Positions 1-64,000 of a stretch of DNA of 64,000 nucleotides are shown piece by piece. Source of the stretch: Chaetoceros tenuissimus (lineage: Eukaryota; Bacillariophyta; Thalassiosirophyceae; Chaetocerotales; Chaetocerotaceae); assembly GCA_021927905.1 (NCBI GenBank), contig BLLK01000049.1, forward strand, positions 301,073 through 365,072, given 5' to 3'. The first letter of the stretch is position 1, and each line of letters opens with the position of its first letter. The position numbers and the translations under genes were made by a program. Below the pieces are notes generated by a model that was not told where the DNA came from, did no database searches, and saw only the letters and a program-made list of their open reading frames with translations.

Positions 1-680
1 CATCGTTTCCAATGTGTGCAGTATCTGATCCATTTTCATTACATGGAGTGACGGAAGGTGCATTCGACCACTCGATATCACAATTAGGATTACCGCAGGT
101 AACTGGACAGTTCTCGTAAACATCTTGCTTCACGCAATACTTGTCCTGTCTGCTCTGATTAGTGTCTGGATTTGAGTTTTGCGTAAGCCATGAACACTTT
201 AGAAGGGTTACACCATCGCTTTCTTGGATGAACTCGAAAGTGGTGCTATCATTACATGCTTCAGTTGGTGCGCTAGACACATCAAGTCCACAAGAATTAC
301 AAGTTATCGGGCATACTTCTATTGCTGGTGGTACACCTCCGCTCGAATCTACTGTCACTGCACAAAAATTGGCAATATCAGCATCGTTTCCAATATTATT
401 ACAGGTTCTGAGTCTATCACCACCTACATGAGCAGAATCACCTCCATTTTCATTACATGGAGTGACGGAAGGTGCATTCGACCACTCAATGTCACAATTA
501 GGATTGCCACAGGTAACTGGACAGTTCTCGTAAACATCTTGTTTCACGCAATACTTGTCCTGTCTGTCTTGGTTAGTTTGTGGATCTGCATTTTTGGTCA
601 TCCATGAACAACCTTGCAAAGAGCCATTGCTCTCGAGGGTAAACTGGAAAGTACTACTATCAGCACAAACTTCTGGGCAT
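1..680 (-). repeat. Internal tandem repeat of ~414 bp in the Cys-rich exon
   Basis: The block from about 31 to 260 is repeated at about 445 to 680 with few differences. The period is about 414 bp, or 138 codons, so the frame is kept. Each copy encodes the same Cys-rich module (QDKYCVKQDVYENC, then PVTCGNPNCDIEWS). This is direct evidence of recent in-frame module duplication in the sulfatase tail. Confidence 0.8.
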
Positions 681-3600
681 GAGCCACATGTTTCTGCGCA
701 AACATCGGAAGCGGGTGGATTCCCTGCGACTGGGGCAGATGCAGTGCTTTTGCATGCTCTTTCTCTTTTTGCATCACTTGCATTATCACGCAACCATGCG
801 CAATTCTTCAATACTTCTTTGCCAGTGTTGTTGGTCTTGAAATAAAACTTGTCAGTTGGACTATCTTGACAAGTATATACAGAAGGTGCAGGAGAGACTG
901 TCGGAGATTTGGTTCCACAGACTTGACAAGTCAATTGGCAAGCATTGCGAAGTTCATCTTTCTTGTTGCAAAGCTTTGTAATTCTGTCATCATTCTTTTT
1001 ATTCAAAAGCGCAATTTTTATACACGTCTGTGCCATCACTTTTGGTTTTGAAATAGAAGTCAGCACTCGAGTCTTCGCATACAACCGGTGAGGAAGAAGG
1101 AGCTTTTGATACTGTCGGAGCAAGAGTAATACTCGAACTACATTCATCAAATGAATTCTCTAGATTGAAAATAGTATTATCCAAATGGCACTGTAAAGCT
1201 GTCTCCAAAGCATTTGACTATATAGATTTGCCGTTAGTTCAAAGATCCATGCGATTGTATAGTTTCGATATCAATCAATTGACTTACCAAATCAGGAGAA
1301 GAATTCCAGAGATTGACAGTATCTTCCTCGGGGCTATCAGAATCGCCAGTTACATAGTCTCTTGTTCCACCACACAAGTCAAATACGTTATCGCCTTCTG
1401 AAGCATAAGAAGTTCCATCTCCTTTCTTAAAAGTAGAGGAAATAGATTTATCTGTAATGGATAGGTATTTGTTGCAACCACATCGAACGGCACGATCTTT
1501 ATCCATCTCGAAGAAAATGCAACGGTCGTTCTTCCAATAGACTGCTTCATTTGCATCAATAATAGCAGTTTTCCAGGATTTTCCATCAATAACATAATCA
1601 GGAGTGATACCAGCAAAATCATACATGGTTGCTGCGATATCAAGATTTGTAACGGGAGCGTTGAATTGTAATCCAGCTGCAATCTGTGCTGGGTACGAAA
1701 TAAACTGCGGGATACGGATTCCTCCCTCATACAAAGTACTAAATTCACGGTTAGAGAACGAGTCGAACAATCTAAGAAACAAAGTCAAACGTAAAACTGA
1801 CCTTTTTGCAGCCATGCCATGATCTGTTTGGAAAAGAAAGATTGTATTATCGAGCTTTCCTGCTGTTTCCAAAGCTTTCAGCAGAGCGCCTACACTATCG
1901 TCAAGCCAGAGGCTTCCCCAATCATCTTCATCGGTACCTGCTCTATCCTTAATAGACTGTCTGTAGTCTGCACAGGTAATGACAGTGTATGTTGTTGAAT
2001 TAAAAGTCATTCCGTCGATCTTCGGTTCCTCATCAAGAGTACCTCCAGGAGTATCTAAACAAGTAAAATCATCCAAAGCAACAGTTCTGTGTGGGACAGT
2101 CGGATTGAAATACATGAAGAATGGCTTATCCGAAGTTTCATTGATAACTTCAATGGCTTCTTTGACAAGAACTTCCATGTTGTGAGAAAATGTTCCATCA
2201 GAAAAAGTGTTGCAGGTTCCAGCATTCGCGAGGCAGTCACTGAGATTCTCAACGTAGAGTGCTCCAACATGATCAAAACCGCAAGATTTCACCACATTTA
2301 CAGCATCTTCATAAAAGTATTCATCGGTACTGATTTTAAAAGGGTACAGATGCCACTTTCCCATATGGGCAGTTCTATACCCATTGCTTTGGAATGTAGC
2401 CGCCATATTTTCAACAGAACAATCATAAGTTTCACCATTTACATCGTAAAGTTTCGTAGTTGGAATCGATACATCAGCAATATCTTTATAAGTATCATTC
2501 GCATCGTAATTACTTTGAGCATTTTGGCGATTGTAAGCAGAACGTGATGGATATTTTCCAGTCAAGGTAGAGAATCGAGAAGTACCACATTTCGGAGAAG
2601 CAACATAGGCTTGCATCATCTGAACTCCACTTATACGTAGACCTTCAAGATTTGGAAGACCAAAGCTTGGTAGAGATGGTCTCTTTGCAGTATCTGGGGG
2701 ATTTGGTGGTGCAGCCCATTCATCAAAGAATTCGAGATCATCTGGTTGCATAATAATGATGTTTGGGCGATTTCCAGAATCCACAGGAGAAGAAGTTGGG
2801 GCACTGGTATCTGTTCCTTCCAATACACAGTCATCGTCCAAAATATAATCGCTACTATCAGTAACTTCTGTAAAGGACAAGGATCCGGAATAACATCCAA
2901 GAATATAATTCCATTGATTCACGGGAGATCCACTTGCTTCATCGACACAGTAATCTTTATTATTATCAACTTGTGCATGAGTTCTCACATGATATTGGTA
3001 ATTTCCATTGACGGATCGTCCATTACATTCATCCAATAATGCATCTGGGTCATCTACCGGTCCCATGATCGGAAAACCATCAAGGCTCCAGCCAATATGA
3101 TCTGTCTCGGTAAGCTCTGTCGAATTTTTGATAGACATTCCCGGTGCTGTGAATAAAGGGAATCATCAGTAAAAGTTTAATGAGCTGAGAAGCACAATAT
3201 GATCAACAATGTCTAAATTACTCACCATGCACATGCCAACCTGAGTTACCTCCAACATGTCCATACCAAAATTCTGCACCCTTGGAAACATTTTCAGGCG
3301 GTTCCACAGCATTTACGCTATCGGACTCCATAGGACCAAACGCAGGGACTCCATTTACCGCAAAGGCAATGGCTCCCCTCGGAGGGACTTCTAATTTTCT
3401 TGAAGATAATACTGGATTCAAGGGAATCTCCACTGCCCAATTCATAGTACATGGCTCTACATTGCTGGAGGATCGACTATTAGATACATCATGATCAGGT
3501 AATCCATTGGAAAGAATCACACGTTTCTGTCGCACTGGACATGTATAAATTTCAGCAAAGCTTGCGACTTGATTTCCATTCACATCTACAAAGTCATCTG

Positions 3601-3920
3601 GGTATTTCTTCTCTCCGGTTGTTCCTGCGAATCCAGATAGACTGTAATCGAATAAATGGGTAAGAAGAACAGGAAGAAGAATCGCTGGTTATACGTATTG
3701 GCATAGCATCAATCAGCCATTAGGAGCGACATGTCAAATAAAAACAAAGTAACGAAACGTACCAGACACCAGTAGATGGAAACGGAAAGTTGAATTTCAA
3801 GTCAGAGCATTTGTCTACTGGTCCAACACCTTGAGCATATACTTCATTGGAGAGCGCAGATAGCATTATCAATAAAGTAGATAAAGATACACCTAGTATA
3901 GAAATGAGAAAGCTCATCAT
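1..3920 (-). CDS. Secreted YHYH-sulfatase with Cys-rich C-terminal repeats (partial, frame-broken)
   Basis: Predicted secreted arylsulfatase-type hydrolase; the substrate is unknown, and sulfated polysaccharide is only a guess. I join five exons by GT-AG introns with matching phases: 3920-3763, 3641-3226, 3146-1802, 1738-1288, and 1190 to beyond the left edge. The first exon starts with Met-Met and a hydrophobic signal peptide. Next comes a YHYH-like region (GWHVHAPGM spans the second intron). The sulfatase domain has the metal-binding stretch IIIMQPDDLEF, the formylglycine-type motif CGTSRFSTLTGKYPSR (Thr where Pro is usual) and TDHGMAAK...STLYEGGIRIP. The last exon encodes Cys-rich modules (NCAWL..., TCGNPNCDIEW). 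Near 1000-1006 the frame shifts by one base beside T and A runs, giving an early stop at about 999, yet the shifted frame stays open to base 1 with conserved cysteines. Either a recent pseudogene or a sequence error. Confidence 0.8.
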
Positions 3921-5641
3921 GATGTTCTTGTTCTTCTTTCTGAATATAGATTCTTACTTGTAACTATGTAAATCAGTCAGCTTTGTTCTGTATTTCTCTA
4001 GTGATATAGTAATGCTTTCGCTATGATGAAGAAGTAAATTATGTGCAAAGATTTTGATGAGACGAAATAAAGGCAGATGAGAAGAGCAAAAGTGGGAAGG
4101 GTGGAATGTTGCGAAGCTTAATGAACGTTGAACATTGAAATTTTAGATTTTTCGAAGGTTCAGGATAAAGAATTTCTCCGAAAATATGTACATTTTAGGT
4201 AAATTTAGAGTAAAAGTCGCATCTCAGATATATTGATAAAGTTATTCCGCAAACTATGTCATCGCTTCGTTCGTGCGAAATGGAGAAGTCAAGTGAAAGG
4301 GAGAAGTGTGAATGCGAAGAGTATGAGGAATGTATTATGGTATTTTATGTATCCAAGTAGATGATTCTTCATTTTTTAAAGTAGAAAAATAGATGTACAA
4401 TGATTTGATCAAATTGGTAAGGATCGCGGATGAAATCGAATCGGTTTTGGCATTTGGCTAACTTGCGGCCGGCAACAAGGAATATCTATGCATTTTCGTT
4501 GAACACCCAGCCATAAGAAGCGAGTTTACTGCAAGTTTACACCATCCATCATTACAAAAGCGATCGACCTCGGCAGATTGAGATACAACTGGAAGCGGAC
4601 AATCATAATGTAAAAGAGGGGTTTTGAAGATTCAAAACAAGCAATATTCTCTCATAAAAAAAACTAATTACTACACTCACAAGCAAGCAAATCCAATGAT
4701 GACACTTTTTAGTCATGATTCAAGAAGGTACTGTAACTAAAATGTTAAAGCTAGATACTGAAGATATCCCATCATACTGATGAGTATTAAAATAAAATAT
4801 TACCATCGTTGTGAATTTCATTTTATCATGAGCAACTAAAAATAGGAAAAAAGTGGAAGAGTCAGCAAGGCAGCTAGCTAGCAACATGTTTGATTGTTTG
4901 ACACATTGTAGTAATTCAATTATTTTCTTTTGATTATATTTATGTATTTATTTTTATAAAGGAGATGATCAGGAGATGATACATAGCGCATGAAACATGA
5001 AATTTTACATACCATAGATTGTTCCAAAAATCTCAAAAGTATCTGCTAGTTCACACATAACGCACTTTTAACAGTTTTCAGAAAATCAATTACGCACTTC
5101 AATGTAGGATGACAAATGGAATGACACTCGAATAGCCTGATTGTAAGTTAGCTGTCTTACACAAGGACTTGACACCCTTAAGTCTTACTTGTATTTTAAT
5201 TGGCTCTCCTTGCAATAATAAACTTTATCCTTGAGAAGCTTACGTACTTGAAGACGATTCTTATGTGGCATAGTTCTCAGGACGGAGATGCATCTTCCCG
5301 ACTTTTTGTGGCTGTGATTTCTTTCCTATGATAACAATACTACTCAGTGCATCCAACACCAGCCAACACCGTGGTACTGTAGCTCCTCTTGGACTTATTG
5401 AATAACACAGTAAAGAACACTTCTTCTTCTTTACTTCAGCTTTGAAAATCTTTTATCAAAAGACTGAATCTAGAGTAGAATATAGCTAAAGATAGCCCGA
5501 GAACTCCTTCACACATAAAAGACTCACTACAACACAAGAAAAGGCCTCTTCAAGAACATATTGAATAGCAACACCATTATTTGAGACAAACTATCACTTA
5601 CATTACACTTGTATATATATATATTATTCAAAACACACAGT
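3921..5641. other. Intergenic, no gene seen
   Basis: About 1.7 kb of AT-rich sequence between divergent genes. It should contain both promoters. I see no convincing coding frame, RNA gene or repeat. Confidence 0.6.
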
Positions 5642-7147
5642 ATGTCGATTCCTGAACCAAAAGCGGGATACATGTGGATTCCCTATTCCACCGACATGAC
5701 GTTATGGCAAACCATTGCTTCGTCGCAAATCACAACCTCGTCCATGTCCATAATAGCATCTCTAGCAATCATCACATCCATTATAAAAACAAACTCACTC
5801 AAGACACCCTATGCTCGACTCATATTCTCACTATCGATAGCGGACGTGCTACATTCCGTGCCATTCATGCTAGGGCCTTTTATACCGCCCAAAACATTTC
5901 ATCCCGCTGAATGGGCCATTGGAAATTATACAAGCTGTAGAGTATTTGGAATCATGGGACAGATTGGTGCCATTTTGAGTATATTACACTATACCCTACT
6001 CTCATTCTATTACGTGTGTAAAATTGCACACAAATTGTCCGATCAACAGTTTGAAGTCCGTTACGAGCGGAAACTCCGTTTATTGATTTATGTATTTCTA
6101 GTGGTCTATGTACCCATTTCACTATCGATTACATGGGGTGGACCTGATCGCAATGGATTCTATTGTACCATGACCAACGTCATGAAGGCCGATTGTAATG
6201 AGGATCTGGGTGCTTGTCAATGGGATGTGAGGCGTATCAAATCTGCCACGAGGTTGGCGCTCTTTTATGGTTGTCTAGTCTGTGCCGTCTTTTTGACAAC
6301 CCTTTTTTGTATGGGGTTGATTATTTATCATGCCATTATGCGTGATCGGGTCTATCGACAACTTCAACCTTCGAACTTGACGACAAGAAACACAAACAGT
6401 AATACGCAAGTCAGCAATGAACGAACGAGTCAAGCTTCTTCCGTAACAGCACACAGTATCATGGCCAAGAATCTACGCATTCTCTATCTCCGTCAAACCT
6501 TTTTGCAAGGTTTTCTATTCTGCTTCAGTTTTATATTTTGTTACATTCCATTTCTGATTTATATTCTAATTATATTCCGGGATAATACAGCTACCGTGTC
6601 TCAAGCGCATTTATTCGCCATCTCAACCTTTCAACCACTATCGGGTATCCTAAATATATTGATTTATACCCGACCCGCCATTGTACATTTAAGAAGATTG
6701 TTTCCAGATTATACATGGATCAAAGCTTTTGTCACTGTGTTAAAGAGTGGTGGAGAGGTACCGCATGGATTACGAAGTAGTGCTTTACAAAACAATACCG
6801 GTGAGAATAATCCATCGGTGGTGATTCAATCCATTCCTTATGGCGTAATTAATCCCTCCATGGAAAATTCTTCCAATTTGAATTCCGTCAATGCGGAGAA
6901 TTTGGGAAGTATGTTTTCGAGGACCGAAGGTGATGAATGTTATCGTAGTCAGCAGAAATGGTCGTATGTACGAGAAAGTGGTGCTGCCATGTTGTTTAGT
7001 ATTAACGAAGCTGATTTCTTTTCATATGCAAGTGAAGAAAAGTTTGATGATGATCATTTGAGTTATGATGATGTGATTGATGAAGATACCGGTGATACCA
7101 CTAATGTATCCCGAGCTAGTCAGGGAAATGGAAATGGAAATCATTAA
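5642..7147 (+). CDS. 7TM GPCR-like receptor
   Basis: A 501-residue seven-helix protein of the rhodopsin-like fold, probably a plasma-membrane receptor with unknown ligand. Helices lie near residues 25-48, 58-80, 97-123, 146-164, 203-229, 295-318 and 328-350. Cys99 before helix 3 and Cys175 in the second outer loop could form the usual disulfide. Helix 2 carries LSIADVLHS, like the class A LxxAD motif; helix 7 ends LNILIYTRP, in the place of NPxxY; no DRY motif follows helix 3. A Ser/Thr/Asn-rich third inner loop and a long acidic tail flank the last helices. I chose the ATG giving MSIPEPKAGY; an in-frame TTG 33 bases upstream is less likely. Two paralogues lie in the window (9029 and 45699), sharing the IYTRP end and a following VVLGSGG/VLKSGG motif or similar. 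Confidence 0.8.
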   Translation: MSIPEPKAGYMWIPYSTDMTLWQTIASSQITTSSMSIIASLAIITSIIKTNSLKTPYARLIFSLSIADVLHSVPFMLGPFIPPKTFHPAEWAIGNYTSCRVFGIMGQIGAILSILHYTLLSFYYVCKIAHKLSDQQFEVRYERKLRLLIYVFLVVYVPISLSITWGGPDRNGFYCTMTNVMKADCNEDLGACQWDVRRIKSATRLALFYGCLVCAVFLTTLFCMGLIIYHAIMRDRVYRQLQPSNLTTRNTNSNTQVSNERTSQASSVTAHSIMAKNLRILYLRQTFLQGFLFCFSFIFCYIPFLIYILIIFRDNTATVSQAHLFAISTFQPLSGILNILIYTRPAIVHLRRLFPDYTWIKAFVTVLKSGGEVPHGLRSSALQNNTGENNPSVVIQSIPYGVINPSMENSSNLNSVNAENLGSMFSRTEGDECYRSQQKWSYVRESGAAMLFSINEADFFSYASEEKFDDDHLSYDDVIDEDTGDTTNVSRASQGNGNGNH

Positions 7148-7426
7148 TTGATGAAAATTGCTTGATAATATACATTTTAGTTTGCTAATGTTAATAGTGA
7201 ATAACACATGATTATTCCATTATTACCTTGTATTACTCGATTATCTTGTAGATTTATTTGGTCCATCGGATTTGTTGCACAGTTGTGAAACGTAGCTCTT
7301 TCTGTCATTCAAACAATACATATTCCTTCACCCTATTCATTCAAAATACATATTTCATCGCTCCATTCATTCCAAGCTCACTCCGCTACGCTTCTCACTA
7401 CGCTCCGCTCCATTCACTCCTCTCAA

Positions 7427-8587
7427 TTAACTCCCACCACCAACATATGCTTCATCCAAAGGACCAGACTCCGCCAACGCCAAAGATTTCCCATCCTCTG
7501 TACCAAAAACACCTTGATAAACAGGTAACAACGCCGCAAATGCATTCTGTCGAAATTTAGTATCATAAACATACTGAGAATTAATAGGTGCACCAGGTCG
7601 ATGATCATGATCCTCCTCCAATGCCCATTGCAACCAATAATTTGCAATCTTTTCTCTAATATTTTTCACAGCTTCAACATTCCCAGCAGTACAAGGCATG
7701 GTAATACAATGATACAAAGGACCCGTAGTCTTTTGTTCAAATTCATTGTCAGGGGTAGTATTCACAGTCGCCCCTTCTAACGAATTGCAAAATGCTTGAA
7801 TATCATTGACAACCATCTCCGTCCCAAAATCACTTTCAAATTCTTTACGATTACCGGAATATTCAAACGCTGCTCTACCGAGTGTATCAGGCCCAGGATA
7901 ATTTCCAGCAGCATCTTTAAGTTCATAAGCTCCATATGCTCTTGGTCGAAAATCAAGTGTAAACTCCATCATTGAGTCTTTTACCACAACTCTGGAAAGT
8001 AAATGAGGTACAGAAGTCAAGGGACCATTGAATATAGTCAAACTTGATAACTTTGAGTCGACATTTACATTCGCGAGCCATGCAATGTTGGCTGGACCTG
8101 GTGCATCTCTTCCATCGAGTGATGCTGGTGAATTATCAATGGAAGCGTTTTGGAATGATAAATCTGTCTTTGGGGATAGGTCTGGGATGGCTGCTGCGAT
8201 TTTGTCGACTGTTAAAGTTTGTGACTGTTGGAGTGTTGAGATTGCTTGTGTTGGGTCTGCTGTTCCTGCTACTGCTACTGGTGTTGGTTGTGTCTGTACT
8301 GGCTGTGTTTGTACTGGAGGAGGTACGACAGGTGCAACAGATTGTACAGCAGGAGGAGGAGGAGTCTGTTGATAAGCTGCTGGTGGTTGTGGTACAGCAG
8401 GAGGAGGAGGAGAATAAGAAGGAGGAGGAGTCTGTTGAGGCTGTCCTTGATTACTCAATGAATCAAGATATCCACTTTTCAAAAGTGTAGAAGAAGAAGA
8501 AGTGACGATCCCATTTTTATGAGGAATGACAAAGGAATGAGAAACACTCAAACTGGCAAGTAAAACTGATGCAACTGTCAACTTCAT
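7427..8587 (-). CDS. Plastid-targeted protein, possibly RCCR-like
   Basis: A 386-residue protein whose N-terminus looks like a bipartite plastid presequence of the diatom type: a signal peptide (about residues 1-18) ending SVSHSF, with Phe at the predicted cleavage, then a Ser/Thr-rich transit region. Residues 45-110 are a Pro/Gln/Val-rich linker with repeated PPPP and QTQP units. The folded part (about 150-370) includes PHLLSRVVVKDSMMEFTLDF followed by RPRAYGAYEL. That order resembles red chlorophyll catabolite reductase, a ferredoxin-dependent bilin reductase relative, but I see no decisive residue and the match is from memory. It is convergent with the receptor gene at 5642. A plastid-lumen or stroma location is inferred. 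The function should be treated as unproven. Confidence 0.75.
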   Translation of the reverse strand: MKLTVASVLLASLSVSHSFVIPHKNGIVTSSSSTLLKSGYLDSLSNQGQPQQTPPPSYSPPPPAVPQPPAAYQQTPPPPAVQSVAPVVPPPVQTQPVQTQPTPVAVAGTADPTQAISTLQQSQTLTVDKIAAAIPDLSPKTDLSFQNASIDNSPASLDGRDAPGPANIAWLANVNVDSKLSSLTIFNGPLTSVPHLLSRVVVKDSMMEFTLDFRPRAYGAYELKDAAGNYPGPDTLGRAAFEYSGNRKEFESDFGTEMVVNDIQAFCNSLEGATVNTTPDNEFEQKTTGPLYHCITMPCTAGNVEAVKNIREKIANYWLQWALEEDHDHRPGAPINSQYVYDTKFRQNAFAALLPVYQGVFGTEDGKSLALAESGPLDEAYVGGGS

Positions 8588-9028
8588 TTTTGAAAATGTT
8601 GTAATGAAGTGAAAAGAGTACTCTCTCTAATGAGTATTCTAATATCTAAGAAGAAGAGATGCTGTTGATTGTATCTTTCCATCTTTCTTGTCTCGAACGT
8701 CAGTCTTTTTTCATCGACGTTGATTTTTGATTTTTGGGCAACCAAATTTTGAAACTCGGGAGAAAAATAAAAATACGGTTGACCCGAAAATCAAAAATGT
8801 ACACGTCATAAGTCAATTCGTTCAATCTTGTACCAGATAAAGTATGTACGATGGACATTTCTGCTTTTACGTACCAGCAGTACGGGACCACCAGCTCCAT
8901 CCAAAACACAACTGAAACGACGCCGCTTGAAGTTCTAAACAACAAGAGAAGCATCAAGTCAGTGAATCTCTAACATTCATTTACAATTCAGCATCTCTTA
9001 TCTCTCTACTCAAACAAAACTAAACAAA
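8588..9028. other. Divergent intergenic region
   Basis: This 441-bp spacer must hold the promoters of the plastid-protein gene (-) and the receptor gene at 9029 (+). An open frame on the minus strand inside it lacks any family resemblance and is not counted as a gene. Confidence 0.5.
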
Positions 9029-9386
9029 ATGAATAAATCAATTCTAGCAGCCAACATTGTAAGAATGCTAATGGCATCAATATCCCTAACAGCATCATCT
9101 ACAATCGTACACTCGATACGACACTCCACAAAGGGATTGCAATCACCCTCCTATTCACGAATCATATTTGGACTTTCCATAGGAGACATTATACAATCAT
9201 CTTCTATAATAATCAATCCATTTGTCATTCCCAAGAAAGCTGTTGATTCAAGTATGGCGATTGGAAATACTATATCTTGTAATCTTGGAGGCTACTGTAT
9301 TTTTCTAGGGATTGCAATTACAATTTTCTATTTATTATTTTTAATGTATTTCTTTTTCAAGAGGGTTGTTAGAAATGTTGCTTCGA

Positions 9387-9783
9387 ATAGGGGGAAGGGT
9401 TAGCTCAGTTGGTAGAGCAGTCATCTTCATGGTGAAAGGTTGTGGGTTCAGGTCCCACCCACTCCCCTTGTTCAAGCCTGGACATGCTTGAACAACCTGC
9501 AGTGTGCACGTATGTGTTTGTACGTACGTACATGCTGCAACCAACAAGATTTCTTAAAATCTATTCTGTCCCCCTCCTTGTCCCAGGAGGGTGCGCACAA
9601 CAAAATTTGAGACATATGAAGAGGCGAGGTGGTTTTCACAATACGGGAAGTTGGCTTTCCCCTAGCCACAGAGAAAAAAAAAGAAAAACACTATCAATTG
9701 TCATCCACCTTCGGGCCGATGTAATGAAATTGATGCTATCCAATAATATAGTGATTAATATCAGTAAAGATTTCCAATTTAAT
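9387..9783 (+). mobile_element. tRNA-headed SINE-like retroposon insertion
   Basis: A 397-bp insert with a tRNA-like head at its left end, a tRNA-unrelated body, an internal A-rich tract (about 9672-9690) and an AT-rich right end. It is bounded by exact 18-bp direct repeats, TTAGAAATGTTGCTTCGA. A hairpin (9468-9495, TTGTTCAAGC paired with GCTTGAACAA) follows the head. A tRNA-derived head with an internal Pol III promoter plus a long target-site duplication is the usual signature of a SINE moved by LINE machinery. The right end is not a clean poly(A), so the partner LINE tail is unknown. I noticed no second copy in this window. Confidence 0.85.
9391..9467 (+). tRNA. tRNA-like head of the SINE, probably not a working tRNA
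   Basis: The 77 bases have a perfect A-box (TAGCTCAGTTGG, 9401-9412), a near-perfect B-box (GGTTCAGGTCC, 9445-9455), a five-pair T stem (GTGGG/CCCAC) and an acceptor that pairs at GGGGA/TCCCC but then mismatches. The anticodon stem TCATC/GGTGA closes a loop of only five bases, TTCAT, so the anticodon cannot be assigned with confidence. This decay fits a SINE promoter head better than a functional tRNA gene. Confidence 0.65.
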
Positions 9784-10721
9784 TTAGAAATGTTGCTTCG
9801 ATAAAGTTTGCTAAAAGGGAGGAAAAATATTTACATTTTGTAGTTTGGTTATTGGCGTTTGCGGTTCCGACTTTGCCTCTTATAAAAAGAGAATTCAATC
9901 CGGCGAAACTTGAGGGGGCGGGATGTATGCTCAATTCCTTTCCTCATGGTTGTGGTGGAGATGTGAATAGTGAAGATTATGTAGAGTGTACACGGGGAAA
10001 AGATTATAAACAGACTAGTATGATTTTTGGAGGAATCATTGGTGTGATTATTTTCATCTTATTGGGAAGCATCACTTGGCATGTTTACTCGATTGAAAAG
10101 ACTCTTGTTTCTTCTGGAGCAGTACAGGAAAAGGAACAATCGGAAGAACTACAAAGTAACACCACACCCAAAACCAATGAAGATTTTCAAGAAGATCATG
10201 ATGGCGCAGCAAACAAGGAAACGACACCCAAGAAAAGAAAATCATTGACTCGCAATGCCATTCAACAATCTTTACTCTACATTATAGCATTCATCATCAC
10301 ATACGCGGCACCATTTATATCCGTCTCAAGGGTAAAAGTTATGGATTCACACATTGGTATATTTATATTGTGGTTGAATTCGATGATATTTCCTATATTT
10401 GGAATATTCTTGATTTTAATTTATACCAGGCCCAAAGTACAGATATTGCAACAGAAATTTCCAAAAGCTTCTTGGTGGCTTTGTTTTACGGTTGTTTTGG
10501 GGTCTGGTGGGGATGTTCCACCTGCTCATGAGCTGGAACCTTCGGGTTTGCCAATCATGTCGGGAGAAGATTTGGGAATGGGGTCTCATCATGCACTAAG
10601 TATGTCGGGTGTAGATGATGAGGATGTTTCGTATGAGGATATGAAGAGTTCCATGATTTCGCTATGTCAGGATGATGCTTGGAGTCATGTGAGTAGCAGT
10701 GGTGGCTTTTCTGACGAGTAG

Positions 10722-11301
10722 AAGATTGAATATTTTGTGGAATCAGTTGGTTTGTGAGTGTGGGATGGGGAGAATGACGAGAAAGTTCAGTAGCTTCTTT
10801 CAAATCACATTGTGCATGTTTTAATGTCACCATCTTTGTGTAAAAATAACTAAAAATGAATTTGGCCAATCAAAGTTACGACTGCTCTCAAGATAGAGAC
10901 AATGAATAGCTTCTTCTACTCGAGGAGTATTTGTAGGTACTACGTACCAATCTCCTCAAGTAATAATGCAGTTACATCATTCCCCATTCGCCACCGCATT
11001 GGAAATGATTCATAGATTCCATTTGGATTCATTTTGGAAAAATATCAGGTTGAATAATTAATATCAATCTGACGAAATCTTGAATAAGATGGAAAATTGA
11101 ATTTCGGAAACTTTTTTTATTTCTACCAAATTAGCCATCCATTGAAGCGGACAAGCTACAAGCTAACCTCATGATCCGACGCCCGACCGCCCGATGCTCT
11201 GAATTATTTTGCGTTGCATTGTGAACATTATTATTCCTTTGGAACTAAACTAATGCCATATAGCATTTGTATTTGCCAAAGTAAAAGAGAAAGAAGCTGC
11301 A
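10722..11301. other. Duplicated flank with a relic of the GNAT-ankyrin gene
   Basis: About 10905-11035 resembles a stretch of the GNAT-ankyrin gene near 16990-17105: both carry a CTTCT(ACTCGAG) box, TTTGTAGGTACT, CATTCGCCA and TCCATTTGGATTC in the same order. The following AT-rich part, including CCAAATTAGCCAT and the downstream CCGACGCC, recurs at about 21040-21260 and in weaker form at 24110-24170, each time upstream of an F-box/ankyrin-like gene. So this is a shared duplicated 5' flank holding an eroded gene fragment. Confidence 0.6.
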
Positions 11302-13609
11302 ATGACTACAAACAGGGAAGTTCTTGAGTCTGGAAGAAAGAGAGCACGAACAGAAGAGGCTTCTTGCTTTCGTAATAGTGGTAGTATTCCTATCCTTGGT
11401 AACAAGAAGAATGATGGGGATCTTCCTAAAGCAAGTGCTTCTACTATTCTAAGAGCAAACAAGATTTCCACTAAACTATCTATTTTATTGAAAGAATTTC
11501 CAGAGCTCAAGTTCATTCTTGATTTTGAAAATTTGCAGGCAATCACAGAGGCCGCAGTAGTAAAGTATGCGGAGGAGAAAGAGGCAAAGAAACGCAAAGA
11601 TTTACTTCAAATGAACTATGGACAGGAAACACCGCCGCTTTATTCTGTACCAGATGAAGTATTGAGTAACTGCTTGTCGTATGTCGGTAAAGGCCATTAT
11701 GGCTTAGTAGGTTTAGTATCGAAGAAGCTAAATGAAATCTACAAGAAAGAGTTTGGACGAGAGACAGCATATCTTGAAATGGCGACATCTGTAAATCTAG
11801 CGAATCATTGTCTCAACGATCTTTGCAAGTCTTTAGGAGAAAAAGATGAGATACTCAAAGCAGCTGCAGTAAATGGAAATCTGGATATCTTGCGAGCTGC
11901 TGTGAAAGATGGCTACGACTTGTTTCCATTAGTTGCAATGAAAAAGGAGACTAAATGTTATCGAAACTATGACTACGACTCTGACGAAGGCGAGTATTAT
12001 GGTGACTCTAACTATGATGAAGGAGCTGAAATTTTTGATGTTTACTATCCAGATGATAATAAAAGGAAGTACTATTGCAGACAGACAGTGAATCTTGCAA
12101 AGCTTGTGGAAAGAGGTCATTTGCATGTGCTTAAATATCTACATGAAGAAATTGGTTATATCTTAGGACTGCAGAGGTATTGGCAATCTGCAATTGAATA
12201 TGGAAAACTTGAAATTCTGCAGTGGTTAGAGAATTTAGGCTTGCCGGATAATGTTGATTTTCGTATTGGGTTTATTGATAATTACACTTTGAAAACCGAT
12301 TTTGACTATTGTGAGTGTGCAATCAAGAGCGGAAATGTTGAAGCGCTCAAATGGCTTCTGGAGATCGGAAACTATGGTATAAATAGTGACAACTCGAATG
12401 TTCTTGTCGATGCTATTAGAAGCAAATCTAAAGAGATGATTCAATATTGCTTTGATCTCGGATACAATGACTTGAATAGTCACAATGTCGAATTTGCAAT
12501 CAAACAGACAAACAGTGTAGAAGTGTTTCGTAAAATGAACGAGCTAGGCTATGAGTTTGGACAGATGAAAAGGTGGCATGACTCAAAAAAACATGGTTTA
12601 TTTCTTTGACGTCATCAAATTCCTTCGAATCATCTCTATTCCATGGGATGATGGTATTATGAAACACATTGTAGAGAATGGTACTTTAGAAATGATTCAA
12701 TATGCTTACGAAGATGGTTGCCCTTGGACTGGTGAAGAATTTAGTCAGATCTTCAAATGGAATCATGTGTTAAGTAAAAACTGGAGTATGGACAAATTCC
12801 AGTATCTCATAGACAACGGATGCACATTTGACTATGAGCAGTCATCTGATTTTATCCCAGGTCTAGCTAGAAAGAAAGAACTTGGACTGCTTGACTATTT
12901 TATCGGGAAGAACTCGAAATTTGATAATGATCTATTCAAGGAGATTTTGGCATGGAGTGGAGACTGGTTTGAAGGAATGTCTTACCTATTGGAAAAAGGC
13001 AAAGATGTTCAAAACTTCAAGTTCATCGAAGAGGTTTTTCATACACGCCCATATATAGATGGAATCAAATCTTTTCATAGATTAGGTTTACCATGGTGCT
13101 TAGACAGCTCTAGAAATACTCATTTGCTTTCAAAAATTGCTTGCCACAATGATCTATATGATGTCAAGTGGGCATACGAGAATGGTTGCAAAGGAGGTAA
13201 TCTAGTTCCGTACATAAAAGAGGAATGGAAAGAGAACGGAATCAGGCATTTCACCCGATGGAAAGAAAATCGTGCCTTCTTTGAAGAGAATGGATTGTTA
13301 GATGAGACCTGCCTCGAGAAGAGTGGGGTAAAAAAGCTAGATCCAAAGAATGTTCTAGAGATTGGAGATGCTGAGTTTGGTTTATCGTTTGTGCCAAGAA
13401 AGGACTCATTTTTCCAAGTGAACCTCTCTTCCTTGAAAAAATTTATTGATCATGGATATACTTTTATGTCCAAATCTGAGCAAGAAATTGTTTGTAAAGA
13501 AGCATATAAGCAATGCTGCGAAAATTCTCAAAACCAAGACCGTCGAAAAAGGCTCGCACTTTTTGTGAGAATGGGGGTTCGCGACCCTAATAAAACAATT
13601 GCATTATAA
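11302..13609 (+). pseudogene. F-box/ankyrin-like protein, copy 1 (one-base frame break)
   Basis: First of four tandem paralogues. It begins MTTNREVLESGRKRAR, with a short basic stretch that may be a nuclear signal. An F-box-like segment lies near residues 115-152 (SVPDEVLSNCLSYVGKGHYG, then LVGLVSKKL). From about residue 180 there are degenerate ankyrin-like helical pairs (ILKAAAVNGNLDILRAAVKD and others). F-box proteins usually link substrates to SCF ubiquitin ligases; that role here is inference. At about 12585-12592 the run of seven A in GACTCAAAAAAACATGG breaks the frame. The first frame stops at 12609, while homology to the paralogue at 21417 continues one frame over (FDVIKFLR against LEIMKFLR) to 13609. 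The rest is intact. This may be a young pseudogene or a homopolymer sequence error. Confidence 0.8.
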
Positions 13610-14068
13610 TCAAAATCTTTTTACAATCCACTTCTAAATAATGGAATGCGCAGTCGGTATTTACTTGTCGATGCATGACTAAATGCGCTTTTGTTTTTTT
13701 GAAACTCGATATAAATATAATCAAGCTAGGAAATCTTGCTTCTCTAAACACTCGCGTATCTTTCTTCGCTTGCTGTAAATGTTAGAAATATGAGGAAGTT
13801 TCCTATTATTGAATCTTTTGAGGCTCTACTGATGCCTATGTAGCATGCTTCAAACCACTTCACATTGTCGACATTACAATGTTTCATCGTGTCTTTATTT
13901 GAAATGGCCTATTTTGACACCAAAAGCTGAAAGCTCCGACATTGGAATGGAAATTCAATTTGGCACACAGCACATCAGCCACAGCAAAACACAACAACAA
14001 AAGCAAACAAACAAACGAGATATCACAGTACCAATAATTTCAAATTGAATAGTGATAACCACAAAGAA
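13610..14068. other. Intergenic spacer between copies 1 and 2
   Basis: A 459-bp AT-rich spacer that should hold the terminator of copy 1 and the promoter of copy 2. CAACAACAAAAGCAAACAAACAAACG lies just before the start of copy 2. No gene seen. Confidence 0.5.
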
Positions 14069-16380
14069 ATGAATTCGAGTAACAGCGACCAGTTAGCAGT
14101 CAACAAGAAAAGAGGGAGAAAAGATATCTCCTCGTCTAGCGGTACCAGCAGTGATGGTGATGTGGTTCTTCACGTGCTGCGCTAGCAACGATCGATGTCA
14201 ATCAAAGAGCAAAAGATCTCTCCGAAAAATTACTTGCTTTGACCAAAGATTTCCCCGAAGTCAAGTACATTGCTCGTTCAGAAAAGTTGCTAAAGAACGC
14301 TGTAGAGAAGTACAAAAATGCAATGCAAAGAAAACAGAATGAAAATGCTGCGAAGAATGCAAAGAAGCACAAGGCTCTGACAACAAATGGCCGCAGTGAA
14401 ATCAAGAACTCTACGAAAAGAGTAACTATTTATTCTCTACCAGAGGAGTTGCTTCAAAAATGCTTCTCATATGTAGGTAAAGGCCACTATGGATTAGTAG
14501 GTCTAGTATCCAGGCGCTTTCGAAGACATTACATAGCAGCTTTCGGGAAAACAATATATATAGGCGGAAAGAAAAAATTTATTGGAATAGGAATCACATC
14601 ATATCTTGAAATGGCGACATCCGTCAAACTAGCAAATTTCTGTCTCAATGAATTGTGTCCGTTGCCAAAAGACAAAGATGAAATGCTCAGAGCTGCGGCT
14701 GTGAATGGAAATTTAGATATTTTACGAGCTGCTGTAAAAGATGGTTATGATTTGTTTCCATTGGTAGAAATGAAGAAGGAAACATTGTATGGAAACGAAC
14801 ATAATTGGGGTTATAGTTATTACGATGAAAATCTACATGGTCATCTTAGTCAGATTGAGCTAGACAATTTTGCAATTGATGTTTACTTCACTGATGAGGA
14901 CGAGAAACAGTCCACTTGGAATACAAGAATAGTGAAACTCTCAAAGCTTGTGGAAAGAGGACATTTGCATGTTCTCCAGTTCTTGCATGAAGAATTCAAA
15001 AATGGACTACAAAGATATTGCAAACCTGCAATTCAGCATGGACAGCTTGAAATATTAGATTGGTTGTATACTATGGGTTATATGAATCCGAATGACAAAT
15101 TGTATAAACTTTTCGACTTTTGTTCTTGTGCAGTCAAAGCTGGAAATGTACAAGCTCTCGAATGGTTGCTTAGTAAAGACTTTCATCTAGACGAAGATTT
15201 AGAAGTTGAACTTATGGGAGACGCAATTCGGAGCAAGTCTACTGAGATGATTCAATATTGTTTTGATCTTGACTTTGCATTCCATCCTCGTCATGTAGAA
15301 GCAATTAGAGAGACAAAATGTCTTGATGTTTATCGCAAAGTACATGAATTAGGCTTTGAATTTGGAGAGCTTCGGAAGTGGTATAATCAACGTAAACCTT
15401 GGGAGATCAAAGATTGCTTTGAAATCATCAAGTTTCTTGTAAGCATGTCTATTCCTTGGAGCAAGAAGGTGATGACTGATATTTTACAACATGGTACAAT
15501 TGAAATGATTCGTGATGCTCATGCACAAGGGTGTCCTTGGTCAACTCCTGAAGGATTTTATGCTTGTTTGAGTAGTGAACATTCCAGTCTTGAGAAATGC
15601 ACGTTTCTTATGGAAAATGGCTGTCAATTTGATTATGAACTTTCAATTGATTATGAACTTTCCTTTGTACGTAAAGTTCTTGAAAAGAAAGATCTATCGT
15701 TGCTTGGACTATTTGTTGGAAATGACTCAAACTTTGATAATACTCTTTTCAAGAGCATTGTAAAATGTGGTGATACCCTTTGGCTTGAAGGTATTGCTTC
15801 AGTCTTGGAGAAAGGCAAAGAGATCCAGAACTTTGCGTCCATTGAAGAGGTTTTTGCAACATGTCAAAATATCAAAGGAATCAAATACTTTCAAAGCCTT
15901 GGTCTCCCTTGGACTCTAGACAATGCAGCAAATACTTTGCTCTTATCGAAAATCGCATGTTTCAATGAACTAGAAGATGTGAAGTGGGCATATGAGAATG
16001 GGTGTAAAGGAGGGCCATTGGTTCCATTCGTGAGAGAGGATTGGGTTTCATCTGGGATCAGACAAAGAGAGGAGTGGAAGAAAAATCTCAAGTTCTTTGA
16101 AGAGAAGGGATTGCTAGCTTCTATGGATATTCAAAAGATTGGAGATGCTCAGCTTGATTCTAAATATTCGTCACGAAGCTCTATGTTTTTCAGAATTGAC
16201 TATGCCTCGTTGAAATCGCTTGTGGATCGTGGCTACGCCTTTCGCTCAGAGTCCGAGAAAGATAGTATTACCAAAGAAGCTTTGGAGAAATGCTACAAGC
16301 ATTCTATTCATCATAACATTCGTAAGAAACTTGCCTTGTTTCAAAAGATGGGGGTTCAAAGAGTCATCGACCACGAATGA
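14069..16380 (+). pseudogene. F-box/ankyrin-like protein, copy 2 (frame change near the N-terminus)
   Basis: Second paralogue of the array. The main frame carries YSLPEELLQKCFSYVGKGHYG (F-box-like), YLEMATSVKLANFCLNELC, ankyrin-like repeats and the family end IRKKLALFQKMGVQ. The main frame has no ATG before the one near 14321. The best upstream ATG, at 14069, opens MNSSNSDQLAVNKKRGRKD and ends at TAG near 14185 after SSDGDVV. Homology to the GDLPKASASTI segment of copy 1 continues in another frame as SSRAALATIDVNQRA. So a one-base change around 14160-14175 is likely. A 44-base intron with GT-AG ends (about 14142-14185) would also restore the frame but is shorter than the other introns here. 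A shorter protein from the internal ATG is a third option. Confidence 0.7.
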
Positions 16381-16654
16381 CATGGATTTTTAGCGAAAGT
16401 CAGCTTGTTTTGGAGCCTTGCTCCAAAAGCATAGCTTGTAAAGGGCGACAGAAATAATATTTTCAACAATAAGAATCATTTATAGCTAGCCTGATTATGA
16501 ACTCTTCATTGTGTTGCTGGTCTGATACATGATCCGCCGTATTATGAGGAATCCTAAATGACGATTCACTGCTAAAAAAGATTCTAAAGTAGAGTATTGT
16601 CTCCTCATATTGAACTATTACTCGATCTGTCTTTTGCAATTGCAAAGCATTCAT

Positions 16655-18730
16655 TTACTTGCTGTCCGCATTAATATATGGATTATCGAAAATTGAATAG
16701 TATGGACCTTGTGGCTGCAGATGCACGTTTTGATCATTCAATTCCAAAATCTTGACTCTTGCTAAGTCAAACAATCCATCCAAGGGTGTCTTGCTAAGAG
16801 CTTCAAAATCGTCTTCATAGGAATCATATTCCCATCCATCATCTCCATTCAAAACCACATTGGATGTTTGAACGACTAGAGCATCAAGAGCATATTCAAT
16901 TTTCCCTCCTTTGTCTAGAAAGTGTCTCCAACTATGTAAGTCAAAGCTGTCAAAGATACCACCATTCTCACGAAAGAGATGAGGAATTTTTGCTTCTACT
17001 CGAGACTTTGTAGGTACTTGACCACTCTCGAGCAATGATGCGATTGAATACCATACCATTCGCCATCCAGTTAGAAAAGATTGATAGAGTCCATTTGGAT
17101 TCCTTGCACTAAGAACATCCGGTGGAATATATTTGATATGATCGATTCCATCCCAAAATGAACAACAAGTAGACAAGGGTATAGGTCTATTCTCATATCC
17201 ATAATCTAATTCTCCAAGCGCCCCAAATGTGAGAGCGGCAGACATTGAAAGGGCGAACAACATACGAGGACTCATCCATCCATCAATCAGTGGACGTTTA
17301 TCTTCTTGTTCCATCAATAAAAGAATACATCGTTGCTTCTTCAGGATGTCGGAAGGTTTTACAGGTAAGCCTAAACAAAAAGTAGATTCAAAGTCTTGAT
17401 AGCCTTGAAGCCTCTTGGCTAGACATGCCAGAGGTGTATTATCATCTGAATCCTTGCTATCAAGTTTCGCACCATATTCCAACAAACAGTCAATGACAGG
17501 TAGATTCAACGCCGCTGCTGCAACATGCAAAGGTGTATTACCATTTTCGTCCGACTTTGTAACATGTGATGGAGTAGAGTGAATCAATTCCTTTAGTAGT
17601 CTCATGGTATCAATATCTTGTTCCTCTGTAGTATATTCCTCGTTTGCAGCGAGAAAGAATAGCACTCTTGATTCATGCAAAGATGCGTTTCTATGATTGA
17701 TGAGATTCTTGATTTGATTGAAGAGAGTTACCTTGTCCATGGACTCTTTGTTGGCAATCAAATCGGCTAGTTCTTTATGAACGCCTTGCGGAACATGCGT
17801 AGGAGACGGTTTGTAAAAGTACAAATTATTGACATCATCTTTGGATTTCCATGTAGCTTTACCAGATGAAGGATCGACAATATCATTCCAAAAAGTAGTT
17901 TCTGTTAGGTACCATGATTCACATTGCTCTCGATTGCGACCAGCTTGTTGAAAACCTAATCTAGCCCAGTAACGACAAATCTTATCTTTGGCTTCTTCAA
18001 GCAATTTGTTCACCCTAGCTTCTTCTGATTCACTCAACACTGTGTCTCCACGATAAACGCTATCCAAGTCAATATTCATTCGTTCGGAAAAGGATGCCGT
18101 CACAGGCACAGGTCTCATGACAGCAATAACCCACATATCTTTTAGATATTCCAAGACGTGTTGAAGAAAAAGCAGTCCTAAATCTCGACCTTTGTACTGA
18201 ACATCAACCTCAACCTTTTCAATATGAAAAAAGCCACCGGAGTGAATGCCATCCTCATCCAAGTTACAACTAATCTTATCAATCACACCATGAGAGTTAC
18301 AAAATGTATGTGTCAACTCGTGCAGTTCTTGAGTCACGGAATCACCCACTTTATAGAAATTATGTATTTTGGTAGGTCTTGAAATGATGCTGCCTGACAT
18401 TTGACCAATCTCTCGAGTATGATGGGTCATGCTTGCCTCGATGCTTTTGACAGAATCATAAAGTCCTCGATAAAGTTTCACGCGAATTGTGTAGTCGTTG
18501 ATGGTGAGAGTTGTTTGCTGGATAGGAACATCATCGTCATCTTGAGAATTAGATTCATCTTGAGAACAAGTCGATCCAGCTTCGTCGACATTACTTGAAT
18601 CACAAGATCGAGAGGAGGACGACGAGGATTCATCTTCTTCTTCTTGATGTCTTCGTTTTGCCTCTTTTGCCTCTTCTTGAAATGCCTCGGAGGCTCTTCG
18701 CTTTTTTGATACTGAAAATAAATTGCCCAT
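16655..18730 (-). CDS. GNAT-like acetyltransferase fused to ankyrin repeats, N-myristoylation motif
   Basis: A 691-residue protein. It starts MGNLFSVSKKRR: Gly2 and Ser6 fit the N-myristoylation pattern, and the basic run could add membrane binding. A low-complexity acidic and Ser-rich stretch (about 25-70) follows. Residues about 90-310 look like a GNAT fold: VEVDVQYKGRDLGLLFLQHV resembles the acyl-CoA-binding strand and R/QxxGxG loop (imperfect here), and YWARLGFQQAGRN resembles the typical C-terminal LGF element. Ankyrin repeats follow near 395-465 (ENGNTPLHVAAAALNLPVID, then LLEYGAKLDSKDSDDNTPLA). The C-terminal third is unrecognised. The acceptor substrate is unknown. It lies antisense within the F-box/ankyrin array, and an eroded piece of a similar gene lies at about 10905-11035. 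Confidence 0.75.
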   Translation of the reverse strand: MGNLFSVSKKRRASEAFQEEAKEAKRRHQEEEDESSSSSSRSCDSSNVDEAGSTCSQDESNSQDDDDVPIQQTTLTINDYTIRVKLYRGLYDSVKSIEASMTHHTREIGQMSGSIISRPTKIHNFYKVGDSVTQELHELTHTFCNSHGVIDKISCNLDEDGIHSGGFFHIEKVEVDVQYKGRDLGLLFLQHVLEYLKDMWVIAVMRPVPVTASFSERMNIDLDSVYRGDTVLSESEEARVNKLLEEAKDKICRYWARLGFQQAGRNREQCESWYLTETTFWNDIVDPSSGKATWKSKDDVNNLYFYKPSPTHVPQGVHKELADLIANKESMDKVTLFNQIKNLINHRNASLHESRVLFFLAANEEYTTEEQDIDTMRLLKELIHSTPSHVTKSDENGNTPLHVAAAALNLPVIDCLLEYGAKLDSKDSDDNTPLACLAKRLQGYQDFESTFCLGLPVKPSDILKKQRCILLLMEQEDKRPLIDGWMSPRMLFALSMSAALTFGALGELDYGYENRPIPLSTCCSFWDGIDHIKYIPPDVLSARNPNGLYQSFLTGWRMVWYSIASLLESGQVPTKSRVEAKIPHLFRENGGIFDSFDLHSWRHFLDKGGKIEYALDALVVQTSNVVLNGDDGWEYDSYEDDFEALSKTPLDGLFDLARVKILELNDQNVHLQPQGPYYSIFDNPYINADSK

Positions 18731-18895
18731 GACTACGATCTGATGGAATTATGAACAGAAGAAATGCCTTGTTGATGTGATAGGAGAGCAAGCATATTGG
18801 CTTTGTTTGATTGTTGATTGTTTGAATTGCACCGATCATGGAGAGGGCTCTATCGTCTGTCTCTTCCTCTGATTTTCAGTCCCACAAAGAATAGA

Positions 18896-18948
18896 TGACC
18901 GTTAAAAGCGTTACTTTCAACTTGGAGGAAAATCGCCGTCATTGTTTC
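18896..18948 (+). promoter_or_regulatory. Composite upstream motif (TGACCGTT...CGTTA and GCCGTCATTGTTTC)
   Basis: TGACCGTTAAAAGCGTTA (18896-18913) is followed by GCCGTCATTGTTTC (18935-18948). The same two elements in the same order occur at 28268-28309 upstream of unrelated genes. The second element also occurs upstream of four Myb-RING genes. It contains the TGACG core recognised by many bZIP factors (on the other strand). A regulatory role is inferred from the sharing. Confidence 0.5.
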
Positions 18949-19230
18949 GATCGCATTTCAAGAAAAGATTTGACTTTATTGCAAAGCTACATCTTCTTTA
19001 TATATTGAGATTTATTTGCCTAATAGGCAGCATACCCCCTTCTCTTCATCCTCCTCATCACATACAATCTATGTGGTGCTTAACGCTTTTATATGATAAA
19101 CTTTCACTTGCCTTCAAAGGAGAAATTCTAAGATTAATCTTGGCACTCGCTCCGTTACTTTTTGATGGATCACATATATGTATATTTTTCTTACATTATG
19201 TTCTTTCTTTTTCAAGAGTGGAAAAAAAAT

Positions 19231-19780
19231 GTCATCTTGTGGGAAATTAAGACCCTTCCAAAAGAGTAATGCTGAGTCTTGGAACTAGTCCAAAATAGCA
19301 CTAATTTTCAATGATTACTTCATGCTTGCAAGTTCCTTGCAAAGGTTCTCTCTTTTGAAGAGCGGAAAAACAGCGAACCATCAAATAATCACTTCATCTG
19401 AGACGAAAATGTCATCTCGTGGGAAATTACAACCCTTCCCAAAGAGTAATGAGTCTTGGAACTAGATCAAAATAGCACTATTTATTAACATTTACTTCAT
19501 GCTTGCATGTTTCTTGCAAAGGTTCTCTCTTTTGAAGAGTGGAAAAACAGCGAACCATCAACAAATGTCAACTAAATGGTTAGGAACTTCCCTTCGAATG
19601 ACAACATCTTTCAAAAGAAAAATCCTATTAGTCTTGGGACCACTATTACATATAGTTCTAAATATCACTATTTTTTATAATTCACTTCATACGCATATTG
19701 ATTTCTTACAATTTGTTCTCTCTTTTGGAGAGAGGAAAAACAGCGAATCATAAAACAATTACTTCATATTAACATTCATA
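19231..19780 (+). repeat. Diverged tandem repeats, period about 155-190 bp
   Basis: Two well-matched units start with GTCATCTYGTGGGAAATTA at 19231 and 19411, a spacing of 180 bp. Each contains GAGTCTTGGAACTAG, TACTTCATGCTTGCA and TTCTCTCTTTTGAAGAG then GGAAAAACAGCGAA. A third, weaker unit runs about 19566-19770, and an eroded one precedes 19231. This is not coding. Confidence 0.75.
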
Positions 19781-19789
19781 GAAAACAAA

Positions 19790-20746
19790 ATGAGACTCAG
19801 AATAAGGAACCAACAGATTACAACAACGGATACTATTATGGCAGATGCCTTCATGATTGAGATGCTTTCCCCAATTGGTTCTCGAAATATGATTGAAAGA
19901 ATCAAGAAAGTGCTAAGATTTAAAAATCAGAAGAACAAGAATCGTCTCAATGAAGTACAAACAATGCTTCGCCAATTGATCTTGAATGTACAAACCATAG
20001 ATGGTAGTATTTATTCTTCATCGACGCTTACATTCATAGATTGGATACTTCGAGGACTAGGACCTGAATTTCAACAGAAGCAAAAGACTCACTTTCAAGA
20101 GAAGAATCCAGAGAGAGTTATTAATCCAGAGAGAGTTGTCAACGTTGCAGATATCATTCTAGCAATACCAGCATCTGAAATGAACGCTGCGATCCAAGCC
20201 GTTGATAGCTTTGGATCGAACATACTTCATTTAGCATGTTATCATGGAATGGATGTTCATACCCTCAACTATATTCTCGACAACTGCTCCTTGGACTCGA
20301 TGGTAGGCGCTGTAAGTGTACAAGATAAAGCTGGAAATCTACCTCTTTTCAATGCTGTAGAATCTATACTACGAGGTAAGATTGAACTTCGGGAAGGACA
20401 AGAAGTAGTCAAGCGCCTTTACCTCACAAATCCAAAGACAATTTTCCATTTCAATAAGGACAACTACATAGTATCGGAATTTGTTTACGATCACATCCGT
20501 CATATGCACAGAGAGAGTGAGGAATATCAACAACTACAGGTGTTGCACAAATATTTACGAGAACTCATCAAACAGGCATATCTCCGGCAAAAGAAGGAAT
20601 GGGAAGAAAAAACGTACCAACGACGACCAGCGATGAAACTCGGCCTGGTGGATGCTTCGACTCAAGAATCGACTCAAGAATCAGCACAAGATTTAGCTGA
20701 ATTTCAAAACTTGACCATTTCCAACTTTGACCGAATACTAGCCTAG
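19790..20746 (+). CDS. Ankyrin-like hypothetical protein
   Basis: A 318-residue protein starting MRLRIRNQQITTTDT; Met17 (MADAFMIEM) is an alternative start. Residues about 138-200 resemble two degenerate ankyrin repeats (DSFGSNILHLACYHGMDVHT, then DKAGNLPLFNAVESILRGKI). The C-terminus is basic and then Gln/Ser/Thr-rich with a short repeat (TQESTQESAQD). No catalytic motif is visible. It lies just after the tandem-repeat tract and within the F-box/ankyrin region, but does not carry the F-box-like segment of its neighbours. A protein-binding role is all that can be suggested. Confidence 0.6.
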   Translation: MRLRIRNQQITTTDTIMADAFMIEMLSPIGSRNMIERIKKVLRFKNQKNKNRLNEVQTMLRQLILNVQTIDGSIYSSSTLTFIDWILRGLGPEFQQKQKTHFQEKNPERVINPERVVNVADIILAIPASEMNAAIQAVDSFGSNILHLACYHGMDVHTLNYILDNCSLDSMVGAVSVQDKAGNLPLFNAVESILRGKIELREGQEVVKRLYLTNPKTIFHFNKDNYIVSEFVYDHIRHMHRESEEYQQLQVLHKYLRELIKQAYLRQKKEWEEKTYQRRPAMKLGLVDASTQESTQESAQDLAEFQNLTISNFDRILA

Positions 20747-21416
20747 ATTTACACATTTCAACTTGATAATTTACATATAAACGCTGGTTCATTTAATAAA
20801 ACATTTCTTCATACTGTTTTTATTCAAACAACTGATATTTTACTGCAAAAGGTTTCAGCATCATGTCATAGATACCAAACAAACTCTTTCACCATTTATT
20901 TCCAAAGTCAAATTATCAATTCCAATCCTAGCTTTTTATTTATGCTTGCTATATCTTGCCGCTAGGAAGAGAAGACAAGGTAATAAAACTTGTCACCTCA
21001 TTGCAAATGATTGCTTCATACAGTCGTCCAATTGGATTTAGTTTGGAAAATATCCGGTAGTATTGTTGATATCAATCTGATCATGCATGAAAGAGCAATT
21101 GTCGAAAATGGGTAATATATAAGAAGGCACGAAATGAAAATAGAATTTTTGTAAATACGACCAACACTCAATGACATCAATTATTCCTTCTTCACGTGAT
21201 CTCGATTTTTGATTTCCGACCAAATTAGCCATTCTTTGACTTAGATCCGACGCCATCCGACACAGAAAGAGAAGGGTGCTGCTGCTTTCTCTTCGAGTAT
21301 CTTTTTGTATCTTTGTATCTTTTCATCTCTAAAAAAGCACACACACATATCAAGCAAAAATAAATGCTCTATTGCTATTTCTCTGAAACTTCTACAACAT
21401 ACTGTTTCAACTACTA
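20747..21416. other. Duplicated 5' flank of F-box/ankyrin copy 3
   Basis: About 21020-21260 resembles 11005-11180: AATTGGATTTAGTTTGGAAA, a GATATCAATCTGA box, CCAAATTAGCCATTC and ATCCGACGCC recur in order. This marks the upstream part of the duplication unit. It also holds the promoter of copy 3. No intact gene seen. Confidence 0.55.
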
Positions 21417-23825
21417 ATGCCAAGAAGAAAAGCTGCAATGACTACAACCAGTAAAATTTCTGAATCAGGACGGAAAAGAGCACGATCAGGTACTGCTGAT
21501 CTCGTTGACACTGCTGCTAGTACTAAGAAGAACAAGAGTGACTGTGCTTCTCCTACTAGTGCATCTGATGTTCTTAGAGTGAACAAAATAGCTACTAAAC
21601 TCTCTGGTCTATTGAGAGAATTTCCAGAGGTGAAGTTCATCATCGATTTTCAAAATTTGCAAGCGATTACAGAGACAGCGGTAGTAAAGTATGCAGAGGA
21701 AAGAGAGGCTAAGAACTACAGAAATGAATCATTACCGCTTTATTCTCTCCCGGATGAAGTATTGAGTAACTGCTTGTCCTTTGTAGGTAAAGGTTATTAT
21801 GGAGTAGTAGGTCTAGTATCGAAGAAGCTAAATGAAACCTATAAAAGAGAGTTCGGACAAGAGACGGCATATCTTGAAATGGCGACATCTGTCGAATTAG
21901 CAAATCATTGCCTCAATGAACTTTGTAAGAATTTGGAAGAGAAAGATGAGATACTCAAAGCTGCTGCAGTAAACGGAAATCTTGATATCTTGAGAGACGC
22001 TGTAAAAGATGGCTACGACTTGTTCCCCTTAGTTGCGATGAAAAAGAAAACTAAAAATCCAAACGTAGACTCCGACGAAGACGAAGACATGTATGACAGT
22101 GACTCTAGAGTTGATAGATATAACTCTGGATATGATGAAGAAAATGAAACTTTTGATGTTTACTATACAGATGACTGTAAAAACCAAAGCTCTGGTAGAC
22201 CTCAAACAGTGGATCTTGCAAAGCTTGTGGAGAGAGGTCATTTTCATGTGCTCAAATATCTACATGAAGAACTTCATTATAAATTAGGACTGCAAAGATA
22301 TTGGCAACCTGCAATTGAATATGGGAAACTCCAGATACTACGATGGTTACGTAAAATTGGCATTATGAATGTTGACTCTTGGGATAATGATTTGCGTATT
22401 GGGTCTATGATCGATGGTCATTTGAACACCGAATTTGATTCTTGTGAGTGTGCAATCAAAAGCGGAAATGTTGAAGTGCTCAAGTGGCTTCAAAAGGTTG
22501 GGGGCTATGAAATAAATGACAACGAAGATTTCGAAAACTCTTATGTTTTGGAGTATGCGATTGGAAGCAAATCTACAAAAATGATTCAATATTGTCTTGA
22601 TATTGGATATAATAACTTGGACGATGTTCAATATGCGATCAGTTGGTCAATGAGTGTAGAAGTGTTTCGTTTCATGTATGAGCTAGGCTATGATTTTGGA
22701 GGAGAGATGAAAAGGTGGTACGACTCAAAAAGCAAGGGCGATTACCTTGAAATCATGAAATTCCTTCGCAGCATCTCTATTCCATGGGATGATGGTATTA
22801 TGAAACACATTGTAGAGAATGGTACTCTAGAAATGATTCAATATGCCTTTGAAGATGGTTGCCCTTGGACTGGTGAAGAATTTAGTCATCTCTTCAAATG
22901 GGATCATTTTGAAAGTAGTAGCTGGAGTAGCATTATGGACAAATTCAATTATCTCAAAGACAACGGTTGCACATTTGACTATGAGCAGAAATCTGATTTG
23001 ATCAAAGGTCTAGCTAGAAAGAAGGAACTTTTACCATTTGAATATTTTGTCGGGAAGAACTCGAGGTTCGATAAAAAACTGTTCAAAGAGATTTTGGAAT
23101 GGAATGGAGCTTGGTTCGAAGGAATTTCTTACCTATTGGAAAAAGGCAAAGATGTAAAAAATTTCAAGTCCATCGAAGAAGTTTTTCGTACACGCCCATA
23201 TATAGGCGCAATCAAATCTTTTCATAGATTAGGTTTACCATGGTGCTTAGACAGCTCCAAAAATACTCATTTGCTTTCAAAAATTGCATGTCACAATAAA
23301 TTGGAAGATGTAAAATGGGCATACGAGAATGGTTGCAATGGAGGGAATTTAGTTCCTTACGTGGAAAAAGAATGGGGAAAGGAATGGAGAAAGGACGGAA
23401 TCAGACATAGTTACCAATGGAAAGAAAATCATGCCTTCTTTGAAGAGAATGGAATGTTAGATGAGGCATTCCTTGAAAAGAGTGAGATAAAAAAGCTAAA
23501 CGCAAAGAATGTTCTACAGGTTGGAGATGCTCAACTTAGTTCATATTATGGTATCTCCTTACCACGAAAGGATTCTTTCTTCCGAAAAAGCCTTTGTTCC
23601 TTGAAAAATCTAGTTGATCATGGATACACCTTTATGTCCAAGTCTGAGCAAGATTTTGTCTGCAAAGAAGCATACAAGCAATGCTGTGAAAATTCTCAAA
23701 ACGAAGACCAACGAAAGAGGCTCGCACTATTTGTCGGAATGGGGAATCGCGATGAATTGCGCAAAAAGAAGGGGCTCAAAACGAAGGGACGCAAAAAGAA
23801 GAGCGCTTCTCTTTCTTTTAGATAG
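21417..23825 (+). CDS. F-box/ankyrin-like protein, copy 3 (intact)
   Basis: The intact reference copy, 802 residues. It starts MPRRKAAMTTTSKISESGRK; the other copies start at the position of Met8 (MTT), so 21438 is the alternative start. Order of parts: basic N-terminal stretch (GRKRAR), helical segment, F-box-like YSLPDEVLSNCLSFVGKGYY near residues 105-140, then YLEMATSVELANHCLNELC and ankyrin-like helical pairs to the end, broken by an acidic Asp/Glu/Tyr-rich insert around residues 220-255. The usual family end RKRLALFVGMG is extended by about 26 residues rich in Lys/Arg (RKKKGLKTKGRKKK). A substrate-recruiting role in SCF ubiquitin ligases is possible by analogy with F-box proteins but unproven. 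Confidence 0.8.
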   Translation: MPRRKAAMTTTSKISESGRKRARSGTADLVDTAASTKKNKSDCASPTSASDVLRVNKIATKLSGLLREFPEVKFIIDFQNLQAITETAVVKYAEEREAKNYRNESLPLYSLPDEVLSNCLSFVGKGYYGVVGLVSKKLNETYKREFGQETAYLEMATSVELANHCLNELCKNLEEKDEILKAAAVNGNLDILRDAVKDGYDLFPLVAMKKKTKNPNVDSDEDEDMYDSDSRVDRYNSGYDEENETFDVYYTDDCKNQSSGRPQTVDLAKLVERGHFHVLKYLHEELHYKLGLQRYWQPAIEYGKLQILRWLRKIGIMNVDSWDNDLRIGSMIDGHLNTEFDSCECAIKSGNVEVLKWLQKVGGYEINDNEDFENSYVLEYAIGSKSTKMIQYCLDIGYNNLDDVQYAISWSMSVEVFRFMYELGYDFGGEMKRWYDSKSKGDYLEIMKFLRSISIPWDDGIMKHIVENGTLEMIQYAFEDGCPWTGEEFSHLFKWDHFESSSWSSIMDKFNYLKDNGCTFDYEQKSDLIKGLARKKELLPFEYFVGKNSRFDKKLFKEILEWNGAWFEGISYLLEKGKDVKNFKSIEEVFRTRPYIGAIKSFHRLGLPWCLDSSKNTHLLSKIACHNKLEDVKWAYENGCNGGNLVPYVEKEWGKEWRKDGIRHSYQWKENHAFFEENGMLDEAFLEKSEIKKLNAKNVLQVGDAQLSSYYGISLPRKDSFFRKSLCSLKNLVDHGYTFMSKSEQDFVCKEAYKQCCENSQNEDQRKRLALFVGMGNRDELRKKKGLKTKGRKKKSASLSFR

Positions 23826-23963
23826 AACGAAGACCATCAAAAGGCTAGTTGTGCGAATGGGGACTCGCGATCTCGCGATGAAAAATTGCGCAAAAGAAGG
23901 GGCAAAAAGAAGGGGCAAAAAGAAGGGGCGTAAAAAGAAGAGCGCTTCTTTTTCTCTCAGATA
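23826..23963 (+). repeat. Degenerate tandem copy of the 3' end of copy 3
   Basis: Starting right after the stop, GAACGAAGACCATCAAAAGG to AAGAAGAGCGCTTCTTTTTC repeats the last ~125 bases of copy 3 (about 23699-23825), including the RKKK-coding AAAAAGAAG units. It carries extra AAAAAGAAGGGGC units, which suggests slippage within the basic tract. Confidence 0.75.
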
Positions 23964-24292
23964 GAATGGATAATATGAATATATCGTTGAAAAGATTTTA
24001 CTTTGGGATAATGCTATAGTATTTGGAATTACAATGTCCATTTTTCTCGAATCGAAATACTACATCTATTGCAAAGACTTTGAAATTTCATCCCATCGAT
24101 TTTTGCTCTGAATGTTTTTACGACCAGTTTAGCTATCTTTTGATGCGGACAAGCTTGTCCGACTTCGCCACGCACAGAAATTGCACTCATGTGCACTCAG
24201 CAAAAATCTTAATGCTCTCAATAATAGTTCTCTGACACTGAACTGATGTATTATTCTATATCAACTACTATTACAGAAAAGAAAAGTCTATA
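23964..24292. other. Flank between copies 3 and 4
   Basis: The left part (TATCGTTGAAAAGATTTTAC) resembles the 3' flank of copy 4 (ATCGTAGAAAAGTTTTTACA, about 26590). The right part (TGCGGACAAGCTTGTCCGAC) resembles the flank before copy 1 (GCGGACAAGCTACAAGC, about 11147). So both flanks belong to the duplicated unit. Confidence 0.5.
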
Positions 24293-26518
24293 ATGACTAC
24301 AAACAGAAAAGTTTCCGAGTCGGGACGGAAAAGAGCACGAACAGAGGATGCTTCATCTTGCTCTCCTGCTTCTTATATTCTCGTCAGAGCAAATAAGATA
24401 TCTAATAAACTCTCTGTATTATTGAAAGAGTTTCCAGAGCTAAAGTTCATAATTGATTTTGAACATTTGCAGGCGAATGTAGAGACTGCAATACTAAAGT
24501 ATGTAGAAGAGAAAGAGGCAAAGAAGCATGAAGCTCAACTTCTCATGAACTATAATAAGGATTCAATTCCAGTTTATTCTTTACCGGATGAGGTATTGAG
24601 TAATTGCTTGTCTTATGTAGCGAAAGGCCACTATGGATCAATAGGTCTTGTATCAAAGAAGTTTCGCAATGCCTACAAAGCTCAGTTCGGACAAGACACT
24701 GCATATCTTGAAATGGCGACATCTGTAAATCTAGCAAAGCATTGTCTTAGCAAGCTTTGTAGGAATTCGGAAGAGAAAGATGAAATTCTCAAAGCAGCAG
24801 CAGTAAATGGAAATGTAGATATCTTGAGAGCGGCTGTAAAAGATGGCTACGACTTGTTTCCTTTAGTTGAGATGATTACAAGAACTATTTTTCCATATTA
24901 CGATTCTGATGAAGATGACGAAGAAGACATGTATGACGGTACGGAGTTTACCGTATACTTTACAGATGACGATGGAAGGAAGTACTCTTTGAAACCTCAA
25001 AATGTGAATCTATCTAAGCTTGTAGAGAGAGGTCATTTGCATGTACTCAAATATCTACATGAAGAACTTGGTTATTTCTTAGGACTACAGAGGTACTGCA
25101 AGCCAGCAATTGAACATGGGAAACTCGAGATATTGCAATGGTTAGAGGATACTTTTGTTTTAGGCAATGAACATTTGCGTATTGGGGTTATGGATAATGG
25201 CAGTTTGAAACCCGATTTTGATCATTGTGAATGCGCCATCAAGATTGGAAATGTTGATTCGCTCAAGTGGCTTCAAGAGGTCGGGTGCTACAATATATTT
25301 GGCGGCACTGCTAACATTCTTATCGATGCAATTGAAAGCAAATCTACAAAAATGATTCAATATTGCTTTGATCTTGGATATAATGACTTGAATAGTTATG
25401 GTGTGGAAGGTGCGATCAGACTGACAAAAAGTGTAGAAGTGTTTCGTTTAATGTACGAGCTAGGCTATGAATTTGGTGATATGAAAGACTGGTGTAGTTA
25501 TGGGCATGACATTGCTGAGTACTTTGAAATCATGAAATTCCTTCGTAGTATTTCTGTTCCATGGGATGATGACATTATGAAAGCCATTGTAGAATTTGGT
25601 ACTCTAGAGATGATTCAGTATGCTCATAAGGATGGCTGCCCTTGGACGACTCATGGGGAAGAATACCTTTGTCTTTTGAGAAATAAAAGTTGGAGTTTAG
25701 ACAAGCTGTATTATCTAAGAGACAATGGTTGCATATTTGACTATGAACATTCGCGTTTGTCTGATGTGATATTTGTTCTAAAAGCAAAGAAAAAACTAAG
25801 ACTACTTGACTATTTTGTCGGAAAGAATGCAAGGTTCGATTATCGGCTTTTCATGGAGATATTCAAATCTAGTAGTAAACCTTGGTTTGAGGGTTTATCT
25901 TACCTGTTAGAAAAGGGGAAAGATGTGGAGAACTTTACATCACTCGAAGAAGTTTTTCGTATACGTCATGACATAGATGGAATCAAATATTTTCATAGTC
26001 TAGGATTGCCGTGGTGCTTAGACAGCTCAAGAAATACAATTTTCCTCTCACAAATTGCTTGCCACATTAAATTGGATGATGTCAAATGGGTATATGAGAA
26101 TGGTTGCAAGGGAGGGAATTTAGTTCCTTACGTAAAAGAGGAATGGAATAAGTACGGAATCAGACATGAGAGCAAATGGAAAGCAAACCAGGCTTTCTTT
26201 GCAGAGAATGGATTATTAGATGAGTGCTTTCTTGAAAAGATTGGGTTGAAAAAACTTGATTCAAAGAATGTTCAAGAGATTGGAGATGCTCAGCTTGCAT
26301 TGTACCATGGTGTTTCTGTTTCACGAGAGAGGTCCTTTTTCGAGGTCGACTTTTGTTCCTTGAAAAATCTTATAGCTCATGGATTTAAGTTTAGGTGCGA
26401 GAGAGAAAAAGAAATAATTTGCCAAGAAGCATACGAAGAATGTTGTGAATGTTTTCGAAACGAAGAAGTTCGAAAGAGACTCGCGCTATTTGTGGGAATG
26501 GGGGTTCGAGATTTATAA
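24293..26518 (+). CDS. F-box/ankyrin-like protein, copy 4 (intact)
   Basis: A 741-residue paralogue starting MTTNRKVSESGRKRARTEDA, so the start matches copy 1. It has the F-box-like segment YSLPDEVLSNCLSYVAKGHY, then YLEMATSVNLAKHCLSKLC and ankyrin-like pairs (ILKAAAVNGNVDILRAAVKD). An acidic insert (YDSDEDDEEDMYDG) sits where copies 1 and 3 have theirs. It ends RKRLALFVGMGVRDL, without the basic extension of copy 3. No frame damage is seen. Same proposed role as copy 3. Its flanks are shared with the other copies, indicating segmental tandem duplication. Confidence 0.8.
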   Translation: MTTNRKVSESGRKRARTEDASSCSPASYILVRANKISNKLSVLLKEFPELKFIIDFEHLQANVETAILKYVEEKEAKKHEAQLLMNYNKDSIPVYSLPDEVLSNCLSYVAKGHYGSIGLVSKKFRNAYKAQFGQDTAYLEMATSVNLAKHCLSKLCRNSEEKDEILKAAAVNGNVDILRAAVKDGYDLFPLVEMITRTIFPYYDSDEDDEEDMYDGTEFTVYFTDDDGRKYSLKPQNVNLSKLVERGHLHVLKYLHEELGYFLGLQRYCKPAIEHGKLEILQWLEDTFVLGNEHLRIGVMDNGSLKPDFDHCECAIKIGNVDSLKWLQEVGCYNIFGGTANILIDAIESKSTKMIQYCFDLGYNDLNSYGVEGAIRLTKSVEVFRLMYELGYEFGDMKDWCSYGHDIAEYFEIMKFLRSISVPWDDDIMKAIVEFGTLEMIQYAHKDGCPWTTHGEEYLCLLRNKSWSLDKLYYLRDNGCIFDYEHSRLSDVIFVLKAKKKLRLLDYFVGKNARFDYRLFMEIFKSSSKPWFEGLSYLLEKGKDVENFTSLEEVFRIRHDIDGIKYFHSLGLPWCLDSSRNTIFLSQIACHIKLDDVKWVYENGCKGGNLVPYVKEEWNKYGIRHESKWKANQAFFAENGLLDECFLEKIGLKKLDSKNVQEIGDAQLALYHGVSVSRERSFFEVDFCSLKNLIAHGFKFRCEREKEIICQEAYEECCECFRNEEVRKRLALFVGMGVRDL

Positions 26519-26930
26519 ATACTTAGGTTAGAAATGAAGACTGACAGGAGCTATCGAGTTTTTCTCTTTCCCTCAAATAAAATAGATTTATCGTAGAAAA
26601 GTTTTTACAATGATAATCTCCATAGGATTTGAACTTCACAAAATTTCCACTCTCTTCCAAAAAAAATGATACAAATACGTAGATCAACAGATTGTCAAGT
26701 TTCGTACTACTAAACAGATAGATTTAGCTTGCTGAACATTTATGGACGTTGTGATGTTTTCTCTTCGAATCGAGATGTAAATACTCCAGACTTTGCAAAA
26801 GCCAGCAAAGCAGTATACAATTACAAAAAGCTTTCCGAGCAATTATCAATACGTAGTTAATACAAGTATTCTTTGAGAAGCACTGTATTCTTTATCTGCC
26901 TTTGCTCTTTACCTTACAGATGGAAATGCA
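26519..26930. other. Convergent intergenic region
   Basis: A 412-bp spacer holding two gene ends. The start resembles the 3' flank of copy 3. No gene seen. Confidence 0.5.
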
Positions 26931-28128
26931 TCAACAATGTTCCTGTACTCGTGGGATAAAGACTGAATTGAGCAACTCAGTAGTGTTCAGCTGATAATAG
27001 TGTAAAAAATTAAACCTCGGCTGTCCCCACTTGTTCCCATTGTTTTGTTCATAACGCTTACTCAGCCAATGAAAGGCCAAACACTTTTGCCCTAAGCATG
27101 TATTGCATTTACCACGATTTGGAGCTGTCCCAGAACTATGAGATGTAAGAGTTAGAATACTCAATGATGAAAAAGACGTTATTCATATTCATCGCTTTAC
27201 TTTGTACGTACCATGAATTCACATCACATCCCCATCGACAGGGTATCAATTCATAGTTATCCTTGTCTTCAGCATACATTCTATTCACGACATCTTGATC
27301 CGCAACGGCATACGACAAATCGTATTCTCTAGTCATTCGCCGCATCGCATGAATAGCATAGTGTGTAAAATTTGAAGACTGAGATTTAGAGTCAAGAGGA
27401 ACACCCATTATCCCCGAGTTACAATATCGCAATGTATCTCCATTGTTTGGAGCATTTTTCCTAGTAAAGTAATGCAATACTCTTTCTTCATCTTGTGGAC
27501 AATAGAGCGAAATATTCTTTGGATTGGCTGCGATTATACTCCAAAGTGGAGACATGTCTACAAAAAATGTAAAATCATCATCTAGAAGTAAAACTTTTGC
27601 CACTTGATCTTTGTGTGGAAATTCAAGTTGATTTATAAAGAGTTTCTGCATTGCAAAATGAGCTGAGTAATGCAAGGATTTGAAACCAGTTTCACTAATT
27701 GCTTTTCTCGATTTCTCTAAAAGAAGTGCTGGATCATGATAGTTGACACGGAAAAAATTTGAATTTACTTCGTCTAAAAAATCAATGTTCTTTGATGTAA
27801 CTACATTTAGTGTGATGGGTGTACTGGTATAGTTGAGGATCGAATTTACGAGAGCTTTGAGGGGATAATCAATCTTTTTCCTATCGCTAATGACAACCAA
27901 GTGTATTCGATTTGGGCACTCTTTGTCTTTTGAAGAATGAGTTGAAGAGTCAAGTTCTAATGCAAAATCTGAATCATCTTGTTGGAAATTATTGGATGTC
28001 GTGAGAGTGATGTTGCTATACCATGTGAGGCAGATACATATGAATATACATGCAAAAAGCATTCTGCCGTTCAAAGGGACAGATATCCCACGTCTCCTAC
28101 TATTGACGGATGATGCTGCATTCTGCAT
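26931..28128 (-). CDS. GT8-like type II membrane glycosyltransferase
   Basis: Two exons, 28128-27212 and 27135-26931, joined by a 76-bp intron (donor GTACGT, acceptor TCATAG); the phase gives DVNSCSGTAPNRGK. The product is 373 residues. A basic N-terminus and one membrane helix near residues 22-40 (MLFACIFICICLTWYSNI) suggest a Golgi type II protein. The lumenal part has VLLLDDDFTFFVDMSPLW, matching the DxD nucleotide-sugar and metal site of family GT8, and RYCNSGIMGVPL, matching the following NSG element. The second exon is Cys-rich (GKCNTCLGQKC). The donor and acceptor sugars cannot be told. It is divergent from the membrane-protein gene at 28630. Confidence 0.75.
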
Positions 28129-28629
28129 TATAAATTGACTATTACATCAATGCTGTTGTAGTTCTAGCATGTGTAGGAAATATGCTGATGATAAAACCAT
28201 TCTCTGATGCCCGTTATGAATTCTCCTGTTCCTTGTCCTCTTTCGTCTGTGCACAGTTCTTCTAAAGTGACCGTTTGTAAAAACGTTAAGAGATAGCCGT
28301 CATTGTTTCTTTAAATTTTGATGTTACTTTGTCTAAATAGGTAATCAACACCACGTTTAGTAGTTTGTATATTCATTCTCTTCAAAAATTCAAATCTCAG
28401 ATAGACCTCGTGGCTGTTGACTGTTGATTCTTCATTCATATTCTCATCCGACCAACTCGAAAATTGATTGTACTTGCTCAAATAAAGTTCTGAGGGGTGA
28501 AAATAGATTTTTTGTAAGCCCCCTTCATTGACACATGTCAAAAGATCGCTCATTTTCTCTCCTCTCATTCAAATCTCTTCATCTCATCAGTCATAATGTC
28601 ATAATACCCTCTACCTTTCTTATGTCAAG
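28129..28629. other. Divergent intergenic region
   Basis: A 501-bp spacer between the glycosyltransferase (-) and the membrane-protein gene (+), carrying a composite shared motif listed separately. A minus-strand open frame (28311-28568) inside it has no support as a gene. Confidence 0.5.
28268..28309 (+). promoter_or_regulatory. Composite upstream motif, second copy
   Basis: TGACCGTTTGTAAAAACGTTA (28268-28288) is followed by GCCGTCATTGTTTC (28296-28309), matching 18896-18948 in content and order with different spacing. It lies about 140-180 bases upstream of the glycosyltransferase start and about 320 upstream of 28630. Confidence 0.5.
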
Positions 28630-29679
28630 ATGAGTAAAGCTATAACAGCTTTCAATCCCTCACCAGCTCGCAAAGCAATCTTCTCCATCGCTTCAGTAGT
28701 TTTAGGCCTATGGACATTCAAAACAGTCAACGAAATCTCAGGACCAGCCTTTGAACCAATCCTACAAGCATGTATGGATAAATCCATTCCTCAGGAACAA
28801 TTTGCCGAACTAACAGGATATCACGCTTACGATCCTTATGTCGGCTTGAAAATATTTGATCCACTCGTTTGTCTCATTACTCAATTTTTACTTGAGTTGA
28901 GAGAAACATTTCCAGCAGGGTTATTTGTATGGATGTCCATCATTACCATTGCTTTACCATTGGGAATGACACAACTTGTTGAAGCGGGTAGAAGTGATAC
29001 TTCCAAAAAGAGTCCCATTTATTATCCCATCATCATTGGTCTATTAGGACAATTGTTTGGTATCTCTGTGATTTTTCCATTGATTTGGGTTCCTTCTTAT
29101 ATTTTTGGATGTGGTTATGGGCCAGCTACACTATATAGATTTAATTTTCTCGTTCCCATCTTGATTCCGACTGTGGCTTTGAGTTTGTTTGTGTTTATAG
29201 CACCAACGGAAACACAATGGTGGACTGTATCCGCTGGTATTCTTGGAGGACCGATTCCAGCATTGGGCGGTATGGTCTATTGGAACGATAAGAATACTAT
29301 TCCGACAACTGCAAAGAGTCTACAAGACAACATCAAGAATGTCAAGGTTTATTCGAGATTGCTCATGCCAACTGCCATTTTTGCATGGTATGCGCTTTTA
29401 TTCGTCACCTTTGATAATTTAGAAGGGAGTCTATGGGATGCAATTTGGACGAATGCAGGACCTTCGGTGAGGTTCATGACGATTGATGCAGGGATTTTGT
29501 ATCTTGCATACATCATGTGGTTTGCGTTTCATTCCGAGATTATCGCAATCAAAGTTTTGCTTTTGACGTTTGTGGTAGGTCCTGGAGGAGCTGGTTTGAT
29601 CATGTTGGGGAAACTTGAAGAATTGAAAGCTAATTCAAATGGAATTGAGTTGGTGGGCGACAAAAAGAAGAAGGCGTAA
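28630..29679 (+). CDS. Multi-pass membrane protein of unknown function
   Basis: A 349-residue protein with about eight membrane segments: near residues 15-33, 96-118, 130-157, 168-190, 195-215, 243-262, 283-300 and 304-326. A soluble loop with Cys48 lies between the first two. The C-terminus is basic (GDKKKKA); the lysines could act as an ER-retention-like signal, but this is speculation. No transporter or enzyme motif is recognised. The ATG at 28630 is the first in frame, and the frame is clean throughout. Function unknown. Confidence 0.7.
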   Translation: MSKAITAFNPSPARKAIFSIASVVLGLWTFKTVNEISGPAFEPILQACMDKSIPQEQFAELTGYHAYDPYVGLKIFDPLVCLITQFLLELRETFPAGLFVWMSIITIALPLGMTQLVEAGRSDTSKKSPIYYPIIIGLLGQLFGISVIFPLIWVPSYIFGCGYGPATLYRFNFLVPILIPTVALSLFVFIAPTETQWWTVSAGILGGPIPALGGMVYWNDKNTIPTTAKSLQDNIKNVKVYSRLLMPTAIFAWYALLFVTFDNLEGSLWDAIWTNAGPSVRFMTIDAGILYLAYIMWFAFHSEIIAIKVLLLTFVVGPGGAGLIMLGKLEELKANSNGIELVGDKKKKA

Positions 29680-29955
29680 TCAATTTTTTTGTAATTGAAA
29701 TAATACATTTAAAAATATAAATCATTTTTTTTCTTTGTGGCTTGGTTATGAGGTGATGAGTAGATTTGATACAAACGAAAGCTGCTCGCTTCTTTTTGTA
29801 GATGCTATGGATATGAACGAGTTGCGTGAGTATCGTCTTTTGCGTGTGTGGAATATAGAATCCAACACTTTTGAGATTGAATTAAGATAACTTGAAAGAA
29901 CAATAACAGTAGTAAGAAGAGGCTGGTAAGAACAACATGTTCTGTGTATTGCATA

Positions 29956-30545
29956 CTATTCACTTTTATTGATATTCTTGAGTAGCCTTTTTTGATCTGC
30001 AATTGTTCCTCTAGTCCTTCTTCGTTTGTAATGGAATATTAAATCATCTAATAATGATGATCTAGAAATCACATTCTCTGCGAGCTCTGTATCATTCAGA
30101 ATGTTGAATATTTTCAAGTTCATATTTCCCGAGAATGCAATCTTTTTGCAATTTGTTGGAATATAGACAGTGTATAGATTGCATTCATCAAATGCATTAG
30201 GCTCGATACATTCCAGATGAATGGATAGCTTGACATATGCTAGACTTCTACATTCTAGAAATGCCCATTTCTTGATTCTAAGTACTGTGTTGGCAAATAG
30301 TATGCTCTGAATGTTCTTGCAAAAGGAAAAAGTCTTTTGAGGAATATCTGTGACATCTAATAATTACTTGCTGCCATGATTTTCGTTCTTTCCAATATTC
30401 TGAACACTCATTTGAGATTTCGAACGAGCTGTTGGCTTCACCCCCTGTCGCAAACTTCAATTCATCTTGTAGCTCATGGTTATAAAGTTCCTTAGATTCA
30501 TTGTAAAAGAGAGTGACTAAAACCGTTTACATTTGCAACTCTCAA
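29956..30545 (-). pseudogene. BspA-like leucine-rich repeat gene relic 1
   Basis: On the minus strand the family start (MRVA...VNGL in relic 2) reads LRVANVNGF with TTG in place of ATG at 30545-30543. The frame then breaks soon after (CACTCTC region), runs through SNECSEYWKERKSWQQVII, breaks again near 30360 and continues as an LRR_5-type segment (VLRIKKWAFLECRSLAYVKL, CKKIAFSGNMNLKIFN) to TAG at 29956. The alternation of short hydrophobic strands with C and N is that of BspA-like proteins. The lost start and two frame changes mark a clear pseudogene. Confidence 0.75.
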
Positions 30546-30916
30546 TTCTCACAATAGAAATAGTGAGGCAAAGAAAAGATTTTTTGAAAGGAAAAAGAAA
30601 AAAAAGTATGTCCCTCTCCAAAAGGGGAATAGAAATGTGATGCTTGACACATGTCAATGACGTATAGAGTTCTCATCCTTCAACGATGTTTCTGTCCAAA
30701 AAGATTTAGCGATACACAGCATCAACAACACAACACATGAGATCCTTTGTCGATAGATTTACTAGCTTAACTTTATAAACTCCTAGATTCATTGATTGGA
30801 CGCTATAAAGTTAAAAGCCATTTGAAACGGTGCTATTTGGGAAAAGGTTTCAGCGATAAAATTGTTTCATTAGAAAATAGATACTTTTCAAGAAACCGAA
30901 ACTCTTTTGAAGAAAT
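30546..30916. other. Intergenic region upstream of the first MORC-like gene
   Basis: A 371-bp spacer. It contains TGACACATGTCAATGACGTA (30647-30666), with a palindromic TGACACATGTCA and a TGACGT core, plausible as a transcription-factor site. No gene seen. Confidence 0.45.
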
Positions 30917-33049
30917 ATGAGTTCAGGAAAACAAATGAACAAACTGCAAGAGGTCAGGGAACAAACAATGCAAGCAACCCAAGTAAATCACAATAGACGG
31001 CATGAGGCACACGCTTCGCCTTCCAAGAAAGTTTCCAATATTGATGGAATTGGACTTTGGAACTCATTCACTCGGTCCTTTAAATCACCTCTCATGGCCT
31101 GTTTTGATCTAATTGATAACGTATTTGATGCATCTTCTCAATTCCAAGGAAGACTTAATATTGATGTCGACGTTGACGAATTTGAAGACGATGATCATCC
31201 TTTGAAATTAGACACTACAAATGGCTTTTACATTTTGAACAGCTGTCAGCATCCAGTGAAACCCATGACAGATGTGTTGACTGTCTTTAATAGTGATAAA
31301 GGAAGTGCTAGAAGTCAAATCGGTGAAAATGGAGTAGGAGTGAAACAAGGATGTGCTACTCTATCGGATATCAATTTTGTCATGAGCAGAAATGAAAATG
31401 TGTATTCGTTAGGAATACTGGCGAGGACTTTGCAGAAAAAGACTGGCCCTTATATTCCTAGTTTTGACTTTCAATATGATTCGGAAAATGATGGCGACCT
31501 TAATCAATTTCTCATGCTCGAAATCACTGCTATTGTGAGTTCTGTCGGAAATGAGGATATAGCAGCTGTTATGAAAGAGTATGGGCATGGCGATGTAGAA
31601 AAAGGGAAATATCGTCTTATAAAGAACATGATGAGAATGAATGAAGACGAATGGTCCGAAGAAAAGTATGTCTTCTGTATTTGCGTTCATGATTTAAAAC
31701 ATGGCCACAATAATCAGCTTATCGATGACATGAAGAAAGGGTTGCCCGAGCATTATCTTCATGTTCCCCAATTTTTCCAAGTTTGGTTTGAGGAGCATAG
31801 AGTAAAATTTAATCACTGGCCGAATAGGTTAGCGAACTTGACGAGATTCAATGTAAGAATACCAAAAGATCAAGAAATTGATCAAGACATTCTGAATAGC
31901 ATTTTGAATAGATCTGGAACTGATAACGGAAATAGAGTAAACGATCACAGTTTGAACATTTATCTTGGTTTCGATGCTATTAAAATTGAAGAAAAGGGTC
32001 AAAAAGCAGCTAGTCTATACTTTTATAGTCGAAAGTTTGGTAGACTCATCAAGTCTGAAAATGATGGTAGAGGTATGCTATGGCTCTCAGCTGGAAGCAC
32101 CAACTATTGCCAAGCTCTTACTATTATCGTGGATGATATAAGTGGGGCACTTCCGCTGAACCCCACAAAGCAGGATTTTGCATTCGGTGAACATGATAAT
32201 GGGCAAGTATGGAAACAAAACCTACTGAAATGGGTCTCGGCAGTAACAAAGGTATATTACAATTACTATCTGATGGATGTATGCAAAAGGCAAAAGAAAC
32301 TTCTTACAGACCTTGTAAAAAGTCTACATAATAGAGCAAAAGAGAAGCAAAAGAAATTCCTTATGTCCGATCCAAACCATAGCAAAGCAATTGACGAAAG
32401 GAGAGTTTCAACCTTTGAAGGCCTTCAATGGGATTTCAAAAGTCATAAAATTGTTCTCACTCCATCATCAAAGAAAGTTATGAAATATAACATCGGTGAA
32501 GATATTGACTTATTCTTTGACACAACTCAAGCTTCAAATAGAACACAGCCACAAAGAAAAAATGTCAGTAATACTACTGCAACTGAAGAGATGCCTGAAC
32601 AGAATAATGCTCAAAATGGTGACGATGAACGTTGCAACGCTGAAGATGAAACTTATGACCAAGATATGACATTGGCTTTGGCTACAGCTACAGCTACAGC
32701 GATGGCGACGACAGCTGTAAAACGTGCAAGAAGAGAACCAATACGTTATGGTGAATATGTCGAACCTGATGAAGAGGAAGAGCAAGTAAGCCCTAAAAAG
32801 TCTAGAACAATAGCCCCATCGAAAACAAGGAGGCTAGACGAAGAAAATGCTCAGTTCAAGCAAGAAAATGCCCAGTTGAAGCAAGAAAATGCCCAGCTGA
32901 AGCAAGAACTAGAAGGTTTGAGAGAAGAATTGAGGGATGCAAACATAGATATGAAGTATTTGGAAGATCAAAATAAAGAGAAGGACTCAGAAATTAGTAA
33001 GCAAAAAAGAGAAATCAACCGACTAAAAACAAGATCTATGGATCTTTAA
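30917..33049 (+). CDS. MORC-like GHKL ATPase-fold protein with coiled-coil tail
   Basis: A 710-residue protein. Residues about 45-440 match the GHKL (Bergerat) and following S5-like fold of MORC chromatin ATPases: ACFDLIDNVFDA (61-72) for the N-box, SQIGENGVGVKQG (133-145) for the glycine lid, and MSRNENVYSLGILARTLQ for the following MORC-type strand-helix. Two key features differ: the catalytic Glu of the usual ExxDNxxDA is Asp64, and the DNGxG motif is replaced by YILNSCQHPVKPM. So ATP use is uncertain. An Ala/Thr-rich repeat (ATATATAMATTA) and a nuclear-type basic stretch precede a C-terminal coiled coil with exact heptads AQLKQEN. MORC proteins dimerise on ATP and compact chromatin; that role here is inference. 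It faces LRR relic 2; its paralogue is at 35996. Confidence 0.75.
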   Translation: MSSGKQMNKLQEVREQTMQATQVNHNRRHEAHASPSKKVSNIDGIGLWNSFTRSFKSPLMACFDLIDNVFDASSQFQGRLNIDVDVDEFEDDDHPLKLDTTNGFYILNSCQHPVKPMTDVLTVFNSDKGSARSQIGENGVGVKQGCATLSDINFVMSRNENVYSLGILARTLQKKTGPYIPSFDFQYDSENDGDLNQFLMLEITAIVSSVGNEDIAAVMKEYGHGDVEKGKYRLIKNMMRMNEDEWSEEKYVFCICVHDLKHGHNNQLIDDMKKGLPEHYLHVPQFFQVWFEEHRVKFNHWPNRLANLTRFNVRIPKDQEIDQDILNSILNRSGTDNGNRVNDHSLNIYLGFDAIKIEEKGQKAASLYFYSRKFGRLIKSENDGRGMLWLSAGSTNYCQALTIIVDDISGALPLNPTKQDFAFGEHDNGQVWKQNLLKWVSAVTKVYYNYYLMDVCKRQKKLLTDLVKSLHNRAKEKQKKFLMSDPNHSKAIDERRVSTFEGLQWDFKSHKIVLTPSSKKVMKYNIGEDIDLFFDTTQASNRTQPQRKNVSNTTATEEMPEQNNAQNGDDERCNAEDETYDQDMTLALATATATAMATTAVKRARREPIRYGEYVEPDEEEEQVSPKKSRTIAPSKTRRLDEENAQFKQENAQLKQENAQLKQELEGLREELRDANIDMKYLEDQNKEKDSEISKQKREINRLKTRSMDL

Positions 33050-33141
33050 GAACTATCTCAATATCAAGAAACTACGGAGATAGATGGTTGCTTGTAAAAT
33101 ATTCTTTTACTTTGTCCTCGAAATGCACCCAAATAGCTTGT

Positions 33142-33930
33142 TTATTCCAATTCTCCCATCATCTTTAAAATATAATGTCGAATGATTTCCATCTGCGCAA
33201 TATTTGCAAAAGTATTTTCTTTCAAGTAACGAGCAGGTGTAATATCAATACCATTCTTTTCATTGAATATCTGTAATTTCTCTCTGTAATAACTTCATGA
33301 ACTGCATCTAGTTGAGGTTGAAATGAACTACATATTCTATGCTTAATATTGACGTTTTTGATCCAATGGTGCAATTCTGCAGCTTCTTGTTCAGCAAAGG
33401 ACGGCGCATAGGAAACTACTATAGTCCTCGCAATAATTTGAAGACCATTCATGATTGTATCCGAAGGAACGTTGAAAATCACCATCCTCGTATTTCCTGA
33501 AAATGCAACATTGTCAATTTCTTGACAACTGGGGGGGATAAATACACTCTCAAGATCGCAATCTGCAAATGCATGCCATCCTATGAATTGCAAGTGGATA
33601 GAGAGCTTAATAGAGACAAGGCTTTTGCAACAGTAAAAAGCCCATTGTCCGATTCTAATGACACTATTCGAAAAGACTACCCTTTTGATTTTATAAGCAA
33701 CGGAAGAAAGCATGACTTGGAACTTCAGTGACACCTTCCATAACTATTATTTGCTGCCAAGTATTTCGTTCATTTATGTAGTCCTTGCAATCTTTCGAAA
33801 GCTCAAGTACGTCTTCATTCTGATCGTTCTCATAGTATGCAATCTGCCACTCCTCATGCAATTCCTCGTTATAGATTTCCGACCCGTCGTAAAAGAGAGT
33901 CACGAGACCGTTGACTATAGCGACCCTCAT
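33142..33930 (-). pseudogene. BspA-like leucine-rich repeat gene relic 2
   Basis: It starts MRVAIVNGLVTLFYDGSEIY with an intact ATG at 33930. At about 33683 the frame ends after HAFFRCL, but the family continues one base over (KIKRVVFSNSVIRIGQWAFY) through LRR_5-type repeats. A second break near 33285 shifts the frame again into NEKNGIDITPARYLKENTF and the family end MMGELE at 33142. Two frame breaks make it a pseudogene. It converges with the MORC-like gene ending at 33049. Confidence 0.8.
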
Positions 33931-35995
33931 TTAAGATAGGTAAAATCGTGAAATTAAAATTGATACATTATAGATGCATATAAGGTAATTTGCAATACAG
34001 TAATGAAAATATGCAAAAGAGGGTTCTCTACCAAAGAACCAAACGGTCAAGGTGGTGGATAGCTGGGAAGGTGGAAAATAGCTGGAAACCAGCTATTTCC
34101 CTCCAGTTCCTCTCTTTTTATTGTCAAAAACTAATTTAGATGGTACACATAAGTTTCTGTTCCGTTGTGTCTTGTAAAGATCTAATCCTCCAACGGCTGC
34201 TTTATTTCCACATCTCCTATTCAACCAAATATTATGTAGCTTTGCGTCAGCGAATATTGACCAAATGAATAGTTAGTGACTGTTGGTGACTTCTGACCTC
34301 ACTAAGCGGCATGTTCGGTACCCAGGCATATCCCCGCGATAGTGATTTTGCGTCGTAATGGGTACGATAGGATGGCGGATGCGATGTCGATAGTGGTTTC
34401 ACTTTGTTTTGCTGTTACCATTTCACTACCATGAATCTTTTGTGAAATAGGAGCTCCTTTCCCCTTTTGTTTCTCTAAATCCACTTGAGTTATACTTACA
34501 TAAAGAGATAGACACACTTTGACGGCATGAAGCTACAGATAGACGTATGGATACGCTTAATTTCATAAGAGATAGGCATGCTTGGATGACATGAAGTTAC
34601 AGCTACACATATAAATAGGCTATGAAAACACATGGCTAGACAAGGAACGAGAAGAGCTACTCAGCAGATATATTGTTACAATTAGTGGATTCTACATTGA
34701 TAACACATTTTTTATACGTCCACCACAGGCTATTTCAAGATATGTTCGAATACGGAAAAGAGCATAAGACACATGTATAGCTATAGATGGACTTGAGTAT
34801 CGGTGAAATATTTCATACTCTGATCGCAATGCGCTCTAGTTACATAGAAAGGTGTAGATTGATGTGCTATACATACGGATTTGGAATGTTACATCACGTC
34901 ACAAAATTGCATTTCAATATACATCACAATCTGTCCATAACAATCAAGCACTTATACATCTACTCACATTGAGATCACAACCCGAAAATAAGTAGACACT
35001 ATAAAAAGTAATAATGAATGACTCTAATACTAATCAACAAGGTTTCTCAATCGAGATTGTGAAAAGAAATAAGGATCGTACTCTAACTAATCTATATTTA
35101 AAAGGCACCAAGCTCATTGAGGAGCAATCTTCGCGAGGGACATACTCCGCTACCACTGAAAACAATAGAATTCAATGGAAAACAAAAGATATCCCAGAAC
35201 TTTCAAGTCGAACAGCTTTGCTTCGAGGGCTTCTAATGGTTCTTTTCGTGGAAAGTACCTGCTTGGGAATGGGCTTCCTCAGAAGATTTCGAAGAATGTT
35301 CTCTATTTGACTATGTTTATTCTGGAGATTTCATCGAAAAAAAGTGTACCAACTAGTTTTGATTTTGTGCTTATTGGAGTTAAAAGAGTACGCTGTATGC
35401 AGTATCAAAACTGGATGGCTGAAAAGGGATGGACAGTATAGGCAGCACAAGATAGCCTCTTGTCAATACCAATTGTATATCACAAGAGAAGCTGGAGTTC
35501 GACCGATGTAGCAATGGTATTAGTATGCGAGGGTAGCAATGGAGATCGATAACAAATAGCAATAGAAGTAGAAGAGGTAACTTGTACTGCAGTACGGTGC
35601 ACTAAGTAACTAGTCAGGAAAAGTAATAAACTTCTATTTGCACATCTGTCCGTTGTAAGTTGCCGTTGATGTTTAATACATAAGATTCACATAGAATTAG
35701 CCAGTCAATGTCCTGGGACTGACTTCCCAGCTATTTCCCACCCGTTCCAGCTATCACCCACCGCTACCGAACAAAACCCGTATCTACCAACCAATCCAAC
35801 AAAGTTGACAATGACAGGTGTCAACATCAATCTCTTTTTCGCAGCCAAAATCTATTCCTACACATCAGTCACAAAATAGGAATAGAAACAGTCAAAAATC
35901 CAGTCGTTTTTCAACCTTTTTCCTTCGCAATCCTATTTCATTTTCTAGTTTCGTTAGAAAGGAATCATTTTTATTAATTAAAGGAATCAATAATA
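33931..35995. other. Two-kilobase spacer with inverted and short tandem repeats
   Basis: No convincing gene. GGTGGTGGATAGCTGGGAAG (about 34050) and its continuation recur inverted at about 35730-35770 (CCCAGCTATTTCCCACCCGT). Each end contains a small hairpin (AAATAGCTGG-AAA-CCAGCTATTT near 34068-34090; CTGGGA...TCCCAG near 35712-35731). A ~67-bp imperfect tandem repeat lies at about 34495-34620 (CATAAAGAGATAGACACACT and CATAAGAGATAGGCATGCTT). Two overlapping short frames at 35014-35441 have no recognisable product and could be relics. Confidence 0.5.
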
Positions 35996-37588
35996 ATGGA
36001 TAATATTGAAAATAATCCTGCTCCTATCATTGATAGAGTCATTGACGGAGTTCAGCTTTGGAACTTATTTACTCAATCCTTTCAATCACCTGTAAGGGCT
36101 TGTTTTGATCTCATTGATAACGTTTTCGATGCAGCACCATCATCAAATGGAAGACTTGCTATTAACATTGATAGTTACGAACAAGAGTTTAGAAATAGAA
36201 ATGGAATTTACATTCTGAGTAATTGTCAGCATCCAGTGAAACCCATGAGGGAAGTATTGACTTGCTTCAACAACGGCGAACGTGACAGGAGTCAGATTGG
36301 TGAGAACGGAATCGGTCTGAAGCAAGCATGTGCTTGTCTCTCTGATATCAGTGTTGTGATGAGCAGAAATGAACATGTATATTCCCTTGGAATACTCGCA
36401 AGGAGTTTACAGACCCCTGCTGGGTTTTATTTGCCAAGTTTTGAATTTCAATTTGACCCAGCAAACAATTTGGATCTATACGAATTCCTCATGATGGAAA
36501 TTACAACTATTGTAAACTCTTTTGAAAATATTGCAGCTGTTGTTCAGGAATTCGGTCATGGCAACGTTGCAAGAGGAGTACTTCGCCTAGTGAAAAACAT
36601 GATGAGAATGAATGGCGAAGAGAACCATGTATTCTGTATTTGTGCACATGGTTTGATACGTGGTTTGACACATGGTGAAACCAATGCTGATTTCCTCTTG
36701 AATGTAAAGAATGAATTACCTGAGCATTATTTTCACGTCCCACAGAGCTTTCAAGTGTTGGTTGGATCAGATCCTATCCATTTCAATCATTGGCCAAGCA
36801 GATTGACAAGAGTCACCAAGTATAATGTAAGGATCCCAAAGACAGTGTTGCTTAATGGTAAAAATTTGAATGGAGCTGAGGATGATCACGCAGTGAGCGT
36901 ATATCTTGGTTTTGATACTGTTCGAATTGCCCAGGATGGTCAGACACCAGCTAGCCTTTCCCTCTACAGTCGCAAGTTTGGCAGACTCGTCAAGTCTCTA
37001 CCTGATTGTAGAGGCTCACTTCGCCTCTGCGCTGGAGGCACACAATATTGTCAAGCTCTTACAATTATCATAGACGATATAAGTGGAGCACTTCCATTGA
37101 GCCTATTCAAAAATGATTTTGCATTTGGAGAACATGACCACGGGCTAGTATGGGAGCAAAATCTTTTCAAATGGGTTTCAGCAGTGACCAAGGTGTATTA
37201 CAATTACTATCTAGGAAACGTATGTCATGAAAGAAAGAGTTCCCTTGCAGAGATTGTCAAAAACGACCGTGCTTCTCAACTAGGTAAAATTTACGAAGTC
37301 GACGTTTCAAGATTCAGATGGAATTATCGAAATGACTCAATTAAAGCTGCAGACAACAGAGATCTCCAGGAATACCCAACCCCATTGCATCGAGTATGCT
37401 CTTTGGACCCTCGACCAGATATTCTCGGAATGATCGAGGAATCAGGAATAGATGCTTTCAATAAAATGAATATCGTTGGCATAACTCCTGCGCAATATTT
37501 GATTGAAAACCCAAACTCGGTCATTATTTCTGAAACGGATATACTTCGAATGTACACTTTCCACATGATCGGTGACTTGGACGAATAA
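35996..37588 (+). CDS. MORC-like GHKL ATPase-fold protein with an LRR-family C-terminal tail
   Basis: A 530-residue paralogue of the gene at 30917. Residues about 15-400 match it closely: ACFDLIDNVFDA (35-46) as N-box with Asp instead of Glu, YILSNCQHPVKPM in place of DNGxG, SQIGENGIGLKQ as glycine lid, and MSRNEHVYSLGILARSLQ. It lacks the Ala/Thr repeat, basic stretch and coiled coil. Instead the last ~75 residues (TPLHRVC..., GITPAQYLIENP, ending MIGDLDE) match the C-terminal tail of the neighbouring BspA-like LRR relics (SLHRACC..., GITPSKYLSENP, MMGELE). So the C-terminal partner has been swapped, probably by recombination with a convergent LRR gene. The nucleotide-binding site is degenerate in the same way in both paralogues, suggesting a shared non-canonical function. 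Confidence 0.75.
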   Translation: MDNIENNPAPIIDRVIDGVQLWNLFTQSFQSPVRACFDLIDNVFDAAPSSNGRLAINIDSYEQEFRNRNGIYILSNCQHPVKPMREVLTCFNNGERDRSQIGENGIGLKQACACLSDISVVMSRNEHVYSLGILARSLQTPAGFYLPSFEFQFDPANNLDLYEFLMMEITTIVNSFENIAAVVQEFGHGNVARGVLRLVKNMMRMNGEENHVFCICAHGLIRGLTHGETNADFLLNVKNELPEHYFHVPQSFQVLVGSDPIHFNHWPSRLTRVTKYNVRIPKTVLLNGKNLNGAEDDHAVSVYLGFDTVRIAQDGQTPASLSLYSRKFGRLVKSLPDCRGSLRLCAGGTQYCQALTIIIDDISGALPLSLFKNDFAFGEHDHGLVWEQNLFKWVSAVTKVYYNYYLGNVCHERKSSLAEIVKNDRASQLGKIYEVDVSRFRWNYRNDSIKAADNRDLQEYPTPLHRVCSLDPRPDILGMIEESGIDAFNKMNIVGITPAQYLIENPNSVIISETDILRMYTFHMIGDLDE

Positions 37589-37728
37589 GATTCATGAAAC
37601 TTTATACTGAATGCAAAACTCATGAGTTCAACGAATACGAAACAAACATTAAGTGATGTGTATGACTGCAATAAGCTGCCCGAGTTTAGTATATAATTGC
37701 TATGATAATACACTATAGTATCACCACA

Positions 37729-38555
37729 TTATTCCAATTCTCCCATCATCTTTGAAATATAATTTCGTACAATCTCCATTTCCGAGATATCTGCATACGG
37801 ATTCTCACTCAAATATTTCGAAGGGGTAATACCAGCTTTGTTCTTTTGACTGAAAGCTGCTAGCCCTCTTTCTTCAACGATTCCCATAATGATTTCCTTG
37901 AGAGGCCGGTAGGAGCAGCATGCTCTGTGGAGGCTAAATTCTTCTTCACGATCAAGGTTCCTAACCCAGTTTTGAAATATTTGACCGTAGCCGCGTTGGA
38001 AAATATTGAAATGTGGTGACTTCTTCATCAACGCAGTATGAACAAGAACTCCGTCTCCTCCAAGCTGTACTTCCTCTGGCATCTTGAAGATATTCAAGTT
38101 ACTGTTGTATCGAAATGCATAGTTTCCAATGTATCTACAAGTTGGAGGCATGAATCCACTCGAGAGGTCACATTCATGAAATGAGCATTCTTCAATGCGC
38201 CTCAAGTAGATTGACCATTTGATGTGAACGAGACCATAACAGCGAAAAAAGCAAATCCGGAGATTGTAATCACTGTATTTGAAAAGATGACTCTTTTGAT
38301 GTTGATACATCTGTCAAAGGTACTGTGTGGAATTGTAGTAACGTCTTCGACAACTATTACTTGCTGCCACGTCTGACGCTATCTCCAGTATCTCTTACAT
38401 TCTTCAGATATGTCCCAACATTCAAACAATTCTGGGTCATTGTCATAGTCAATCCTTGCCTGTTCAGCAGTCCATTCCTCATGTAGATCATAATTGAAGA
38501 CCTTCGATCTGTCGTAAAAGAGAGTCACGAGGCCATCTACTGTAGCAACCCTCAT
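37729..38555 (-). pseudogene. BspA-like leucine-rich repeat gene relic 3
   Basis: It starts MRVATVDGLVTLFYDRSKVF at 38555. A TAG interrupts after KRYWR where relic 2 has Glu (INERNTWQQ), at about 38373-38375. The frame then resumes as RQTWQQVIVVEDVTTIPHST and KRVIFSNTVITISGFAFF. One base is missing in the T run near 38248-38253, after which RCYGLVHIKWSIYLRRIEEC continues through the LRR_5 part, SLHRACCSYRPLKEIIMGIV and the end MMGELE. One nonsense codon and one frame break mark a pseudogene. It converges with the MORC-like gene ending at 37588, repeating the layout of 30917-33930. Confidence 0.8.
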
Positions 38556-39027
38556 CTTGCTTTGTCGGTTATGTATTACACCTTTACCTAGAGGACTACT
38601 TTTGATTCCTTTTTGCTTTACAGCTGCTTTTGTTGTTGTGTTTCGTTGTTGGATAAAAGCTAGAGGTCGTTTTTAATTGACTAGCTCGTTGAGTATGCAA
38701 ATAAGTCTCTGTCTTGAGGCTTCTTTTTCTACCTTTGATACCATTTTTTCTCGGATAAAGTATAATCATAAGAAATTGACTTTGATGGATTCAGAAAAAA
38801 AATAAAAGAAAATGGCAGTTGAGAAAGGTGCAAGGAATTAAAAAGTGTCACCGTCATTTACAGTTATTTGCCAGTAAAGTTTGAAGAGGTTCTTATTGAA
38901 GCGGGCTTTTTTGTTGGCAAAGCCTCTCATCAATCACATTCCTATTCCACACATCATCATCATATCATCATGTGAACGAATAGCAGATACAAATATTGCT
39001 AAGTGCTTCCAATACAAACCAATAATC
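38556..39027. other. Intergenic region
   Basis: A 472-bp spacer between LRR relic 3 and the Notch-repeat gene. It carries TGTCACCGTCATTTACAG (38847-38864), a partial match to the CGTCATTGTTTC motif. An in-frame upstream extension of the Notch-repeat gene exists to 38881 but begins with TTG. Confidence 0.45.
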
Positions 39028-42000
39028 ATGCCAAACTCAAATGAACCATCAGATACAAATGCAGGCTCTGACCATTCTATCGATGTTGATGAAGAGATTG
39101 CAGCGGAACAAAAAGATACGAAAGAAATAAGTCTATTCGATCAACTACAAGAAGATGTTGTTCTTGTACATAAGAATGAGAACCCACGAGATGCTGCTGT
39201 CCTTCTAAATGATAGATCTTCTTCTATTCATAATCCTCAACAAGTTATCGATCTTTCCATTGATCCTCTTGGAAGAAACAGTGAAGAATATTATGCTCAA
39301 GAAAACCGAAAGAAGAGGATGAAGAGGTTCTTCTATATTTTCGTTGCTTTGTTTGGACTAGTTTTAGTTGGTGTTATTGTTGTTGTCTGGTACTATGTCA
39401 CCGGCTACTCTAAATGCAAATATTCCGTCGCAGATCGAATTTGTAGTCTTGAATACAATAATAAATGGTGCAAGTGGGATAGGGGTGATTGTGAATGGTT
39501 CAATGAAAAATATCCTGATTGCAATGTAAAAACAGGAAGTATTAATCAATGGGGTAGGAATAAATGTGATCAACAATTAAATTCAGAAGAATGTGGATGG
39601 CATGATGGATCTTGTGTCGCACAGAATGAGTTTTACGAGAAATATCCAAACTGTGAAATTTCAATAGACGATATAGAGGAACTTGGGAATGGATATTGTG
39701 AATTGATGCCGTCATATCCGCATGGTTCTGAATATAATACAGAAGCATGCGGATATGATGGCGGAGATTGCATTGAGTTTAATGAAAAATATCCAAAGTG
39801 CAAAGTGCAGTTTACCGAATGGATTGGTGATGGTCAATGTCATAGCCATATACCAATGTACTTCAATGAAGACTGTGAGTGGGACGGAGGAGATTGCGAG
39901 GGATTAGGACTTGAGGAATATCCACGTTGTATAGTAGATTACCCTTTGAGAATAGGAGATGGCAATTGTGAACCAAGGTACAACAATGAACTCTGCGGTT
40001 GGGATGGAGGGGACTGTCTTTGGTTGAACGAGAATTATCCTAATTGTGATCTACAGGATGTTAGTAAAATAGGTGATGGACGATGTCATAAATATGGCAA
40101 CATAGAAAAATGCGGCTTCGATGGGGGGGATTGCATTGAGTTTAATCGAAAATATCCTAATTGTTCCACATCAGATCCTATCCGGATCGGCAATGGTCAC
40201 TGCAATCGTTACGGTGATGATTACAATACGTATGACTGCGGTTGGGATGGTGGAGACTGTTATGCATTGAACAAGATTAAGGCAACTTGTCCTCCCAATC
40301 GTTGGGATTGAATTAACAATGGCTATTGCGATCGTGATAACAACAATGAAGAATGTGGTTGGGATGGTGGAGACTGTGAAGGAATGGGTTTAGAAGAGTA
40401 TCCACATTGTGTACCAGACATTCTAGAAGAAATTGGAAATGGCTCTTGTAGGAATGATAACTTGCATAACAGTGAACTTTGCGGGTGGGATGGAGGAGAT
40501 TGTCTTTGGTTCAATGAACAATTTCCGAAATGTGTGGAACGATTTCCAAATTCATCTATCGGAAACGGAGTTTGCGACTATAGTTACAACAAAGGACCCA
40601 ATACAGAAGAATGTGGTTGGGAGGGAGGAGAGTGTATTCAATTCAATGAAAAGTATCCAAATTGTACAGAATCTCCTGCTTATCTTGGAAACGGTATTTG
40701 TAACAATGGGGGAGAATATAATACAGAAGAGTGTGGGTGGGACGATGGCGATTGTATTGTAGACGGATATCCTGATTGTCGCGTAGACCCTCAATGGATT
40801 GGTAACGGTCGTTGTGAAAGTTTTGCAGGTCAAAATACAGAGGAATGTGGTTGGGATGATGGCGATTGCATTGAACTGAACGAAAAATATCCAAATTGTA
40901 TCGGCGTCAGCTTCGAGCTTGAGAATGGCATTTGCAATTATCTTTTTAGCAGCGAAGAGTGTGGCTGGGATGGTGGGGACTGTTTGTTTGAAGAATATCC
41001 GTATTGTAGAGTTGAATACCCAGGATCGATTGGAGATGGCTTTTGCTATCGCCAATACAACACTACCGAGTGTGGTTTTGACGGGGGAGATTGTGTAGTG
41101 GAAGGATATCCGGAATGTATTGTTGAAGAATACAAATCAATTGGAAACAGTGTCTGTGATAGAAACTACAACACAGAAGAGTGTGGATTTGACGGTGGAG
41201 ATTGTGATGACTTTAATAAGAAGTATCCGAACTGTATCTTTTCTCATAATATTGGGAATGGCTGGTGTAGTAGTCGATATAATACAGAAGAATGCGGTTG
41301 GGATGGTGGTGATTGTGTTGAGTTTAATAATAAGTACCCAAACTGCATGACTGAACATCCTGAAGCAATTGGAAATGACTATTGCCAGGTGGAATTAAAT
41401 ACGTTGGAATGTGGCTGGTGTAGTAGTCGATATAATACAGAAGAATGCGGTTGGGATGGTGGTGATTGTGTTGAGTTTAATAATAAGTACCCAAACTGCA
41501 TGACTGAACATCCTGAAGCAATTGGAAATGACTATTGCCAGGTGGAATTAAATACGTTGGAATGTGGCTGGGACGAAGGAGATTGTATTGTAGAAGGCTA
41601 TCCTGATTGTAATGTCACACCCCCATATTATATTGGAGATGGTTATTGTCATTCTTATGGTGGTTATAACGTGTCTGAATGTGGCTACGATGGAGGGGAC
41701 TGCATTGTCGAAGATTATCCTTCTTGTTTTGTATCTGATCCTCCATCAGTAGGTGATGGTTATTGTCTTGGAGAACCATATAATACCGAAGAATGCAGAT
41801 GGGACGGTGGCAATTGTATTGAGTACAATGAAAAGTATCCAAACTGTACAGCTGATGACCAACCTGGTTCTATTGGAAATGGCTATTGCAACTATAAATA
41901 TAATACCGAAGAATGTGGGTGGGATGGAGGAGATTGTTTGATAGAGGGTTATCCTGACTGCCATGTTATTCAAGATTGGGAAAGAATTGGAGATGGTAAA

Positions 42001-42201
42001 TGCCAATATTGGAAAAAGGGATACAACACTGCTGAGTGTGGTTGGGACGGTGGAGACTGTATACCCGATGGTTTTCCTGATTGTCACGTAGATTTTCCAA
42101 AGTGGATTGGAGATGGTGATTGTCAGGCTGCATCTAGTCCTGTTTTTCAACACTACAACACTTCAGAGTGTGGGTACGACGGAGGTGACTGTCTTTTTTA
42201 A
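39028..42201 (+). CDS. Membrane-anchored Lin-12/Notch-repeat protein with in-frame TGA
   Basis: One frame of 1058 codons from MPNSNEPSDTNAG. About 100 acidic cytoplasmic residues precede one membrane helix (FFYIFVALFGLVLVGVIVVV), giving a type II topology, followed by about 24 LNR modules. Each follows the pattern C-x-(IGNG/IGDG)-x-C-...-E-C-GWDGGDC, with the Asp/Asn residues that bind calcium in Notch. Repeats are joined by YPNC/YPDC linkers. The frame is cut at 40309-40311 by TGA in module 8 (NRWD-stop-INNGYC), at a position between conserved parts where related modules have a residue such as Trp or Arg. Downstream modules are undamaged for 630 codons, so the stop is very recent, a sequence error, or read through. 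A cell-surface adhesion or signalling role is inferred. Confidence 0.8.
41260..41565 (+). repeat. Exact 153-bp in-frame tandem duplication
   Basis: 41260-41412 is repeated without a visible difference at 41413-41565. The 153 bases are 51 codons, so the frame is kept. The junction creates a chimeric LNR module (NTLECGWCSSRYNTEECG) with an extra cysteine pair. Identity over the full length means the event is very recent or an assembly artefact. Confidence 0.9.
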
Positions 42202-42776
42202 TATAAATCCATGTGCATTTTTCTTTTTCGTCTACTTTTGCAAATATGAATTTGTTCTTCTTTATAGCTTGATGCAAAATGATATTAAGAATTGTTGAAT
42301 CGTTTGTCGTACTAAGGAGTAAGATGTAGAAAGTATATTGAAGAAGAATGTTCCTACGTACACCCCACTCGAAAATGAATGGATTTCGAAGTGTAAATGA
42401 AATGTGAAATTCTTTCAAGACGCTAAACTAACGTTAAAAAAGGCCTGTCTCATTTTTGTCACAAATTTAGCATTTTACGATTCAGATCTGGGATCGATTC
42501 TTTACAGAACACTTATTGTACTGCTGCAGTAGTACTATCAGCAATCCACTTCACATGTGCCTTCTTTATATGTTATCAGAGTGCAGCTTTACAACAAATT
42601 CATTCATTCGAATTCACATTGAAAGCGAAATCAGAAGAAAGCTTTTTATGATTACATCTAATATATACAATATACATAATCTCAATACATTACGAACGAA
42701 GAAAACAGAGAGCAGCAAAAAGAAGCAACAGCTAATCACAAGCAACTAAAGCAGTCACATTCAAGAACCTCTAATT
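42202..42776. other. Intergenic spacer
   Basis: A 575-bp AT-rich spacer between two genes on the same strand, including the 3' end of the Notch-repeat gene and the promoter of the next. No gene or repeat seen. Confidence 0.5.
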
Positions 42777-44123
42777 ATGAGCAGCTTATCCGACGAAGAA
42801 GATGATACAATTAGCAGTAACAGGTACACCTACAAAGATGTCGTATTTTTCGACGTAACGAAAGAACGAAGACTCAATCTTCAAATACAAAGAAGATATC
42901 CATCCTATCTAGAAAGTAAAGTGTCAATACCTGTTTGGAATACATTTTGCGATCGTGTAGATGCAGCTTATGTACCTGTTCTCGAAGCAACACAGTATGA
43001 ATGTCTTATACGGTCCATTATTCTATTCTCATGTATAGGAGGATGGATTGCCATTGCTTTACTATGGAGTGTCTTCAATCTTGTCACTATGCCTCTGTGG
43101 GGATTTGGAATCTTATCCTTTGGAATGTTATTGGTGATACCATTTGGAACGACTTATTTATTCTTCATCCGAGAAGAACAGTATGAATTGAATCTATGGC
43201 CACACCGCATTCAATCTATATGTGATGATGTAAACGACTGGGTACCGGAAGTATCGTTTCATTTCATCTACTGTCAAGATCAATTTTATCTGAGTTATTT
43301 TGAAATTATAGTTGGTGAACATGAAAAAGTAACGAGGAATAGAGATGGACAGTGGACTGGTTGGGATAAAAGTTTGGCAGAACATAGATTCACTACTGTT
43401 TCTTCAGAACATGCCTTGGTGAATGGTTCTGATCGGGCAACGTCTCCATATCAAGTTTTTGCTGCTAGTCATTACGATGAAGAGGCTGCGGAGAGACGAA
43501 TTTTACAGAGTGATTCTGCCACTCGATATGCCGGTAACAGAGAGCAAATGGAAGAAGTTGAATTTCGAGAGGATTCCGAATCGGAGGATACTTCTTCGGG
43601 ATATGAGCAACATTCCAGATCTTCTCGTTCAACTGAAACGAAGAAATCTTGGATCAGTATTCCAAGTTTTAAGAATACGAAATTGAATGCGATTTTCAAA
43701 AAGAAAGGTGATCGACGGAATGTAGATGATACTCTTTTCAAGAAACATCGAAGAAAGCATTCACAAGAGGAAGGCTTTCATGATGATGAGAATCACAAAC
43801 ATTTGGGAAAAGCTATGGATGAGGTATACAAAGGGATCCATAGGCAGTCAAGCAAGAGACGAAACAAACCTGTTGAACCTCCGCAGAAAATTAAGAGTAT
43901 CTACAAACCAAAATCGTCACTTGATAAGAACCCAGTTCGAGAAGATGCGACAACACGTGTATCATTTACTAGCCCTGTTTCAGAAGCGGCGAATGAAGAA
44001 CGTGCGAGGAGAATAGGTCGAGAATTGAGTACATTGGCATTGATGAGAGGCAAGTTGACAGAAAAGCAATATCAAGCAAGGAAGAAACAAATCATTCAAG
44101 GGAAAGTTGATTTAATGTTGTAA
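42777..44123 (+). CDS. Two-TM protein with a SHOCT-like C-terminus
   Basis: A 448-residue protein. An acidic N-terminus (MSSLSDEEDDT) precedes two membrane helices near residues 82-104 and 107-131, probably a hairpin with both ends in the cytoplasm. Then come a folded part of unknown type (to about 210), a long Ser/Lys/Glu-rich disordered region, and a final ~30 residues, LSTLALMRGKLTEKQYQARK and KQIIQG, that resemble the short C-terminal SHOCT oligomerisation motif. No enzymatic motif is seen. It is convergent with the receptor gene at 44307. Function unknown. Confidence 0.7.
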   Translation: MSSLSDEEDDTISSNRYTYKDVVFFDVTKERRLNLQIQRRYPSYLESKVSIPVWNTFCDRVDAAYVPVLEATQYECLIRSIILFSCIGGWIAIALLWSVFNLVTMPLWGFGILSFGMLLVIPFGTTYLFFIREEQYELNLWPHRIQSICDDVNDWVPEVSFHFIYCQDQFYLSYFEIIVGEHEKVTRNRDGQWTGWDKSLAEHRFTTVSSEHALVNGSDRATSPYQVFAASHYDEEAAERRILQSDSATRYAGNREQMEEVEFREDSESEDTSSGYEQHSRSSRSTETKKSWISIPSFKNTKLNAIFKKKGDRRNVDDTLFKKHRRKHSQEEGFHDDENHKHLGKAMDEVYKGIHRQSSKRRNKPVEPPQKIKSIYKPKSSLDKNPVREDATTRVSFTSPVSEAANEERARRIGRELSTLALMRGKLTEKQYQARKKQIIQGKVDLML

Positions 44124-44306
44124 AAGGGTTGTTGTAAATTCTTTCGCATGCTACTGTATTTAAGTTTCGTAGGATATTGCTTATCTTTAAAAAGAAGGAG
44201 ATAGTCTAACCTACATCAAACGTACCTCAAGTATATACTTTCAATTCGATGGATCAATAAGTCTACAAAAGTTTATAATGCATTTTTATTAGTCCCCAGT
44301 TAGACT

Positions 44307-45699
44307 TTAGAAATTATAATGCAGTTTCCCCTTGAATGAAATATCTGAATGCATGTCGGAACTATTGCTAATACCAAAGTTGGAAAACTTTCCATTTGAC
44401 TTTGACTGATCAAAACTCAAATCAATATTTTCCATGTCATCAATGTTTAATACATTCTCTTTCCTTTTAGAGAATTCTAATCCATCAGACTTGTTTTCAT
44501 TTTCTTTATTTTGACTAGTACAATCTACGAATTCAATGTTGGAAAAGTATGCGTGATCATCCGCACCATCTTTGTCTGTTAAGAGAGATTTCAAAGCTTC
44601 AATTGTTGTTGCTGTGGGCTTTCTCAATCGTATCCCATATATTTTACCCCAAACAAAGATGATAAGATTGAAGAAGCCATGTAAAGGAGAAAATATCAAA
44701 GTCAATGATCTCGTAGTGGGTGTAGGATTTCTTGCACTCTGGTTCAAAATGGAAGGAACTTGCGTTACAACCAATGCCATGATGTAGAGAAATGAATGTT
44801 TGACGACAATTTTGCTTGTCTCCTTTCGAAAGTTGTATTCATCTGCTTTTTCACTACTTTCTGATGCACTCATCTTGCTTTTATACATCGCTCTACATAA
44901 AGTGAAACATACAATACTCAGAGAAAGAATGATGAAGGCAACGTTCAACAGATTGAGTACAATGACCATCTGAGATCCAAGAGACAGTACTTCCGAGCTT
45001 CCACGGATACATTTTTCGTTTTCGCATCCATTTGGTAATGTATCAGGCCAACAAAATGGAAAATCCTTGGAAGGGTTCATCATGTCGTTGAGCAGCATAT
45101 AAACGGAAAAGGCCAAGGCAGTACCTTGAGGAAACAAATGAAGAAACCACTCAATTCTCCTCTGAATAAATTGTTGAGTTAGGCCAAATGTTAAAGAACA
45201 TGCATAGTATATACATAATGATGAAACATAGGCTCCCGATGCAAATGTGCCGCATGTAAATGCAAATCCCTGGTAGTTGCATGTATACGTATTACCAAAT
45301 ATAGTCCATGTGTCTGGGAACAGCTCTGCCAAGTCTGATGGAAGCATAACCGTTCCAAGTGCAACTGCACTATGAGCTAAGATATCATATATACTCATTG
45401 CAAATAGAATGCGATGGTAAATTGATTGCAGCCCTGATTGACTTCGAAGGATGATGTAAATGATGATAGCTGAACAAATTGTGGAGAGACTTCCAGAAAA
45501 CCTATAGTAGAAGAAGTTGTAATCAATCGTGGTTTAGCAAGGTAAAAACTGAAAAAGAGATGTTCTTGTACTCTAGTAGTAGCAAAGAGGAGAAAGAACT
45601 AGCTACTATCAAATAACCACATCATGAACTGAACGACAGTAGCACTCACCTTGGCATCATGGTCGCAAAACCATCAGACCACCATTTTGAATCTGTCAT
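44307..45699 (-). CDS. 7TM GPCR-like receptor, two exons
   Basis: Exon 1 is 45699-45650 (MTDSKWWSDGFATMMP) and exon 2 is 45501-44307. A 148-bp intron (donor GTGAGT, acceptor ACTATAG) joins them in phase to give MMPRFSGSLSTICSAIIIYI, which completes helix 1. The product is 414 residues with seven helices. Helix 2 has MSIYDILAHS, matching LSIADVLHS of the receptor at 5642. A Cys before helix 3 (NTYTCNYQGF) and Cys residues in the second outer loop are present. A short charged third inner loop and a long acidic C-terminal tail follow. The helix-7 IYTRP motif of the other two is not kept (FVWGKIYGIRLRKP instead). Ligand unknown. It is the only one of the three window receptors with an intron. Confidence 0.8.
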
Positions 45700-46670
45700 G
45701 TCTTGTTGTAACTTGTAACTTCTCCTCAGAGCCTCCGATTTTACGCTGCTGTTCTTCGTATCTAAGCCGTGATTTGCTTTTGACTTTTATTCCTAAGTAT
45801 GATGAGTTGAGTCAGTCGACACTTTCATGAGTAGACCACAACTTCAACTTCTCAACGTGCAATAAATTGTCGGAAGAAAGTACACCTTCTATGACTTTTG
45901 TGGATCTAGATTACACTCCAGCACCACAAATAAGAAGTACATTTTTTTCCAGCAGGGCTCGTGTACATCTAAAGTCTGTGGAGATCTGAACCCTTGCCGT
46001 AACATCTTAAACTTGGCCTAGGTAGTACTTAGTCCCTCAGTATTCTTCTTCTTTGATTTAAGTTCGGATTGCTTTTGTAATTTTTGGCTTGTTATGCTTT
46101 TGGTTTCTTATTTTGTTTCATAGTTGGGATCATATTTATGTTCAATAAGGTTTATACGTATATTGTGGGCTTATATTGCAAATGGAGTACTTTTCCAACG
46201 ATTAGTAAGGAGGAAATTGAAATATAAATTCCTGGAATTTGAACTCCTTCACCTATGACTGTACTAAGCTCTAATCACCTTCTTAGGTTTTCAGAAATCT
46301 GAGCCTCCAACTTCTTATTCGGTGAACTTCTTAAACCTGATGCTGGAGTGTAGTACTACTTACATCGGTCAATTTTTTTTTTTAAAAAGAGAAATGAATA
46401 CTAATTATGGCTTTAATGAAAGGTGTAAAAGAATCGTAGATTGATTCATAATATGAAATTATATCTTAATCGCCATAGAAATACTTCTTACATTTGCCAT
46501 GGCCCAATGGACTAATGCTAATGTCAATGGTGCACAAAATTTCCTTCAGCCACCTGCCTTCTTATTTAGAAAAAGTAAAATCTTCACAGAAACAAAATAA
46601 TAAGTTAACAAGTTTACCTAGTACTATGTTGTAAAATTTTAAAAAAAAAATTCTTCATACAAGTTATTTA
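45700..46670. other. Intergenic region with a candidate MITE
   Basis: This 971-bp spacer lies between the receptor (-) start and the end of the HSF gene. Its centre is occupied by a candidate miniature inverted-repeat element, listed separately. The rest shows nothing else. Confidence 0.5.
45914..46350. mobile_element. Candidate MITE with terminal inverted repeats and TA ends
   Basis: The left end, CACTCCAGCACCACAAATAA followed by GAAGT, is matched inverted at the right end (ACTTCTTAAACCTGATGCTGGAGTG): 12 terminal bases including the TA agree, then about 8 of the next 15. The 437-bp element is flanked on both sides by TA (45912-45913 and 46351-46352), the target duplication expected for Tc1/mariner-type MITEs. 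It has no coding capacity. Confidence 0.5.
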
Positions 46671-47501
46671 CTAGTCAAATACATCACAAAGAGTTCTTGG
46701 ATCGTCAGGTAAAACAGCTTTCATTTGCTCTAAAAGCTCGGGCTCAAAGTCGATATATGGGATTTTTTCTTGCACATGAAAAGCTTTTAAATCATCTGGT
46801 TTTACCATGACACTCAAAATACTACTAAAAAGTACCCTTTCAGTAATATTCTCAATCATACTATTTCTTGAATCATTTCTTTCAGATACTATTTGGTTGA
46901 CATAGATATTCATATTTGTCGGGTCAGTGATTTGGTCCTCTTGACAATTTCGTAGAGTCAGAAGAAGGTTTCTACTTGAACATTCTGAGGAAAAATATCC
47001 GTGTTCTTCCTGTGGCTTTGAAGAAGAAGAAGGAATGCCTTCTGGTACCATTCGAGACTGGTGGTTGTATGATGGCATAGGTGGCAAGCTGTGAAACATG
47101 GGCTCTTGATAACAAGGCAGCACTTGCTCGGAGCCATTATCATCGTGGAAGGAAGAAGAAGAAAAAGAAGAAGTACTACTGATAGTGTCTTTTCTTTTGA
47201 TTGACGCACATAACTCATACTGTGTACGGAGGAACATGGGATGATAGTACCAACCTTTGTCGGGATTTTTCAGCCCTTGTATTTGTCGAAAGCCCCAATG
47301 GTTGAGGCTTCTACGAAAAGAACTGTATTTTATCGTATTGAAGAAGAGGTGTAGTAGCTCTTCTTCTAATCTCTTCTTGTCATGAATACGGAAGCAGCGG
47401 CCGTGGTGCTGCCATGTGATGATGGAGTCATAATGTTTGCTGTGCTTGTCAGCAAGCTCTAACAAATGGTAAAGTTTGACTGGAAATGGATTTGTAATCA
47501 T
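46671..47501 (-). CDS. Heat-shock-factor-type transcription factor
   Basis: A 276-residue protein with an N-terminal HSF DNA-binding domain, about residues 4-100: PFPVKLYHLLELAD, then IITWQHHGRCFRIHDKKRLE and the recognition-helix part SSFRRSLNHWGFRQI, ending GWYYHPMFLR. The recognition helix keeps the order S-F-R-R-x-L-x-x-W-G-F of the family (R-Q-L-N-x-Y-G-F in animals). No clear hydrophobic heptad trimerisation region is seen; a Ser/Pro-rich stretch follows, then an acidic C-terminus. HSF-type factors are greatly expanded in diatoms and most are not proven to respond to heat. It should act in the nucleus; targets are unknown. Confidence 0.9.
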   Translation of the reverse strand: MITNPFPVKLYHLLELADKHSKHYDSIITWQHHGRCFRIHDKKRLEEELLHLFFNTIKYSSFRRSLNHWGFRQIQGLKNPDKGWYYHPMFLRTQYELCASIKRKDTISSTSSFSSSSFHDDNGSEQVLPCYQEPMFHSLPPMPSYNHQSRMVPEGIPSSSSKPQEEHGYFSSECSSRNLLLTLRNCQEDQITDPTNMNIYVNQIVSERNDSRNSMIENITERVLFSSILSVMVKPDDLKAFHVQEKIPYIDFEPELLEQMKAVLPDDPRTLCDVFD

Positions 47502-48651
47502 TTTGTTGCGTTACAGCTTTCTGTAGACCTGGAATGTGGAAAACAAATTTGAGAATTACAGCGTCCAAACCTGAATGAATACTGATCAGCAAACGAAAAT
47601 CAAGATTTCAATCCCGCCGTGCTCTCAAACAAATCATGTCAACTTCAAACATACCTTTTTGCTCAACAACTAGTGTCTAATACGTTCTGAAAGCTATAAA
47701 TAATAGAGCAAATTTTGTTGTGAAGTAACGAAGTGTTTGATACTGCAGCCCTAAAACCAAAAACATGCCATCGCTAGATGGCAGATGGCAGAACACCTGC
47801 ACCATCTTTGGAAAAGAAGGGGAAGAAGGAAAAGAATGGGAAGGATTCCAGAATCCGGGGAAATTACATGACGAAACAAGGTAGCATCAATGCATCGAAA
47901 GGGATGCAAGGTAAATAATACTGTATTACTGTTATTCTCGTGACTCGGCGGGCTAAACTCTCGATTCTACGTTCTTTTCTAATCTGTGAAAACCTTATGA
48001 ACATCGCGATTTTCGATACCGACGTACGTATTAGTTTGCAAATACCGCACGGTGCCACCTTCGCCATATTTCCTATCTTTTTTCTCAATTATTGATTATT
48101 CCTCCCTTTCCGGCACGTGGCAAGCAGCGTCGAGGATAAAGTTTTCTAGGACGATTTCTGTAGATTTGTCTGCGAACATTGTTGGACCGCATGAAGAACA
48201 TCCAGACGAGAACCTGTTCCTTTTTTTATTGCCCAAGCCCTATTCTGCTCTATTATCAATAGCTTTCAGAACGTTCCAAAGAGATTGCAAGCAGGTCTGT
48301 TGGGAAATTTGTAACACATTAGGAAGGACACAGGACCGCTCAATAACAGTGTGTCCAGGACAGCTGGCAGAATGCTCAGCAAGTCTAATGCATTGGGAAC
48401 AGCTGTCGCAAATAGGGTTTCTTCGTTTCTCCGATGGCAGCTAGCTAGCTAGATAGATTGGCCATTTGAAGATTCGTTGTATGAATCTTTTCTCACATGC
48501 CAAAGTAGCAATAGACCCTAGCCAAATGGTCCTCCTCCACCAAAAGTCACGTTTCAACGCAAGCCAACACACACATCCTTCAATTCAAATTCAACACAAA
48601 CTTTCACTCACCTTTGACGGCATCCTTCGTCATTTTGAAACCATTTCAAAA
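47502..48651. other. Divergent intergenic region
   Basis: About 1.15 kb between the HSF gene (-) and the CDF gene (+). It carries a G-box-type GGCACGTGGC at 48111-48120. A 130-codon frame at 48052-48444 has no family resemblance. The in-frame extension of the CDF gene back to an ATG at 48481 is possible but looks unlike a conserved protein. Confidence 0.45.
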
Positions 48652-50042
48652 ATGACTTCCACTCCAGAAACTACTAAACTAACATCAGAGGAATTCTTTG
48701 CACAAGATGATTTATCAATGGTCAACTCTGTCAAAAGTTCTACTTCAAATTCTTCCTCTATAGATTTCAACGACACATCCCACATCTCCATGCCATCTCA
48801 ACATTTAAATAACGGCATTTCCAACAGCCACAATTTGAAAGATTACGGCAGTCTTCCAAGAATCACAGATGAATCCGATCTCTCAACATTAAAAGATGAC
48901 AATACATTCTTTTCCGAAGCAGAATCATCAGCTGCGAATAAAAATACTCCATTGAGACGTTTGGCAATTGACATGAGTCTCTATCTCAATCTCATTATTT
49001 TAGCTTCGAAATTGATTGCTTACATTCAGACTCTTTCCTTGTCGGTATTGGCTGCACTTACGGATTCTTTACTAGATGTCATTTCACAGCTTGTTTTAAA
49101 TTATACTGAAAAGCATTCGACGAAATCGCGATCGTCGGCTTTGTATCCAGCTGGTGCGGCTCGACTTGAACCTGTCGGAGTATTGACATGTGCGGCCTTG
49201 ATGGGTAAGTTATCTATTTTATAAAATGACATATTTTGTACAAATGAGAGATTTTCTTGCTCATCTTTATCGCATTAGGAATGGCTTCCTTCGAAATTCT
49301 CAAGGAAAGTATTGAATCACTCTTGTATGATGGAAATGTCATGCATGAACATTTACAAGATGGTCAGAATCTTTCGTCCGTTTATGGAATGACATTTATT
49401 GTATTTATCAAACTTGGATTATACTATTTATGTGAATACAGTCGACCACTCAAGACATCGAATATTGGTGGGACAGTCGTGAAGCAATCCATGAAAGTTT
49501 CAGATCCGACTTTGGAAGCTTTGGCGCAAGATCATTGGAATGATGCGCTTTCGAATGGTGTGGCTGCTATCGCTTTGTGTGCGGCGCTTTGGTCCAAGGA
49601 TTTGTGGTTTTTAGATCCTATTGGTGCAATTATTATTTCGGTATACATTATTTATTCGTGGTATGAAACTGGCAAGGAACAGATTGAACAATTGACTGGG
49701 AAATCTGCACCGGATGATTTTATTGATGAATTGTATGATATCGCGAGTAACTTTGATAAACGTATGATAGTAGACGTTGTGAGAGCATACCATTTCGGAC
49801 CAAAGTTCTTGGTAGAGCTTGAAGTTGTGCTTCCAAAGGATACTCTTTTGATGGAATCTCATGATTTGGGCATGGAGTTGCAGTATGAAATTGAAGGAAG
49901 AGAAGAAGTAGAGCGGTGCTTTGTTCATATTGACTATGAAATGAGGCCTTATGATGAGCACGTTGTGAGTAAAGTTCCAGAACTTAGAGCCAAGTATCGT
50001 CCAAGTGCCAGTCATATGAGTTTTGGCAATCATTCTGTATAA
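48652..50042 (+). CDS. Cation diffusion facilitator, Mn-type
   Basis: Two exons, 48652-49204 and 49279-50042, joined by a 74-bp intron (donor GTAAGT, acceptor CATTAG) giving CAALMGMASFEILKESIESL, the expected CDF sequence after helix 3. The product is 438 residues. I chose the ATG of MTSTPETTKL (context AAAAATGAC); an upstream ATG at 48481 is in frame. A Ser-rich cytoplasmic N-terminus (about 100 residues) precedes six helices. The metal sites read DSLLD in helix 2 and DHWND in helix 5. DxxxD in both is typical of manganese-type CDFs (plant MTP8-11), whereas zinc types have HxxxD. The C-terminal domain (VDVVRAYHFGPKFLVELEVV) is the usual dimerising ferredoxin-like fold. It would export Mn2+ from the cytoplasm to a vacuole, Golgi or outside. 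Confidence 0.9.
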
Positions 50043-50187
50043 ATATCTACTACATTTTCATTGGGTTAATCTAATTTTGCACAAATACGATTTTGTTAAA
50101 GTTTAATATAGAATGTACATGAGAATCAATCGTTTTGACTATCAAAGGCTTAGATGTTCTTGTAGCATCTCGTTCGTTCGTTAATTC

Positions 50188-53100
50188 TCAACTCTTCTCT
50201 CTACTGTCTTCCTCTTCGTCCTCTTGGCCACATACTGCCTTTGCTATCCTCCCAAACAACTCATCTCGACGCAAATCACGCTTACTTGTTATCCGTGCTC
50301 TGCATATCGGGCATTCCTTTCCGCATTTTGCAATTGCATCTTCTATGCATACATAGCAAAAGCGATGGCAGCATTCCGGAACTATGCATGGATCTTTCAT
50401 AGGATTGAAACAAATTGGACATTGAAGGTCTTCTTGCAAATCTTTCGCAAATGCTTGCATTTCTTGTAGTTGTTTGTTCATTGCCAATTGCTGTTTGAGT
50501 CTTTCAATTTCGTTGTTTTTCGCGTCTATGATTGAGTCCTTTTCCTTTACTATCTTATCCATTTTCTTCTTATATTCATCGTCAATTCTACCAGATGCAG
50601 GTCCACAATCGATAGAGTCTATTTTCAATGCAGCAAACTGTTTGTACTTTTTATCTTGTATCAAAGGCTTCGCCTGAAATACAGTTTCCATAAGTGCAAT
50701 CTCAAAATGATGCAATCCTTTTGATGCTGTATTCTTGAGCTCGTCATGGCGATCTTCGTCTGTACATTTCTTAGTACCTTTGTTGAACCATGCCTCATCA
50801 TAGGCTCCAATATTGTATTGTCTATTGTAGCTGTTAAGGAATCTCTGTAAATCACTATATAGTCTTTCAGAATTGACATCCAAAGAGCAGTCTAAGTAGC
50901 CATCTTCTAGCTTCAACTTGAATATTCTTTGCAAACGAACCCACTTCGTCCAATTAATGAAAGTTGTCTGCATGCAACGAAATTTGTTGTAAATCTCCAA
51001 GTTAAGACCATCATTGTCGAATGTAGGGTCACAACAAGATAATTGGAAATGATTTGAAAAACGAGTGACATACCACCAAGGAGGTATCCCATCGCACCTT
51101 AATTCTTCTGGTAGCTTATCGTGATCCTGGTATTTGATGAAAAGAATGAGAGCTGAGAAGTAGTTCAGGTATCGCATTGCTCTTGTTCTCCATATGTTCT
51201 TTGATCTGAGTTCAGATGGTGCTTGAGGGTATGCAAATACTTTCAATATTGTAAACATGAAGTTCCACATTTTGTCTTCCGACGCACAACAATTGGTGCT
51301 AATATCATAGTTCTTGATGAAGTCTACTGATATGGGATATAGTAAAGCTTGTGGTATGACAATCTTGCTTGGAAATCCTTTTAGTTGTAATTTTTCTTCT
51401 TCCCTGGATATATTTTTGGCTCGTTTCTCTTTGGTGCTCTTCACATTATTATCATCTTTACAAGCTAAGCTCCGTTTCGAAACTTTAGTGATGTTATTCA
51501 AATCATTGCTGTCATCACTATCTATGCTTTGTGTCGTTATTCCTTCAATCAAATTACGATCGTCAGTACTACTTGATCTGCCTTGCTTTGTACTTGCATT
51601 AGTACTCTTTGAATCTACATGCTTCTTGGCACCCGAAAGTAGCAGATGTTTGATAGACGCTGCACCATTGAATCTATTTTTGACATCATTATCTGTTCTT
51701 CCATTCATACACTTGGCAATCTCGGCCCAACTATTTCCTTTTTCTTTTTGTAACTTCACCAGCAACAAGTCTTCTTCTTTTGTCCATGCATTTTTATTAA
51801 TGTTTGGATCCAAATGATTACACCATCTATCTCGACACTGAGGGGCTGTCTTTCCTTCGAACTCTTTTGCAATTAAAGTCCACTTCTTTCCATGTATCTT
51901 GATTAATGTAACCAACTTTGCATCCTTTTCAGGACTCCATCTCTTACTGCTTATTGGACCTTTTCTATTCACACTGATTTTCATATTATTTGGCGGTATA
52001 TGTTCCGACCACCGTTCTTCACATTCTGCAGCTGATCTTCCTTCCATCTCGTTAGATATTACAGTCCAATTTAGTTCGAAACCATATTTTTCAACAAGTT
52101 CGCGAAGCTTTGTATCCTCATGTAGCTTCCATGGAATGAATGTTGTTGTGAATTGAGAATTCCATCGATATTGACATTGTTCACTTGTACGATTTGGGAC
52201 TTCTTCTGCAATCCTTTTCCAGTTGCTTCTACCTGTGTTTGTCCTTCCATGCTTTTTAACTGATGCAAGAAGAGCTTTGTCTTCTTCCGCGGTCCACGTG
52301 GTCCAATGCTTCACTTTCAAGCCGACATGTTCCTCTTCTTCGGTAATCCATCTCTTTCTTTTTAATGATTCCGATTTCTTGTTTGGAGTATGGTTGACTT
52401 TGTTATTCCCTGTCTTCTCAGCTGCTTTATGTGACACTCTCTTTTTACAGTCGTCGTCTTCATCATATTTCAATGGTTCTCTCATATTAACATCCTCTGC
52501 TATGTAATTTGGGCTAGCTCTCTTCGGAGTTTCAGACCTAATTTGATTCTTATTCTTTTCACTGGCTGTTCTTGCAGACTGTGTATTGTCTTCTCTTGGT
52601 GTATTAATCAATGTAGCAGGTTTGAATGTCATTGATTTATGATCTTCTTCATTACGTCTGGGAGTTCTTCTCTTCCCAAGCGAGTATGGCTTGTCAACTG
52701 GTCCTACCCATCCATATTTTTTGTGTGCAAACTCTTTTATATCATCTTCTGTTTCAAAGTAATGTACATTTCTAGTAAGAGTACTCTTCTTGAAACCTAT
52801 GAATTCTTTCATGTATCGAGTGGTGCTAACAGCTGAAGGGTACTGCAATTGATTAACAAATTCAAGTACAGAGTACATAACTTGCCAATCAGAATTCTTG
52901 TCAGGGAAATCTATCTGTGGACCGGTCCAACCATAAATTTTGTGTACAGCTTTTATAGCTGCTTCCTCCGTCACATAATAGTCTACATTTTCAATCCAAG
53001 TCTTTTTTACATACTCTAGACCATTTTCTTCATATTCAAGGCCACCAGGAATGTAGTAAGTAGAAATAAAACCTCCTTGACCAGGAACTACATTCCAACC

Positions 53101-54486
53101 AAAATGATTTACAAGAATTTCCAAGGCATTAGACCATGGCTCTAACTTTTCCTCTCTGCTAAACTTCCTCTTTTTGGAAGAGCGTTTTTCCTTCTTTGAC
53201 GAAGAACCGGTCACTTTTGATGGCACAATATCCTTAGCATCTGCAGTAGTGACTACTTCTTTCTTTGCATTCTCATCTTTTTGTCGTTTCGAAGTGGTAG
53301 ATATTACAGTAGCTCTATTCAAAGAATCACTTTTTCTACTAGCTAATCGATCCCTACGATCCACTTTTGCATTTCTGACAGGTGGTCGCTTGAGTTTCTC
53401 GAATTGATATTTGGAAAGTCGAGTAGTTTGTCCGGATGATAGAGAGTCCCTAGTATCATTTTTCTCTATCGAGACAACTTGCTTTCGCTTGAAAGAAGCC
53501 GAATTGAATCTATTTTTGACATCATTTTCTGTTCTTCCCTTCATATATTTGGCAATCTCTACCCATTTATTTCCTTTCATTTTCTGCAACTTTTCAAGCA
53601 ACAAATCTTCTCTATCAGTCCATTCACCTTTCTTGATATTAGGAGCTAAGTGGTTAAGCCATCTCTCTCGGCACTGTTTGCCTGCCCGTTTCACGTTGGA
53701 TTGTTTCATTAATACTTTTGCTATAATTGTCCACTCATGATGACCATGTATCTTCACCAATTTCATCAACTTTGCATCATCTTCAAGAGACCAACGCGTA
53801 AAATGCCCACTCTGAGCAGTCTTTCTGTTTTTACTTGGAGGTTGCTTATGGTCAATCTCGCGCCAACGTTCCTGACATTGTCTAGCCGATCTTCCTTTCA
53901 TCTCTTTAGATATTACGGTCCATTTTCGTTTGCAACCATGTTTTTCAACAAGTTCGCGAAGCTTCGAATCTTCTAACCTTTTCCATGGATTGGGCGATAT
54001 TTGTTTCAATTTTGTCATCCATCTATGGTAACATTGATTGGGTGTTGCACCTTGGACTTCAGTAGCAATCTCTTCCCAGTATCCATAACCATACTTGTTG
54101 ACAGAATTTCTAAGCGCTTCATCATCCTGGCTTGTCCACTTCTTGTATTTCCCTCGTGACTTTTTTGTTTCATGTATTGTAGTTGCTTCGAAAACTTCTG
54201 TCCCACAATCTTCTTCTTCTTCTTCCTCTGCTATGTCCATTTCTTCTGCCTCTGATAGATCAATATCTTCTTCCTCTGATAAATAACTTGCATCTTCTTC
54301 GTTACCATCTTCAAAATCAGAATCTGAATATTCCTCGTTAAACATGCCTTCCGATCCATTCAGACGTTTACGTAGACGCATGTTGAATCTTTGCCTCTTT
54401 CTAGGTAAAGATTCTTTCTCGACTTCAACTTCGCTTTCTTCTCCAAGTGATACTTCACTTTCATCGTCTTCTTGGTATTGAAACAT
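50188..54486 (-). CDS. Myb-repeat protein with C-terminal RING finger (eight Myb repeats)
   Basis: A 1432-residue protein starting MFQYQEDDES, a start shared with its neighbours. An acidic region precedes four Myb/SANT repeats (about 116-160, 167-211, 230-282, 288-333). Then come two similar domains (about 449-521 and 531-593), each ending KxYGW(T/V)GP, of a kind I recall from stramenopile proteins but cannot name. A second block of four Myb repeats follows (729-778, 785-831, 849-893, 900-943). After it lie an unnamed conserved domain (ISVDFIKNY..., CDGIPPWWYVTRFSNHFQL), a coiled coil, and a RING finger (about 1355-1393: CPICFNPMKDPCIVPECCHRFC, then CPICR). The likely role is a DNA-binding E3 ubiquitin ligase in the nucleus. 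First of five tandem paralogues. Confidence 0.85.
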   Translation of the reverse strand: MFQYQEDDESEVSLGEESEVEVEKESLPRKRQRFNMRLRKRLNGSEGMFNEEYSDSDFEDGNEEDASYLSEEEDIDLSEAEEMDIAEEEEEEDCGTEVFEATTIHETKKSRGKYKKWTSQDDEALRNSVNKYGYGYWEEIATEVQGATPNQCYHRWMTKLKQISPNPWKRLEDSKLRELVEKHGCKRKWTVISKEMKGRSARQCQERWREIDHKQPPSKNRKTAQSGHFTRWSLEDDAKLMKLVKIHGHHEWTIIAKVLMKQSNVKRAGKQCRERWLNHLAPNIKKGEWTDREDLLLEKLQKMKGNKWVEIAKYMKGRTENDVKNRFNSASFKRKQVVSIEKNDTRDSLSSGQTTRLSKYQFEKLKRPPVRNAKVDRRDRLASRKSDSLNRATVISTTSKRQKDENAKKEVVTTADAKDIVPSKVTGSSSKKEKRSSKKRKFSREEKLEPWSNALEILVNHFGWNVVPGQGGFISTYYIPGGLEYEENGLEYVKKTWIENVDYYVTEEAAIKAVHKIYGWTGPQIDFPDKNSDWQVMYSVLEFVNQLQYPSAVSTTRYMKEFIGFKKSTLTRNVHYFETEDDIKEFAHKKYGWVGPVDKPYSLGKRRTPRRNEEDHKSMTFKPATLINTPREDNTQSARTASEKNKNQIRSETPKRASPNYIAEDVNMREPLKYDEDDDCKKRVSHKAAEKTGNNKVNHTPNKKSESLKRKRWITEEEEHVGLKVKHWTTWTAEEDKALLASVKKHGRTNTGRSNWKRIAEEVPNRTSEQCQYRWNSQFTTTFIPWKLHEDTKLRELVEKYGFELNWTVISNEMEGRSAAECEERWSEHIPPNNMKISVNRKGPISSKRWSPEKDAKLVTLIKIHGKKWTLIAKEFEGKTAPQCRDRWCNHLDPNINKNAWTKEEDLLLVKLQKEKGNSWAEIAKCMNGRTDNDVKNRFNGAASIKHLLLSGAKKHVDSKSTNASTKQGRSSSTDDRNLIEGITTQSIDSDDSNDLNNITKVSKRSLACKDDNNVKSTKEKRAKNISREEEKLQLKGFPSKIVIPQALLYPISVDFIKNYDISTNCCASEDKMWNFMFTILKVFAYPQAPSELRSKNIWRTRAMRYLNYFSALILFIKYQDHDKLPEELRCDGIPPWWYVTRFSNHFQLSCCDPTFDNDGLNLEIYNKFRCMQTTFINWTKWVRLQRIFKLKLEDGYLDCSLDVNSERLYSDLQRFLNSYNRQYNIGAYDEAWFNKGTKKCTDEDRHDELKNTASKGLHHFEIALMETVFQAKPLIQDKKYKQFAALKIDSIDCGPASGRIDDEYKKKMDKIVKEKDSIIDAKNNEIERLKQQLAMNKQLQEMQAFAKDLQEDLQCPICFNPMKDPCIVPECCHRFCYVCIEDAIAKCGKECPICRARITSKRDLRRDELFGRIAKAVCGQEDEEEDSREKS

Positions 54487-54597
54487 CTTTCCCCGTCAAG
54501 TATACATGTATTGTAATATATAGAGAAACAGATTCTCATAGCAGCAGGAAAGGTTTTGTATTATGATTCCATATGATGTTATATGTTTTCGAAGAAC

Positions 54598-54715
54598 AAA
54601 AATGTGTGGTGAAAAGAATGAGGGACGTGTCACGTGTCATAGTAACCAAGCTATGGTCCCTATCCACATAGAAATTTACATGGAAACAATGACGACCCGA
54701 GAAAAGGCGAGAAAA
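54598..54715 (-). promoter_or_regulatory. Conserved Myb-RING upstream block, copy 1
   Basis: About 110-230 bases upstream of the 54486 start. On the plus strand it reads GAGGGACGTGTCACGTGTCA, then AGTAACCAAGCTATGGTCCC, TATCCACATAG and GAAACAATGACGACC. It includes a hairpin CATAG...CTATG and CACGTG and TGACG cores. Three other copies lie at similar distances from the next genes. Confidence 0.7.
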
Positions 54716-54786
54716 ATGATTCAATAGATGTATGCATTTATATTTTATTATTCAATCTTAAAGCATTCTTCTTTTTAATTCTTCTC

Positions 54787-56613
54787 TCAATTGTATTCTT
54801 CTACATCTTGGTAACATACTATCTCTGCTATCTTCCCAAACAACTCATCTCGACGTAAACTCCGCTTACTTGTTATCCTTGCTCTGCATACAGGACACTC
54901 CTTTCCACATTTTGCAATGGCATCTTCGATGCATGTATAGCAGAAGCGATGACAGCATTCAGGAACTATACAAGGGTCTTTCATTGGATTGAAGCATATT
55001 GGACATTGAAGGTCCCGTTGCAAATCTTTCGATAATGCTTGTTGCATTTCTTGTACTTGTTTGCTAATGCTTTCTTCTCTATTTTTCTCCTTCACCGGAC
55101 TAGTCTTCAAACCGCCAGGTGCATTCATTTCAGCGGCGCTACTGTTTCCAGATGACTTTTTCGTCTTGATACTCTTCATCTTCTCCACAAATGCTTTGTT
55201 CACTTTTTCTAATGCAGCCTTAGCAGCAATTCTATTTCGATAGAGTTGACATAAACTTTCGTGATAACATGCTTCGTCGTAAGAGTAGAAGTAAGCCTCT
55301 TTACAAACATCACAGCAATAACATTTACCATCAAGGATAGTTTTGGAGCCGAGAGGGAAATTAGAATGGGGATCTACCTCTACATCTACCTTTGCCCTTT
55401 TCGCTGCATCAATTTGCATTTCTACTTCCATCCGTTTCATAGCAACTTTCTTTTTTTCCAATTGTAGTTTGAGTCTTTCAATTTGCATGTTTCGTACATC
55501 TATCTTTTTATTTAGAGCTTCTATTGGTGAGTCCTTTTCATTCTTTTTCTCCGGCAATTGCTTTTGCAGTCTTTCAATTAGTGCAACTATGACTGATTTC
55601 CTTTCGGTCTTATTTGACAACTGCTGTTTGAGTCTTTCAATCAGTTCATCTATTACCAAGTTCTTTTCATTCTTCTTTGATAGTTTCTGTTTCAGTCTTT
55701 CAATCTCTTCCATTTGTGAAAAGATGACTGTGTCCTTTCCGCTGTTGGCCAAATTTAGGAATTCTATTACTGAGTTGTTCTTTGCCAATTGCTCTTTCAG
55801 TCTTTTAATTTCTGTATTTCGTGCCTCTGTTGCTGTTTCCCTTTCGTTCAACTGTGCCAATTGCTCTTTTATCTCTTTCTTGAGGGCTTCTATTACTGAG
55901 TCCTTTTCATCGTTCTTTGCCAATCGCTCTTTCAGTCTTTTATTCTCTTTCTTAAGAGCTTCTATTACTGAGTCTTTTCCATTCTTCTTCTGCAATTGCT
56001 TCTTCAGACTTTTAATCTTTTTCTTTGGAGCTTCTATGATCGAATCTTGTTCATAAATTTCTTTTCCCATGCGCCGTTTTGACCTTGTATTATTAATCCC
56101 GTTGCTGCCATCATTAGTAGCTGTACCTTGCGTTGATTTTCCTTCTATTAAATTACAAGTGGTAGTAATACTTGATCTGCCTCGCTTTGAACTTGTATTG
56201 GTACTCTTTGAATCTACTGTCAAGAGTACATGATTGATTGAAACTTCTTCATTGAACCTATCAATACGTCGACTAGCTAACCGATCTTTACGATCCACTT
56301 TTGCATTTCTGACAGGTATTCGTTTTTGTTTCTCCAGTTGATATTTGGATATTCGAGTGGTGGGTTTTGTAGGTGATTTATGTTTCCTTCTGTCGGCGAG
56401 GAAAGCACTGGGTATCTTTACACTTTTGCTGCATTTACTTTTCACTTTAGGTTCTTTTCTCAAAGGAATCTCTTTAGATCCCTTCAGGAGATGTTTCTTC
56501 AAACGTACATTAAATCTCTGTCCGCTCCTAGTTAAAGATTCTTTCGTCCCTTTCTTTTTACTCTCTTCCACAATCGATGCCTTACTATCACTTTCTTCTT
56601 GGTATTGAAACAT
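54787..56613 (-). CDS. Coiled-coil RING protein of the Myb-RING family (no Myb repeats)
   Basis: A 608-residue protein; I chose the ATG of MFQYQEESDS because the other array members start there, though the frame is open further upstream. The N-terminus keeps the family stretch (ISKYQLEKQKRIPVRNAKVD) found between Myb blocks in its neighbours, but the Myb repeats are absent. A long coiled coil (about 190-400) has repeated units IERLKQQL and SVIEALKKE. A Cys/His-rich segment follows (CYCCDVCKEAYFYSYDEACY, then HESLC), probably a zinc finger. The C-terminal RING matches the neighbours (CPICFNPMKDPCIVPECCHR, then CPVCR). It looks like a derived member that lost its DNA-binding part; it might dimerise with, and ubiquitinate, other members. 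Its closest relative is the broken gene at 63002. Confidence 0.8.
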   Translation of the reverse strand: MFQYQEESDSKASIVEESKKKGTKESLTRSGQRFNVRLKKHLLKGSKEIPLRKEPKVKSKCSKSVKIPSAFLADRRKHKSPTKPTTRISKYQLEKQKRIPVRNAKVDRKDRLASRRIDRFNEEVSINHVLLTVDSKSTNTSSKRGRSSITTTCNLIEGKSTQGTATNDGSNGINNTRSKRRMGKEIYEQDSIIEAPKKKIKSLKKQLQKKNGKDSVIEALKKENKRLKERLAKNDEKDSVIEALKKEIKEQLAQLNERETATEARNTEIKRLKEQLAKNNSVIEFLNLANSGKDTVIFSQMEEIERLKQKLSKKNEKNLVIDELIERLKQQLSNKTERKSVIVALIERLQKQLPEKKNEKDSPIEALNKKIDVRNMQIERLKLQLEKKKVAMKRMEVEMQIDAAKRAKVDVEVDPHSNFPLGSKTILDGKCYCCDVCKEAYFYSYDEACYHESLCQLYRNRIAAKAALEKVNKAFVEKMKSIKTKKSSGNSSAAEMNAPGGLKTSPVKEKNREESISKQVQEMQQALSKDLQRDLQCPICFNPMKDPCIVPECCHRFCYTCIEDAIAKCGKECPVCRARITSKRSLRRDELFGKIAEIVCYQDVEEYN

Positions 56614-56699
56614 GTTCTCCGTCAAATAGACATGCAATCTAACTTGAACATGTATTAGAAAAAGAGTTGTCAAGTCAGTACAAGATATATTTTAAAAGA

Positions 56700-56815
56700 A
56701 CAAAAATGTGTGGTAAAAGATGAGGGACGTGTCACCACGGGTCAGTCATAGTAACCCAGCTATGATCCCTATCCATATAATTTTGATTCAACAATGACGA
56801 CCATAAAAGAGGGCA
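56700..56815 (-). promoter_or_regulatory. Conserved Myb-RING upstream block, copy 2
   Basis: About 90-200 bases upstream of the 56613 start. It contains GAGGGACGTGTCACCACGGG, AGTAACCCAGCTATGATCCC and CAACAATGACGACC in the same order as copy 1. Confidence 0.7.
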
Positions 56816-56882
56816 GGAATAATTTAATAAGTACATTTATGCATTTATACTATATTGCTTCAAATTTATAGCTTTCTTTGTC

Positions 56883-59800
56883 TTAGTTCTTCTGACTGTC
56901 TTCTTCTTCGTCGTCCTCTTGGTCACATACTACCTCTGCTATCCTCCCAAACAACTCATCTCGCCGTAAACCACGCTTGCTCGTTATCCTTGCTCTGCAG
57001 ATCGGACATTCCTTTCCGCATTTGGCAATAGCATCTTCGATGCATGTAAAACAGAAACGATGGCAGCATTCAGGAACTATGCATGGGTCTTTCATGGGAT
57101 TGAAACAAATTGGACATTGAAGGTCTTCTTGCAAATCTTTCGAAAAAGTTTCCATTTCTTGTAATTTTTTATTATGCAGTTTGAGTCTTTCAATTTCGAT
57201 GTTTTGTGCATCCATGATGTGGTCCTTTTTCTTGTTTTTTGACACTTGGTGTTTGAGTCTTTCAATTTCCCTTTTTTGTGTATGTATGATTGAAGAGTAC
57301 TTTCCCTCGTTCTTCAATATTTGTTGTTGAACATTTTCAATCTCCTCCAGTTGTTTTCTGAGTCTTTCAATCTCCTTACTTTGTGCGTCTACAGTTGAGT
57401 CCATTTCCGTAATATCATCTGCCTTCTTCATTTCTACCTTCTTGGTCTCAACTTCATTATGCATGATATCTGTTGCAGGTCCAAAATTGACAGAGTCTAT
57501 CTCCAAAGTAGCAAACAATTTGAATTCTTTACCTTGTATCAAAGGCTTCGCCTGAAATACTGTCTCCATAAGTGCTATTTCGAAATGATGCAATCCCCTA
57601 GATGCTGTTTTCTTGAGTTCATCATAGCGCTTTTCGTCTATACATTTCTTCGTATCTTTGTTGAACCATGTCTCGTCATAGGCTCCATAACGGTATTGCG
57701 AGTTATAAGTATCCAGGAATTTTTGCAAATCACCATAGTAACTTTTCTTGTTCTTATTGATCACGCATTTGGTGAATAGCGGTTTCAAATACCCATCTTC
57801 TGATCTGTAATTATCACTACAAACTGAATGAGCACTATGTGCATCACACCAGCTGTAATTTATCCATTGTCTGAAGCTTAAGTTCATTTCACGATATTCA
57901 CTGCGAATGATTTTGCCAAAATGATCATCGTTGTTATCATTGGCATTCCTGGTGGGAATTGATGGAGATGGCAATTCAAAGCGATTGAAGAAACGGACTA
58001 CATACCACCAAGGAGGTATGCCATCATGTCTTAATTCTTTTGGTAGTTCATCATGATCCTGATACTTGATCAAGAGGATGAGAGCCGAGAGATAGTTTAG
58101 ATAGTGTTTCGTTTTGTTTCTCCACCTTTCTATAGATGTAAGTTCAGCGGGTGCTTGAGGGTAAACAAATACTTTCAATATTGAAAACATGAAGTCCAAC
58201 ATCTTCGCCTCGAGTTCATCATAGCTACTTGTGTACTTCTTTATAAAATCTATCGATAAAGGTCTTTGAAGCGTTTCTGGCATGGCAATCCTTCTTTCAA
58301 ACCCTTTCAGCTGTCGATCAGCTCTCTTTAATTTGCGATTAAATCGATTTCTAACCTCCTGAGCCGTTCTACCCACTTCATTCGCAATCACTGTCCATTT
58401 ATTTCCTCTTTCCTTATGAAGTTTGATGATACTCAAATCTTCTTCAATTGACCAATTTTGTTGTGGCGCACTGACTCTCAGCGGCTCACTAACTTTTAAA
58501 GAGTCATTCCATCGATGGTAGCATTGCTGCTCTGTCCGACAAGGCATACCTTTTGCAATAGTTTTCCAATCTCTTTCTTTATTCTTTTCAACAGCTGAAC
58601 GAAGCGCTTCATCTTCCTCCACACTCCAATTCTGCTGAGGACTTTTCTTTGTATTACTATCTTGTGTCTTATTTCTTGAAGCAACTTCAGTACTTTCTTC
58701 TTCGTTTTCTTCTAGCTGCAATACTATATCTTCATTTTCAGGTTGCATATATCTTCTGAATTTCAAAGTGCTATGCCACCGTTGGGTACATTGGTTCATT
58801 GTGCGACTAGGTACTTCTTTTACAATGGTTGCCCAATCTTTTTCCCAACCTTTTTCTTTATTCTTTTTGACAGCTAAGCGAAGTGCTTCATCTTCTTCCA
58901 CAGTCCATTTCCTTCCATGTGGTCTCTTTGTATTGCTACCTTTTGTTTTGTTTGTTTTAGGAATTGGAATATCATCCTTTTCGTTAATGCCCTCGATATT
59001 AGATTCTATATCTCTTGATTTTACGCTCAGTCTTTGCTCTTTATCTGATGCATTTTGTACTGATCTTGTTTTTGATCCTTTGCGATGTCTACGTAATTTA
59101 TTGCCCACATCAATCTGTGCTACGAGATCCTTGGTAGTTGCTACACCTACTCTCTTTGGTCTTTTTTTGGTGCCATTATCATCAGTGCCATCGTGACCAG
59201 CTAAGCATCGTTTCGACCTTGTATTGGAATTATTTGAATCACCACCGTCGTTACTAGCTGTGCCTCGCGTTAATTTTCCTTCTGTCAAATTGCAATCAGC
59301 AGTAGTAACTACTGTAACTCGTCTTGATCTTGTACTGATATTATTCGAGTCGACTCGTCTCAGCTTACTTACTCTCATAACGTTTACTGAAGAACTCCTA
59401 TTCCTTCTCTTGACCGATTCTAATTTTTTAGGACGTTTTCTATTTACAATCTTTTTCTTCTCCTTTTTCTTTGGAGGTATATGCTCTAACCAACGTTGCT
59501 CACATTCTGTAGCTGATCTTCCTTCCATCTCTTTAGATATTATGGTCCATTGTAGTTCAGAATCATGTTTCTCAACAAGTTCGCGAAGCTTTCTGTCCTC
59601 ATACAGTTTCCATGGAATCATAAATTTTCTATTCCATCGACAGTGACACTGTTCAATTGTACGATTTGGGACGTCTTCTGCAATCCTTTTCCATTTGTTT
59701 CTACCCGTCCTAGTCTCCCCATGCTTTTCGACAGATTTACGAAGTGCTTCGTCTTCTTCCGCGGTCCATTTCTTGAATTTCGCCATTTGATAATTCCATC

Positions 59801-59945
59801 TATTGTTACATTGTACCCCATTACGATTTGGGACTTCTTCTGCAATCCTTTCCCAGTTTCCCCTTGTCTCCCCATATTTTTTAACAGACGCACGAAGTGC
59901 TTCGTCTTCTTCCGCAGTCCACCAATAGTGATGTTTTACTTCCAT
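56883..59945 (-). CDS. Myb-repeat protein with C-terminal RING finger (six Myb repeats)
   Basis: A 1020-residue protein starting MEVKHHYWWTAEEDEALRAS. Six Myb/SANT repeats lie near residues 7-54, 56-109, 112-157, 345-395, 435-480 and 490-535, each with the spaced Trp pattern (WTAEEDEALR...W..IA...RT..QC..RW). The shared unnamed domain follows (LKGFERRIAMPETLQRPLSI, then DGIPPWWYVVRFFNRFELP), then LHHFEIALMETVFQAKPLIQ, a coiled coil and a RING (CPICFNPMKDPCIVPECCHR, then CPICR). Just upstream, at 59967-59953, the ancestral family start is still visible as MFQY followed by TAA where relatives have CAA. So translation now begins at a new ATG in another frame, directly before the first Myb repeat. 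Proposed role as for 50188. Confidence 0.85.
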   Translation of the reverse strand: MEVKHHYWWTAEEDEALRASVKKYGETRGNWERIAEEVPNRNGVQCNNRWNYQMAKFKKWTAEEDEALRKSVEKHGETRTGRNKWKRIAEDVPNRTIEQCHCRWNRKFMIPWKLYEDRKLRELVEKHDSELQWTIISKEMEGRSATECEQRWLEHIPPKKKEKKKIVNRKRPKKLESVKRRNRSSSVNVMRVSKLRRVDSNNISTRSRRVTVVTTADCNLTEGKLTRGTASNDGGDSNNSNTRSKRCLAGHDGTDDNGTKKRPKRVGVATTKDLVAQIDVGNKLRRHRKGSKTRSVQNASDKEQRLSVKSRDIESNIEGINEKDDIPIPKTNKTKGSNTKRPHGRKWTVEEDEALRLAVKKNKEKGWEKDWATIVKEVPSRTMNQCTQRWHSTLKFRRYMQPENEDIVLQLEENEEESTEVASRNKTQDSNTKKSPQQNWSVEEDEALRSAVEKNKERDWKTIAKGMPCRTEQQCYHRWNDSLKVSEPLRVSAPQQNWSIEEDLSIIKLHKERGNKWTVIANEVGRTAQEVRNRFNRKLKRADRQLKGFERRIAMPETLQRPLSIDFIKKYTSSYDELEAKMLDFMFSILKVFVYPQAPAELTSIERWRNKTKHYLNYLSALILLIKYQDHDELPKELRHDGIPPWWYVVRFFNRFELPSPSIPTRNANDNNDDHFGKIIRSEYREMNLSFRQWINYSWCDAHSAHSVCSDNYRSEDGYLKPLFTKCVINKNKKSYYGDLQKFLDTYNSQYRYGAYDETWFNKDTKKCIDEKRYDELKKTASRGLHHFEIALMETVFQAKPLIQGKEFKLFATLEIDSVNFGPATDIMHNEVETKKVEMKKADDITEMDSTVDAQSKEIERLRKQLEEIENVQQQILKNEGKYSSIIHTQKREIERLKHQVSKNKKKDHIMDAQNIEIERLKLHNKKLQEMETFSKDLQEDLQCPICFNPMKDPCIVPECCHRFCFTCIEDAIAKCGKECPICRARITSKRGLRRDELFGRIAEVVCDQEDDEEEDSQKN

Positions 59946-59952
59946 TCTCTTC

Positions 59953-59967
59953 TTAGTATTGAAACAT
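59953..59967 (-). other. Relic of the family start, stopped at codon 5
   Basis: ATGTTTCAATACTAA encodes MFQY and a stop. The other three complete members of the array read ATGTTTCAATACCAAGAAG (MFQYQE). A C-to-T change has turned CAA into TAA. The sequence after it (GAAGA) still matches the family for a few bases. Confidence 0.8.
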
Positions 59968-60027
59968 GTTACCGATCAAGTAGCTGATCGTCGTGTCAAT
60001 TGTAAAGATATGTGTTTTCAAGTTAGA

Positions 60028-60150
60028 ACAAAATGTGATGAAAAAGAATGAGGGAGGTGTCAGCAGTCATCAGTCATAGTAACCCAGCTACGGCCCCTAT
60101 CCAAATAGGCGAATCAAAACAATGACGATTGATTCTATAATGATGAGAGG
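60028..60150 (-). promoter_or_regulatory. Conserved Myb-RING upstream block, copy 3
   Basis: It contains GAGGGAGGTGTCAGCAGTCA, AGTAACCCAGCTACGGCCCC, TATCCAAATAGG and AAAACAATGACGAT in the order of the other copies, about 60-185 bases upstream of the old MFQY start. Confidence 0.7.
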
Positions 60151-60221
60151 AATGAAGAAGGAATAGAGACAAAATCAACTAATGGGCGCACATTATTATT
60201 TGGTATACAATTATCATATAA

Positions 60222-62522
60222 TTACATCAAATTCTTCTTGCCAACATCTTCTTTGTCCTCTTGGTCACATACTACCTCTGCTATCCTCCCAAACAACTCA
60301 TCTCGACGGAAGTCACGCTTACTCGTTATCCTTGCTCTGCAGATCGGACATTCCTTTCCGCATTTGGCAATAGCATCTTCAATACATTTATAGCAAAAGC
60401 GATGACAGCATTCGGGAACTATACAAGGGTCATTCATAGGGTTGAAGCATATTGGACACTGAAGGTCTTCTTTTAAGTCTTTCGATAATGCTTGCATTTC
60501 TTGTAATTTTTTATTATGCAGTTTGAGTCTTTCAATTTCGATGTTTTGCGTATCTATGATTGTGTCCCTGTTCTTGATTTCCTTTTCCATTTTCTTCTGA
60601 AACTCAATATTTACAGAATCCTGCGTAGGCCCACAATCTATAGAGTCAATTTTCAATGCAGCAAACTGTTTGTATCTTTTATCTTGTATCAAAGGCTTCG
60701 CCTGAAATACTGTTTCCATAAGTGCTATCTCGAAATGATGCAATCCTCTTTTGGCTATTTGCTTGAGCTCGTCATGGCGATCTTCGTCTGTGCATTTCTT
60801 AGTATCTTTGTTGAACCATGCCTCGTCATACGCTCCGACGTTGTATTGTCTATTGTAGCTGTTAAGGAATCTCTGTAAATCACCGAATAGTCTTTCAGAA
60901 TTTGTATCCAAAGAGCAGTCTAAGTAGCCATCTGCTGCCTTGAAAATAAAATTCCCCGTGAACATCCAAATATTTGTCTCGATGATAAAATACACATTCA
61001 GGACATCATATGCGACGTTAATCTCTTTGCTAAAATTGTCATCATGTGGATTATCATATCTTGATTTGTGATTTCTAGTTAATTTGAAATGATTGAAGAA
61101 ACGAACTACATACCACCAAGGAGGTATGCCATCGCAACTTAATTCTTCTGGTAACTCTTCGTGATTCTGATATTTGATTAGAAGAATGAGCGCTGAGAAG
61201 TAGTTCAGGTATCGCATTGTTCTTGATGTCCATATTGTCTGTGATCTGAGTTCGACAGGTGCATGGGGGTATTTAAAACCTTTCAATATTGAAAACATGA
61301 ATTCCCACATTTTTGTATCTTTCAATTTGTTTTCATTACTATAAATCAAATTTTCGAAGGTAATATCAACATTATAGTTCTTGATGAAGTCCACTGACAT
61401 GGGACTCTGTAAAGCTTCTGGTACAACAATCTTTCTTGTGAATCCCTTCAACTGTACATTTTCTTCGCTTGATATATTTTTGGCTCGTTTCTTTTTGGTG
61501 CTCTTCACATTATTATCATCTATACCAGTTAAGCGTCGTTTCGAACCTTTGGTGATGTTATTCAAATCATTGCTGTCATTACTTTCTAAACTTTGTGTCG
61601 ATTTTTCTTCTATCAAATTACGATCAGCGGTCCTACTTGATCTACCTTGCTTTGTACTTGCATTAGTACCCTTTGAATCTGCACCTGCAAGGAGCTTATG
61701 TTTGATAGACGTGAACTTATTTTTGATATCATTTTCTGACTTTCTGTTAGTTTCAGTAGCACTACTTGATTTTCCTTGCTTTGTACACATATTGGTAGTA
61801 CTCTTCAAGTCAACATGCCTCTTGGTATCTGTAAGGAGCAGACGTTTGATGGAAGCTCCGTTGAATCTATTTTTGATATTATTTTCAGTTCTTCCATTCA
61901 TACACTTGGAAATTTCTGCCCAACTATTTCCTTTTTCTTTCTGTAACTTTATAAGCAACAAGTCTTCTTCTTTTGTCCATGGACTTTTATTAATATTTGG
62001 ATCTAAATGATTACACCATCTTTCTCGACATTGAATGGCTGACTTCACTTTGAAGACCTTTGCTATTGAAGGCCACTTCTCTCCATGTTTCTTGACTAAT
62101 CCAACCAACCTTGCATCCTCTTCAGGAGTCCATCTCTTCTTACTTATTGGACCTTTTGTATTCACACTGATTTCATTATCCTCGTCGGCTTGATGGGCTC
62201 GTCTACTAGCCAACCGATCTTTACGATCAACTCTTGCATTTCGGACAGGTGGTCGCTTTTGTTTCTGCAATTGATATTTGGAAATTCGAGCAGTAGATTT
62301 TGCAGATGATAGGTTGTTCTTTCTATCGGCGAGGGAAGTACCGCGTTTCTGTTTGGCTTTAGGCCGTCTTTGTATGCCTTTCAATCCCTTCAGGAGATTT
62401 TCCTTCAAACGTACGTTAAATCTCCGTCCGCTCCTGGTCAAAGATTGTTCTTTCGCCTCTTTCTTTTTACTCTCTTCTGCATACGATGCTTCGCTTTCAT
62501 TATCTTCTTGGTATTGAAACAT
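60222..62522 (-). CDS. Myb-repeat protein with C-terminal RING finger (two Myb repeats)
   Basis: A 766-residue protein starting MFQYQEDNESEASYAEESKK. It keeps the family stretch ISKYQLQKQKRPPVRNARVD, then two Myb repeats (about 130-173, KRWTPEEDARLVGLVKKHGE; and 181-223, PWTKEEDLLLIKLQKEKGNS), an R2R3-like pair. The shared unnamed domain follows (VVPEALQSPMSVDFIKNYNV, CDGIPPWWYVVRFFNHFKL), then LHHFEIALMETVFQAKPLIQ, a short coiled coil (QNIEIERLKLHNKKLQEMQA) and the RING (CPICFNPMNDPCIVPECCHR, then CPICR). The Myb pair and the RING suggest a nuclear DNA-binding ubiquitin ligase. It appears undamaged and is the most compact full member of the array. Confidence 0.85.
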   Translation of the reverse strand: MFQYQEDNESEASYAEESKKKEAKEQSLTRSGRRFNVRLKENLLKGLKGIQRRPKAKQKRGTSLADRKNNLSSAKSTARISKYQLQKQKRPPVRNARVDRKDRLASRRAHQADEDNEISVNTKGPISKKRWTPEEDARLVGLVKKHGEKWPSIAKVFKVKSAIQCRERWCNHLDPNINKSPWTKEEDLLLIKLQKEKGNSWAEISKCMNGRTENNIKNRFNGASIKRLLLTDTKRHVDLKSTTNMCTKQGKSSSATETNRKSENDIKNKFTSIKHKLLAGADSKGTNASTKQGRSSRTADRNLIEEKSTQSLESNDSNDLNNITKGSKRRLTGIDDNNVKSTKKKRAKNISSEENVQLKGFTRKIVVPEALQSPMSVDFIKNYNVDITFENLIYSNENKLKDTKMWEFMFSILKGFKYPHAPVELRSQTIWTSRTMRYLNYFSALILLIKYQNHEELPEELSCDGIPPWWYVVRFFNHFKLTRNHKSRYDNPHDDNFSKEINVAYDVLNVYFIIETNIWMFTGNFIFKAADGYLDCSLDTNSERLFGDLQRFLNSYNRQYNVGAYDEAWFNKDTKKCTDEDRHDELKQIAKRGLHHFEIALMETVFQAKPLIQDKRYKQFAALKIDSIDCGPTQDSVNIEFQKKMEKEIKNRDTIIDTQNIEIERLKLHNKKLQEMQALSKDLKEDLQCPICFNPMNDPCIVPECCHRFCYKCIEDAIAKCGKECPICRARITSKRDFRRDELFGRIAEVVCDQEDKEDVGKKNLM

Positions 62523-62599
62523 CTTTCCCTGTCAAGTAGAATATATTCTACTGTATAGAAACATAGTGACTGTCTTCAGTTGAAAAGATATATTTTCAA

Positions 62600-62715
62600 A
62601 GAACAAATGTGTGATGAAAGAATGAGGGAAGTGTCAACATAGTAATCCAGCTATGGTCGCTATCCACATAGTTCAATGAACCAATGACGATCCTGAAAAT
62701 GACGAGAGGAATAAA
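62600..62715 (-). promoter_or_regulatory. Conserved Myb-RING upstream block, copy 4
   Basis: It contains GAATGAGGGAAGTGTCAACA, TAGTAATCCAGCTATGGTCG, CTATCCACATAG and GAACCAATGACGATCC, about 80-190 bases upstream of the 62522 start, in the order of the other copies. Confidence 0.7.
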
Positions 62716-62854
62716 TTGAGGAGATAGAAAATTGAAAGCATTTCAAAAATTAATTTTCATATAGATATTATATAAGTGCATCAAATTCTACATAGTTTTC
62801 ATATACTCGTATTCAACATTCCAGCTTGAAATGCTTTGCCTCTTATTCTTTTTT

Positions 62855-64000
62855 ACATGCAGTGACAGCATTCAGGAACTATATATGGATCTTTCATAGG
62901 AAGCAAAGTGGACATTAAGGTCCTGTCGCAAATCTTTCAAGAATGTTTGCATTTCATGTACTCTTTTGTTCATGCTTTCTCTTGCATTCTTTTCAACCTG
63001 GCTAATCTTCAAAGTTGCAAGGTACATTGTCATCGTTGCCAGATGACTTTTTCATATTGATACTTTTCATCTTCTCTGCCAATGCTTTGTTCACTTTTTC
63101 TAATGCAGCTTTAGCAGCAATTCTATCTCTATAGATTTGACATAAACTTTCGTGATAACAAGCTTCGTCGTAAGAGTAGAAGTAGGCCTCTTTACATACA
63201 TCACAGCCATAACAATCACCAACAAGGATAGTTCTTGAGCCGAGAGGAAAATTAGCGAGGGGATCTACCTCTACATCTACTTTTGCCGTTTCGGTTACAT
63301 CAATGTGCGTTCTTAATTTCTGCTGTTGTTTGAGTCTTTCAATTTGAATGTTTCGTGTATCTATCTTTTTACTGCAGGTTTCTATTATTGAGTCCTTCTC
63401 ATTTTTCTTCAGTAATTGCTTCTTCAGCCTTCCAATCAGTGCAATTATGTCTGATGCCCTTTCGGTCTTATTTGACAATTGCTGTTTCAGTCTTTCAATC
63501 ATTTCATCTATTACAAAGTTCTTTTCGATCTTCTTCAGCAATAGCTGTTTCAGCCTTTCAATCTCTTTGTTTTTTGCATTGATGGCTAAGTCTTTTCCGG
63601 TCTCATTTGCCAATAAATGTTTCACATCTTTCTCAAGCTGTTCTATTGCACAGTCGTTTTCATTCTTCCTTTGCAATTGCTGTTTCAGTCTTTTAATCTC
63701 GTCGTTTAGGGGTTTCTTCTGCTTCGACAGTTGCTTCTTCAGCCTTTCAATCAGTGCATATATGACTGATTCCCTTCCGGTCTCGTTTGCCAATTGCTCT
63801 TTCAGTCTTTCAATCATTTCATCTATTACAAAGTTCTTTTCGTTCTTCTTTGGTAATTGCTGTTTCAGCCTTTCAATCTCTATGTTTTGTGCATTGATGG
63901 CTAAGTCCTTTCTTTCAATCTCTTTCGCGAGGGCTTCTATTTCCGAACCCACTCCATTCTTCTCTGGCAGTTGCTGCTGTTTCAGTCTTGCAATCAGTGC
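62855..64000 (-). pseudogene. Coiled-coil member of the Myb-RING family with a destroyed RING (partial)
   Basis: The frame is open from the right edge (64000) to TAG at 63002; the 5' end lies outside. It encodes a long coiled coil (repeats of IERLKQQL and FVIDEMIERLKEQL), then the Cys/His segment CYGCDVCKEAYFYSYDEACY with HESLC, as in the gene at 54787. At about 63005-63012 the frame ends (CNFED-stop), while family homology continues one base over (LKISQVEKNARESMNKRV, MQTFLKDLRQDL). It then reaches a RING remnant at 62922-62855 with deletions (DLNVHFASYERSIYSS against DLQCPICFNPMKDPCIVP) and a stop before the rest of the RING. So the RING is lost. A truncated coiled-coil/zinc-finger protein could still be made. 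Confidence 0.8.

Follow-up and report, generated by a model that had tools for sequence, protein, structure and literature searches.

A tRNA-derived SINE, very probably mobilised by a resident LINE, splits a receptor gene in the diatom Chaetoceros tenuissimus

The window analysed here, a 64-kb stretch of the Chaetoceros tenuissimus genome, contains a 7TM receptor gene divided into two parts by a short interspersed element (SINE) (Table 1). Removal of 415 bases from the 9029-10721 interval leaves a single clean frame of 1278 bases (425 codons and a stop), whereas the frame stops after 124 codons when the SINE is present. Both halves of the joined frame match the paralogous ORF located upstream. 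Disruption of a receptor gene and similarity of its halves to this paralogue had been claimed in a preliminary description of the locus, and both claims hold. Taken by itself, neither half of the broken gene has a significant Pfam match. Of the homologues, P0019 and P0034 feature PF00001 (rhodopsin-like 7TM), and UniRef gives P0020 the name 'G-protein coupled receptors'. The 289-residue second half of the receptor matches 144 rows in the genome, a figure that includes the query itself and counts some genes in several rows. The diatom genome thus holds a large 7TM receptor family, with likely pseudogenes among its members. Internal stops are found in several of the 144 rows.

Table 1. Features of the split receptor gene and of the inserted element, in window coordinates.
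Feature	Position	Strand	Evidence
Paralogous 7TM receptor ORF, first ATG at 5642	5609-7147	+	26% identity to both halves, E 2e-32
5' part of the split 7TM receptor gene, ATG at 9029, TSD copy 1 included	9029-9386	+	Reading frame
5' target-site duplication (TSD), TTAGAAATGTTGCTTCGA	9369-9386	+	Exact repeat
SINE, 397 bp (tRNA-like head, body and LINE-derived tail)	9387-9783	+	Exact TSDs at both ends; other genome copies at 79-98%
tRNA-like head	9393-9467	+	ARAGORN; Rfam RF00005; cloverleaf is the minimum-energy fold
A box, TAGCTCAGTTG	9401-9411	+	0 mismatches to the consensus TRGYNNARNNG
B box, GGTTCAGGTCC	9445-9455	+	2/11 mismatches to the consensus GGTTCGANTCC
SINE body, common to both tail types	9468-9697	+	Genome search; also in L013 with another tail
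LINE-derived 3' tail	9698-9773	+	79-87% identity to 23 tail-only genome places
Tail hairpin CATC-CA-CC-TTCG-GG-CC-GATG, candidate LINE reverse transcriptase recognition element	9702-9721	+	Fold; covariation; model R1 match at 9700-9723
3' part of the split 7TM receptor gene, TSD copy 2 included	9784-10721	+	Reading frame; homologues
3' target-site duplication, TTAGAAATGTTGCTTCGA again	9784-9801	+	Exact repeat

On the + strand of the window, the 18-bp repeat flanking the element has only two exact occurrences, 415 bases apart, and corresponds to the perfect target duplication that had been described. The tRNA-like head is detected by the Rfam tRNA model (RF00005), which matches positions 9394-9466 with 31.6 bits (gathering score 29); the z-score of the cloverleaf fold is only -1.18. 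ARAGORN labels the head as selenocysteine, with anticodon TCA, a label that should not be read literally. The A box is exact, and the B box, judged by its sequence, is degenerate. Among 20 host tRNA loci compared, out of 63 listed (63 of 2031 candidates were scored), the closest to the head is a tRNA-Ala (70%), and no direct parent of the head was found in this set. A TTTT run is located within the SINE in all five elements checked (at 9633 in the window copy) and could stop a Pol III transcript early. The open reading frame list also includes a 120-codon frame starting from GTG (9442-9804), which overlaps the SINE.

A genome search using the 397-bp element returned 33 rows, 23 of which contain the tail only. 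Nine SINE loci were identified, six of which feature head, body and tail. These are the window copy, near-complete copies on C33, C21 (in which the head start is missing) and C42, and copies on C58 and C28; the remaining loci are two body fragments on C29 and a single head fragment on C65. When the body alone (9471-9690) was used as query, nine rows at eight genome places were found. Relative to the window SINE, substitutions number 3/387 in C33, 6/381 in C21, 16/365 in C42 and 24/370 in C58. The C28 element differs at 115/382 positions, and its tail is not homologous. TSDs flank five of the six elements featuring head, body and tail (18 bp in the window, 17 in C33, 13 in C21, 18 in C42 and 15 in C28). 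The C58 copy (L012), which is split into two rows by an insert of ~290 bp, has only a 6-nt end match, read by eye; a 13-bp repeat found nearby was not counted as a TSD, as it is not located at the element ends. SINE length ranges from 368 to 397 bp in five elements. In C33 and C42, joining the sequences on either side of the insertion likewise gives an open frame, of 179 and 233 codons, respectively, from stop to stop.

Since the element recurs in the genome, and other copies are flanked by their own, different TSDs, chance is excluded for the window SINE. On the basis of its head with Pol III boxes, dispersed copies, TSDs and short length, the 9387-9783 segment can be classified as a tRNA-derived SINE, as the preliminary description had proposed in a reading that called for copies elsewhere in the genome. 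The recent activity that it put forward is also reasonable, given the 3/387 substitutions relative to the nearest copy and a gene that is otherwise open, although these data provide no absolute date.

A few loci have a more complex structure. The two C29 body fragments, L014 (C29:160307) and L015 (C29:72217), are identical over the 500 bases compared and have opposite orientations. The identity includes neighbouring sequences; the contig thus holds an inverted duplication, at least 500 bases long, and the two fragments probably represent one SINE insertion that was duplicated. In L016 (3001-3901, in the SINE orientation), 54 bp of the SINE head (94% identity) are separated by ~670 bp from a degenerate LINE 3' end downstream; this may be either a broken SINE or an independent fusion of a tRNA head to a LINE. 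The ~290-bp insert in the C58 SINE (L012:3212-3501) features terminal inverted repeats recognised by eye, about CCGTCACTCTGAAAATTCC, and has the appearance of a nested MITE.

The last ~75 bp of the SINE match the 3' ends of LINEs at 79-87%, and a LINE with the same 3' tail, the existence of which had been anticipated, was thus found. Against six LINE loci the SINE tail scores 92.4 bits, as compared with a maximum of 31.0 in 200 single-base shuffles. Twenty of the 23 places carrying this tail (tail A) were examined, and these correspond to the 3' ends of one LINE group, which are full, truncated or reduced to the tail alone. By sequence comparison, the tail of the SINE is common to a LINE of the same genome. 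In L018, L022 and L027, a LINE of ~7.87 kb is found between TSDs. The L022 and L027 elements, which feature stop-to-stop ORFs of 673 and 1873 codons, are 99.9% identical across 7881 bases, and this near-identity suggests recent LINE activity. The L018 element, in which the second ORF is disrupted, shows 92% identity. TSDs of 14-21 bp flank 16 of 25 LINE copies, and 13 of these 16 are cut at the 5' end, L031 to about 64 bp. The remaining copies either feature repeats of 10-11 bp, which is chance level (three copies), or have no TSD (five copies), and one (L029), which has a longer duplication, was set aside. The LINE copies terminate in TTA repeats, which vary in number, with no poly(A). In contrast, SINEs with tail A terminate in CCAATTT. 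Because the termini differ, and tail identity does not exceed 87%, the present LINE copies are not the exact source of the SINE tail.

The ORF2 product of the LINE is labelled as hypothetical protein at NCBI. Pfam revealed no reverse transcriptase (RT) match in ORF2, and a PDB search with ORF2 alone gave no match; PDB searches including a profile of ORF2 relatives similarly revealed no RT. The profile, obtained from 14 relatives, weakly matches endonuclease and RNase H structures (E about 0.003), and the endonuclease signal is also present in five of the 14 members. The RT motifs DxxxCxD, GxGQG, FxDD and KC are invariant in alignments of 14 and 16 proteins, and are conserved at 90% or more in a 70-row alignment. 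ORF2 is predicted to combine endonuclease and RNase H domains, as indicated by the profile, with an RT, as indicated by the invariant motifs. The RT region matches 53 rows in the genome, with identities ranging from 100 down to 21%. A search starting from the distant relative P0016 retrieved 646 proteins, 120 of which are listed (P0041-P0159, unnamed endonuclease/RT proteins). Five proteins of this wider family were scanned for RVT_1. P0127 has a match at 5.2e-5 (23.5 bits, below the Pfam cut-off of 29.6), along with an RNase_H match at 5.4e-7; P0080 and P0016 have matches at 0.0022 and 0.013, also below the cut-off; P0144 and P0012 have no match. The RVT_1 domain precomputed for P0144 was not reproduced by our scan. 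One scan of IMG/VR for ORF2 relatives yielded 39 pattern matches, none of which was confirmed. The AlphaFold model of the RT region, obtained from a 16-row alignment, has a pLDDT of 45.3 and is unusable, and no fold search was built on it. As the LINE enzyme has no Pfam RT match and is labelled as a hypothetical protein, retroelement counts in such genomes may be low.

The C28 SINE (L013) features the same head and body as the window SINE (79% identity over positions 3-284) and a different tail. The latter matches five other genome places, three of which (L044, L045 and L047) carry an ORF2 upstream. The ORF2 proteins of this lineage B are 30-40% identical to those of lineage A (for instance, 37% over 441 residues in L047). 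A third lineage, C (P0002; tails L069-L071), is 38% identical to lineage A over 1394 residues. Tail matches in the genome are 12 for lineage B, nine of which were analysed, and 19 for lineage C, six of which were analysed. That one head and body occur with the tails of two LINE lineages suggests that the SINE followed both of them, exchanging its tail. In other SINE superfamilies, too, bodies joined to tails of different LINEs are known. In L013, the hairpin loop (CTCTTCTGCGGG) is that of the lineage C end L076, and the downstream part of the tail is B-like. No SINE with a C tail was seen among the six of 19 lineage C places analysed. A third SINE type was sought at six places carrying B or C tails (L075-L080) and rejected, as ~350 bases read upstream of the tails gave no tRNA call, and matches to the SINE head or body were 21 bases or shorter. 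Upstream sequences match ORF2 well in L077-L079, at E 0.89 in L080, and not at all in L075-L076. Taken together, these results indicate that the six places are truncated LINE ends or tail fragments.

A hairpin is found in the tails of both SINE types and of the three LINE lineages. A, B and C tails have in common an inner stem with its loop, which a CA/CC internal loop separates from an outer stem of four pairs in A and six in B and C. When four tails were folded as single sequences, none stood out (z from -1.72 to +0.52). When 16 distinct tails of types A and B were aligned automatically, 96.4% of the cells were paired, as opposed to 21.6-41.3% when the partner is slid, and six cells are changed on both sides, a number not attained in any of 500 shuffles. 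The number of double-change pairs (2; 75/500 shuffles) and of pair types (5; 464/500 shuffles) is not unusual. Since the automatic alignment of the short hairpins placed L013 and L069 out of register, hairpins were registered by hand, according to a pattern in which the CA and C[CT] letters were set in advance, as were the forms that the 3' arm could take. Of 39 sequences entered, 38 (18 distinct) were fitted, and the old SINE fragment L014 was not. Sequences lacking the 5' arm (L031 and L046), the degenerate L016 and the distant LINE ends L072-L074, in which the motif is not matched, were not entered.

In the hand-registered set, which includes lineage C, 105 of 108 cells from the 18 distinct hairpins are paired, and 15 double changes are observed; neither value was reached in 2000 shuffles. 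The cells counted belong to two pairs of the inner stem and to the outer stem without its two outermost slots, hence to its four inner pairs. The outermost slots are paired in B and C and unpaired in A (with T facing T in 8 of 18 hairpins). Among the outer pairs, the second is T-A, C-G or T-G and the third either A-T or C-G; the fourth differs between lineages, being C-G in A, T-A in B and A-T in C. Double changes lie between lineages, and hence correspond to few independent evolutionary events. A model (R1) built from nine A and B hairpins detects L013, which had been held out, at E 0.0022, and the held-out L048 only at E 0.074; no match was obtained at E up to 10 in lineage C (L069-L071), and none in the distant LINE ends L072-L074 or in L016. 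Altogether, SINE and LINE appear to feature a conserved, covarying 3' RNA structure, with the qualification that independent events are few and that R1 misses lineage C. This hairpin is a candidate element probably recognised by the LINE enzyme.

We consider it very probable that a tRNA-derived SINE of C. tenuissimus has been mobilised in trans by a resident LINE, splitting a 425-codon receptor; the SINE appears to have exchanged its tail between two LINE lineages. The SINE would be transcribed by RNA polymerase III from the A and B boxes. The 3' end of the transcript would consist of the ~75-nt tail related to the LINE 3' end, which, as suggested by the comparative evidence, can fold into the hairpin. 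The LINE RT would bind the hairpin, the LINE endonuclease would nick the target, and a SINE copy would be inserted by target-primed reverse transcription. The outcome is the 18-bp duplication, along with a receptor frame that is stopped after codon 124. TSDs left by SINEs (13-18 bp) and LINEs (14-21 bp) overlap in size, which argues against mobilisation by some other LINE, with tail similarity and hairpin as functionless relics. The tail identity of at most 87% and the different termini of SINE and LINE would fit such relics. In contrast, the maintenance of the hairpin, with paired changes, in two SINE types and three LINE lineages would not, and we regard mobilisation by another LINE as improbable. 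Even less credible, and in fact close to negligible, is that the segment is a one-off tRNA pseudogene or a template-switching chimera with no SINE family behind it. The family is small, and in L016 only 54 bp of the head precede other sequence, but head and body are common to six elements, five of which feature independent TSDs, so that the existing copies already contradict this hypothesis.

Alternative interpretations also concern the fate of the receptor gene. The segment could be, or could have become, a spliced intron, the receptor being still expressed once the SINE is removed. There are 32 GT-AG pairs, with donors at 9250-9783 and acceptors up to 10000, that leave the receptor frame open (for instance, 9346-9787, which removes 442 nt), but none of these combinations removes exactly 415 bases. 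Moreover, the insertion point is crossed with no gap by 13 of 15 aligned homologues (those of at least 300 residues among P0019-P0040), which suggests that no ancestral intron was present; the other two start at or downstream of the site. P0018, which is 74% identical to the receptor, also starts downstream of the site and hence is not informative on the insertion point. As retroposition would be expected to leave dispersed copies and an exact TSD, we consider splicing very unlikely. A neutral presence/absence polymorphism, in which the other allele of the diploid is intact and the gene is not lost, has in our opinion nearly an even chance. This possibility is compatible with the insertion of a SINE and concerns only its consequence. 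The strain is heterozygous at 1.56% and is represented by one haploid assembly of 41 Mb (PMC8613185), and the insertion looks young, as judged from the 3/387 substitutions relative to the nearest copy. On the other hand, a second copy of the receptor 3' flank with identity above 78% is not found in the assembly, although a collapsed assembly would hide one.

The SINE-LINE pair inferred in C. tenuissimus resembles the UnaSINE1/UnaL2 pair of the eel, in which a tRNA-headed SINE and a LINE similarly feature a common 3' tail hairpin. UnaL2 belongs to the L2 clade, a LINE group other than that of the C. tenuissimus partner. The eel pair is supported by experiments, cited in a review (PMC3747384), whereas evidence for the C. 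tenuissimus pair is comparative only. According to the review, pairs of the stringent type are held to work by Pol III transcription of the SINE and recognition of the shared 3' hairpin by the LINE enzyme, followed by target-primed insertion. The same source describes another algal pair, SINEX-3_CR/L1-1_CR of Chlamydomonas, which has a common 3' end of ~80 nt. The Chlamydomonas pair belongs to the L1 clade and features poly(A) ends; in contrast, the C. tenuissimus LINE terminates in TTA repeats, has no poly(A), and encodes an enzyme not recognised by Pfam. In the 3' hairpin of plant L1-clade LINEs and SINEs (Ohshima; PMC3747384), compensatory changes in the stem are likewise accompanied by some constant unpaired letters. 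As far as the review reports, these are located in the loop and in the 3' flank of the stem, and not in an internal loop as the CA/CC letters of C. tenuissimus. SINE/LINE pairs with common hairpins are thus already known, and the C. tenuissimus pair adds a new SINE and an unplaced LINE partner. More tentatively, and with somewhat less than half of our belief, we propose that the partner belongs to an undescribed, deeply divergent non-LTR group, common in environmental sequences and missed by domain annotation, whose RNA would be recognised through a 3' hairpin in which the CA/CC internal loop stays constant, and that one SINE persisted through tail exchange between LINE lineages whose proteins are only ~37% identical.

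SINEs account for 0.02%, and LINEs for 0.64%, of the C. tenuissimus genome (PMC8613185). Thirteen putative SINEs have been reported in P. tricornutum (PMC5859163), SINEs have also been reported in Cyclotella cryptica (PMC7466962), and are mentioned in Skeletonema (PMC8147415). The statement that such elements are little described in diatoms must therefore be amended, as the same class of elements had been reported in bulk, and the C. tenuissimus count possibly includes the family described here. In the accessible parts of these reports, however, SINEs are counted or mentioned with no indication of head, body, TSD or LINE partner, all of which are resolved for the window SINE. In the open-access literature searched, which lacks most subscription papers, no study was seen that dissects a diatom SINE together with its LINE. 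Resolution of a diatom SINE into its parts, together with a LINE partner, a candidate recognition hairpin and a broken gene, makes a SINE/LINE partnership testable in a stramenopile. In the same genome, a viral fragment flanked by a 7-base duplication and featuring a poly(A)-like end has been proposed to have been inserted by host LINEs (PMC8613185). As the LINEs analysed here leave TSDs of 14-21 bp and TTA ends, they would not be, by signature, the obvious agent of that insertion.

Elsewhere in the window, two neighbouring long ORFs of 1432 and 1020 codons map to the - strand (50188-54486 and 56883-59945, respectively). They feature many Myb repeats, in eight stretches in the former and six in the latter, and a RING finger near the C-terminus.
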